From: Liolophura sinensis
Taxonomy: Eukaryota; Mollusca; Polyplacophora; Chitonida; Chitonidae
Assembly (NCBI RefSeq): GCF_032854445.1
Contig: NC_088301.1
Span: forward strand, 7,498,281 to 7,562,280
Direction of reading: 5' to 3'
Length of the DNA stretch: 64,000 nt
Positions 1 through 64,000 of the stretch are shown one piece after another. Below the pieces are notes generated by a model. The model was not told the DNA's origin. It saw nothing but the letters and a program-made list of their open reading frames with translations, and searched no databases. Every line of letters begins with the position of its first letter. Position 1 is the first letter of the stretch. Made by a program: the position numbers and the translations under genes.

Positions 1-414
1 ATTGTTACCATGGGAACATCAAAGCAAACTTTCACAAGCATCAGATAAAATGCTCCTAACTCAATGCACTTGAAAACAGCCTAATATGATCTTCTTTTTT
101 TTGGAGCAAACCTGTGTAAAAATATGAGCGAGCTGTGTCAGCCACCCTACCGGCAAACCATAACTATCATAGGAACCGACAAGTGATGGACAGCTAAAAA
201 TAAACAGGATGAACTACAAGGACCATGAATATGTAAACAAACAAATGGCTGGGCCTGCATTATTTATACCATACACTCTTACACATACTGGTAAAAATGT
301 AAACATAACTGTTGTAACATAAAATCCTGGATATATGTATTAGGTAATATTTCGCTTCTGTGCCAGTGAATATGGAAACTAATAAGGAAGGAGAAGGGAG
401 TAACTCTTCATAAA

Positions 415-832
415 ACTCTCCACAGCCTATTACAACAGCCTGATATATACACCGCAGCCTAACTATTACCACAGCCTAATAAATACACCACAGCCTATTA
501 CTACAGCCTAATATATACACCACAGCCTAACTATTACCACAGCCTAATATATACACCACAGCCTATTACCACAGCCTAATATATACACCAAAGCCTACTA
601 CAACGGCCTGACATACATGTATACACCAAAGCCTAATATATACACCACAGCCTATTACCACAGCCTAATATATATACCACAGCCTAATATCTAATACACC
701 ACAGTCTAATACACTACAGCCTAATTATCACACAAAAGCCTAATACAGCAGTCAACTTAATACACAAAAGCCTTATACACAACAGCCTAAAATATACCAC
801 AGCCTAATACACTAAAGCCTAAATATTGCGGC
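415..832 (+). repeat. ~20-bp minisatellite (CACAGCCTAATATATACAC)
   Basis: Some twenty irregular copies of ACCACAGCCTAATATATAC with length variants. No coding content is seen. Confidence 0.9.
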
Positions 833-1482
833 CAAGTGACAGAGAGCAGGATTTCAAGGTGAATTTTATGAATGGAGGAAAGCAGAGAACCATTCTCTTT
901 GCGTCGATTACATGACAACCAACACAATCCAAAAAGTACACCACAGCAAATCCAATCAGAGAAAGCAGGATTTACTTTTCTGAATGTCAGTAGTACAGAA
1001 TGCCATATGGCACATCCGATAAATTAAATCTAGCTGTGCCTGTAATATCTGTGCAGCCTCAAATAGCTTCCTGATTTGAATCTAAATACAGACACAAATG
1101 GATTAAGAGGTCCCAGGATGTGTACTCTTTATAGTCTTGTACTGTGATATGTCATGGAGTACTGAAGCAGCAATCTATTGTATGTTTCCACCAACAAAAA
1201 TGTTTTGACAAAAGAGGGACTTACATGACCCCAATATTTAATATCTCACAGCCATGAGCATATTGCATGAAAAACTAAGCTTCTATATGTGTTTTGATTT
1301 TGAATGCATTCAAAACTAAATGTATACATATTGCCTTTCCATACAGTTCATGTATCTTTACCATGTTCTTTATTAAAATGCACTTATTGGACTTAGGGGA
1401 TGGCCAAATGCTTATCTGTCCAAACCTCCAGCCATCTGTAACATACACCAGCTGAAGCTTGATTCTCTTTACCATTGAGAAC

Positions 1483-1630
1483 TGACATCCTTGACCATGT
1501 CATACTTGTGTTGATGGTCATTGATTTACCAAGACTTTCCCATATTTGTGTTAATGCAGATTGCATTATCAAAACCCTTTCATACTTGGGTTCATGGGCA
1601 CTACATTGTCAAGGCTCTCTCACACATGAA
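1483..1630 (+). repeat. Degenerate ~50-bp tandem repeat, three copies
   Basis: Repeats of CTTTCCCATACTTGTGTT and CATTGATT or CATTGTCAAG pieces. Low identity. Confidence 0.5.
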
Positions 1631-1685
1631 TTATCTACTATAGGCAGGCGTTGACGCCAACCATGCGGACACTTTACACACCTAC

Positions 1686-1766
1686 CTTTCTGTGCGAGAT
1701 CAGAGCTTCGTGCAGCTATCACCTGTTGAATCTCAATCACCTTGCCAAAGACACAGCCAGTTGCGT
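1686..1766 (-). CDS. Candidate exon, minus strand
   Basis: 81 nt between gcccatggtctag and AAAG|GTAGGT. One open frame: ATGCVFGKVIEIQQVIAARS and SDLAQK. Not recognised. Confidence 0.25.
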
Positions 1767-2068
1767 CTAGACCATGGGCACCAGCACAGACAGAGCAGCC
1801 AGCAATCTGACTCATGACATATGGCCAAATCTATTCATATCCCTTCTCACAGTTTTCACGACACTGATTCAAGCCTATTGAATCTGTCGTATATATGCAC
1901 ATGTGTGAGCATATGTGTATATGTATATTCAATAATGCCCTATATCTGCATACCATATTGAAACAGATGTATCAACATCAAGTATCGTACATCCCACAGC
2001 CATGGAAAAGCAAGCAGCTTACACGTATTCCATAATATTTATCCACAGCAGCAATGTTACAGCCACCA

Positions 2069-2331
2069 TTGTTTTGGTATTTGTGCACGTTCGTCCTGAG
2101 TACATGCATGCAGTCAAATGACAACACAATACACTGGGTCAAATAACTTAAGGCAGAGAAAACAGTAACATAAAGTCTGTGTCAGGTGAAATACCATTAC
2201 ACTCAGTATTGCTCTGGCATTTGTACACATTTCGGGCAAGTACATGCATGAAATCAAATGACAGCTTCACACACTAGGTTAACAAATGAAAGGCAAATAA
2301 AACATTAACATGAAGTCTTCATCAGGTGTAG
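2069..2331 (+). repeat. Tandem duplication of a ~125-bp segment
   Basis: About 2069-2191 and 2208-2331 share AGTACATGCATG, TCAAATGACA and the end AAGTCTNNRTCAGGTG at moderate identity. Confidence 0.7.
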
Positions 2332-3537
2332 ACAATTAAAGACTGTGTTGAAAAATAGTTTGATTTTTGTTTAATAGTTGTTTCACGCAGATTCCATAGG
2401 TGCCTTTTTCTGACCATATTGTGACCAGTAATGTAACGTCAGATTTTTGCCGCATTAAAACACACAATCTGCTTGATTTCTCCATGCATACATAAAGAGC
2501 TATGAATGCAATCACCAAATTGACCTTGAAAAAAAATATTTCAAATGAACATTTTCTTCCATACCCATTGGGTTCCCAACAACCCACAGTAGACATTAAT
2601 GTTTTAAAAGAATTTTGCTCACTTGGAAAATTTGACTAAAAAATTCAACTGATGTGTTTTTTAGAACAAATTTAACAATTTTTTTGTCTAGTTCATACTT
2701 TATTTTACTGTTTTCAATGCCTCAGTCCAGGGTTGCTTTCTACATATTGAAACATTACTACCAAGCAACCTGAAACGTTACGACAGAGCAGAAAGTCTGC
2801 AGAATGGATGTGCAGATATTACATATATTCATAGCCATGCTATGTCCTACAGACATGGTGGACATTCATGCACGGTGTATACGAGTATTGATCAAATGCA
2901 CTCAGTCTGTAACTTCCAATTGTTTCCAGAACACAACAGATCACAAGCACAACCCTGCAGGTGATCACACACTGTCACACACGCGTAACTGGGAAGAGGC
3001 CAAATTACTATAATAAATCCCTGGGCAGTCTGTGGAACGTGACTTTGCAGCATTTCTACAATACCAGAACACATCACAGTGTTGCAGTACACAGCATGAG
3101 GTACTGTATACATGTTCGTGAGTCTTTGTGTTTGCAAACAAATACGCAGCTTGGACACCACAGACAATAGCAATGTTAGTTATGTAGCACATATGTACTG
3201 ATCAACAACATGCAGACATCATGGGACGGGTTACATTCTTTGAAAGAAAGGTCATTTGTGTGAAGGAACACTTCCCATTTCACAAATCTAGTCACTGTAT
3301 GAAGATAGATTTTTCTAAGACAAATCACTGCTTTAAGGCACAGTTATCCTGTTTAAAAGAGATTTCCCACTGTAAAAGGTATAAAAAAAAAACTTCTCTG
3401 AGTGTTCCCGTGTAGAAGGTTTTTGAAAAAATTGTTACAGGTAGTCTGACTCCTCAAAAGGATTAAGATGTGTAAAGGTACATGTGCACTATTCGAAGAC
3501 AGGCGGCAGTGTAACTGCACATTCTCAAAGACATCAA

Positions 3538-4237
3538 GGGCCGCTTGCACAAAGGTATCATAAGCCTAAGTTGATTGTAAATCACTAAGATCTTGATCGT
3601 AACCTTAGCTTACAATCAACACCCTCTTGCACAAAGAAATAGTAAGTTACAATAGTTGTGACTTACAATCACAAATTACAATCAGGTCAACCCTGCTGTA
3701 AATACTTACACTCACCCTAAAATTAACGCTGAAGTACTTGGCTAAGTTACACTGTTAGTCAGTACTTTTCAACTTGATTCGCACAGATGTGCAAAAAGAG
3801 GTTACAAACATTTTCATGTGTTGTTGTTGTTGTTAGTTGCTGAATTATTATTTATTTATTTATTTGATTCGTTTTTTATGCCGTACTCAAGAATATTTCA
3901 CTTATACGACAGCGGCCAGCATTATGGTGGGAAGAAACCCGGCACAGCCCGTGGGAAACCCACGACCACCCACAGGTTGGCTGAATTATTATGATGTAGA
4001 ACTCTTTTGAAAATGAAGGCAAGAAAAGTTATTGACTGGCACATTGCACATTTACACATGCCACTTTTCTGTGCAAGTCAAATATGGACTACAACTGCGA
4101 CTGTAACTTCAAAAATTTACAACCACCCGACAATTTCTTTCTGGAAGCGGTACAACTTATTTTTACAATCCATTGTAAATTTGACTGTAGGGTCTACAAT
4201 CGCTTGTAGCTACAATCCCTTTGTTCATGTGGGCCCT
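3538..4237. mobile_element. Inverted-repeat (MITE-like) element carrying a nested SINE
   Basis: The ends are imperfect inverted repeats: AGGGCCGCTTGCACAAAGG on the left and CCTTTGTTCATGTGGGCCCT on the right. The inside contains repeated TTGTAA/TTACAATC motifs and no transposase. It interrupts a degenerate minisatellite present on both sides. Confidence 0.7.
3852..3979 (-). mobile_element. SINE family A, truncated, nested in an inverted-repeat element
   Basis: Tail and body only. Thirteen-base direct repeats GCTGAATTATTAT at 3839-3851 and 3980-3992 show insertion after the host element was in place. Confidence 0.92.
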
Positions 4238-4754
4238 GACAATAAAAGAAAAGTTATTGCTGTATAACACTTCTCAAAGGAAGGTCACTCTGTAAAAGCA
4301 GACTTCTCATAGAAAGGCCACTGTGTAAAGGCACATTCCCAAATAAAGGTCAATTTGTAAAGGCAGAAGTCTACAAGAGGAGTTACAGTAAAATGTAGAT
4401 TTCTCAAATGAAGAGGTCACCTTGTATAAGGCAGACTTCTACAAGAGAAGTAAAGGCAGATTCTCAAATAACGTAAACTTTTAAAGGAGACTTCTACATG
4501 AGAAGTTATCATGTAAATTAAGGCAGGCTTTTACAAAAGAACTTACAATGTAAAAGCAGATTTCGCAATGGAACACTCAATCAAAGTCAGTCCACTGTGT
4601 ATTTTAAGGTACATTGTATGGTGTGTTTTTTGAATAAGGCCACTTTTTTGACAAATAAAAACAGTCAGCTTTGGATGCCATTCAGACACTTAGCATGTTG
4701 AGCTACAAGATATTCATTTTCTTGGTGCTATACAAGTACTAGTATACCTTAATT

Positions 4755-4905
4755 TATTTAATTATTTATTTGATTGGTGTTTTATGCTCAAGAATATTTC
4801 ACTTATATGACAGCAGCCAGCATTATGGTGGGAGAAAACCGGGCTCGAAACCCACGACCATCCGCAGGTTGCTGACAGACCTTCCCACGTATGGCCGGAG
4901 AGGAA
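4755..4905 (-). mobile_element. SINE family A, truncated, with target-site duplication
   Basis: Body to GGCCGGAGAGGAA without the tRNA head. Direct repeats AGTATACCTTAATT lie at 4741-4754 and 4906-4919. Confidence 0.93.
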
Positions 4906-4919
4906 AGTATACCTTAATT

Positions 4920-6700
4920 AACTTGACATGTACTATGTACATATACAGCTGGTAAATGAAGATAAGAATAGTCAGGTTTGTGGTAGAAGCATGTTAAAAA
5001 AAAACAAAAAAAAACAGGGATCCAAATCCATACACACTGTCAGTTACCCTGCAACCCTCTTTACATAAACCGCTGCCAAGATCCAGCTACATGGACACTG
5101 AAAAAGCTAGAAAAATGACAATAACCCATTTTTTAGCATTATACAATTAATTCATAGCATGTAGCAGACAAAATTTAGATTGTTTCTGAGTACAGTATTA
5201 TTAAATCATAGTTCCAGCACATAATTTACGCTTAGTTCAGGATGGGAGATGGTGATAGGGTCCCTAATATGCAAATTCTGTCATCTGCTTTTAAGGGATA
5301 ATCATTAGTTATTAATACAACCTGTTCTGTCCATCACAGTTTAATTGACTGTCCAATCAGCACTGCACACGTGGCACAGCAAAGCAGGTTACAGTATCTG
5401 CACTAAAATGTAACCAAAATAAGTGTTTCTTCAAAAACAAATAATAAAATATTGCTAAAACTGCATTTTTACAGTAGTATATATATCATCCCACCTTCTA
5501 AGAGAGACTCAAAACACCTTTCTAAGATCAATTAAATTTTCCGAATCCAGAATACAGTAAGTCATATCTTGATATACATCCTGTACAGGTCAATTAATGG
5601 TTTTAGGCAATATCACAGAAACCTATGCGCAAGTTTTAAGACAAATGGACATTTTTTTTTTTATAATTAACCCCTTAATTCTTCAAGCTACATGTAACCA
5701 ACAATCAAGACCAGTAATAAAGGGCTACAGACATGATTACAGATATAAAACACTGTTTCATGTTTGTTTTGTTCTTTTATAAAAGCAGTAAAAATATTAC
5801 AAATCATTAATTGCTGTGCTTTTAACTCATTAAGTGAGGCGTGTTCAGATTTGTCATTAAGACACTTCAACCAATATTAAAGGGAATAAAAGCATGCTGT
5901 GAACATTTTAAAAATATCCATTTAATTTTTTTTTAACGAGAGATAATATTTCACTTAATGAAGACAATTCAAGAGAGATAACGAGCTACCCAGTCGTTTG
6001 AGCAGAATAAAACCTAAACTGCATGAAATGGAACCACAACTAATCTGACCTGTGATAGAAAAAACAGCAGCAGCAAACATACAAAAACCAGTTGCACAAA
6101 TCAAGAACGCCTCTACTGTAGTGATGCGACAGCTTTCATGTATCGGTTTCCATTTTCCTCTTTACGCAACACCCAGTTACAACCAATCTGCTATTTTTCT
6201 CTCAATTTATCGCCTTAAGATTCGATTGTAAGTGTGCACTCTGTTTAAAGATTTATACCCACATCGAAAGGTCTTTTTGTTTTTTGTTTTTTTTCAGGGG
6301 TTTTTGTTGCCTCTGGAAATGTGCATTATCAGTAGAGTGGCAGATAGGACAGGAAACAGTAATCTGAACTACAAGCCAAGGGTTGCCTGGTCACATCCAT
6401 CCATCTACTGCATCGGACGCTCAGACTTGTTAAGGGGACCGATGACAGGCTGTTAATTATCATCCCTGATGACAAGTTATCTCAATTCAAAGTGTCACTA
6501 AGGTGAAGGATGATTCAATGCCATCTGAAATACCTGACAGGGCTGGGATCCAGGCCAGAACTGGGCACCAAGTACAGTCTAACATTCTGTGAGATTACCC
6601 TTGTGCTGTATCTCGAAGGGACAATTAACATTATTACATTACCTGGCTGGCTGGCTGGCAGGCTGGCAGGCTATCTTATACTACATCCCAATGATGAATC
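4920..6700. other. Stretch with no recognised gene
   Basis: AT-rich, apparently unique sequence with homopolymer runs. A short GGCT-repeat lies at about 6643-6676. No exon-like segment with both splice sites stood out. CAGGCAACCCTTGGCTTGTA on the minus strand near 6370-6390 is less AT-rich but not interpretable. Confidence 0.6.
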
Positions 6701-6770
6701 CATTGTAGTCCACTTTAGCCACATACATTAAGTTTTGGTATGCCGTTAGCAACTGCTGCTCTGTTGTACG

Positions 6771-6948
6771 TGTTTATTTGTTTGAATGGTGTGTTACACC
6801 ATACTCAAGAATATTTCACTTATACAATGATGACCAGCATTAAGGTGGGAGGAAACCGAGCTCTCTGCTCAGTGGTAACCCACGACCCCTCTCAGGTTGC
6901 TAGCACGACCTTCCTATGTACAGCCAGAGAGGAAGCCTGTAATAAACT
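6771..6948 (-). mobile_element. SINE family A, first half of a local duplication
   Basis: The tail-side body is recognisable (CATACTCAAGAATATTTCAC, GGTGGGAGGAAACC). It is preceded by a 60-bp stretch that recurs before the next copy. Confidence 0.85.
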
Positions 6949-7014
6949 TTAGCCACATACACTAAGTTTTGGTATGCCCATTTTGGCAACTGCTGCTCTA
7001 CTGTATTCATTTAC

Positions 7015-7162
7015 TTATTTGACTGGTGTTTTACATCGTACTCAAGAATATTTCACTTGTACAAAGTTGGCCAGCATTATGAGGGGAGGAAACCGGGCCA
7101 AGCCTGGTGGAAACCCACGACCATGTGCAGACTGCTGACAGACCTTCCCATATACAGAGCTC
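7015..7162 (-). mobile_element. SINE family A, second half of a local duplication
   Basis: Tail-side body (GTACTCAAGAATATTTCACT through GACAGACCTTCCCA), without head. It follows the duplicated stretch ACTTTAGCCACATACA. Confidence 0.85.
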
Positions 7163-7164
7163 TA

Positions 7165-10100
7165 TTGTAAGTTCAGTATCAAGTATCCCAGTGAATCAGT
7201 GAGAGCCTTACAGTGATGGTATGTTATTCTCTCTGTCCACATGCTTAACAGTATAAAAGCAGCTGTGAATGTACACTTGTCCACCCATACAAATCCAACC
7301 TACGTGTACAAGTTGCATTAGCATGGACCTAACAGCTTTAGATACCTGACTGGAATACAACAGTCAGCCACCCGCTGCCGTGCAAGCCCAGTCCTTCATT
7401 CTGTTATTAATGACCCTCAAGCTACATAGACGTATATGTACCAAAGAGACATCTGTAAATTACTGATAATGCAATTTTAAATAATCATCTGTCTGTCTTA
7501 TTTTATCCGGATGAAACTAAAAATCTATGATATCATCTTCCTGTTTATATTTATCAAGCAACTTATTAAAGATTAAAGTTTTAAGTTACAAATGCTTAAA
7601 AAAACAATATACTCGGAGCAGGAAAGAACTCAAATTGTGCTTGATACAATGTTCTGCTGTATGCTCTCCTTGAGCATGTGATAAACATTCTGTGGCCTTG
7701 TATGGTGCTTTGTGTCATGGTTTTTCACTTAATCATAGGTTCAATGGCCAGGCTGAATGGTGGATGAATGTAAGTATAGAGGTAGAGGACATGACAGTTA
7801 ATTCATTGAAAAATCTGCCTTCCACAATGAAATGAAGCGACAAACAACGTCAACAACCTAACCTTCACAACTCCCTGAGGATGCCTTGCTGACTAATTAA
7901 CACATCTGATTGACTCTACAGGCAAAAAATGACAACATGGTAATGCTGTAGATAAGAAAGATGATTTACTGTAATTAAAAAATTAAAATTAGATTAAGTG
8001 TTTTGATTAACTTCACAATCTAACAGCTCCCGACACAAACCATGGTGGAGGCACGTGCTAATTAAAGGATGACTTGTCAGTTCACATAATATTAAAGTGA
8101 GATATAAGAGAGTGCTTTTTTTAAAATCTAAATAGTCTCTTGACCAGTGAGATTCTCAAGGCTGAGTTGTAGCTTAATATCAGAAAGCACCTAAGGAAAT
8201 TGGCAAATAACACTGTATTCCCACTCCACTGCCCATGGCTACATTTGTCCAGTCATTATCTCATAAATCATAGTTTTAAACAAAAAAGCCAAATAAAGTG
8301 AAGATAATATCAAGCACATGTATACAAAATGTACAAAATATATAGTATAAACAACTGTTCATAAAAGAATAGCGAAAAAACTAACTCCATTATTGTTTAT
8401 TTATTTATCTGACAGGTGTTGAACACTTTCAAAGGCCTTTTCACAATATACACTGTGTGATTGTAGTCCAGTGTATTGCGCCAGGAGAAGGGGTAGTGGG
8501 AGAGGGGAATTAGCTGATGACCAGTAAACCAGTGGAATTGGTCACTGAAGTCCATGTATTAAACCAACAAAAGCTCCAGGGCAATTTCACTAAATTAGCA
8601 AGGTCAAGGGCTAAAAAGCTCCTGGCAGAAGTCACTAGCCGTTTAACCCTATGAAAAACATGGAAAGCACAGGGTAAATCTTGCTAAACCAGAAGTCACA
8701 TTTTTAATAAAAAATAATCATTGTCAAACTTTGTGGTTTAATAAGTCTAATCAGCACTAAAAACATATTACATTAGGAAATACGGAGCTTCTTAATTTTT
8801 AAAGATTCTTATCTCAACCTAGATTATACTGCTCTACGATCAACAATGCGACAACACGAAAGAGCAAAGATCATATAAGCTTTTTTCTCACCCTTTCTAT
8901 GCAAATTGAAAAAATGTTCTAACAGCAACCGATTTTTTAATACTTAGGTCTTTTTCTGTCATCTAAACATCCACTTTCTCACTTTCTGTCAGTGATTTAG
9001 GTCAGACAGCTGTTGTTTGTGCTTATACATGTAATGTTTTAGTCTGTTTAAGGGAGTGAATCAAAGCATGAAAAATATTATAAAACTAGAAACAAAAAAA
9101 AAAAAAAATAGGTGTTCAGAATGAAGAATAAGAAAAAGCCGAACCTACAGCATTTCCTTTAAACAGACCACTTATCAAGGTTTTGTTCATGTATTGTATG
9201 CCAGCAACAGGCGACTTGGTAATTGAAAAGGTCAGGTTTAGCTGACAGTATTCCGAAATGGAGTGAAATGTCATGTACGCTTTTCAGTTGTGGTGAAAAC
9301 CCAAATCAGCCTTCACTTCCAGTTGTCAGGCACACATCATCCAAGGATCCGCACTGCATCACCAACAATTCATTAGCCGCATATACCTCGCAGCCTCACA
9401 ATAATGGGCAGTATGCCATGATGGTGGTTGGCTATGCCGCGTTGCTGATAACTCTGGCTGACCCGCGTGTTAACAGCAATGAATGCTGCACAACAGATAA
9501 CGATCGTTCATTTTCTCTTTTTTGATGAGAAACTAAGTACTCCATACATGTATATATAAATGAGGGCTGAATGAAGTAACAATGAAGTCTATTTTGGCAA
9601 TGATTGCTTCTAAACACCGACGAGCTTGGTGAAAAAACCTGCTACTCTTGCACTGAATGGAGCTACACAGCTGGAAAACTTCTAGCAATTAATAAATTGA
9701 TTGCACCATATTACAGACCTTTGTGGTCACAATTACGTACTGTTTTCAACTCATAGTACACGTGGGTTCAATAATAACAATAATGGAGAAAAGGCATCTC
9801 CTCATAATTTTTAACTGATGGACTAGATCGTCATTAAATTATAAACCATACCTGTAGCTAATTAACAGTTTCAACAATTTCTCAGGCTCCAGAAAAAAAA
9901 ATGACCTCTTGTCAATTTCCCTTTAAAATACAAGTACATGTGGAAATCTGGCTAAAATGGACAGATCGTAGTATTAAAACTTAACATACATGTACATTGT
10001 ACTTGTACAGGCAGTAAACTGAGATTTTCAACATCAGCTCATATTTCTATCACCTATCAGATGGACCTGTTGCCTTCTTTCTATTATAACCACATGTACA

Positions 10101-10550
10101 GATAATCAGAATGGTGGCCTTAAAAAACAAGCAAATAAATACTGTAAATAAATAAAATTTACATGGGTCTGCCATTGGATATATTTTCATCTGAATAGGC
10201 TGATCAAACTACATAGATGTATGTATTTATACACACATGCGAAAACTCATTCAAATGTGGGAGCAAAACATGTTCCAAAGGCATGAAAGGGATAATACAA
10301 ATTTAATATACATGCACTAGGTCAAAATGCCATATACATGTACATGTATCCTTCAGTTTTTGAATACAATGTGACCCATAAGTAGATGATTTAATGTTAA
10401 AGACAAACACCACCCATGAAACATTCCAAAAGGTTACGTGAAAATTGCAAAATGATAAACCATTTTTATGGCAGTATGGCAGCTGCAATTCCAACATGTA
10501 GATTTCAAGCAGAATTGTAAAGAAATCATTTTTAGGACCATCCATAAAAC
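7165..10550. other. Stretch with no recognised gene
   Basis: AT-rich. A 100-codon open frame at 9223-9525 (+) has no splice or family support. The rest appears intronic or intergenic. Confidence 0.6.
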
Positions 10551-10555
10551 TTCAC

Positions 10556-10657
10556 CAGGCTTTGAACTTGAGCTCCAGGGCCTGCCATGCCTGAGGCTTG
10601 GTGAAGCAGTTGGAGATCTCCTCATCTGTCATGTAGCTAAATCCAAGTTGGGATGCA
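10556..10657 (-). CDS. Candidate exon of an unidentified minus-strand gene
   Basis: 102 nt with acceptor ttgctgcattgcag and donor GCCTG|GTGAAG. The only open frame gives SQLGFSYMTDEEISNC and FTKPQAWQALELKFKAW, with coding-like composition. The length is a multiple of 3. I do not recognise the family. Confidence 0.4.
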
Positions 10658-11097
10658 CTGCAATGCAGCAAGCGGTGGCGGACTCAAGAAGTCTTTTCAA
10701 GCAACTAAATGACATTTGGAAGCTCTTGTTTGTGAGATGAAAAAGTACATTCTAGAAAAATGTTTATCTGAAGGATTTCTGTTTAAAACTTGTGGAGTGT
10801 TTCAGTTTTTTTCCAGGTTGAATCTGAAAATCTCCATCCTCCACTATTTATACCTTCACTGCTCATGCCTTTATGAACAGTTGGTGCCAGTAACACGAAA
10901 TGTTGAAAAGATTTCCTGATTTTATGCAAACAGTGTTTTCGACCTTTAAAAAGACACACTACCTTTGTCAATTTACATGAATTTTATACTTTTGTGATGT
11001 GCATATTAAAGTCAAATGCTAAAAATGAAAAATAAACCAGAGCTTCTCCAATGGACAAATTCCAGCATTATAAAAAGTCGATAAATACAGCTGGCAT

Positions 11098-11475
11098 GAC
11101 ACATTCAGGCCTGCAGACATTGTGGTTGAGGACACAAAATACATTCAGGCCTACAGACATTGTGCCAGAGGACAAAATATTTTCAGGCCTCTAGGCATTA
11201 CGGTCGAGGACACAAGATACATTCAGGCCTACAGACATTATAGCTGAGGACACAAGATACATTCAGGCCTGCAGACATTACGGTCGAGGACACAAGATAC
11301 ATTCAGGCCTGCAGACATTATGGCTGAGGATACAAGATACATTCAGGCCAACAAACATTGTGGCCGAGGACATAAATTACATTCAGACCTAGATACATTG
11401 TCACCGAGGACACAAAATACATTCAGGCTGTTACTCGGCGTTATGGTTGAGGACGTGAGTACATTCAGGCAGCTA
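11098..11475 (+). repeat. 40-bp minisatellite, about nine copies
   Basis: The unit is ACATTCAGGCCTGCAGACAT followed by TATGGCTGAGGACACAAGAT. On the minus strand each unit reads TTGTGTCCTCAG, which looks like a 3' splice acceptor. Confidence 0.92.
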
Positions 11476-11592
11476 TGACTCACTAAGCTTTCAGGCCTGT
11501 ACACAGGGGTCTGGTATGGCTCATGGCAGTCATGTAACAAACATATAGGCGTAAATAATGTTCAAGAAGCAAAAGTAAAAGAACAAGCTTAC

Positions 11593-11636
11593 CTTTCTTA
11601 TTAGAGTGTCTCTTCGGAATTCCTTAAATATTCCGC
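11593..11636 (-). CDS. Candidate short exon, minus strand
   Basis: 44 nt after a strong acceptor (acttttacccctag) and before AAAG|GTAAGC. One open frame: GIFKEFRRDTLIRK. Family unknown. Confidence 0.3.
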
Positions 11637-12131
11637 CTAGGGGTAAAAGTGTTTGGATGGGGACAGTCGGACACCGCGATGTCCTGGTTACGTAACAGGC
11701 TGGCTGACTATTATGTCCATAGCACAGCATCTATCCCACACACCCCTACAGCCTTCCAGACAACCGCCAGCAGTTCACGCTGTTTCTACCCCTGCCTGCA
11801 ATAAACACTATAATGGATCAGTCTACACTACAGACAACACTGCACAAAAAAAAATACTTAGTCTCCAAGTCACCCCTTCAAGCACCATGAATAAATAATC
11901 ACTAAGGTGTGTGAGGCAGAATCATGAATTATTTATCAAGCCCTAATCTTTAATCACCAAGAATGATACATTTGACAATGACCTCTGACATCTCTTGGGC
12001 AAATTGACATTTGTCTGGGGTCCTCAGTTGCCATTTCTCACCGCACCAGTGTAAAGTCATGCCCCCCAAAAAACTTGTCTGACACCACGAAACTTTCCTT
12101 GAATGAACACGGAACTTGCACAGAAGTATAC

Positions 12132-12196
12132 CTGTAAAACTTTGTTGGAACTTATATTATTAAGTTCATGAAGTCTGGCAGGCAGAAACAACATGC
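12132..12196 (-). CDS. Candidate exon, minus strand
   Basis: 65 nt after acceptor aaattctacattgcag and before donor ACAG|GTATAC. One open frame: MLFLPARLHELNNISSNKVL. Its phase does not join the next candidate at 11593-11636 directly, so an exon is missing or one call is wrong. Confidence 0.3.
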
Positions 12197-13439
12197 CTGC
12201 AATGTAGAATTTGGTTGTTACTATAAATGACACAAGGTATAGTCCAACAAAGCCACGGGAATTCAACTGCTAAATGTCATCTCCATCAAATGTTATCAAG
12301 TGTTAATTCAGTATAAATAGGATTGCTGTCAAATACTACTGGTATAGGATGACATTTTTACTAACTCTTTCCATGGCTGAAAGACCCCTGGCCAATGAGA
12401 TTCCATGCTTGAATCAAGCTATCCTTACTTCAACTGTGGTTTTCAAGTTTACAGATGTACATGTGTCTGTCCACATTATTAAATCAGTGGTGTTGTAACA
12501 ATTTATAAAATAAATATATTTTGAGAATAATGTGTATGCGCACATGACTACAAACACCAAGCATTTACATTCACCAAGATGTACAGAATAAGAGAACTGT
12601 GGCTAGCTGCCCTACAAGCCATTGTTTATGCCATAAACCTGTACTAACTCAGCATGGATTAACCATACCAGTATGACACATACTGCAAAATGAAATCCCA
12701 ACAAAGAATCAGAAAATAATGATGTTATAAGGCATTAATTCTAAACCAAGAGAAATGATATCAAGCAACAACCAAGACTATCTATTTCAGGAAACTAATT
12801 TAAACCAAGTACAGATATATCTTTGTACACAGACAGAAAATTCAATCTTGTAAAGGTTTGTTTGCACACACGTTTTACAGCTTGCACATAATGTACATAT
12901 ATGAATAGCCTGTGATACATAACGACACTGCATGACACAGGTTAGGTGAAACCCAGGGAAGCATAAAGTTTACCAATTAGAGACATGACAGAAAATGAGG
13001 GCATTTTCTAAATACATGGGGCCAGTATATCATGCCAGTACACGTGCCCTAATTCCTCAACCTTTTCACATGTGAAAGAGCAACTATCAGTGTAATTTAA
13101 GCACATTAAGCACATCCAGTTCTAGGGTTTCAAAAAAAGTACAATTTCATCAATCATCACAGAATAATGCCTTCAGAGTATGCTTCAATAATTTAATTTT
13201 CCTGAATTTACATCTGTAAGGTACAATCCAATTGGTCTAATTTTGGCGTTTATACTCCAATAAACTGAAAAAAAAATTGAGCCACACCCATGTAGGACTT
13301 TTTCTAAGGATAGAACTGAAACAGACTGAAGTAATGGTGACAAATAGTAAAAATGACAAACAGAACACTATAAATATTATATTATATTCATATTTTAACA
13401 GGAGCCAAAAAAAAACAAGTCTGTTTGGTCAACATTACT

Positions 13440-13790
13440 TTCCACCTGACGTTTAAACTACACACTGTTGCTCTTGGATAACCAGTATGTTTGAAATACC
13501 GAGGTATCATCCATGTTACCACTCGCATATCCTTGGCGTGCATCATCAACAGCAGTAGTCTGTTATGAACAGTGCAAACGCGTTGTAGCCTAGAAAAAGA
13601 GTCTCATGAAAAAATTCAACTCCTTCTTCATCTTTTGCGCCCAAAGTTCTCTAGCTCGGAATTCACCTTCTAAATGTTTTCGCAATTCTTTTTGAAACGA
13701 CTCGCAAATATAAACTTTGATTCGTCATTTGGCTCGCTGTGCACGTGACGTTGCTTAGTAATGGTAGAATTTTGATCATCAGTTTCACTG
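13440..13790 (-). other. Non-repetitive, gene-like island between repeat copies
   Basis: On the minus strand CACGTGAC and CGTTGCTTAGTAATGG (an RFX X-box-like site, about 13749-13764 read on plus) precede an open stretch, SFQKELRKHLEGEFRARELW then AQKMKKELNFFMRLFF. After acceptor actgttcataacag comes a second open stretch, TTAVDDARQGYASGNMDDTS and VFQTYWLSKSNSV then TAG. Another frame of the same exon is also open. The two stretches do not join in one obvious frame, so no gene is called. Confidence 0.25.
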
Positions 13791-13883
13791 CCCCAAAGAT
13801 TCTCATTCATAAAATGTGCATACTTGAACTTTCAAAACAATCGACTAACATTTCTCATCCATTTATTCCTTAAATTTAAATAT

Positions 13884-14012
13884 AAGGATTGACTGTAATA
13901 CTTTTTAGGTTTATTGGGGTATAAGGAAAAAAACCTGCTGTGCAAATTTTTGTATGAACCACTATACGGATTCATACAGTTTACACAGTAGTTTTTGTGC
14001 TTACACCCCAAT
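13884..14012. mobile_element. Short relative of the 33-bp-core element with an unexpanded core
   Basis: The same left end (AAGGATTGACTGTAATACTT, GGTTTATTGGGGTATAA) and a decayed right end (ACACCCCAATAA). The core holds one to two copies of the TTCATACA unit. Confidence 0.75.
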
Positions 14013-14397
14013 AATTTAATTTTCCTGAATTGACATTTGTAAGGCGCAATCCGATTGGTCAAATTTTTGCGTTTATACTCCAATAAACTGAAAAACTGAA
14101 GCCATACCCAGGACAATTTTTTCTAAGAATAGAACTGAAAGAGACTGAAGACACGTCATATAAAATGACATGCAGAACACTATAAATATATCTATTCGTA
14201 AACACTATAAATATATCTATTTGCATAAATATATCTATTCGCATAAATATATCTTTCGTCTGTAGTATATTCCCATTCATAAACAGAAGCATCAGTACAA
14301 GTTCTGTGGATAGTCTAGGATGAATTATTAGTAAATTCATTAGAAAGTAGAAAGTATAACATAAGTTAAAATTCTTTTATTCCTCAAATTAAATTAT

Positions 14398-14918
14398 AAG
14401 GATTGACTGTAATATTATTTAGGTTTATTGGGGTATAAACGAAAAAACCACTGTGCAAAGTTTTGTATAAGCCGCTACGCTAATCGTACAAAAGTTTACA
14501 CAGCAGTTACCGCAGTTCATACAAAAGTTTGCACGGGGGTTACTGTGGTTCATACTCAAGTTTGTACAGTGGTTACCATGGTTCATACTCAAGTTTGCAC
14601 ACCAGTTACTGTGGTTCATACAAAAGTTTGCCCGGCCATTACCGCGGTTCATACAAAAGTTTGCACGACAGTTCCCGCAGTACAGAAAAAAAGTTTGCAT
14701 GGGGGTTACCGTGGTTCATACTCAAGTTTGCACGGGGGTTACCGTGGTTCAGACTCAAGTTTGCACAGGGGTTACCGTGGTTCATACTCAAGTTTGCACG
14801 GGGGTTACCGTGGTTCATACAAAAGTTCGCATGGTCATTACCGTGGTTCATACAGAAGTTTGCCAGTGGTTTTTTCGTTTATACCTCAATAAACCTAAAA
14901 AATATTACAGTCAACCTT
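14398..14918. mobile_element. Inverted-repeat element with an expanded 33-bp tandem core
   Basis: Near-perfect 60-bp inverted ends (left 14398-14460, right about 14860-14918; they share GACTGTAATATT, GGTTTATTG and GTATAAACGAAAAAACCACT). Between them are about 11 copies of a 33-bp unit, TTCATACTCAAGTTTGCACG followed by GGGGTTACCGTGG. The layout resembles the molluscan 'pearl' elements (inverted ends around a tandem core), from memory. The 33-bp period keeps several frames open; these are not genes. Confidence 0.85.
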
Positions 14919-14999
14919 AAACAAACAAACACCTTGTACACATGCCAAAAGGTTGAAAAATTACAGTATGTCAAGCCTATTGTCAGCAACCTGCCAATG

Positions 15000-15116
15000 G
15001 TTGTATGTTTCCTTCCAGGCTCTAGTTGGTTTCCTCCCATCATAACCCTGGCCACCATAGTATATTAAAGTGAAATATTCCTGAGTACAGTGTAAAACAC
15101 ACATCAAAGAAATAAA
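15000..15116 (+). mobile_element. SINE family A 3' fragment
   Basis: GGTTTCCTCCCATCATAACC through GAGTACAGTGTAAAACACAC and an AAATAAAT end. A degenerate tail half. Confidence 0.75.
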
Positions 15117-16594
15117 TGTATCCTCAACAAATAAAGTAGCTCTGAATGTTGTAGTCCTAAATTCTAGTATTTAAAGTGATAATGTGACACCTTCGGAACT
15201 GACACGGCAGACCAAACTGTCACTGAAGAGCATGCACAGGGCCCATCATAATCAATACTGTTGCAAATGAGTCAACCACTGTAGTACACAGTGGTTACAT
15301 ATGTTCATTCTTTCTGTTGACATCATAACGTCACAATTGCCTTCACCAAAAATAAAAAATAAAAAAATTGTGTACATTTTGCATGAGCTCTGCTGTGTGG
15401 TCTTCTACATGCCAATGCTCATTAATTTTTGTGCATACCGGCACACTAAGTTCCATAATCTGAGTCAAACTAGAACAACTATTCATTGTCGCATAATAGC
15501 TAGGGTGGCATTTTCTGAAGTCCACATGATCACTACTGGAGGTAATTTTTCAGACCAAAGTGTACACCAAAAATTTCCGATCAGTCACCTTTACAGTGTT
15601 TATAAAACAAAAACAAAAAAACAACATTTACATTATATAAAGTATGTGAAGCAGAATCAATCCGTCCATCAATGCCTTGTATTCCATCACTAGGGAATCC
15701 TCACCTGGTCAGCAATAGCATGACGCAGTGCTGAAGCTCCACTCTAATTCCACTCTTCAATACCACAGATGAACCTTTACAGTTTTTCACACATGCAGAA
15801 CACACAATAACATCATTTACTGTGAATCCATAGGAAGCAGGCTAGCCCCGTTGCGTTTCTAGAGACCGCCAATCTACTGCTGCTAATTTCTTTTGAGTCG
15901 ATCACACATGAAAATGATAGGTTAGAGAAGAAAGCCGATGTCTTCAATAATTCAATGATTTTTTATTGAGCATTGGCATGCATGCCAGGGTCTCTTCCAA
16001 AAATATCCTAGTTTTCTCAACACATACTGTGCATGACCACATTCACATGTATAAACATCATTAAACAAGAGCATGTGTGATCATAACAGACTATTCCCAC
16101 GTAAGTGCAGAACAAATTAAAAATTAACAAAAAAAAAATAGAAGAATACTTTGACAAATAACAAAGCAGCTTTACAGTCAAATCTGAACCAGCATTTAAT
16201 GAAAGAAATCTTCTGACCACATTTACTGCTGTTTGTATCCAACTGTGCCATCAACTGATAATACATGTACATGTAGTTTTTGTGTGTGTGTCAATGAAGA
16301 CCAATTTCGATTCACACCTGTGACCCTTTGGCAATGACCTGAATGTACCCAGGCTTTAAACATGCACCATAAGAGTACAACATGACAGAAAACATTCTGT
16401 AAATGTGGTCAAGAAAGTAGAATTCAAGATCATTTGTTTTCCATATAAAAGATTAATTTATTTATTGGTTTGGTGTTTTATGTTGTCCTCAAGAATTCCA
16501 CTACAACAGCTGGAGGATGCTGGAGGAAGCCAGGCAGAAGCCAGGCAAAACTCACGACCATCCACACTTTGCTGGCAGAAATACATTTATTTGA

Positions 16595-16880
16595 TTGTTG
16601 TCTGGTTGTTTAACAACATGCTTTGTGATTTTTCACTTACATGTGTGAAATGGCAGTCAGTTTTATGGGTGCAGGGAACCACAGTGTCTGGTGTAAACCA
16701 CCGATCCAACAGATTCCAGAGACTGACATAATTTCACATGTGTGACATTCAGATTTGCACACTATATTTTTGGAAGATAAGAAGTCTTATTGTCACCAAG
16801 GTCCCAGCAACAGTGAGGACTCTACAAATTCCCTGCCCAAGGCCAGATCTAAATCTGCATCTCATGTGCAAAAGTCACTG
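16595..16880 (-). repeat. Dispersed repeat family C (possible third SINE family)
   Basis: Shares TATTGTCRCC, ATTCCCTGCCCAAGGCCAG and a CAACCACCGA-type stretch with copies at about 21940-22065, 49890-50095 and 57440-57560. In the last one the minus strand reads GGTGTGGGTTCAAACCTGGC, which contains a B-box-like GGTTCAAACC. Confidence 0.55.
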
Positions 16881-16885
16881 AAATT

Positions 16886-17105
16886 TTTTTATTTCACTGG
16901 TGTTTGATGCCAAACTCCAGAATATTTCACTCAAAATGTTTCAAAATATTGGTTGCAGTGGTGGTTAAAAAGGTTGAAGAATTTGGGTACACAACAGCGG
17001 CCAGCATTATTGTGGGAGTAAATTGAGCCCGAAGGAAACCCACGACCATCTGCAGGTTGCTGTCAGACCATCCTACGTACGTCAGGAGAAGAAGCCAGCA
17101 TAAGC
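16886..17105 (-). mobile_element. SINE family A with an internal insertion
   Basis: Tail and body are separated by about 70 bp of other sequence (about 16932-16990). The body runs to GAAGCCAGCATAAGCTG. An even more decayed piece lies at about 16452-16565. Confidence 0.8.
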
Positions 17106-17851
17106 TGCAAAAGCTACTGAAAGGAAAGGATCTTTACCACTCAACCACTGCCCACTCCCTCTACACGTCTGTCTGACCGACCAGCTCACAGGGTGATGAT
17201 TGCTGACCGACCAGCTCACAGGCTGATGATTGGGTAAATCAATGATGGATTGCTGGAGAGTATATATTCCAAACTATTTGTACATATGCGATAACAAAAG
17301 AGAGAAAACCAGAGCTGTTATTGCCGTTAACTGCAACCACACACTCTGATCATGTTGATATATACTGGTACGTATTATTTGATTAACTGTTGCTGTTTAG
17401 TCATCATATATTGTATATTTGAAACATTATTTCAGACACTATTATAAATATACCTTTTTATCTTTAATGATTGAAGCTAGTACTTTTAATGATATTATGA
17501 TGATATACTTATGATTAATAAATTTTTTTTCTTATTTTACAAATGTAATTGTATACATAGTATTATATAGTCAGAGAATTTCATGTACTGTTAAAGAAGG
17601 CCTCAGGGAATCTATCTACTATGAACCTTTTTAATTTAAATAATTTATTTCCATGTACATGCTGTACTCTCTCAATCTAGCACGTCTAGCTTGGATAGCA
17701 GGGGAGTGGCACCCTGCAAATGGCAAAAAGCGGACCAAAATTAAGTGTTAGTCACCATGTCATAAATGACACGCTTATACTAACATGGAACATTGAGGTC
17801 ATATTTAGAAAAAAAATTTAAGGTTCTGGACCCAATTTCACAAAACTTTGT

Positions 17852-18118
17852 ACTTATTTATTTATTTATATGATTGGTGTTTTATGCCATACCCAAGAAT
17901 ATTTCACTTATGTGACGGCGACCAGCATTATGGTGGGAGGAAACCGAGCAGAGCCCGGGGGAAACCCACGACTATCCGCAGGTTGCTGCAAGACCTTCCC
18001 ACGTATGACCAGAGAGGAAGTCAACATCAGCTCGACTTGAACTTACAGCAATCGCATTGGTGAGAGGCTCCTGGATCATTACACTGCAAAAGCACACTAA
18101 CCAAATGAGCCACAACGT
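17852..18118 (-). mobile_element. Near-full-length SINE family A
   Basis: Reverse-complement tail, body and a decayed tRNA-like head (GCACACTAACCAAATGAGCC) are all present. Confidence 0.9.
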
Positions 18119-18381
18119 AGTTTGAACAGTTTGGGATCCTAAATGCTGTCCAGGACTGAACTGGCTCTAGATATGGCCCTGAACACACACCTACATGTTG
18201 AAGTGCAGGGCAATTTTCTGATTAAATTGCCTTAATTTTGGCAATTGTATTTACAAAAGTACTAGTGAGCCATTCAATATTTTCAAGTTTGCACCACGCT
18301 CAGGCCTAACAAAGTAGACATGAACCCTATCGGTGACATTGCCCTTTACCCACAAAACCCTCATTTTACTTCATAATGGTC

Positions 18382-18638
18382 GGGGGGCCTCTGTGGCTCA
18401 GTCGGTTAGCGCGCTAGCGCAGCGTAATGACCCAGGAGCCTCTCACCAATGCGATCGCTGTGAGTTCAAGTCCAGCTCATGCTGGCTTCCTCTCCGGCCG
18501 TAAGTGGGAAGGTCTGTCAGCAACCTGCGGATGGTCGTGGGTTTCCCCCGGGCTGTGCACGGTTTCCACCCATCATACTGGCCGCCGTCGTATAAGTGAA
18601 ATATTCTTGAGTACGGCGTAAAACACCAATCAAATCAA
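18382..18638 (+). mobile_element. Full-length tRNA-headed SINE, family A, with target-site duplication
   Basis: The element begins GGGGGGCCTCTGTGGCTC. It has an A box (GGCTCAGTCGGTTAGCGC) and B box (GAGTTCAAGTCC) as in RNA polymerase III tRNA promoters, then a conserved body and the tail CGTAAAACACCAATCAAAT. It is flanked by the 11-bp direct repeat TCATAATGGTC (18371-18381 and 18639-18649), which proves insertion. It borders the 42-bp minisatellite. Confidence 0.95.
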
Positions 18639-18649
18639 TCATAATGGTC

Positions 18650-19500
18650 AACTCAAAATCCTCGCTACATGTATACCCCATCATACTGCACAACATCCAG
18701 CTAAAAACCCTCACTATACCTCAACATACTGCACAACAAAGGGCTAAGACCCTCACTATACCTCGTCATACTGCACAACATCCAGCTAAAACCCTCACTA
18801 TACCTCAACATACTGCACAACAAAGGGCTAAGACCCTCACTCTACCTCGTCATACTGCACAACACAGGGCTAAGGCCCTCACTCTACCTCAACATACTGC
18901 ACAACAAAGGGCTAAGACCCTCACTCTACCTCGTCATACTGCACAACATCCAGCTAAAACCCTCACTATACCTCGTCATACTGCACAACATCCAGCTAAA
19001 ACCCTCACTCTACCTCGTCATACTGCACAACATCCAGCTAAAACCCTCACTATACCTCGTCATACTGCACAACATCCAGCTAAAACCCTCATTATACCTC
19101 AACATACTGCACAACACAGGGCTAAGGCCCTCACTATACCTCGTCTTACATCATAACAGTGAGCTGAAACCCTCACTATACCTCGTCATACTGCACAACA
19201 TCCAGCTAAAACCCTCATTATACCTCATCATACTGCACAACATCCAGCTAAAACCCTCATTATACCTTAACATACTGCACAACACAGGGCTAAGGCCCTC
19301 ACTCTACCTCGTCATACTGCACAACATCCAGCTAAAACCCTCACTATAGCTCGTCATACTGCACAACATCCAGCTAAAACCCTCACTATACCTCGTCTTA
19401 CATCATAACAGTGAGCTAAAGCCCTCACTATACCTCCTCTTACATCATAACAGTAAGCTAAAACCCTCACTACACCTCATCATACTTCAACACAGGGAGA
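18650..19500 (+). repeat. 42-bp minisatellite (CATACTGCACAACATCCAGC type)
   Basis: About twenty copies of CCTCGTCATACTGCACAACA followed by TCCAGCTAAAACCCTCACTATA. There are two subtypes (CATCCAGC and AAAGGGC) that alternate at the start, suggesting duplication of a two-unit block. 42 bp is 14 codons, so a 170-codon open frame runs through it without being a gene. Confidence 0.93.
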
Positions 19501-19850
19501 TAAAAACCCTTGATACAGTACAGCTCAGGCTAAAAGTGAATTGTTTACCACTTGTATCGCACTCCGAGACTGTACTGTATATCCCTTCTATGTCAACAGG
19601 ACTCAACAACTTTCACTTTACCTTGTCATAGTTTTAAAAGTTTTGCCATACCTTGTCTTTCTTTATCACAGCAAGCTAAAGTCTTCAATTAAACTTTAAT
19701 GTAGTGTTACTTCATAACAGTGAGCTGAAACCCTTGCTAAACCTTGTTTTACTTCATGAACAGCAAGCTAACTTTCAATATACCTCATCTTACTTCATAA
19801 CAGTGAGTTAAACACCACATCTTCATTCATAATGGTGGGCTGAAACCCTC
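19500..19850 (+). repeat. Degenerate arm linking two minisatellites
   Basis: Old repeats with TAACAGTGAGCTGAAACCCT and CCTTGTTTTACTTCAT, intermediate between the 42-bp and 45-bp units. Confidence 0.6.
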
Positions 19851-19854
19851 AATG

Positions 19855-20490
19855 TACTTCTTCCTATTTCATATCAGTGAGCAGAAACCTTCATGGAACG
19901 ACTTCCTACTTCATATTATCAGTGAGCAGAAACCTTCACTGTACCGCTTCCTACTTTACACTGTCAGTGAGCAGAAACCTTCACTGTACCGCTTCCTACT
20001 TTATACTGTCAGTGAGCAGAAACCTCACTGTACCGCTTCCTACTTCATACTGTCAGTGAGCAGAAACCTTCACTGTACCACTTTCTACTTCATACTGTCA
20101 GTGAGCAGAAACCTTCACTGTACCACTTTCTACTTCATACTGTCAGTGAGCAGAAACCTTCACTGTACCGCTTCCTACTTTATACTGTCAGTGAGCAGAA
20201 ACCTTCACTGTACCGCTTTCTACTTCATAATGTCAGTGAGCAGAAACCTTCACTGTACCACTTCCTACTTCATAATGTCAGTGAGCAGAAACCTTCATGG
20301 AACGGCTCCCTACTTCATATTGTCAGTGAACAGAAACCTTCACTGTACTGCTTCCAACTTCATACTGTCAGTGAGCAGAAACCTTCACTCTACTGCTTCC
20401 TACTTTATAATGTCAGTGAGCAGAAACCTCACTGTACTGCTTTCTACTTCATACTGTCAGTGAGCAGAAACCTTTACTGTACAACTTCTC
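19855..20490 (+). repeat. 45-bp minisatellite (GTCAGTGAGCAGAAACCTTC)
   Basis: About fourteen copies of GTCAGTGAGCAGAAACCTTC then ACTGTACCGCTTCCTACTT. 45 bp is 15 codons, so long open frames arise without coding. A few units are 44 bp. Confidence 0.93.
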
Positions 20491-21115
20491 ACTTCATAAC
20501 TGCAAGTTGAAACCTTCACTGTACCTCCTCCCTCTAAATAACAGCGAGCTGAAACCACTCACTATACCTCCTACTTCGTGACAAGGAGCTAAAACTCTCA
20601 CTCTACCTCGTCTTACTTCATAACAGCAAGCTATATCCCTCACTATACCTTGTATCACTTCATTATTATGAGCTAAAACCTTCACTGCTCGTCATCTTAT
20701 TTCACGACAGCAGGCTGACATCCTAAGTATACCTCGTTCTACTTCATAACAGAGAGCTAAAACCCTCAATATACCTTGTTATACAGCTGTACTTTATAAC
20801 AGAGAGCTAAAACCCTCAATGTACCTTGTTATACAGCTGCACTTTATAACAGAGAGCTAAAACCCTCAATACACCTTGTTATACAGCTGTACTTTATAAC
20901 AGAGAGCTAAAACCCTCAATATACTTTGTTATACAGCTGTACTTTATAACAGAGAGCTAAAACCCTCAATATACTTTGTTATACAGCTGTACTTTATAAC
21001 AGAGAGCTAAAACCCTCAATACACCTTGTTATACAGCTGTACTTTATAACAGAGAGCTAAGACCCTCAATACACCTTGTTATACAGCTGTACTTTATAAC
21101 AGCATACTGAAATCC
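20490..21115 (+). repeat. 50-bp minisatellite (ACAGAGAGCTAAAACCCTCA) and degenerate lead-in
   Basis: From about 20740 on there are seven to eight near-identical copies of ACAGAGAGCTAAAACCCTCA followed by ATATACCTTG and TTATACAGCTGTACTTTATA. Before them lie older, related units. The motif AGCTAAAACCCTCA links this array with the 42-bp array. Confidence 0.9.
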
Positions 21116-23968
21116 TAACTACTGTAAATCTTCAACATTTTCAACTTCTAAAAGACTTTTTCCAGCAGAATTTATGCATACAAATATCATCAAAATGACA
21201 CTAAAAATGATTTGTTTGCATCACTAAATGAGGCAAGCTCCATAAAACTGTGCAAATTACAAATTTCCTTACTTCCCATAGTCTTCTCAGAATGTGTACA
21301 AATCTTGGTCGCAGACATGGATGAAAACATTGCAGAATTAGGGTATACCTCGTCTTACTTCATAATTGCCAACTAAAAGCTTCCCTGCACAGGAAATACA
21401 TGTCACGTTACAGAAGTGTAAATCTATACATGACAAAAGATGAATCTATGATGTTTCCAGCAGCCAGAAGTCATGAATAACGCAAAGAGGGGATAATGGT
21501 AAAGAAACAGAGCATTGCATACTCCTAAGTTAAACATTCTTTCCATGAGAAATCGGTGAGGTCTGTCAAAGACAAACAAATACATTAATGCAAACACATG
21601 TCTGTATACATATATGTACATACTAAATGTCTTGTTGGATCAGTTTTAATATGTTCAGTATATATTCTCATGTAATCATACAAGGGTTGGCCAGGATGTA
21701 CGGTATTTGACAGGAAGGATTAACAGTACTGAAAAGTTTCTGCATGAATCTGAGTGTGGTTTGTATCATTCCACTACAATTTTTGACTGTTATTGCAACA
21801 TGTTGTAGAAGGAAATATTTATTTGCAAAAATATTCATACACAAGAAGTTTCCACTTGGAATTAACTTTCATGTATCAAAAATAAGGCGAAGTTAAACCA
21901 ACGATCTTTGGCAACATACTGACAAACTTTCGCACATGACATACTGATGTGTGTACTGGATGACATGTACATCATATTGGTGGAAGACAGGTGGTCTTCA
22001 ATGAATATTAGAGTTTCCAAACACTGACCGACAAAAGCGTCATTTTCTGCCTTTGCCACCACGGCCCCATGAGCTCACATGTGCTTAAACTTACAATACA
22101 ATAATGCTTGACCGACTCTTAGAAACTATCTATCACTTTGTGCTTTCAGCTCACCGGAACTGTGCTTGAACTCACTAGCAATCCACCTGAGCTCACAAGA
22201 ATCATTGTTGAAGCTCACCATAATCTCAGTAGTGCCTGGTTAATATCTTTGCACATACTAGTTAAACCAATAAATCAACACTAATCAAATCAATCCAGGC
22301 AAATGTAAAGCAAACAAGTACATATACGCTAACAAGTGCATTTATCACAAACAGAAACAAAGAAATCAGCACAACACAAACAGATATCTTTCCAGTCATT
22401 CCCCCACCCACAACAAAAACAAAAATTTAATTTTGGTACACATTTCATTCATTAATATAATGGATCGTGCATTCAATATTAATGGCTAGTGCATTCAATA
22501 ATGGATCATGCATTCACTTCACACCAAAAAGTAATGACACAGCATCACCGTAGTACATTACAGCACATAATGTTTATAATCTATCATTTGTTTCACTTCC
22601 ATCAAACCCACATGTCCTCTCCTTGTAAACAACTTTACGATATTAGAATTTCTAAGGAGGTGCCTCCTATCAGGACACATTAAACCTGGCCATGAATTCT
22701 GCATTCAAGCTGGCCTAAGCCTTTATTAGCTGTGATAGATTGTGTAAGGCCTCATATTTAAAGATGCCTCTTTCTCATCACTGTCCTTTTTCCGCCTTCA
22801 GCTTTTATCTGCCTCCTGACATTTTAAATACTTACATTACTAAGTTGTGGTGAGTAAAACGTGTTGGGGTGAGAAAAGAAAATTCCAGGGGCATTTTCAA
22901 TGATAAATTTCTGAGAAAAAAAAAAATAAATAAATATAACACAGGGTCACATGCTTATCAAGGAGTTTGTGAAGAAGCAATGGCCTTTAGTGACTAAGAC
23001 CTTAAACACAATGATATGCTAAACTGTTTGCTGCACTAGTCTTACAACACTATCCTCCGACGTGGACATTTCTTCAAAAACCCAAAGAGTTAGGCTGATT
23101 TTCTTTTTCTTGCTTAGCCATAAACCCATAGATGCTCATAGCCACTTCTTGATTTCCCCAAAGATTGGCACAGGGAATGGCATGTAATGCCAATCGAAAT
23201 TTCGTCAATGCTCTCCTCCTCCTAAGGAAACGGCCTTCGAGGTAGTGCGATCAGTCTCTTCTATCAACAAAGCTACAGCAAGAGGGCTGATCCATTCAGC
23301 AAGTGTTGACCACTGTCAGAGTCATAAATTATACATCCACTATACGGTGATAATGCATCAAAACAGATAATTGAATAGGAAGATTTTGGCACATTTCTCC
23401 ATAACACTGACCATGAACCGCAAGCAGCTTATAAATATTTCACCGTAAATGTCATACAGAGGAATCCTCAAGGCCAGGGCACTGTGGGAAGTCGTCATAA
23501 TGCTCCAACTTCGCACATTTCCACCGTTCTATTCCCAGCCCTGCTTATTACACCCCCGAATAAAAAAAAAAGAAAAAAAATCTGCACCATAGTTACCACT
23601 TATCGTATCCAAACTGTCAAGCAGGCTTTAAAAGGTAAAAGCTTTTACCCCAAGCTGTGATCAAATGTCTGATGCTGAACACTTGAAACACTAATAGATA
23701 TTTGGAACGACAAAAAGTTTTAACTCAATACATCAGGGTTATTCCTTTTTTCCAAATAATGTTTTTTTTTATTAATACTCCTAGGCTTGCTTACTACTGT
23801 TTGTACAACATGAGAGGCAATGACAACCATTACAAATCCCTGAGGAAACATTCTTCCAATCACCAAAACATAATTTCCCTTCAAGGAGCGGCTGTCAAAC
23901 TCAGTCCTTAATAGCGGCTTGATACCTGCACATCATGAATAAGGGCATAAGAAAAATTCAGACAGGTG
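21115..23968. other. Stretch with no recognised gene
   Basis: Contains one family C fragment and a 25-bp triplicate of GGATCRTGCATTCA near 22460-22515. Otherwise nothing recognisable. Confidence 0.6.
21940..22065 (-). repeat. Dispersed repeat family C fragment
   Basis: CATATTGGTGGAAGACAGGT GGTCTTCAATGAATATTAGA matches the copy at about 50005-50045. Confidence 0.6.
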
Positions 23969-24252
23969 AGTGAGTGCTTGGGGTTTAACGTCATACTTAA
24001 CAATTTTTCTGTCATATGACCACGAAGGAATCCTTAGAGTGCATGTAATGTGCCTCTTTGTTGCAGGGCGGATTTCTACCGCTCTTTCATCTAGTGCTAC
24101 TTCACTGAGAAGGCTTACCGAAAGCAAGTAAGCCGCAACGCCCAAGCGCTTATACTGATACGAGTCAATCAGTCATTGCACTATCCCCTTCATGCTGAAC
24201 ACCAAGCGAGGAAGTTACAACTTCCTCTGTTAAGGTATTAGGTGTGACTGGA
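23969..24252 (-). mobile_element. SINE family B, head-truncated
   Basis: The same body as the copy in regucalcin copy 1 (GTGAGTGCTTGGGGTTTAAC to AAGCGAGGAAGTTACAAC), without the tRNA-like head. Confidence 0.88.
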
Positions 24253-27200
24253 CTTCAGACAGTTGACTTGTTGCTAAAGAAAGGCCTTCCAAGTCTGTAT
24301 CTATTCAAGTAACTATATAGTATAGTATATGATATCACATTCTTATTTCTCTTTTGATTTAGTAATTTACTTTTTTTTTCTTTTTCTTCAACAAAAGTTC
24401 ATCATTCTGTCAAAATTTCAGATCCTATGTCATAGATTACAGCCTTGGAAAATTTGGCTTCTGATTGTAGTCAGTTGAATTCATGCTAAGAGAAGGCCTT
24501 CTGAGGCTCAGCCCCTATAATGGTATGTACAAGCCTACATAAAGCCACTTTCTTCTATTTAACGAGGCAATTTCATTTCTTTTTTTTTACAACAAAAGTT
24601 TACAGCGTTCTTTGACAATTTAAGATCTAATATTTATACTAGTGAGCAAGGCTAAAAATGCAATTTATACTTTTTTATCACACTGAACCCTCTATATGTA
24701 GTTACAACACAATTCAAAAGTTCTTGGAAATGAATTTTTAAGGAATGCGGGCTTACTGTGGATCACAGCCATTTTGTTTTCCCCAAATACATGTAAGTCA
24801 GTGGTTACCTTAAAGGGTGGTATCAGAAAATCCATATTTTCATTTAAAGCTGAAATTTATTACATGTAATAAAATAAACTCAATCGCATGACCTGATTGG
24901 CCAATGCATAATAACTAGTATATCCAAGGAATTGACAGCACTGCTTAAGTTAATCAATATTCAAAATGAATTTCTAACAGTCCACAGCATGACTTCAATA
25001 CAATTTGTTTGCATTTGTTCTTCATGAATCAAAAGCAATCCCCAAGTATATAAAATTTTTCAGCTGAACCAAATCAGCCATCAAAACAGCACAAGCCTAT
25101 AATGCCCCAATCTAGCAATGCTGTTCAAAAACAAATTATCCAAACGAAAACAAAATTCATACTCACTTATTTCAAAAGTGTAGAAGAAAGTTGAATCTTG
25201 GAAGGCCTTTGCATGCCTTGTTTCAACTTCAACCAACAGACTGTGACTTACTCGTTAAAATTTGGATAAGTGTTTTGATCATCTTGACATATGTAGCTTT
25301 TATAGCTGCACAGCAGATTAAAAGGCTATATAAAGGACTCACAGGGGCAACAACTTTGAAGAAAAAGACATCTTTTACTCGCCATAGAGTTACCTCCCTT
25401 GAATCCACATTAAGAAGACTTCAGACAGCATTCAATATCAACTTTTGGAATCGATCCCAAATGTACCTTTAATTACTTTCACTGATAGACGATTATATCA
25501 ACAGATAAAAATGACTTAACATTAAGTTTTTTCTCCTGATGTTAACAGTGACCTGTACTAATATATGAGACTCAAGCAAACAGGCAAAACAATCAATTTT
25601 AGCATAAAACTGTGAATTCCAACAGCTTAAAGGATACATCTAAAGGACAAAAATCTAAAGTACAAAAATTTAAAACTAAAATGAAGGAATTTTTGTCACA
25701 CAAAAAAGAGAATTTAAAAATTCTCCATTCATGGTGAGAAATTTTCCGCACTGAGAGCTATCACAGTTGACCTCAGAGCTGCAGTTTACTTAATTTCTGC
25801 ACTGAAAGCTGTAGTTCAAAGCCAAGTTTACACCCGAAGAAGAAAGCTTAGAAGCATTAGTGTACTTTCACATGATAGGAAACATCCTAAACTGCGCATT
25901 AACAGATGAAATCTGAATGTTTAATGTATCCATCAAACACACTTCAACATAAAACCTTAACACATACAGAGTAAATCTGTAAAATTAAAAAAAAAAAAAA
26001 AAAAAGCCAAATCCATTAAACTATTTCATCCAAAATAACTGTGAATTCCAAAATTTTCACCAAATTGCAAGTGCCGCATGAATTATATAATGTGAGACTG
26101 TGAGTTAAAGCTTAAATTAACAAAAACATATTTCAAGCACTGGAAAAAATATCAAAATTTGTCACAAACTTTTTTTTTTGGGGAGGGGCAGGGGGGAGGG
26201 GAGAAAAAGACCATAACAAAGATTGCTCAGATCGAAATGTGACAGAAGAAGACATCTTCACCTTAAGTTTTCAAATAAGAATACACTTAAGACCAATCTA
26301 TTAACAGTAATTTACATGTATGTATTACCATAAATCCTCAACAAATTTGACCACATATCAGGAGGAATGTTTTCTGATGTGGACAAGTTCTTTTATAATT
26401 TTTTGTGAAGATTTAGGTGCGCACTTGCCTGAAAATAATATTTACAAATAGCGTCCCAAATGATTACTGGCTGAATTTGTTTATAAATATTTTGGATACC
26501 ATTACATACATGTACAATTATATGTATGTTGTATTAGTATAAATATTTAAACTTACCTCAAAACTGTTATCTGGTCAAATCATGTTTTCTCCATACTCAT
26601 TCAAGCTTATCAAGCTTGATATAAGCTTATCAAAGAAAAGAACAAAAAGCAGAGAAACAAGAGTAAGAAAAATTTTGAATGATGAATCAATTTTACAAGA
26701 CTTTTATCAAACAACATACAACACTTTAATACATGTATAACACAACAAAGATAACATTTCTAGATTTGTACTACTTCATACCTGATTTTATGTATTGAAT
26801 CAATCATTCCTGGTTAATGTCTATATACATGCAGGTATATCTGTATACAAAATATTAATAATACACACAAGTATCACCTGGCAACAGATGAAAAATATGT
26901 GTACTGGTATATAATGTAAATCCCAAAACTACTGTATGTAATCATCACTTTGTACCAGTTAGCAAGTCTGTATAGCGTGTCAATTAGTTGGAAAAAATTT
27001 CCTAGGAAATTATAGGTGAATTACTGTACTTTTTATTTACATAAACATATGTTAATGGAAAAAAAAAACATCACTTACCTTATGACAGGTCTGTCTTTTC
27101 TATAACACCAGTCCTTTTGTAGATAATTAAACACTTTACCAGCTCAGCAAGCTGCTCTGTATATCCCAAGTGCATGTAAAACCACGTCCTTACAAAAATT

Positions 27201-28260
27201 TTTCAATGCATTCACAGCTAACATACATGGTACAACATCCATTATATTGAATGAAACATTTCCTCAACTGCCCCATTGGATATCTACATAAAGTGTAACA
27301 TCATTTATTTGGCAGGACTTAATTTCTCGATTTTGTTTTGTTCAAACCATCAGGGGATAACATTTACATAACAGATTTTCACCATATAGTTCACCATGTG
27401 TAAGTTCAATTTGTCTACAGAGCAATGTTTTAGATAATTATTATATTACGATAAAAATAAAAAAAATTTATTTATTTTTTTATGTCAATTTGGCTTGAAA
27501 GATGACAGCTTTTTACAGGACACAGCTAAGCATCACATGATTATATTATAGCATGAGGTAATATGGGTGATATGTCAGAAAATATATTTGTCTACAAGCT
27601 AAGAATAATCTACAAGATGTATAGAGGATAATCTGTTTTTGTTTATGACAACGATTTATGAACTCTCAGTCTACTCCCTCCAGCGCTTTCATTAGCTTGG
27701 ATTCATTTCACATGTAGCATCCTCATGTGAGCTGCATTAATGTCATTTTCTGATATGACACAACCTGGGGAAGTGACTGCCCATTTTTTGAGGCAGACGT
27801 GTGTGTGTTTTGTGGTCAACATTACCAAAAGAAATAAGGGGACCAAGGGCTAGCAGTTACGGTGTAAGTGTTCAAGAGCTAAAAGAAAATGAAAGAACAG
27901 AAAAGAATGGACATCTGTATTCAAACCCTGAATGATTAATCTGTAGGTGGAATGGTGTGATTTAATGTGAGCATCTGTTACACACAATGGGTAAGTTTGA
28001 CAGATCCTTTTGTTCCAGGCTTTGCAAATATTTGTTGCTGTAAAGCATTTCTACGTCAGTGTAAGGCAATAACAATGGCAAAGAAATTACGTTACTGACA
28101 CTTTTTAAAAAATCAATACTTCTGACACAAAACATTCATTTCACGTGGTTGACAGCTACCGGGGACGTTGTTGTTGTTGTAGTATGGTATATTCAACACA
28201 TGGTGTTGTTGTTGTCAGCCCAACTGACGGACGCGAAATGATGTTAAATGACATATACGA
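24253..28260. other. AT-rich stretch, probably intronic
   Basis: Long A/T runs and a G-rich run near 26180-26205 (GGGGAGGGGCAGGGGGGAGG). Apart from the candidate minus-strand splice sites near 27.1 and 26.55 kb, nothing is recognised. Confidence 0.6.
27079..27113 (-). CDS. Candidate small exon, minus strand
   Basis: 35 nt between tatctacaaaag and ATAAG|GTAAGTG; one open frame, DWCYRKDRPVIR. Another perfect minus-strand donor (TTTTGAG|GTAAGT) lies near 26555, but the sequence before it is closed in all frames. Both could be 5' untranslated exons of the gene starting near 28.4 kb. Confidence 0.2.
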
Positions 28261-28312
28261 ATGCTTGCTGATATCAGAGGACATCAAGATGTGTTAAAGA
28301 AAATGAACTCAC

Positions 28313-28523
28313 ATCTGTCGTCTGAAACTGTCAGGAAAAGGAGCTTCTTATTGACACCTGCTTCGGAATGCTTCCCTCCAAAATCCAGGAAGTGACAAAA
28401 ACAGCGCACCCTAGCGACCATCGAGTCACATGGTGAAGACTGATTTGGGGTTTTCATTTATTACTTGGTTGGGCACAAATGTTATAGTGGTTAATAAACG
28501 CGTTACAGGTTGGCCAAACGTTG
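28313..28523. promoter_or_regulatory. Candidate bidirectional promoter with two divergent noncoding first exons
   Basis: On the plus strand CAAACGTTG|GTAAGTGTG (exon end 28523) is a strong donor that could join the acceptor at 30579 of regucalcin copy 1. On the minus strand CGACAGAT|GTGAGTTC (exon end 28313) is a strong donor pointing left. The 200 bp between are locally richer in CpG (GCGCACCCTAGCGACC, AAACGCGTTAC) and hold a TCACATGG E-box-like site. This is inferred from splice sites only. Confidence 0.35.
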
Positions 28524-28865
28524 GTAAGTGTGTTGACATGTCATACCATTTCCACATGTATATCTTTGGGCTCGCTACACTTCAATGAGTTACTGGTACA
28601 GATACGGGACATAACTCTTGACGGGACACTTGACGAGCAGAGGCAGTTGACCGACAGCTGGGAACCCATGCAAACCTGGGACTATTATATCAAGCCTTCT
28701 GTAAGCCTTCTGATGCAAATCTTCTTGTAAAAAGTTCTCATTTGAATATAGCATTCTGAATCCACACACTTCAGTTTTGAGACAAGTGCATGGTCAGGTC
28801 AGACCAGGTCAGACACCTAGGTCTACATACATGTATTTGGGCCGATAGACTATACATAAAAGGAA

Positions 28866-29480
28866 TGAGTGAGTGAGTGAAAGTTTTAATGTCGCTTTCA
28901 TCAATATTTCAGTTGTATCGCGACAATAAAACGTCAAGTAGTCGGTCTACTAAGGATAAGTCATTTACTAGTCAGTCTAAAGGACACCAGAAGTCACATA
29001 ACAAACACAGACGGTAGTTTAAAATCACAGCTTTACTGCCATACCAATGGCAGAGAGAAAATCAAAAATAGTATCACTTTCTACAGAATTGAAAAGTTCT
29101 GCCAGAGGGCTCACATGATAAAAGGAATCTCGCACAGGAGCAAAGTCGCCACAGTCAAGCAATAGGTGTGGAGATAATGCTGTGAAAAGGAAGGTGATAG
29201 ACCAACAAACTGACGAATATCATGCAGTTTGTTGGTTGTCTGGTCATCCCATTGAGCCTGAAACAAACGCTTGATATAGGAGCAAATAAGTGAACGCAAG
29301 TCCGAATAGGGAATATCAGTTTGGGTAGTAACGGAATGCAGAGCCGCCTTAGCGGCTTCATCTTCAGCAGTATTCCCTGGGATACCCATATGCTCGGGGA
29401 CCCATCAAAGACAATGATAAAATCTTCATTAAGTCGTTTGAGCATCTCCCTGATAGATAGAATGTTTGGATGTACAGGCG
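28866..29480 (-). pseudogene. 3' fragment of a non-LTR retrotransposon (RNase H region), frameshifted
   Basis: On the minus strand a frame contains HMGIPGNTAEDEAAKAAL and IPYSDLRSLICSYIKRLFQA, typical of the RNase H domain at the end of ORF2 in Jockey-like elements (GIPGNExAD, then a conserved SYI). The upstream part is in another frame after a one-base shift near 29400. The copy is truncated, with no reverse transcriptase visible. Dead copy. Confidence 0.75.
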
Positions 29481-29650
29481 AACCAGCCCATACATAAAAG
29501 GTCTACAGTACCAAAATGATGTACTGGTACCGTACTTTAGTTGATGTCAGTGCTGCCGAAGTTGATGTCAGTAAGTACATGTAAACCAAAATAATTTAAT
29601 TAATGGCCGAAATGGGCGGAGAAAAATGTGTTAATTTGTTCACCTTTTTT

Positions 29651-29820
29651 TTTTTTTTTTTTGGATTGGTGGTGATCTACGTCATCACACCCCAGTTAAG
29701 AATATTTCACTCATACGGCAGCCAGCGTTATGGTGGGAGGAAACCCGACAGAGCTCTACAGGTTGCTGGCAGACTTTCCCGCACACGATCAGAAAGGGAG
29801 CCAGTATGAGCTGGACACCA
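29651..29820 (-). mobile_element. SINE family A upstream of regucalcin copy 1
   Basis: A T run followed by body sequence AAGAATATTTCACTCATACG, ending near the GAGCTGGAC of the B-box side. Confidence 0.85.
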
Positions 29821-30625
29821 GGTTGACAGAATTCCGTTCCCTTTCCGGTGGCTACTGAAGGAGTGACGTGTCATTCCAGTATCCCCTGGGCGAGATCTGT
29901 GGCACCATCGCTACCACCAAGTCCGACAGTGGTGTAGTCGGTGGGGCGTGTATTGTAGTGTCTTCACTCATGCGAATTGATGTGACTTGAGGGGTGCATT
30001 CCATTTGTCCTTCTGGCCACCACTGATAGCAGATTCAGGGGCCACCAAGCTGTTCCAGAAGAGTCAGGTTGTGTCCTCTGGTGGCCACTGAATCTGTCAC
30101 CAGTGGCAGACCCTTGAGCAGTTGAAAGCTTCTCCAGTTACTGTAGGCCTGTGTTATCCTGGTACATGCATGTAAGACCAATGGCACTTAATTATACTTA
30201 ATATTTTGGAATGATTTTCATTTATTATTTTCATTGTTTCTACTGCCTTTATGATAATCTCACCTTTTGTGACAATTTCTGGCTAAAAATGAAATACATG
30301 TAGGCCTGTTAAATTCCGATACCTTTGGTAAAATGAAAGAAAACTAGGAAGTGGCCTGCTGTGGATCTCAGCCAAAAAGTCACACATGGTAAAGACATAG
30401 GGTCAGAGATTACCCGCAGAGCTGTTCCCTCCTGTACCTGAGCGCTAGCTGTCACAGAAATGAAATATTCTTGAATGCATCCTAAAAATTAATGAAGTAA
30501 AGATCTTTAAAAATTCCAAGCTTTAAGCAAATTAACAAATCTAATATTTTAGAGCTTGTATATTCCTCTGGTGTTGCAGATGACTATACGCACAAAACTG
30601 TGTGGATTTAAAGGATTACCTCAAT

Positions 30626-30782
30626 ATGTCAGTGTCAGTTGTTCTTAAAATGTTGCTAAAAAACCTTGGAGAAGGTCCTCATTGGATGGAGTCATCAGGA
30701 CGACTTCTCTTTGTGGACATTGAGAGCGGTGATATTCACAGTCTGACGCCATCCAAGAATGAGCATCACATCACCCATGTCG
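30626..30782 (+). CDS. Regucalcin copy 1, coding exon 1
   Basis: Codes for 52 residues plus one base (phase 1), including the first metal ligand in LGEGPHW and the first blade strand LLFVDI. A possible acceptor (gtgttgcag) ends at 30579, so this exon probably starts about 47 bp before the ATG, with a separate untranslated first exon upstream. If so, an out-of-frame ATG at 30580 opens a 22-codon upstream frame that overlaps the true start. The donor is CG|GTATGT. Confidence 0.9.
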
Positions 30783-32286
30783 GTATGTGATTCCAGTCGT
30801 GTTTTCAAATTTCATTTCACTGACCCTTATTTATTTATTTATCAGTGTTTCTCATTAACTGACTGCTGTTTGTTACTTCATAATCTTAGTCAAAAAGGTT
30901 TCATATATGTAGTGGTGCATGGTCAGTTGTTTGGGTGTAAGACTTGTGAGCTGGATTTCAGTTTGTAGCCTCATTGGTCAGCGCCCCCTTTGGTCAGCGA
31001 CCTCATAGATCAGCGGCCCCGTTGGTCAGCGGCCCCATTTGTCAGAGGAGGGCCCCATGGCCAAGGTGGTTAGCATGCCAGTGCAGTGCAATGATGCAGG
31101 AGCCTCTCGCCAATGCGGTCGCCGTGAGCTCGTCCAACTACTTCTACAGTCGTTTTTGGGAACGTCTTCCTGCGGATGATCATAGGTTTCCTCAGGGCTC
31201 TGCCCGGTTTCCTCCAATCATAATGCTGGCCCTGTCGTAAAAGTGAAAAGTCATGTATTCTTGCGTACGGCGTGAAACATCAATCAAATACATACATAAA
31301 TCATTGATCAGCAGTCTCATTGATCAGCAGCCGCATTCAGGTCAGTGGCCCCATTGATAACTGGCCCCCTGGGTCAGGGGGCTTCATGGGTCAGTGGTTT
31401 CAACGGTGGTTTGGGGGAAATAAATGTATATGTATGAAGTCATATACCTGTATATATAGTTCAGTATAAGTGACCTCAGTTGAGTTCATTCTAAATATGT
31501 AAATTACATATGTACGTGAAAAGAATGGGCATGGAGGTATTGCATAATAAGTGTTGTAACATTCTGCAGACTTTATTGTCTTAATGTATTTCAGCATGAT
31601 GTTACATGTAAGTAAATTGTAAAACCTCATTCACTGAACTCAGTCTAAGAACGCAGCCTATGGTGCATTTTCTGAAGCATATAACTGTCCTAAAATGTTA
31701 CCGTTGATGCAGAAACATTTTTTTCTAGTTGGATATCATCCTGCCTTCTGAAAGAAACTTCAAAACACCTTTTAGAATCAGTAGAACTCTCAGAATCTAG
31801 CTAAATGAGTAGCTGAATTAAATTTTTCATGACTTTGTTTCTTTTCAAATCCCTTTGTTGCTCTGATTATTTCCAGCTGGTTCAGCAAGTTTTGCTATTC
31901 CAACATGTATTGGTGGGGTTGTGATTGGTAATGACCAGAAAATAGCTCGTGTGGAATGTGACAGTGGAGAAATAGCCACCCTTGCAGAGCTGGAAAACAA
32001 AACTGTCAAATTTAATGATGGTAAATGTGATGCCAGTGGCAGACTGTGGACAGGTAAGGATAGTCACGCTGTATATATGAAACCTAATTCTTCACATACA
32101 CTCCCCTCTCCAGCACATATCACAATCCTAAAACTGGTCAAAAATGGCTTTGAAAGTGCTTGATTTCTCAATGTTAAATACCATTGTCATATAGCTTTGT
32201 GAATGTTGTGAATGAATTGATCAAAATGCAAAATACTATCCATTCCATTATCTCCAGATGAAGGTTTAGTTGTGTGTATATATATA

Positions 32287-32364
<78 letters not shown>

Positions 32365-35304
32365 TTGATAAAGTTGAAAAAGTATACCTTTTATTTATTT
32401 TTTTGTGATGCATAACCAAGATATTGAAGTTCAGTGTTATTTCTATAACCCGAAAACAGAGCTGTTTCTGCTGCCAGTGTTTGCCTTTTAGCCCTATTGG
32501 CCCCATTCTCCCTATTCACTGTGGGTATGAGTGATGTGATACTCTGACATAGTTTCTTTAACTTAGTTACCCTACGGCTTCATAAGAATTCCAGATTAAA
32601 AACTGATTTATACTGTATTTTCAAACACATCTAAACAAATGGCTTCCAGAATAACAAATGTTATATTATTTGTTGTGTTCAACAATCAGGAACATATGGC
32701 ATACCAAGTACCACTGGAGGACCTTATCGCTCCAAATCTGGAGCCTTGTACTCTCTCGACAAAACCCAGGGGCTTCGTCAACATCTCAGTAACATTGACC
32801 TCTCTAATGGCATAGGGTGGACCAAGGACAACACCACAATGTTCTACATTGACTCACTTCCCAGGAAGATATACTCATTTGACTTTAATCTGCCCGGAGG
32901 AAAAATTGGTAAGCTGTACTCATCTGACTTTGATCTGGTCAGAGGAACAATTGGTAAGCTGCTCTCATTTGGCTTTGAACTTGTCAAAGGAATAGTTGGT
33001 AAGCTGTACTTGTTAGGCTTTAATATGCCCAGAGGAGCAATTGGTAAGCTGTACTTGTTTGTCATTGATGTGGTCAGAGGCAAACTTGGTAGGTTGTACT
33101 TGTTTGGTTTTGATCTGGTCAAAGGAAAAGTCGGTAAGCTGTACTCATTTGGCTTTGATCTGGCCAGAGGAACAGCTGGTAAGCTGTACTAATTTGGCTT
33201 TGATCTGGTCAGAGGAACAGCTGGTAAGCTGTACTAATTTGGCTTTGATCTGGCCAGAGGAACAGCTGGTAAGCTGTACTAATTTGGCTTTGATCTGGCC
33301 AGAGGAACAGCTGGTAAGCTGTACTCATTTGGCTTTGATCTGTTCAGAGGAACAGCTGGTAAGCTGTACTAATTTGGCTTTGATCTGGCTAGAGGAACAG
33401 CTGGTAAGCTGTACTCATTTGGCTTTGATCTGGCCAGAGGAACAGCTGGTAAGCTGTACTCATTTGGCTTTGATCTGGCCAGAGGAACAGCTGGTAAGCT
33501 GTACTCATTTGGCTTTGATCTGGTCAAAGGAACAGCTGGTAAGCTGTACTCATTTGGCTTTGATCTGGTCAAAGGAACACTCAACAGTATTTGGTTGTCT
33601 TGAATCTGGTTAGAGGAGAGTTAACTAAAAGCTAAGCAAAGGAACATATTTCCTTATGCAATCTGCAAGAATGTCTCAGCTGAATCATTCACATTAATAA
33701 TGAACAGAGACATCTCCTTAAACAAATAAATTATTAAATTGTGTTTGTATAACACTGCTTCCAGTGTTCCTGTTGAATCGTTTTATTGATGAGGACTATT
33801 GTTTTGTTTGCTTGTCCAGGAAATCAGCAAGTTGTTGCAGATTTTGCAACCTTAGCACCTGACCTGGGTTTACCTGATGGAATGACCATTGATGCTGAAG
33901 ACAAATTGTGGGTGGCGTGTTTTAAGGCTTCAAAGGTGGTCAGGATCGACCCGGCCACAGGTGAGAATAGAGTGAGTGAGTGAGTGCTTGGGGTTTAACA
34001 TCGTTCTCAACAATTTTTCAGTCATATCACGACGAAGGAATCATTAGGGTGCATGTACGGGTAATGTGCCTCCTTGTTGCAGGACGGATTTCCACCGCTC
34101 TTTTATTTATTGCTGCCTCACTGAGACGACTTACCGAAGGCAAGCAAGCCGCCCCGCCCGAGCCATTATACTGATACGGGTCAACCAGTCGTTGCACAAT
34201 CCTCTTCATGCTGAACGCCAAGCGAGGAAGTTACAACTTCCTCTTTTAAAGTCTTAGGTGTGACTCGATCAAGGATTGATCCTGGATCTACCGGTCCCGA
34301 AGCGGACGCTCTACCGACTGTGCTATCCAGGCCGGTCGGTAAGAATAGAAGAGAGAAAAGTGAAAGAACTTATGGTGTTCAACTCATGAAGATACTTGCT
34401 TGTGAATTATCAGCTTGCAAAGTTGGCAGTGTATTTGATTTATTTATCGACAGCAGCCAATATTATGGTGGAAGGAAACCAGGGAAATCCGACATCCAGA
34501 CTTTTCTGGCATTCCTTCTCACATAACGTTGGTGTTGTAAAAGTGTACATGATGTCAAAGATAATGCATGCCTCAGAAGAACTGAAGAGGACTTTGTGCA
34601 GAAATAGTTTTTTTCTTTCTTCCATTTTGTTCTTCTCAAGAAATTCCATAAAATTCTATGAACATAGTAATGTGATGTGGCATCATCAGTCGTTGAGCTT
34701 GCGAACTTCATGGGGAGCAGGGTGGGAGAGGCCTCCTTTCAAAGAATGAGCAATCAGTGGTCAAATGACAAGTGATTGTACATACCTGTGAAATATATTT
34801 CAAATTACCTTAACCCCCACTGGGAGTGCGGAGTGACTTAACCAGATGTTTCCTAGTCTAGAAACCTTGGTTGAGTCCAATTTAAGCCTTCTTGAGGGTC
34901 TTGAGCTTCAAAATTTGACATTTTTTTGGTACATTTGTTCATGTCATTCCAGCGAGACAGCGGTATAAATGTACCATTCACATTGGCTGCTACAAGGAAA
35001 GCACCCTGTATATTACTGGATCACAGACCGGAGTGTCTAAATTGTAGGTGTATAGATATATAATTCATTTTTTAACATTTTCTTTGTGCTACCAGGTCAA
35101 ATCATACAAGAGGTGAAGTTTCCTGCAAAACACATAACGTCTTGCTGCTTCGGTGGTCCAGACTTTGCCGACCTCTATGTTACCTCAGCCAGATATCACC
35201 TTTCTGATGAAGAGGTCGGGGTCAACCAACCTGAAGCTGGCTCATTATTCAAAGTCACAGGGTTAGGGGTCAAAGGTCTCCCAGCTAATCATTTTGAGAT
35301 CTAA
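30626..35304 (+). CDS. Regucalcin / SMP-30 (gluconolactonase family), copy 1; five coding exons
   Basis: The exons are 30626-30782, 31877-32053, 32690-32908, 33820-33960 and 35096-35304. Together they give 903 nt and a 300-residue protein, close to the 299 of vertebrate SMP-30. All introns are GT-AG and phase 1. Family knowledge: this six-bladed beta-propeller binds a divalent metal, hydrolyses sugar lactones and is cytosolic. The four metal-ligand positions are present: Glu16 (GEGPHW), Asn99 (KFNDGK), Asn151 (LSNGIGWT) and Asp204 (LPDGMTID). The C-terminal CCFGG, LYVT and [10 protein letters not shown] motifs are typical. The residue two before Asn99 is Lys, where copy 2 and vertebrates have Arg, so substrate preference may differ. 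The start is the first in-frame ATG (A at -3) and matches MSVSVVLK in copy 2. No signal peptide is visible. Intron 3 opens with an unusual exon-derived donor array. Confidence 0.93.
31046..31295 (+). mobile_element. Diverged SINE family A in intron 1 of regucalcin copy 1
   Basis: GGCCCCATGGCCAAGGTGG and GCAGGAGCCTCTCGCCAATG are the head; the tail is GTACGGCGTGAAACATCAAT. It splits a degenerate tandem repeat of roughly CCCCATTGGTCAGCGG found on both sides (about 30970-31045 and 31300-31400). Confidence 0.85.
31877..32053 (+). CDS. Regucalcin copy 1, coding exon 2
   Basis: This 177-nt symmetric phase 1-1 exon has acceptor ttccag and donor ACAG|GTAAGG. It carries the second metal ligand in [14 protein letters not shown]. 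Confidence 0.93.
32277..32361. repeat. (TA)n microsatellite in intron 2 of regucalcin copy 1
   Basis: About 80 bp of alternating TA with one early interruption. Confidence 0.98.
32690..32908 (+). CDS. Regucalcin copy 1, coding exon 3
   Basis: This 219-nt symmetric phase 1-1 exon has acceptor aatcag. It encodes the third metal ligand (DLSNGIGWT) and FYIDSLP. Its last 15 codons, [15 protein letters not shown], are the seed of the 45-bp array that follows. The reading frame stays open through the array to a TAA at 33190-33192. Confidence 0.92.
32909..33583 (+). repeat. Exon-derived 45-bp minisatellite carrying 15 serial 5' splice sites
   Basis: There are fifteen head-to-tail copies of a 45-bp unit (15 codons, K-L-Y-S-F-G-F-D-L-x-R-G-x-x-G). 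They start exactly at the exon 3 donor. The unit matches codons 171-185 of the protein plus the exon/intron junction. A GT stands at 32909 and every 45 bp to 33539, nearly always as GGTAAGCTG; the fifth is GGTAGG. Because 45 is divisible by 3, every donor is in phase 1. The first in-frame stop is at 33190, so the first seven donors could give in-frame proteins with 0 to 6 extra blocks. Units in the middle carry TAA; the last four repeat TACTCATTT. Confidence 0.95.
33820..33960 (+). CDS. Regucalcin copy 1, coding exon 4
   Basis: This 141-nt symmetric phase 1-1 exon has acceptor ttgtccag and donor ACAG|GTGAGA. It encodes [18 protein letters not shown] with the fourth metal ligand (Asp204) and ends in RIDPATG. 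A SINE begins only about 11 bp after the donor. Confidence 0.93.
33972..34341 (-). mobile_element. Full-length tRNA-headed SINE, family B, in intron 4 of regucalcin copy 1
   Basis: On the minus strand the head reads GGCCTGGATAGCACAGTCGG TAGAGCG (A box), with a B-box-like GGATCAATCC. A long body follows, then a GTGAGTGAGTG-derived tail on the plus side. Direct repeats AGAATAGA at 33964-33971 and 34342-34349 mark the insertion. It starts 11 bp after the exon 4 donor. Confidence 0.9.
34434..34490 (-). mobile_element. SINE family A remnant in intron 4 of regucalcin copy 1
   Basis: Only GACAGCAGCCAATATTATGG and GAAGGAAACCAGGG are recognisable. Confidence 0.55.
34953..35047 (+). CDS. Possible alternative terminal exon of regucalcin copy 1
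   Basis: After a good acceptor (catgtcattccag) the phase-1 frame stays open for 31 codons to TAG. It ends in [16 protein letters not shown]. The piece LYITGS resembles the LYVTSA strand of the normal last exon and similar strands in other SMP-30/gluconolactonase proteins. Splicing exon 4 to it would give a shorter C-terminus lacking the [10 protein letters not shown] tail. It may be a mutually exclusive last exon or a fossil of a duplicated exon. Phase and family resemblance support it; nothing here shows that it is used. Confidence 0.35.
35096..35304 (+). CDS. Regucalcin copy 1, terminal coding exon 5
   Basis: The acceptor is gtgctaccag. The exon codes for the last 69 residues with the family hallmarks [31 protein letters not shown], then a TAA stop. 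An alternative terminal exon in the same phase lies just upstream. Confidence 0.93.
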
Positions 35305-35539
35305 TCAATTCAATTGTATATGAAGAAATGTCAAGAGTGTTGGTGGATATGTAAAAGTTTTCACACATCTTACAGGCCAGTTGTGCTACCTATGAAAAGC
35401 CGGATATCATTATTCAAGGTCAAAAGTATCCTAGCCAAATATACTTAGCTTTCATATTCAAGAAGTACAGGCATAACTAAAGTCATACCCTGAGCATCAG
35501 CTGTCAATGTTAAACCATGAAACCAATGTTGACTGAAGA

Positions 35540-35975
35540 TGAACCTTAAGGGTGGTATCATATAAAGTATGGAGTAAGTTTTGCTTACACTTGCACAACA
35601 ACTTCACGGGGCTGTTCCATCATTGATGCCCTACATGCATAGTAATTACCATAAAATACAAAATTCATGACTTGGCTTTTTGTGTATTGAAATCAATTTT
35701 AAGTAAATTGTTAATGGTATCTCAAAGAGTACTGCATGTATTGTGCTCGGATTTTGTGTACATGTAAAGCACGAGGGGAATATTTTTCACAGTATATGCG
35801 CTACATATATGTAAATTATTGTAAATTACCAAATTAATGACTGTTGCGCCACTTGTGTATTAGAATCCATGTTAAGGTAAATGTTTAAGTACTTTACGAA
35901 TTGAGCTGAAGTTTTGCTTTCATGCGTAGTAGACAGACAAGCTCTTTGGTAACCTTGCTGCCAAACCTGAGTTAA
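35540..35975 (+). repeat. Dispersed ~160-bp satellite-like repeat, downstream of regucalcin copy 1
   Basis: Tandem, diverged units with GGTATCTCAAARAGTACTGC ATGTATTG, CATGTAAAGCACRA and TTCCATCATTGATG. The same family lies in intron 2 of regucalcin copy 2 and, inverted, left of the ENPP exons. Confidence 0.75.
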
Positions 35976-37002
35976 CAATTACTAGCTTGTACTCAATACA
36001 AATAATGCTGATGTATAAAGGGTACATTTGCATATATAGGTTAGACTTAGTTGAATCAACCGATACTACTTCTTTTTTAGACACTTCCTAGTCATATTAT
36101 TATATTTTATAATATGAAGACTTATTTGCCATTTGTAGAATCCATTTTACTCACTTGTGGCCAGTAAAGTGTTTATGAAACATCAGTATTGTTTATTCAT
36201 CTTATATCAGTGATTCTAAATCAACTTTTTCTTTATTTTCGATTTTTAGATATGATTTTTAAACCACTGTGTTCCCCAAACAGAATGTGTTCATATATTT
36301 AAGCATTTGTAATGCTCAGGATTTTTAATGGATATATTTTTGCCCTTTGTTTTGTAAAGGAGTTTTGTGATGATAACCATTCCCTACCTGTATGTTTCTT
36401 CCAGTATATAAAGAAAGTCTATTTGTATACATTTTTTATGATTATCTGAATAGAAGGTTTCCTATTAAATTGTTTGATATCCTGATATACAGTTTTAGTG
36501 ACCAATAACTCAATTAACAACTATTAAATGCCAGTGCCTCTGTTTTTTGAAGACAAGAATTAAAGCCTGCCAGGGCCGTACATATTTTACACCTGCATTT
36601 AAGAGTGCAAATATGAATTTTTCTGCATAAAATTTGTTTAGTTTCTGTTAATACATATATTGTACTGGGATGTTATCAACTTTGTAGCAACAGTTGTAGT
36701 TTCTTACAAAATGTTTGTATATTTTTTTGCTGTTTTCTTTATCAATATAGCAGCATTTCTGGATTTTAGGAAATTCGTCGTATATGAAACAAAATAGATA
36801 AATACTCGTATACATATGTGAGATTATATATATTTATATATATATCAGTTTTATATCATGAAACTAGGTGCCTTGTACAGAAATTTGAGTAACATTTTTA
36901 GACAATATTCATTTAAACCGGACCAGAATTTGCGACTCAATCTGCTGTGATTTTATCATATACATCATGTGTAATATTTAGGTACCATATTTATATCTAT
37001 GA

Positions 37003-37008
37003 AATAAA
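37003..37008 (+). terminator. Candidate polyadenylation signal of regucalcin copy 1
   Basis: AATAAA in ATGAAATAAAATTAAC. It implies a 3' untranslated region of about 1.7 kb that includes the dispersed 160-bp repeat. I saw no better signal nearer the stop. Confidence 0.45.
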
Positions 37009-38879
37009 ATTAACATTTCCAAAGTTGTTTCTTTTGCTCATTAGTTGTTTGGTCATTAGATTTGGGTTTCATGCCCAAGATGACCAGCATTTCAATCTAT
37101 AGCCATGGTCCGTTTCAAGCATTTACTGGGTGTCGTTTGGTTACGGTATTTCTCCGTAAAGTGTTAACTGACATGTTAGCTCTGTAGGACTGCGATTTGG
37201 TATACTATCACAGTATAGGTAATCACAGCCATGTATAGCTAGTGACTTGTAATCTTTACCAATCCTTATCGCGCAGCTATATTTAGTCGTTGTATATAGA
37301 TTCGTCCACTGACTGCACGAGCTTGCAGCACAAGTTGTCCACAATATACATAACACTTTATTGTTTCCATATGCAGCCAGGGCCAGGTGGTAAAAACAGA
37401 ACGTGTTGAGTGGTATGTGAAGAAGACTGAAGAGAAAAGCAAGACAACTGGCAGAAAAAATCAGAAAATATATCGAAGACGGTCAACATATCTCAACAAG
37501 CATAGGTACTTCTGTCACAGCAATCGTTCATGGACCAGCCTATTTACGGATATTTCTACACTATATATAATCTCCTGTGTTGCCGATACAAACATACATT
37601 GACTTCATAAACTTATGTCAACAAACCGATGAAATATGATTATATAGTTCTCGAATTGCAGACACATCTGTAGCTCAGCTGCAATGTTATATAGTGTTTT
37701 AAGGGTCTTAGACTTTCATATTTTACCCACGTTATTATGTTCCAGACGCCTTTCATGAAAACGTGAGCATTATAGGTGACCGCAACATTTGCATCATTAA
37801 CCTGTTACAGCAAACGGATGAAATATGATATGTGTAGTTATATATAGTTCTCGAACTGCAGACGTATACATTTAGTTAGCTTTAGCTTAACTATATTGCC
37901 GAGAGGTTTTTATATGTGTTGATTTCCCTTTTATACACAGAATACGTTTTCTATACCGACAGTACTGCGTTTTTGAGCTGGGAACAACAGAAGTTTCCAG
38001 CAAGAAATCCCCTAATCGTATATGTGATGGCATCTGGCTCTCACTAGAATGTGCATCGCCCATTTCGCGGAAAGTCCTGCAGCATACAGACTGATTCATG
38101 GCTCGCCATTTCTGGTTTTGTCGTACTAAAACATTCTCAGAGACTATACACAGTCCCGCACAGGAATAAAACTCAAATCGTCAAAAGGAAAATCATGCAT
38201 AGGTTTTAAAAACCTGTCGGACTATATAAGGATGTTTAGTTTCATGTTTGACGAAATGAAACTTCGGTCTAGTTTGGTAAATTCATGATAAAATATTTTC
38301 TGTGCATGAGCAGTTAAGACATCAGCTGACATTTCAGAAGAACTGATCAGCGATAGGGCAGTTTATATAATCACGCTAATATACATACTGCGTATTAATA
38401 TATGCTATTTATATATGGAAGATTAAATTACGTGTCTCAACATACACTGACCACCACCGCATTGCCATCCTTCATGAAAGGTCATTTTAAGACAGCATTT
38501 TTGGGTTGGGCGTATATATTTTTGTTGAGTGTACATATTTGTCAATATATTGTAGATTTTATCCAGCGAGGCGTATTGTTCATGGAGTAAGAGCGAGATT
38601 CGAGAGAAGAAAAATCCTAAATAATTAGATACCGGTATCCGGTTCATAGGCCAGAAGAAGAAAATAACACCATACGGGCCTAATTCTCTTAAATGTATGC
38701 AGTGTTATTCAAAATGTAAGCACAGGACCAATGTTTTATTCACATTATTAAATAGATATCAGACACCTTTCATTAAATTGTGCCAAAAGAGCAACAAATT
38801 TAAAACTTATCCTACCTAAAATGCGATCACGACAAGGAGGGGTTGTAATCGTCGCGATGACTAGGAAGGAAAAGTAGGT

Positions 38880-38945
38880 TGGACTGGTTTTTACGTCATA
38901 CTCAAGAATATTTCACTTGGGATACGACAGCGGCCAGCATTCTGC
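38880..38945 (-). mobile_element. SINE family A short fragment
   Basis: ACGTCATACTCAAGAATATT through CGACAGCGGCCAGCATT only. Confidence 0.75.
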
Positions 38946-39539
38946 CCACCCGTAAGTGAAAAGTTCATCTTGAGTAACGGCTTTAAGCAACATTTTGTTA
39001 AATATAAATAAATGAATTCTTCTCTGCATCTTGAGTTTACGACGTTTGGCAACAGTAATGTAAATAAATGAATTCTTGAGATTGCAAAGCATGTCACCGT
39101 TAAAGAACAACATGGATTCTTTACGGTTTTTGCCGTGGAGTAGAGAATGTCACCTCTGTCATTTACCACATCTTCATCGCTGATCACGAACTTCACAAAG
39201 TATTTGTTAACTTTTGAAACTGGAAAAAATGGATTAGATTTCATAGTTTATAGGTCACGAGGTTCACATTGTATAGTTTTGTCTTTATGTAAACCTTATT
39301 AGATATTTCAAATTTTAACTCCTTGGAAAGCTACAAACAATTAATCGCGTGGTAATAAACGATCCTAGGCTGTTTACACAAGCTAACGTTTGCTGAAGCG
39401 TGTAGTTTTCCATCAGTATATATATGTACGTCACATCTGAGAAAATTCGCCAGTTATTAACGTGCCTAAGGTCCGTGGTTTACTACGGGCGCTCCGGTTT
39501 CCTCCATGCACCCATCGTATATTCTAGCGTTTGGAACCA

Positions 39540-39665
39540 TAAAGTCCAGCTCATGCCGGTTTCCTCTCCGGTCACACGTGGGAAGGCCTTCTATCAACCA
39601 GCGGATAGCCGTGGGTTTCCACCGTGCCCTGACCGTCACCATGATGATGGCTGCCGTGGTAGAAA
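39540..39665 (+). mobile_element. SINE family A body fragment
   Basis: AAAGTCCAGCTCATGCCGGT through ACCATGATGATGGCTGCCGT matches the body; head and tail are missing or decayed. Confidence 0.7.
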
Positions 39666-39954
39666 ACCTGAAAAAAAAATAACCCTCCTCCCCAGGGCCC
39701 GGTTATTCGAAAATGTAATTAGCTTATACTGGAATTAAGTCACATTTTATAATTACAATTTTAGCCCAACTCAGCCGCCAATTCAGTGCTCCAAAGTCAA
39801 GGTATAATAGCAGCAGTTTTAGTTCATATTGAATATACTGGTACACAATTTTTTTTTTGGTCTAAGTACAAAATTGAAGACTTAATAGAAGTTAAATCTG
39901 GTATCAAGTCTGAAACCATTTTTGAACAATCGGGCCCAGATCACTGACACTAAC

Positions 39955-40345
39955 TTGAAGCCGCAGTAGAACCGAGGAGGCTCGAACTCAGGACCTTAGT
40001 TTGTAAAGATCCAGTCTGAACTGAACACAACATTTAAAGATTTCACGTATGATACAGCGACGGGTTTGTGTAATTCTCATGGGTTAGACCAAGCGCGTTT
40101 CACAAATTTTTCCAAGCAAAATATGTGTCTCTTAACATGGTTCGGGTTGTAACGGTTTTGACACTCTATCTTATAACATAGGAGCTGAGTGTAAGGCGAC
40201 TTAATTTGCGCTTTTGTAAAGAAAAATGTGTATTTTACCACCGCTGGGATCGAACTCACGGCTTTCGGGGTTTGTGAAGGGCGGTGTATATGGGACTCCG
40301 GTTTACTAGTCGACACAGCGGGGTTATATAGAGAGGTCATTATTC
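39955..40345 (-). repeat. Two tRNA-like fragments (possible other SINEs)
   Basis: On the minus strand GAGTTCGAGCCTCCTCGGTT (near 39970) and GAGTTCGATCCCAGCGGTGG (near 40245) are B-box plus acceptor-arm-like sequences. No complete A box or cloverleaf was found. Confidence 0.4.
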
Positions 40346-41061
40346 AGTCAGTATGTGTCTATAAGCGTACACAAGCACGTAGCATGTATCATGAGGTAAC
40401 AGCTCTGTAGTACAATGTGAAACAGGTTCTAGGTCACGCAGACCGTTGTATTATAGGTCAGGTTGACCTACATCCAATACATATATAGATAGCACCGATA
40501 CTGGCCATTATAGCAGAGTACAACTCAAAGCGGGAAGACGCATATAAGCTATATCCTCAGCTGGCGCACAGGTGGGTATTGACGTTGTTTAAGCCTTTCA
40601 TGCACAGGATAATTTGGTCACTTCTCAAAAACATGACTTAAGTAGTACAACGGTATGGTGGATAGAAGGCGCTATGTGCCCGATGATCTGTAGGCATCTT
40701 CATGTACACGTATCCGTCAATGACAACATATGAGCTGTATATACGCTGAGCTGGTGTAGTGTATGCAGTCTACATGGCATGTTATGTTAAGTTACAGGGT
40801 TTCCCCTCGAGTAAAGGCTGGTAATATTTCGGATTACTTGCAGGATATGTGTAGGCTATACAAAGCCTACGTCTCCCCAGGGCCAGATCTTCTTCAATAT
40901 TAACACCAATATATTTAAACTGTTGACGTTCGCATGTTCCTGTTAAAATGGTTTTTAGCCATGGCTGGCACAAGCCTGTGCTCTTGGAAGTATACGATGG
41001 ACTATATTTAGAAAGTTAGGCCTGCTTATATCATGGTTATTATGGGATGAACTTTGTAATA

Positions 41062-41332
41062 AAGGGCCTCCGTGGCTCAGTCGGTTAGCGCGCTAGCGCA
41101 GCGTAGTGACCCAGAAGCCTCTCACCAATGCGGTCGCTGTGAGTTCAAGGCCAGCTCATGCTGGCTTCCTCTCCAGCCGGACGTGGGAAGGTCTGCCAGC
41201 AACCTGCGGATGGTCGTGGCTTTCCCCCGGGTTCTGCCCGGTTTCCACCCACCATAATGCTGACCGCCGTCGTATAAGTGAAATATTCTTGAGTACGGCG
41301 TAAAACAACAATCAAAAAAAAAAAAAAAAAAA
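41062..41332 (+). mobile_element. Full-length SINE family A with poly(A) tail and target-site duplication
   Basis: Intact tRNA-like head, body and tail ending in an A run, with direct repeats AACTTTGTAATA at 41050-41061 and 41333-41344. Among the copies here it looks the youngest, with intact boxes, a pure A tail and perfect flanks. Confidence 0.95.
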
Positions 41333-41377
41333 AACTTTGTAATATAGTTTCATGGGATCTATGTATCTTATATTGTG

Positions 41378-41623
41378 GGGTGCCTCCGTGGCCCAGGTGG
41401 TAAGTGTGCCTGCGCGGTGAATGACCCAAGAGCATCTCGGTTAAAGTCCAGCTCATGTTGACTTCCTGTCCAGCCGTACGTTGAAAGCTCTGCAGCAATC
41501 AACGGAGGGTCGTGGGTTTCCTGCTGGCCTCAGTCCGGCTTCCACCCACCATAATGCTGGCTGGCGTCATATAGGTGAAATATCCTGAGTACAGCGTAAA
41601 ACACCAGTCAAATAAATAAATAT
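41378..41623 (+). mobile_element. SINE family A, older copy next to a younger one
   Basis: The head GCCTCCGTGGCCCAGGTGG and tail CACCAGTCAAATAAATAAAT are present. The B box and body are decayed. It lies about 45 bp after the full-length copy in the same orientation. Confidence 0.9.
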
Positions 41624-42310
41624 TTCCTTACCGGTCAGATTGTGACTAAATATAATCAAATATGAAAAAAAAAAACCCACTCAAAACCGTATGGTTAAAA
41701 TCAGGGAGACCTGTGTGTACTGTTTGAGGTATAGTATAAGGTATAGTATATTTAGTACTTAAACTTTCAAGTTTGGCGTTGACATCTAACATCAGGTGCA
41801 AAGTGGAACTGTACGAGGAACTGTGTTTTAAATTATATGTACCGTATTATGTGTATTTGAGGTAAATATCTAAAATGCTTACCGTACCTATCACGCTCGT
41901 GCGACCGTTTGTGTAGTCTGAAGTTCACTGAAGACCACTAGTCTTCAACCAGCGTGCATGGTTTGCATATATGTGCACGTCACGCTGAAAGCTCACATTT
42001 CCAACTGACCAAAAAGTGTCAGATATGAATCGATTTGACTGAATTTTTTGAAAGCATTTTCCTGTCAAAAAAAAAACCATTAACTGAACGCCAAACTTCT
42101 ACTCAATCTTAATTTTACTCAAGACTACCCGATCGACCAAGTCGACCATAATGGTAAATCCTACGTCGACCAAATCGTCTTTTCCTTTTATTGAGCATGA
42201 AATGACTAATTATAAAGCAATTAAGTTGACGTAAATTAATCTATAAAATAATGTCAGATTTTATCTCAACCATGGCCTTGAAAACTGAACATTAATTTAC
42301 TGCAACAGGG

Positions 42311-42360
42311 CTTTATAAGACCATAATAGGTAGTCATATACAAGACGGCGCTGAAATGGG
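42311..42360 (+). promoter_or_regulatory. Candidate promoter and noncoding first exon of regucalcin copy 2
   Basis: CTTTATAAGACC resembles a TATA box. About 30 bp later CAAGACGGCGCTGAAATGGG resembles a YY1-type initiator (CAAGATGGCGGC) and is followed by GTAAGTTC, a strong donor at 42361 that could join the acceptor ending at 43124. Confidence 0.3.
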
Positions 42361-43243
42361 GTAAGTTCTTGGTGAAAAGCGCCCTAGTGATGCAGGCATT
42401 TTAAGTTGTCCTAAACAGCGTGTCATCTAGATAGAACAAAATATTTATAGAACATATATACATTGCGCCTGCGCCAGTGTCCTCGTGGGACAAAAATGAG
42501 GTACTGATGCACTTGGACTGGCATGACATGTCAGGCTGACCCACAGGTTGATCAGACTCTGGGGTAGACTTACATGTAAAGCTAGACCCAAGTCGGACCA
42601 TCCTTTTTATTTTATCCTATCCAACATTTCTTCAAGAATTACATGGCCCGTGTAAACAGACTGTTGGGTGGGATAACATATTCGCGGCTCATCACCCAAC
42701 CCGAAGACCAGAAAAAAAAATCCAAACATGGCAGACATTGATATGGGTTGGTTCTATTCGAAAGTTTAAACGGTTGGATTACTGTTGAAAGATGGTTTAC
42801 CAATGCTGGCCTTGACATATTTTAAGGGAATCGGTGGATAGCAAAAATAAGGTAGGGTTCGAGCCGGTTTTTTAGTGAAATTGTCTGCGTCGAAGTCTGT
42901 AGTCTAGATTAGCTTTGGGTTAACCATCGCATTACGTGAGAAACACACACGGAAGTGTTGTAGGCAAATATATGTCAGCGACACCTTTCGTATACGATAA
43001 CTCTCAAGCGACATTACAACTTATCTGCCCATTACAACTGATAACCCCGTGTTACCTTATCTGCTAGGCTTATCTGCTAGGCCAAGTGCTGATCAGTCTG
43101 TGCTATTTTCTGATCTGTCCACAGTTCCTGCCGAAGGTCTCGTCGTACCGTGCGTCTTTTGCCCTCTCCAGTCTTGTCTGTCTTCAGACACCACCAGTGG
43201 TCTTCCCTCTGAAGCTCCTGTCACGTCCCCTCATATCGCCAGA

Positions 43244-50942
<7,699 letters not shown>

Positions 50943-51746
50943 TTGGCATGGAATTGGCGAGCTTGATAATCGTCAAGAATATGAGGGAGCAGAAAAAAAT
51001 GTTGATATATAATCTAACAGTATTACTGTTCAAATGTTGAAGCAAACATCATTCCAAAAATACTGAAAAATCTGAATGACATTTCGCAAGATGGTGGACA
51101 ATCAACATTGCCTGTTAACCCGGGGACTTTATCATTCTTCTGTGCAAGAAAGCTGTAGACAGTGAAGCAGACTTTCGCGGGGCTCTTGTCACGAAACGAT
51201 TTCTATTTTCCTCTTGTAACTTTCTAAATCCAACTAATTATATGCTATTTTAGTTTGTAACCATATTATATATTGAATAAGAAACAAATACTGACGGATT
51301 GCAACTGGCAGGAGGTCCCAAATCAATTTAAGCCAATATTGGCACGAGCCTTTTACCTCCATAAATCCAGTCAACATCAGTTAGATCTTCATACCAAAGG
51401 CCATAACGTTTGCTCACAGTAAATACGTGTATGCAAATGTCATCCAAAAGTCAGGTGTATTTCTAAATTGGGTAATCTATTACCTGATTTATTAAATGTA
51501 GCAGAAATGCGTCTGTTTCAGGGACATTGATTTACACGACCCCTTTGTTTTTAAGAACGCCAGTGGAGACATGCACAAATTGCATCAAAGTATTACAAAG
51601 GTCCCCGATACCTATAAAATATACCTTCTATTATGTATATATGGTATTACATGACAGAATTACATATTGTATATTACTTCATATTTTAGCAAACATTCTC
51701 AGAGAAATAATGTATCTGGTCTTTAGGTGATGGAACAAGCAAAGGT

Positions 51747-51752
51747 AATAAA
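51747..51752 (+). terminator. Candidate polyadenylation signal of regucalcin copy 2
   Basis: AATAAA in AAGGTAATAAAATATATT, about 0.8 kb after the stop and about 0.6 kb before the ENPP stop on the other strand. Confidence 0.5.
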
Positions 51753-51834
51753 ATATATTTCATTACTAGTCGCCTCTCTGCTTCATTCTTCTGTGTTGCT
51801 TTGTTTTATGTTTATCAACTGAACCTTTGTATTA

Positions 51835-51998
51835 GTCCAGCTCATACTGGCTCCCTCTCCGGCCGTAAGTGAGAAGGTCTTTCAGCAACCTGCAGATGAT
51901 TGTGGGTTGTGAGTTATGGGTTTTCCCCTGGTTGTGCCTGGTTTCCTCCCACCAAAATGCTGGCCGCCGTCGTAAAAGTGAAATATTCTTGAGTAGGG
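51835..51998 (+). mobile_element. SINE family A fragment after regucalcin copy 2
   Basis: Body and tail (CAGCTCATACTGGCTCCC to TGAAATATTCTTGAGTAGGG) without the tRNA head. It lies between the regucalcin 3' end and the ENPP stop. Confidence 0.85.
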
Positions 51999-52355
51999 CG
52001 TCCCTGTGATGTTCTTGTCCAAAAGCAGAGCTCAGTACATGCTGTACTTTTTGATTCAAGACAGCACCCTTAACATGGATGCTGATGCCAACATTTGGGG
52101 TATGACACAAACTCCCGCTGTACTTTGCAACCTTAAAATGCCCTGGTATACAAAATCTGATTACCCATTTCCATTCACAGCAATGTCATGTACGAATTGC
52201 TACATGTATAAACACACGAAATATACAAAATATAGGTCTGTATTTATCAATTCCAAAAGATAAAAATATGATACGAAATCTGTTAAACATGCTGACTATA
52301 CACGTATTGTTAAGTACTTTGTTTTCGTATTTTGATTATTGACGACTGGAATGGA

Positions 52356-52505
52356 TTAAGTTGAATTCCACAATGCTGTTGGCAAATACAGACGGAGTTT
52401 CAAGGCTCTTTCAGGCGGTATTGTTTGTGTGAGAAATTGTAAACCTGTTAACAGTTCGATGTCCCGAATCCGAACCACATTGTCAAGCAAATAGCCCGTA
52501 GAGTC
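52356..52505 (-). CDS. ENPP terminal coding exon
   Basis: 150 nt including TAA; acceptor ctcttttctcaacag, phase 0. It encodes [15 protein letters not shown] and ends [13 protein letters not shown], matching ARVRDVELLTGLxF ... LKTYLPTF at the C-terminus of ENPP1-3. Confidence 0.93.
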   Translation of the reverse strand, partial: DSTGYLLDNVVRIRDIELLTGLQFLTQTIPPERALKLRLYLPTALWNST

Positions 52506-55500
52506 CTGTTGAGAAAAGAGAAGTACTAATTATGACTTATGTAATAATTGTAAAGAGAGCATATTAGTCAAGGTGCCAATCAGGCAGAATATTAGTGTTC
52601 ACCTTTTTTCTCTCTCATCGCTGAATACATGACAAAATTTTATAATAAAACTGACTGATTGGTATTTGTTCATGAACCGAAGTACACTGCCCGAAGTAAA
52701 CCCGACAAACCCCTTGACTGACTTCTAAGGATAGGTACAGATACACTGAATACTGCAACAGGAAGATTACTGTCAGCAAATGAGACATTTGGGCATTTGG
52801 GCACACATGTCTTAATTTCAGAAACCGGAAACTTTAGGGCCCTATTCCACACAGCAATCTTTGGCTAACTTAAGTTTATAATTGTAAACTATCATGTATG
52901 TTATCATGGCGATTTTACGAAAAAGAGACTAATTCCATAAAAGCAATTTTTTTACTGAAGTCAAAATTTAAAACCTTAGAAAATTGGATTGCTCATTTGT
53001 GACCCCATATATTAAGGTTCAAATTTCAACATATTTGTCTTCTGAAAATAAATGCATAAAGTCACATTTTGTACTTTCACTGAAGTCAAACCTGGATTTA
53101 GAAAATCCTCCCTGCAGCTCTGGAATGAATACGGGCTTCAGAAAGTCACAGGTATCCCTCTTCAATTAAACAGACCCTTTATTACTTTACTTATCCTCCG
53201 TATCCATCTTTCTTCAGCATGTTAATATTTTGTTTAAAAAATGGTCCTTAACACATAGAATTCAACCTGTATGGGTTTATTGACTTCAATGCTCTTTCCA
53301 CCCAAAACATAGATTATCTCGCCAAGATGGCCTCCAAAACAGTACCCGCCTATAGCCTCGATCTGACCCAAACACAAGGCACAATGGTTACAAATACCCA
53401 TCTACTGAACAGAAGGTTGGTGGATTGCTAGAAGTCTTCCGAAGGTGTGGCTAGCTAGTTAAGTCAGACACACAAGTGCAAATATTTATGTCCCCATACC
53501 ATTCGCAAGAGGTCACAAAAATCCTCCAAAATTTGGAATATTTGCACTTCAGACCTCAGATAACCTCAGATAACTTCCGATGACAAACTTACCCAACAAT
53601 CTGGTATGTGATCTAGATGAGGTAAGACGAATGACAAAACTCCATACTTTTCACAGCTGCCAGTAACTAACTTCTCACACCTCACTAATGACAGGTAAAA
53701 ATGAGTGGCTAGCGGAAGTTCTTCCTCTTGAGCATCAGTTGAATTTCTACAAAGAAGTCACCATTCCTGAAATGCTTAATGTGAGAGGGCAATGCAAATC
53801 TAGCAAACATTTTGAACGGATTTTTGATTGAATGATATATTTATTTGAAGGTACTTTTGCTCCATACTATAAAAAAAACAATGCTCAATACCTAACAAAC
53901 AGCTTAACATAATAAAAACAGAAGCTTTGGCCAATACATAACATACTGAAATCGTGAATTTGGTAATTTACGATAATTAATATGCTCACAAAGTATCATC
54001 GATGGTCCCCTTTGCGGCAGTGTGCATTATATGCAGGCAAAACTTCAGGTCAATACATACAATATTTTTTAAGATATCAACCCTAGCATTTTGTTCAACA
54101 TTGATTCTAAAATACATAATACACTTAGTCAAGAATTTAGTAATTTGCGGTACCCGTAAATCACGTAGAGTTTGGCCGATGATCTTAAAAAGTGTACCCT
54201 ATGATTCCTTGTGTCTGGTTGTGATTCTTAGTAATTGGACACATCTTGGGGTCTGAGGAGTGTGTTCACAAGATTGTACATGCCTGTGACAACACCAGTA
54301 AACATGATCATGCTTCACTGAACATGCAACTGTTAGCTCTAGTAGAATCGCTACACATCTACTGCCAGAATGCACGTCTCACGTGTGTTGTGCTGAGTGA
54401 GTCGTGCCAAACGCTTCAGTGAGCAACGAAATGTTAGCAACTCAAATCGACAACTTTTCGGCCAGAAATTTTCTGCTAAACTCCAAGTGACTTACGGTAC
54501 TTAATATGCACACATCCAATCAACGATGGAATATTTCCCTCGTGTTATTGTGCTCTACATGTGTGCAAACCAGGAGCTGATCCCTGTAGTACTTTAAGAT
54601 ACCATTTTGTTTAAAATTGCTTTCTTTATTATTGGACGCTGACGCCAACGTTCAGGGTACCGCATTAGCTTTGAAAGGACTTTATACAGGCGTACTAAAA
54701 ATGAAAAACGTTTTCTCATTTTTGGCATAACTTTCACCATTTTCCTAAAAACCATAAGTTTCAATTAGAGTTAATTTTCATGTATTCTTTAAGGCTGGTT
54801 TAAGTCCTGGAACTTACATGATTTTTGCAAAAATCTAAATTTAAAAGACTTAACACAATAGTATTATTTTGACATAACTTCTCAAAAAAATTATGTTCTA
54901 AGAAAATGGATGTTCATATACCTGATATACCTGGGAAAGTAGTAAAAAAAATCGTTAATGCTTTTCAGTGGGATATGCTGACATCAGAACTCCGTAAAAA
55001 CGCATTTTCTGCTCAAATGCTGCAGCATTTGTCTACTACATGTAGCTACGTCTTGCAATTCATTAGCGTGCATACACAAAGATCTAACATACTGAAGGGA
55101 AAAACGATAAAGTATAAATCACTCGGTGAAAAGCAGAAAGGTGTATTGCAAGTTCTCCATTGATTGGTTTGGTTTATTTGCCAGAAGGAAACTATAAGCA
55201 TCATTCTACCAATGTTAGTACCTGATTTGTTGAGGTGTGTCTGCCAAGCCATCACTGTTGTTATCAAAGATTGGTCCTGTTGTCACGGAAATGGGTAACG
55301 GAAAGCCTGCCCACTTCTGTACCATTGCTAATAGTCTAGACCATATTCCTGACAAAAAAAAGAGAAGAGTTGGATGTAAGATGGATACTGTAGTGTAATG
55401 AAAATCAAAAATTCAAACAGCAAAATTTATCTAATTCGTGTTTGTTTTGCCAATATATTTTCAAAGGAAAAATATTTAAAAAATAATTAAAAGAAACTGC

Positions 55501-58500
55501 CATCAACAGAGTACAGATAACTGTATCGAAAAATACCTTATTTTTGTTTACACTTAAAGATTTAAGTATCTGAATATTAAGATGACACTTTACCTGTTTT
55601 AAAACCGCGGTACATCAACACCGAAGCAGTTGAAAGCTTTGAGTAGTTCCCAATGAAACCTTAAAAGTATGAAGACAAGAATAAATGATCAAGACTTTCA
55701 TTCAGGGGATTTGAGTGAAACGTCATCACAAATTAAAGCATTTATGTATGTGCTCAGGTGAAGGTTATGTGGTCAAGTGAAGGTTATGTGCTCAGGTGAA
55801 GGTTATGTGCTCAGGTGAAGGTTATGGCTGAAGTAGCCTTTTAATGGTATTTTATTACCAGTACTAATCAGTATTTTAATGCCAGCCAGGTTTCTGTAGG
55901 GAATATATTTATTTATTTGATTAGTGTTTTACGCCGTACTCAGGACTATTTCACTTATTCGACGGCGACCAACATTATGGTGGGAGGAAACGTGGGAAAT
56001 ATAAATATACTATATAAAGCTAAATTTCTGAGAGTGAAATGATCATATTTTATAGCTGACCTTGAGGAAGAAGTGAGGTCAAGGTTAGATTAGGGGTGGT
56101 CGTTGAACAGGTGAACTCTGCTGGAAGAGGAACTCTGGGGTCATCCAGTACACAGTCTGCCTCACTGGCTGTATCATCTGGAGGTGACTACAAAATGGAA
56201 TCACCGCAAACAAGGTTACATACAACGAACCTACACGTAAAATCTGATCAAATTCAGACATTATCTGGAGCAGTTTACTGCAATGAAAACAAAGCATGAC
56301 TATAATGAATAAGCAGACCATTCCAAATTAATATCACAGTTTTTTCCAGAAGGTGTGGAAAATCAATTTCTTGATAAACTGTTCCTTAATAAGTGTAGAG
56401 CTTAGACTCATGGGCTCCTCACTGCCAGGTAACATGGCTATAGACTGAATTTCAAAGGCACGATGCAGTATTTTCACAGGTCTTGAGATTAACTGTTTAA
56501 AAGTCTGATCAATACCTGGAAATCTGAACCTTGAATTTGCATGTATAGTCATCAGTTTTAAAAATTGTTTGCTTGTTGAAGGTCGGGATTGCGTTATTAT
56601 AACGTCATGCCACATTACATGCAGTCACTTCAGAGGTACTTTTATACAGAAAATCAACCATAAAACTGATTTTTATGAAGCGCTCAATTCCACTTTCAAG
56701 GAATTTTGAAAACTGTGCATTTCCCATTTCACAACTGATTACCGTGGCTGAAGACAGAAGGAAGAAAATCCACCAGGGGTGATGCAGCTCCATGTTAAAA
56801 CCTGTTGTGAAGACGTCCTGTTGCAAATAGCAGAGATTCTGTTCTCCAAGGGAGACAATTTGTGGCGGCCCATACTCGACATCAGCTGCCTGTGATGTGT
56901 TCACACTGCTCAGGGTCTGTATCTGGCGATTATCTGCCTGTGTTACAATTATAATTGCAGGCATTTCAATAACTATAGCTTACCCAACCCTTGAAACAAA
57001 AACTTTAAGATTTCACTATCTTCACTACTTAATTATTTATCTGATTGATGTTTCAAACTGTGCTAAAAAACATTTCACTTACACGGCGGCAACCGTCATG
57101 TGACATTTTCATGACCATTCTGGGGTTGAAATAAAGGCATTTTAAGAGACAAACGTTCCTAATTTTCGGGTTTGTCTCCTGGAAAGTGTCATGTTTCCTT
57201 TCACGTTGAATATCCCAAGGATCCAAAGAGGGCATTAACCATATCTGTGGCAGCCAAGTTTAAAATAGACATTTCAAGCCCTCACCATTATTTGATTTAA
57301 ATGAATTCACTGATATTGTTCTACAAGGGATTACCAATTTTATTTACACCGGATTCAAGAGTTAGACTTTAGTAGAGTGAGATATGTATCTGAAAGCATA
57401 CATTTACAGTTCTGCCTAATACCACATAAAAAATGTAGTTCCCACAGTAAATCACCAATGTAGTGCTGTAAACCGCTTATTGTCGCCACTGCTCAGTGAA
57501 TATGGTGAGAGCACAGATTCCACACAAACCCTACCCAAGGCCAGGTTTGAACCCACACCTTGTGTATTCGAGCAATTTGTACTCCTTCAGGGCAGATTTA
57601 CCTGGCTGTTGTTACAGGAACAGCTGAGTGCCCTGGTCCTGTTAGAATCACCCCAGGAAAAGGAGCAAACTCCAGGTGTGGTCCGTGGAGTGAACCCCTG
57701 TATGGGTCTGCTGGACTTGAGGACGTGGTTCAAGGCCCCAGGGGTTCCATTGTTAGGAGCTGGTGTGATGCCCAACAACTCTGAGTGAAAAACACCAGAG
57801 AGACATATATCTGATTTACAAAGTTAATCACATATAACTGATGTTAATACATATATTGTATTTGGAAAATATTTTATTTAAATTATTGAAAATTAAAGTT
57901 AACATTAAAATAAAAAAACTTCTATTTAATTATTGATTTTCATTAATTTGTTCTTAATTTTTTTTTATTTAACTTCCATGTACCATAACAAAAAACAAGG
58001 CGAATCCAGAACCAGAGTTAATCATTTAGTTCATCTTAAATACTAAACCTCAATTTGAATACTGAATATTCACTAAATCTTGAACCCTGATACACCCTGA
58101 ACCTGAGAACAATCAATAACCTACATGTAGTAGACGTAAATCTGCATGTGCAGCCACAAAATCACGGGGCTTACTGCGGAAATGGTGAATAAACAGCTGA
58201 ACTTACCTGACATGAGATTGTAGAGTTCAATGCTCTCAAACGGTTCAATTTCTAGCTGGTTTTTGAACGATGGTCCTTGGGCAACAAATAAACTCTGCCA
58301 ACAGTCAATTGGTACATTTATCACATCGTCTGATGCGATTTTTTTACTCGCCTTTTTATATTTCATGTATGGCCAGGGTTTTACGCCTGAAACTCAAAAA
58401 TGTTTCCGTTCAACAGAGTGCACTCTAGTTTATAGGTGGAGAAAATCCTTGCAAATCCCAGGAAACATACATTACCAGGAACCTGACCCCTCCCCCCCCC

Positions 58501-59358
58501 ACCAAGACAAACCAATTGAATGACACTATACAAATAAGGGATTTGAACTCCTGCTCTCACTATTTTCAGGATATAGGCAACATCCAGGTGAACAACCATT
58601 AGACACTATGGCCATATATCATTTTCTCTCTAGATACGACTTTACTTTTGGGGAAAAAACGAGTTCCTGTGTTTCCAATGAAAAAATATTATTTATGGAC
58701 AAAAACAATTTATAACTGTGTTTGCAGAAATACTTCTACATACAAATTCACACCAATTGTAATCTCGAACAACACTGGGGGTTACCCTAATACAAAGATC
58801 AGCACCATACGAGTTATATCTTATCAGAAAGATAAACTTACCCCAAGTTGAGAAAAACGATTATCCCAGCCATGGCTGGCCCCTTTACAACTATATCCAA
58901 ATCTACAACCAGGAAAAAAACACTAGAAGTTTGCGAATGACAAACACTAAAATAATCGCTCGGACGTTTCAATTTTTGGATGACCTGGACCGTCGCGCCA
59001 GTGTTTGTCAAGAGACATTCAGTTCGCAATGTAACCGTAGAAATGATATATACTAAGTTTTACGAAATTTGAAAAGAAAGTTTACACGGCAACTTGTTGA
59101 CAAGATTTTTAGGGCTCGGGTGACCATCAATGACCATGATCTTAAGCCTTATGACATACATGAAAGAAATTGTACAGACCTGTATATATACAAAATAATG
59201 AAACATACTAGGCCATACACAGACACTGTACACTGTCTAAGTGAAAAGACAGAAACCTGGAAAGATTTGAACAAGACAATTCTTCCCAAAAAATTTCAAT
59301 TTCTGCATGACTCTGACCTTAATTCAGACCAATTTTTATCTTCATTCAGCATTCAACC

Positions 59359-59435
<77 letters not shown>

Positions 59436-60840
59436 CAGTTTTATGAAATTTGAAATAACAGTTTATTTGGAAACTTGGTAGCAAGATTTTTTGCACATGC
59501 ATGACCTCTCAGTATCCTTGACCTTTGACCTCAGTATGACCTATCATTAAGCAAATTTCAGAGGTCTATATGCCATGTACACGTATATGAAATCAGAGTC
59601 CTTGATGTAGGGGAGTACATGTAATTCCCAAAACAAAACGTGGCTGAAACAGTCCCAACCAAAGATGAACAAGAGATTCACCATGTGCACAGTCAACAGC
59701 TTCAGAGCTTCAAGATTCCGCCAATTTAGCCCAGTGACTAACAGGCAATACCATTAGATCTTATTTACTGTGTTGCTATCTGAAATACACAGTATCATCC
59801 TATTTTAAACTCTAAAGTGATGCAAAAATAGACATACTGATAACGATAGATTTTAAAACAAGTTTAAGGTATTTTAACATGTTTTTCTATTCCACTGGCA
59901 AGCACAAATAACCAAATTTTGTCACGCTATAAAGTGGAATAATTCTGTAAATATACTCGTGATGCGATAAAGATTACTGACAGACATGCAGACAATGTAA
60001 CACAAAATTCTATTCTACACTAAATGTGCCCAGAAAATCTAACAATAAATGCATACAACTTCATGTACAATGACATGAAAACAAAGCGCACAAATCACCA
60101 ATGACATGGCTGAAAAGAATTGTTGACAGCTTACCTGCTGACCAGCCAGCCCGGATCCGATTGGAGCAATATCTCAGGTATTCTATCATTGTTCCTATAG
60201 TGGTTCCGCACTGGAGAGTACTTCTTATCCACAACTCTCAGGTGAGACTCATTAATACATTGCAACATCTCCAGGTACTCCTCAGTGGATTCTAAATCAG
60301 ACACCAAAACTAACATAAACATATCAGAGCGTGGACTCGCATGAGATAAAGAGGTTTTCCTTACCTGAAAAGGCAACTGCAAAAAGTGTTAAGAAAACAC
60401 TTGCTTAACCATGTCCACTTATATATAAAAGTAAATATAGCAACCTACAAGTATATGTACCCCATATCCACTTATCACAAAATGCAAAAGCAAAAATACT
60501 AATTTACCGTGTGTCCACTTTAAAGATAAAAGTGAATATGCCAATGTGCATTTAAACATAAATAAATGTCAAGTCAATAAAAAGATAAAAATGCAGTTGA
60601 CAATATAAAAAAAGTTTGCATTATTAACATGCTTTTTGTCAAACTCCAAGATGACTCTAGCTCACGGTATAATGGATCACTTACCTGGTGGTGTGTTGGG
60701 GACAATGCTTTTGTTCTCATATCTGTAGGAGGTTGCCAGTTGTCCATCAGCTCCGTTATAAATATACACCTGGTTCATCTTTGTTCTTTCCAGGTAATCT
60801 TTTAGCTTCACCTGTTGCTCACAAGATGTGTCCACCATAC
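52356..60840 (-). CDS. Ectonucleotide pyrophosphatase/phosphodiesterase (ENPP1-3 type), 3' eleven exons; 5' part beyond the window
   Basis: Eleven minus-strand exons are joined in transcription order: 60840-60685, 60291-60135, 58902-58842, 58294-58207, 57780-57602, 56937-56743, 56187-56061, 55659-55594, 55348-55222, 53746-53593, 52505-52356. They splice in frame for 485 codons plus stop, starting just after DHG. Family knowledge: ENPPs are secreted or type II membrane zinc enzymes that cleave phosphodiester and pyrophosphate bonds in nucleotides or lysophospholipids. Seen here: the end of the catalytic domain (GMVDTSC; SHGWDN with the metal-binding His; [33 protein letters not shown]), the linker, and a nuclease-like domain ([16 protein letters not shown], a calcium-loop pattern; [17 protein letters not shown]). 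The nuclease-like domain excludes the short ENPP4-7 types. Length after DHG fits ENPP1/2. The nucleophile and first metal ligands lie outside. Convergent with regucalcin copy 2. Confidence 0.93.
53267..53362 (-). CDS. Possible in-frame cassette exon within the last ENPP intron
   Basis: Between the last two ENPP exons, 96 nt are open in phase 0-0, the phase needed there. Acceptor gtttgggtcag, donor ACAG|GTTGAA (weak). It would insert 32 residues, [20 protein letters not shown] and then [12 protein letters not shown]. The direct join without it already fits the family, so this would be optional or not an exon at all. GYCFGG also resembles dienelactone hydrolases and YVLGG resembles kelch repeats, neither strongly enough for a call. 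Confidence 0.25.
53593..53746 (-). CDS. ENPP nuclease-like domain, ATHFYL exon
   Basis: 154 nt; acceptor gacttctttgtag, donor TTGG|GTAAGT, phase 2 in and 0 out. It encodes [15 protein letters not shown] and [16 protein letters not shown], which match IPTHYFVVLTSC ... LPFIIPHRPTN..SC. Confidence 0.92.
53870..54660 (-). repeat. Dispersed ~160-bp repeat, inverted copies in an ENPP intron
   Basis: Reverse-complement units (TCGTGAATTTGGTAATTTAC, ATCAACCCTAGCATTTTGTT; ATCAACGATGGAATATTTCC, ATTGTGCTCTACATG) at about 53930-54230 and 54480-54650. Confidence 0.7.
55222..55348 (-). CDS. ENPP nuclease-like domain, calcium-loop exon
   Basis: 127 nt; acceptor tttttttgtcag, donor TCAG|GTACTA. It encodes GIWSRLL and [18 protein letters not shown]. 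The loop D-N-N-S-D-G fits the EF-hand-like calcium site of ENPP1-3 (FDYNYDG in vertebrates). Confidence 0.93.
55594..55659 (-). CDS. ENPP nuclease-like domain, small exon
   Basis: 66 nt, phase 1-1; acceptor catacttttaag, donor ACAG|GTAAAG. It encodes [20 protein letters not shown], the counterpart of DALLISNIVPMYxxF. Confidence 0.82.
55748..55826 (+). repeat. 19-bp tandem repeat, four copies
   Basis: GCTCAGGTGAAGGTTATGT occurs four times with one variant, in the ENPP intron between 55660 and 56060. Confidence 0.9.
55906..56000 (-). mobile_element. SINE family A fragment in an ENPP intron
   Basis: TTTATTTATTTGATTAGTGT then ACGCCGTACTCAGGACTATT and GGTGGGAGGAAACGTGGG. It ends about 60 bp before the 3' end of the adjacent ENPP exon. 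Confidence 0.85.
56061..56187 (-). CDS. ENPP nuclease-like domain exon
   Basis: 127 nt; acceptor ccattttgtag, donor CAAG|GTCAGC. It encodes [18 protein letters not shown] ... [10 protein letters not shown], aligning with SCLRLDPRLxxxESFSC ... NLTYGFLFPP of the family. Confidence 0.88.
56743..56937 (-). CDS. ENPP exon entering the nuclease-like domain
   Basis: 195 nt, phase 0-0; acceptor ttgtaacacag, donor ACG|GTAATC. It encodes EYGPPQIV and [13 protein letters not shown], which match the YGRPRVL ... CLLSQHQFMSGY signature. The strongly conserved MPLWTSYTV is degenerate here ([14 protein letters not shown]). Confidence 0.88.
57024..57105 (-). mobile_element. SINE family A short fragment in an ENPP intron
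   Basis: CTTAATTATTTATCTGATTG, then AACATTTCACTTACACGGCG. Decayed. Confidence 0.65.
57440..57560 (-). repeat. Dispersed repeat family C in the ENPP intron beside exon 57602-57780
   Basis: CCGCTTATTGTCGCCACTGC and CCCTACCCAAGGCCAGGTTT GAACCC. The latter is a B-box-like element on the minus strand. Confidence 0.55.
57602..57780 (-). CDS. ENPP exon with [16 protein letters not shown] and linker
   Basis: 179 nt; acceptor tttttcactcag, donor [26 protein letters not shown] is diagnostic of ENPPs ([16 protein letters not shown] in vertebrates). It is followed by a Cys-rich linker ending CSCNNSQ, which matches CSCNPS. Confidence 0.94.
58207..58294 (-). CDS. ENPP exon with [10 protein letters not shown] and IELYNLM
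   Basis: 88 nt, phase 0 in and 1 out; acceptor gactgttggcag, donor TCAG|GTAAGT. It matches the family ALFVGYGPGFK ... FENIEVYNLM stretch. Confidence 0.93.
58842..58902 (-). CDS. ENPP short exon with catalytic-site SHGWDN
   Basis: 61 nt; acceptor cctggttgtag, donor GGG|GTAAGT. It encodes [16 protein letters not shown]. The His corresponds to the last metal-binding His of the ENPP catalytic site (H535 in human ENPP1, from memory). Confidence 0.9.
59358..59432. repeat. (TA)n microsatellite in an ENPP intron
   Basis: About 75 bp of alternating TA, with copies of a dispersed repeat (AGTTTTAYGAAATTTGAAAT...AACTTGKTRRCAAGATTTTT) on both sides at about 59055-59110 and 59433-59495. Confidence 0.97.
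60135..60291 (-). CDS. ENPP exon with the [13 protein letters not shown] segment
   Basis: 157 nt; acceptor tctgatttag, donor GCAG|GTAAGC, phase 1 in and phase 2 out. It encodes [20 protein letters not shown], matching the LPKRLHYANNRRIEDI...D region of vertebrate ENPPs. Confidence 0.93.
60685..60840 (-). CDS. ENPP exon with GMVDTSC, following the DHG exon
   Basis: 156 nt; acceptor ccatgcag, donor CCAG|GTAAGT. The first two bases complete the Gly of DHG, giving [12 protein letters not shown] as in the family (DHGMEDTSC in vertebrates). The 5' partner is the donor array to the right, which supplies GATCATG in exactly this phase. Confidence 0.93.
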
Positions 60841-61136
60841 CTGCATGGATGGATTAATGAGAGGCTAAAACTATTTACTATCACCTAATCAATCCTCCTT
60901 GTCGTACATAAATGACTATCTTGTATCAGACAAAATACTCCAGTTTTCATTGGACAACAACGGTCACGTGAGGTACAGATATATTCTCAAATCCTGCAGG
61001 TGACATCATATGTGTCTGCTCTGTAGGTTATCTCCCTTGGTTGGGTTGTAAATACAATGGTCACTTCGCTGTAGCGATTCATCTATACGTCAGTCTTCTG
61101 CACCGAATTGTTGCGTCTTTGCAGGATAAATTTTTT

Positions 61137-61254
61137 ACATGGTTACTCAGCGATAGGATACGCAAATATGTCGTGATAATAATCTTCATAATGGGCTCGA
61201 AGTCAGGATTATTGACAGCATATATTTGCGTATCCTGTCACTGAGTAACCATGT
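61137..61254. repeat. Long inverted repeat (foldback) in an ENPP intron
   Basis: Arms of about 48 bp begin ACATGGTTACTCAGYGAYAG and continue GATACGCAAATAT. They pair with few mismatches around a loop of about 20-25 bp. It could be a small foldback transposon or a hairpin in the transcript. Confidence 0.88.
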
Positions 61255-61504
61255 GACTAATAAACTACAGTGTATGTTAACATGTGAATGCCATTTAAAG
61301 GAGTATGTAGTTTTTATATAATGATGATTATAAATTTTCTGTAGCGTAATTAAGCTACTAGCTAATACAGAAAACAGGTGAGAAAAGTTGCTTTCTTTTT
61401 CGAGCCCTATTGATTATTTGCCACTTATGATTTGTTTTGCTTGCAGAACAAGGATTAAGGTTATGAAATGTATTGCATGTGCATGCCCTATAGGCCTACA
61501 GTAC

Positions 61505-63960
61505 GTACACTTACCATGATCTGCCTGGACAATGATATGTGACCTGGCAGCATATCTTTACACTTACCATGATCTGACAGGACAATGATATGTGACCTGG
61601 CAGCATATCTGTACACTTACCATGATCTGCCTGGACAATGATATATGACCTGGCAGCATATCTGTACACTTACCATGATCCGACAGGACAATGATATGTG
61701 ACATGGCAGCGTATTTGTACACTTACCATGATCTGTCAGGACAATGATATGTGACCTGGCAGCATATCTGTACACTTACCATGATATGCCTGGACAATGA
61801 TATATGACCTGGCAGCATATCTGTACACTTACCATGATCCGACAGGACAATGATATGTGACATGGCAGCGTATTTGTACACTTACCATGATCTGTCAGGA
61901 CAATGATATGTAACCTGGCAGCGTATTTGTACACTTACCATGATCTGTCAGGACAATGATATGTGACCTGGGAGCATATCTGTACACTTACCATGATATG
62001 CCTAGCCAATGATATGTGACCTGGCAGCATATCTGTACACTCACCATGATCTGCCTGGTCAATGATATGTGACCTGGCAGCATATCTGTACACTTACTAT
62101 GATCTGTCAAGACAATGATATGTGACCTGGCAGCATATCTTTACACTTACCATGATCTGACAGGACAATGATATGTGACCTGGCAGCATATCTTTACACT
62201 TACCATGATCTGTCAAGACAATGATATGTGACCTGGCAGCATATCTTTACACTTACCATGATCTGTCAGGACAATGATATGTGACCTGGCAGCGTATCTG
62301 TACACTTACTATGATCTGTCAGGACAATGATATGTGACCTGGCAGCATATCTTTACACTTACCATGATCTGTCAGGACAATGATATGTGACCTGGCAGCG
62401 TATCTGTACACTTACCATGATCTGTCAGGACAATGATATGTGACCTGGCAGCGTATCTGTACACTTAGTATGATCTGTCAAGACAATGATATGTGACCTG
62501 GCAGCGTATCTGTACACTTACCATGATCTGTGAGGATAATGATATGTGACATGCCAGCATATCTGTACACTCACCATGATCTGCCACAACAGTGATATCT
62601 CACCTGCGTGCCTGCACACTCACTGTTATCTGCCACGGCAACGATACCTGACCAGCACAACTGTGCCCTCACCATGATCTGCCACGACAATGATATCTGA
62701 CCTGCATACTTGTGCACTCACTGTGATCTGCCACGACAATGATACCTGACCAGCACAACTGTGCCCTCACCATGATCTGCCACGACAATGATATCTGACC
62801 TGCGTACCTGTGCACTCACTGTGATCTATCACGACAGTGATATCTGACCTACGTACCTGTGCACTCACTGTGATCTACCACGACAATGATATCTGACCTA
62901 CGTACCAGTGCACTCACTGTGATCTGTCAGGACAATGATATCTGACCTACGTACCTGTGCACTCACTGTGATCTGCCACGACAATGATATCTGACCTGCG
63001 TACCTGTGCACTCAGGGTGATCTATCACGACAATGATATCTGACCTGCTTACCTGTATACTCACCGTGATCTGACATGGCAATGATACCTGACAACCACA
63101 ACTGTACCCTCACGATGATCTGCCACGACAATGATATCTGACCTGCGTACCTGTGCACTCACTGTGATCTGCGACGACAATGATATTACGTACCTGTGCA
63201 CTCCCCGTCATCTGACATGACAATGATACCTGACCAGCACAACTGTGCCCTCGCTGTGATCTGCCACAACAGTGATATCTGACCTGCGTACCTGTGCACT
63301 CACTGTGATCTACCACGACAATGATATCTGACCTGTGTACCTGTATACTCACCGTGATCTGATATGACAATGATACCTGACAAGCACAACTGTAGACTCA
63401 CCATGATCTGCCACAACACTGATATCTGACCAGTGTACCTGTACACTCACTGTGATTTGCCAGAACAATGACATCTGACCAGCATACCTGTATGCTCACC
63501 GTGATCTGCCAAAACAATGATATCTGACCAGCATACTTGTACACTCACTGTGATCTGCCACAACAATGACATCTGACCAGCATACCTGTACACTCACTGT
63601 GATCTGCCAAAACAATGATATCTCACTGGTGAGCGCACCTGTACACTCATCGTGGTCTGCCACTACAGTGATATCTCTCTGCAATGACGCTGATATCTGG
63701 CCAGTTTACCTGTACACTCACCGTGATCTGCCATGACCCCGGTTTCCTCCCACCATTCTTGAGTACGGCGTAAAACACCAATCAAATAAATCAAATCAAA
63801 TCAAATCTGCCACAACACTGATATCTGCGAAAACAATAATATCTCACTGGTGAGCGCACCTGTACACTCATCGTGGTCTGCCACGACACTGATATCTGAC
63901 CAGTGTACCTATACACTCACTGTGATCTGCCACAACAATGATATCTGATCAGTGTACCTG
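61505..63960 (-). repeat. Exon-derived minisatellite repeating the ENPP DHG exon end with its donor
   Basis: A tandem array of about 2.45 kb has two unit sizes: about 20 copies of 53 bp (61505 to about 62575) and about 27 copies near 49 bp with some irregular units (to 63960). Read on the minus strand, the 53-bp unit is AARSHIIVLTDHG followed by GTAAGTGTACAG. The 49-bp unit reads RSDIIVVADH followed by GTGAGTGCACAG or GTGAGGGCAC. Both are the family segment (I/V)VxxDHG that binds two metal ligands, ending in the phase that fits the next exon. The authentic exon must lie in or beyond the right edge. A SINE tail interrupts the array at about 63738-63812. Confidence 0.93.
63738..63812 (+). mobile_element. 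SINE family A tail fragment inside the ENPP array
   Basis: It contains CCGGTTTCCTCCCACCAT, then TTCTTGAGTACGGCGTAAAA and CACCAATCAAATAAATC. It has the tail and a little of the body, with an internal deletion, and sits between 49-bp array units. Confidence 0.85.
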
Positions 63961-63963
63961 TAT

Positions 63964-64000
63964 TTTGATTTATTTGATTGGTGTTTTACGCCGTACTCAA
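63964..64000 (-). mobile_element. SINE family A, cut by the window edge
   Basis: The last bases (TTTGATTGGTGTTTTACG CCGTACTCAA) are the reverse complement of the family A tail. The element continues past the edge and ends the array. Confidence 0.85.

Follow-up and report, generated by a model that had tools for sequence, protein, structure and literature searches.

Mirages, as described in amphioxus, are minisatellite-like tandem duplications of an exon–intron boundary beside the authentic one; the parts of the two sources covered place them in Adh3, the globins BflGb6 and BflGb9 and troponin C, with a similar case in PGBD5 (PMC3087553, PMC3902484). According to the same parts, splice signals are present in many but not all units, and the ends of the arrays escape homogenization (PMC3087553, PMC3902484). 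No report of such a structure in a mollusc was found in the literature, coverage of which was partial. The minisatellite of the human interferon-induced gene 6-16 (IFI6) was reportedly described by Turri in 1995, and Zhuo is said to have treated human arrays and intron gain by tandem duplication in 2007. Two downstream units of the IFI6 minisatellite are used as donors and yield isoforms, as given in the portion of the source covered (PMC4526556). For the potato RdRp gene, the covered portion of a further source presents intron gain by tandem duplication under the AGGT model (PMC4974935).

The window analyzed here is a stretch of 64,000 nucleotides, C7:7498281-7562280 of the 609-Mb Liolophura sinensis genome; L001 is the next 10 kb rightward. 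The assembly was published as Liolophura japonica (PMC11068029) and the name was corrected to Liolophura sinensis (PMC12441733), as stated in the sections covered of both papers. Directly downstream of an authentic exon of an ENPP gene, a segment of ~50 bp (the last 24 exon bases, the donor and ~20–25 intron bases) is repeated 47 times. Very probably, this array began as a tandem duplication across the exon–intron boundary that expanded into a minisatellite, is near-neutral and is tolerated through use of the first donor.

The ENPP gene and its authentic exon

The gene, its array and the repeat pieces within the intron are annotated on the minus strand. A sequence-only reading of the window had proposed that an exon 3' end with its donor was amplified into the following intron, and had stated beforehand that a DHG exon beyond 64 kb unlike the unit would speak against this. 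Extension past the window located the authentic DHG exon (109 nt) at L001:159-267, or 64159-64267 in extended coordinates, and it is similar to the unit. The exon has an acceptor (..TTTCAG) at its start and GTAAGTGTAGGCC at its end. Aligned without intron bases, it matches the 49-bp unit at 22/23 bases and the 53-bp unit at 19/22, and in both cases none of 500 shuffles gave an equal score. The end of the exon (64182-64159, extended coordinates) is the first copy of the array. Since the exon, one unit, a piece of dispersed repeat and the array of the window lie in succession, the array begins at the authentic exon end. The next exon (GMVDTSC...NTPP; 60685..60840) was seen to start with GMVDTSC at 60840 in the matching phase, G|GT, just as had been read.

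On protein homology, the array-bearing gene can be assigned to ENPP. Six joined exon pieces match ENPP3 (8.9e-66), ENPP2 (3.7e-63) and ENPP1 (1.9e-59), while the authentic exon alone matches Pfam Phosphodiest at 5.2e-10. The same Pfam family matches the exon series of the array-bearing gene and likewise those of its two tandem paralogs on C7. By eye, a further ENPP exon was identified near 74187, and a TAG inside one ENPP exon match sits at the acceptor. The exons examined on either side of the array are open and ENPP-like.

Organization of the array

The array is ~2.7 kb long, takes up most of a 3.3-kb intron and consists of 47 tandem units and two badly truncated pieces (63824 and 63696), which are left out of all counts of 47. 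Each unit is a copy of the last 24 exon bases with the splice donor, reading ATATCATTGT..GCAGATCA.G with variants and then GTAAGTG or GTGAGTG on the minus strand. A 31-base core of 24 exon and 7 donor bases matches at 50 places, namely the authentic exon end, the 47 units and the two truncated pieces, and in 20/20 shuffles of the same sequence there was no place with nine or fewer mismatches to it. TRF detects the same array, and the earlier estimate of about 45–50 copies of the DHG exon end with donor is borne out. The GT is kept in 41 of the 47 units and the DH codons in 42; the unit at 63745, counted among the 47, is without its first bases.

Two zones were delimited by TRF and core matching. 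The one nearer the authentic exon (62546..63960) has 49-bp units with the consensus core ATATCATTGTCGTGGCAGATCACA|GTGAGTG. From 63621 to 62598 its units follow one another every 49 bp, apart from one interval of 43, and upstream of 63621 the spacing is irregular; the zone has 26 units with starts from 63944 to 62598, and one further unit lies outside the window at L001:97-127. The second zone (61508..62545) holds 20 units with the consensus core ATATCATTGTCCTGACAGATCATG|GTAAGTG, at a spacing of 53 bp throughout 62598 to 61538. It is fairly homogeneous, and the 49-bp zone is the more diverged of the two. The 49-bp zone is also interrupted by an inserted dispersed-repeat tail of the TTTGATTGGTGTTTTACGCCGTACTCAAGAAT type (stretch 63738..63825). 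A second piece of the same repeat, in opposite orientation, occupies the right edge of the window (63961..64000) and runs on into L001:1-90.

In a genome search with the array (40 of 434 candidates scored), 42 matches were listed: 40 in query positions 136-223, which is the inserted repeat tail, one to the array itself and one to the authentic exon. Dispersed copies of the unit were absent among these listed matches. The repeat tail is abundant, with at least 40 matches of 41–74 bp, 38 of them on other contigs.

The remainder of the intron beyond the array spans 60841..61507. Its first bases (TAGGCCTA at 61498) are similar to those directly after the authentic donor (64151). Within 61001-64400, TAGGCCTA is found at these two array ends and nowhere else, and it occurs three times in 84 kb. 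Its presence at both ends, which refers to one haplotype, and its absence inside would be expected if the outermost copies escape homogenization. The units at 61909, 61856 and 61803 appear a second time, with a single base difference, at 61750, 61697 and 61644, which can be read as a sign of multi-unit exchange. The length of the array is that in one assembly of one individual.

Paralogs and relative age of the array

In both tandem paralogs (L003 and L004), the corresponding exon was seen by eye to have the same end, DH-G, with a GTAAG donor in the same phase. The intron thus lies at the same place and phase in all three copies, and there is no new intron at the array locus. In the corresponding intron, TRF finds just a two-copy 83-bp repeat in L003 and no repeat in L004. 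As these paralogs have the intron without the array, the array would be younger and have arisen in the present copy, unless both of them lost it. The third ENPP paralog has a 36-bp array with GGTGATG in one of its later introns (L004:1-838); an exon origin was rejected for it (p 0.70).

Arrays at other genes

In the window, a regucalcin/SMP-30 exon end with its donor (ATTG|GTAAGCTG) forms a plus-strand array of ~15.7 copies of a 45-bp unit at 32872..33579, as established by TRF and exon alignment. The parallel that the sequence-only reading drew between ENPP and this first regucalcin copy is therefore well founded. An exon origin was not demonstrable (p 0.32) for a 54-bp array in intron 1 of the second regucalcin gene (43537-44215), the consensus unit of which carries a near-consensus donor (ATGGTAAGT). 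Two other arrays were noted in passing. One, of 20 copies of 55 bp (L001:5230-6335), overlaps the 3' end of an ORF that is GPCR-like by eye (L001:4084-5313), and the other (L009:7065-9734) repeats 57 times a 47-bp unit that carries AAGGTGGGT on the minus strand.

A random sample of 150 kb in 15 pieces contained 25 TRF arrays after filtering for a period of at least 15 and at least 2.8 copies, with overlaps merged. The consensus donor was better than 95% of shuffles in 3/15 arrays of the window and in 2/25 of the random sample. One array of the sample (L013:435-2443) is made up of 11 copies of a helicase exon end (93 nt by eye; Pfam HA2_C, 4e-8) with ~90 bp of intron. Near it, an exon encoding an OB-fold (PF07717) runs up to a donor at L013:6494.

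Genome-wide, a triple GGTAAGT at array-like spacing gave 1845 matches (850+995) and its reversed control 2641 (1231+1410), so there is no enrichment of the donor motif in arrays; these matches overlap and are not independent, and the comparison is one of matches rather than of control clusters. The 100 listed of the 1845 matches fall into 24 clusters, all located on C1 from 0.5 to 31.3 Mb, with two neighbors near 25.41 Mb taken as one. By rough scaling, there may be ~440 such donor arrays in the genome.

The 5' flanks of all 24 loci were searched, and an ORF of at least 28 codons ending at the first donor was present at 13. Pfam matches above cut-off were obtained at 4/24 loci, with one peptide per locus and three further frames left out. 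Single GGTAAGT sites of the random sample had such an ORF in 13/17 cases, and two of the 13 distinct peptides submitted to Pfam were above cut-off. These proportions, 4/24 and 2/17, show no clear difference, the numbers being small and the pipelines slightly different. As far as such small numbers indicate, real donors and other copies of the motif seem to give rise to arrays with about the same frequency.

At six of the 24 sampled loci, a protein homolog was detected at E below 1e-3. Four exon ends on C1 were identified by Pfam, those of a DUF4457 protein (L023), Branch (Core-2 branching enzyme; L027), a GH31 glycosidase (L040) and the myosin head of a myosin heavy chain (L041). At L034 (C1:14889402-14891052), a 44-bp donor array follows an exon end of the RNA polymerase III subunit RPC1 (2.7e-7), and 32/32 exon bases match the array unit. 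The sixth locus, L035, has a match to N-acetylneuraminate lyase (9.1e-4). The unit contains 15–39 exon bases at five of the six, with a score reached by 0/1000 shuffles; at L035 it contains just seven (p 0.051). The weak matches of L028 to polycystin (0.075) and of L031 to a designed protein (0.0069) were not counted as homology. No protein match was seen at L022, L025, L030, L033 or L037, the PDB search covering L025 and L033 of these five. Applied to ~440 arrays, 5/24 would be ~90 genes, with a wide error. On this protein-level support from regucalcin, the helicase and five of the 24 sampled donor arrays, the ENPP structure is not unique in the genome.

Splicing consequences and selection on the donors

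Read-through past the authentic donor is predicted to reach a TGA stop after 22 codons, at 64102. It had been claimed that extra units would shift the frame. This is so for the second donor, at +55 nt from the authentic one, but as a general rule it does not stand: 14/47 downstream donors are at offsets divisible by three, although retention up to the third and later donors includes the stop at 64102 and would give a truncated protein. With the stop located before the third donor and the frame shifted by the second, no full-length isoform is expected from any of them.

The copies might still serve as regulated alternative or decoy donors, if U1 binding at many sites alters the amount of mRNA or if truncated isoforms decay. 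Most units have retained their GT, and with a simple donor matrix the score of the authentic donor is equaled or exceeded by 19/47 copies. The use of downstream repeat units as alternative donors in human IFI6, described in the portion covered of that paper, provides a precedent (PMC4526556). In addition, among the 45 windows of the regucalcin array, variability is lowest in the one that holds the donor; this is one result, from one array, leaning towards kept donors, which it would fit. The ENPP array itself argues otherwise. Mean diversity is lower in its donor columns than in the rest (0.033 vs 0.085, and 0.098 vs 0.181), but 14/53 and 13/49 windows are as low or lower, so special conservation of the donors is not clear from diversity windows across the 53-bp and 49-bp units. 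For these windows, the 53-bp set was taken without the last unit (61538) and the 49-bp set was 62647-63621 without unit 63229; the 49-bp column table leaves out 63745 and 64127. Moreover, six of the 47 donors have been lost, the two paralogs examined manage without an array, and the tripled motif was no commoner in the genome than its reversed control. A role as regulated or decoy donors is thus improbable, and the suggestion of decoys or redundant sites made in the sequence-only reading finds no support in ENPP donor conservation or in the genome-wide motif counts.

The third codon positions of the units are no more variable than the first, which argues that the copies are without coding constraint. 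Most likely, the ENPP copies are neutral intron sequence, tolerated since the first, exon-proximal donor would still be the one used.

That a short repeat was inflated or misjoined in the assembly is very unlikely. Tandem arrays are error-prone, and HiFi coverage is given as 14X in the section covered of the genome paper (PMC11068029). Nevertheless, the units differ from one another, fall into two ordered zones and carry an inserted repeat tail, and the same structure recurs at other loci. The HiFi reads average 8,347 bp according to that section (PMC11068029), so single reads could span an array of this length.

Equally doubtful is a step in intron or exon gain, with units spliced as new exons or splitting the intron. 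Such a role was put forward for amphioxus mirages (PMC3087553) and reported for a duplicated boundary in potato (PMC4974935), in the parts covered of these papers. At ENPP, the shared position of the intron in two paralogs means that it was not gained here. By eye, the units are without an acceptor and pyrimidine tract, and neither 49 nor 53 is a multiple of three.

The least credible explanation is a dispersed satellite or transposon, exon-like by chance and inserted beside the exon, because in spite of a genome rich in arrays and the dispersed-repeat tail within this one, the listed matches (40 of 434 candidates scored) include no unit copy elsewhere and the unit–exon match score was reached in 0/500 shuffles.

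Discussion

Growth of a minisatellite from a duplicated exon–intron boundary would have proceeded as follows. An initial local duplication was probably multiplied through slippage or unequal exchange. The interior of the array would then have diverged into the 49-bp and 53-bp subfamilies, while both ends retained founder features. As the array has left the whole exon and the original donor undamaged at its 5' end, the spliceosome is presumed to keep to the exon-proximal donor; the copies would remain intronic and so evolve nearly neutrally. That the copied segment encodes the DHG motif of the protein would be incidental.

In the literature covered, mirages have been described only in amphioxus. 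A large case in a mollusc, together with comparable arrays at exons of other genes in its genome (myosin, GH31 enzyme, RNA polymerase III subunit, helicase and regucalcin), suggests a wider phenomenon. We regard as evenly balanced the broader proposition that minisatellite growth over donors is widespread in the chiton genome, still under way and close to neutral, and has placed many strong extra donors behind exons of about a hundred genes, essential ones included. If this is true, the loci are natural tests of how the exon-proximal donor is chosen among dozens of near-equals, and the arrays are a source from which introns and exons could be gained outside chordates. With dozens of near-equal donors behind a single exon, such loci should show whether donor choice depends on position alone, and a comparison of long with short alleles would show any cost of such arrays.

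Among the known systems, IFI6 resembles the ENPP array in that downstream repeat units bear splice donors. It differs in the outcome, as isoforms arise from the units there, whereas read-through at ENPP is predicted to truncate the protein. Intron gain by tandem duplication likewise involves a local duplication that copies splice signals, but no new intron is seen at ENPP, where the intron predates the array.

The closest likeness is to the mirages of amphioxus. As in these, the ENPP unit spans the exon–intron boundary, comprising 24 exon bases, the donor and intron bases; one end of the array still holds the authentic boundary, and the ENPP-like exons examined on either side are open; and a GT is present in many but not all units (41/47). 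Amphioxus mirages affect both 5' and 3' boundaries in the parts of the sources covered, whereas the search in the chiton covered the donor side. The ENPP host is a mollusc, and its 47 units compare with six and three units in the two BflGb6 haplotypes given in those parts (PMC3087553, PMC3902484). Judged by its sequence features, the ENPP array is a mirage and, for a repeat type already known in amphioxus, unusually large.
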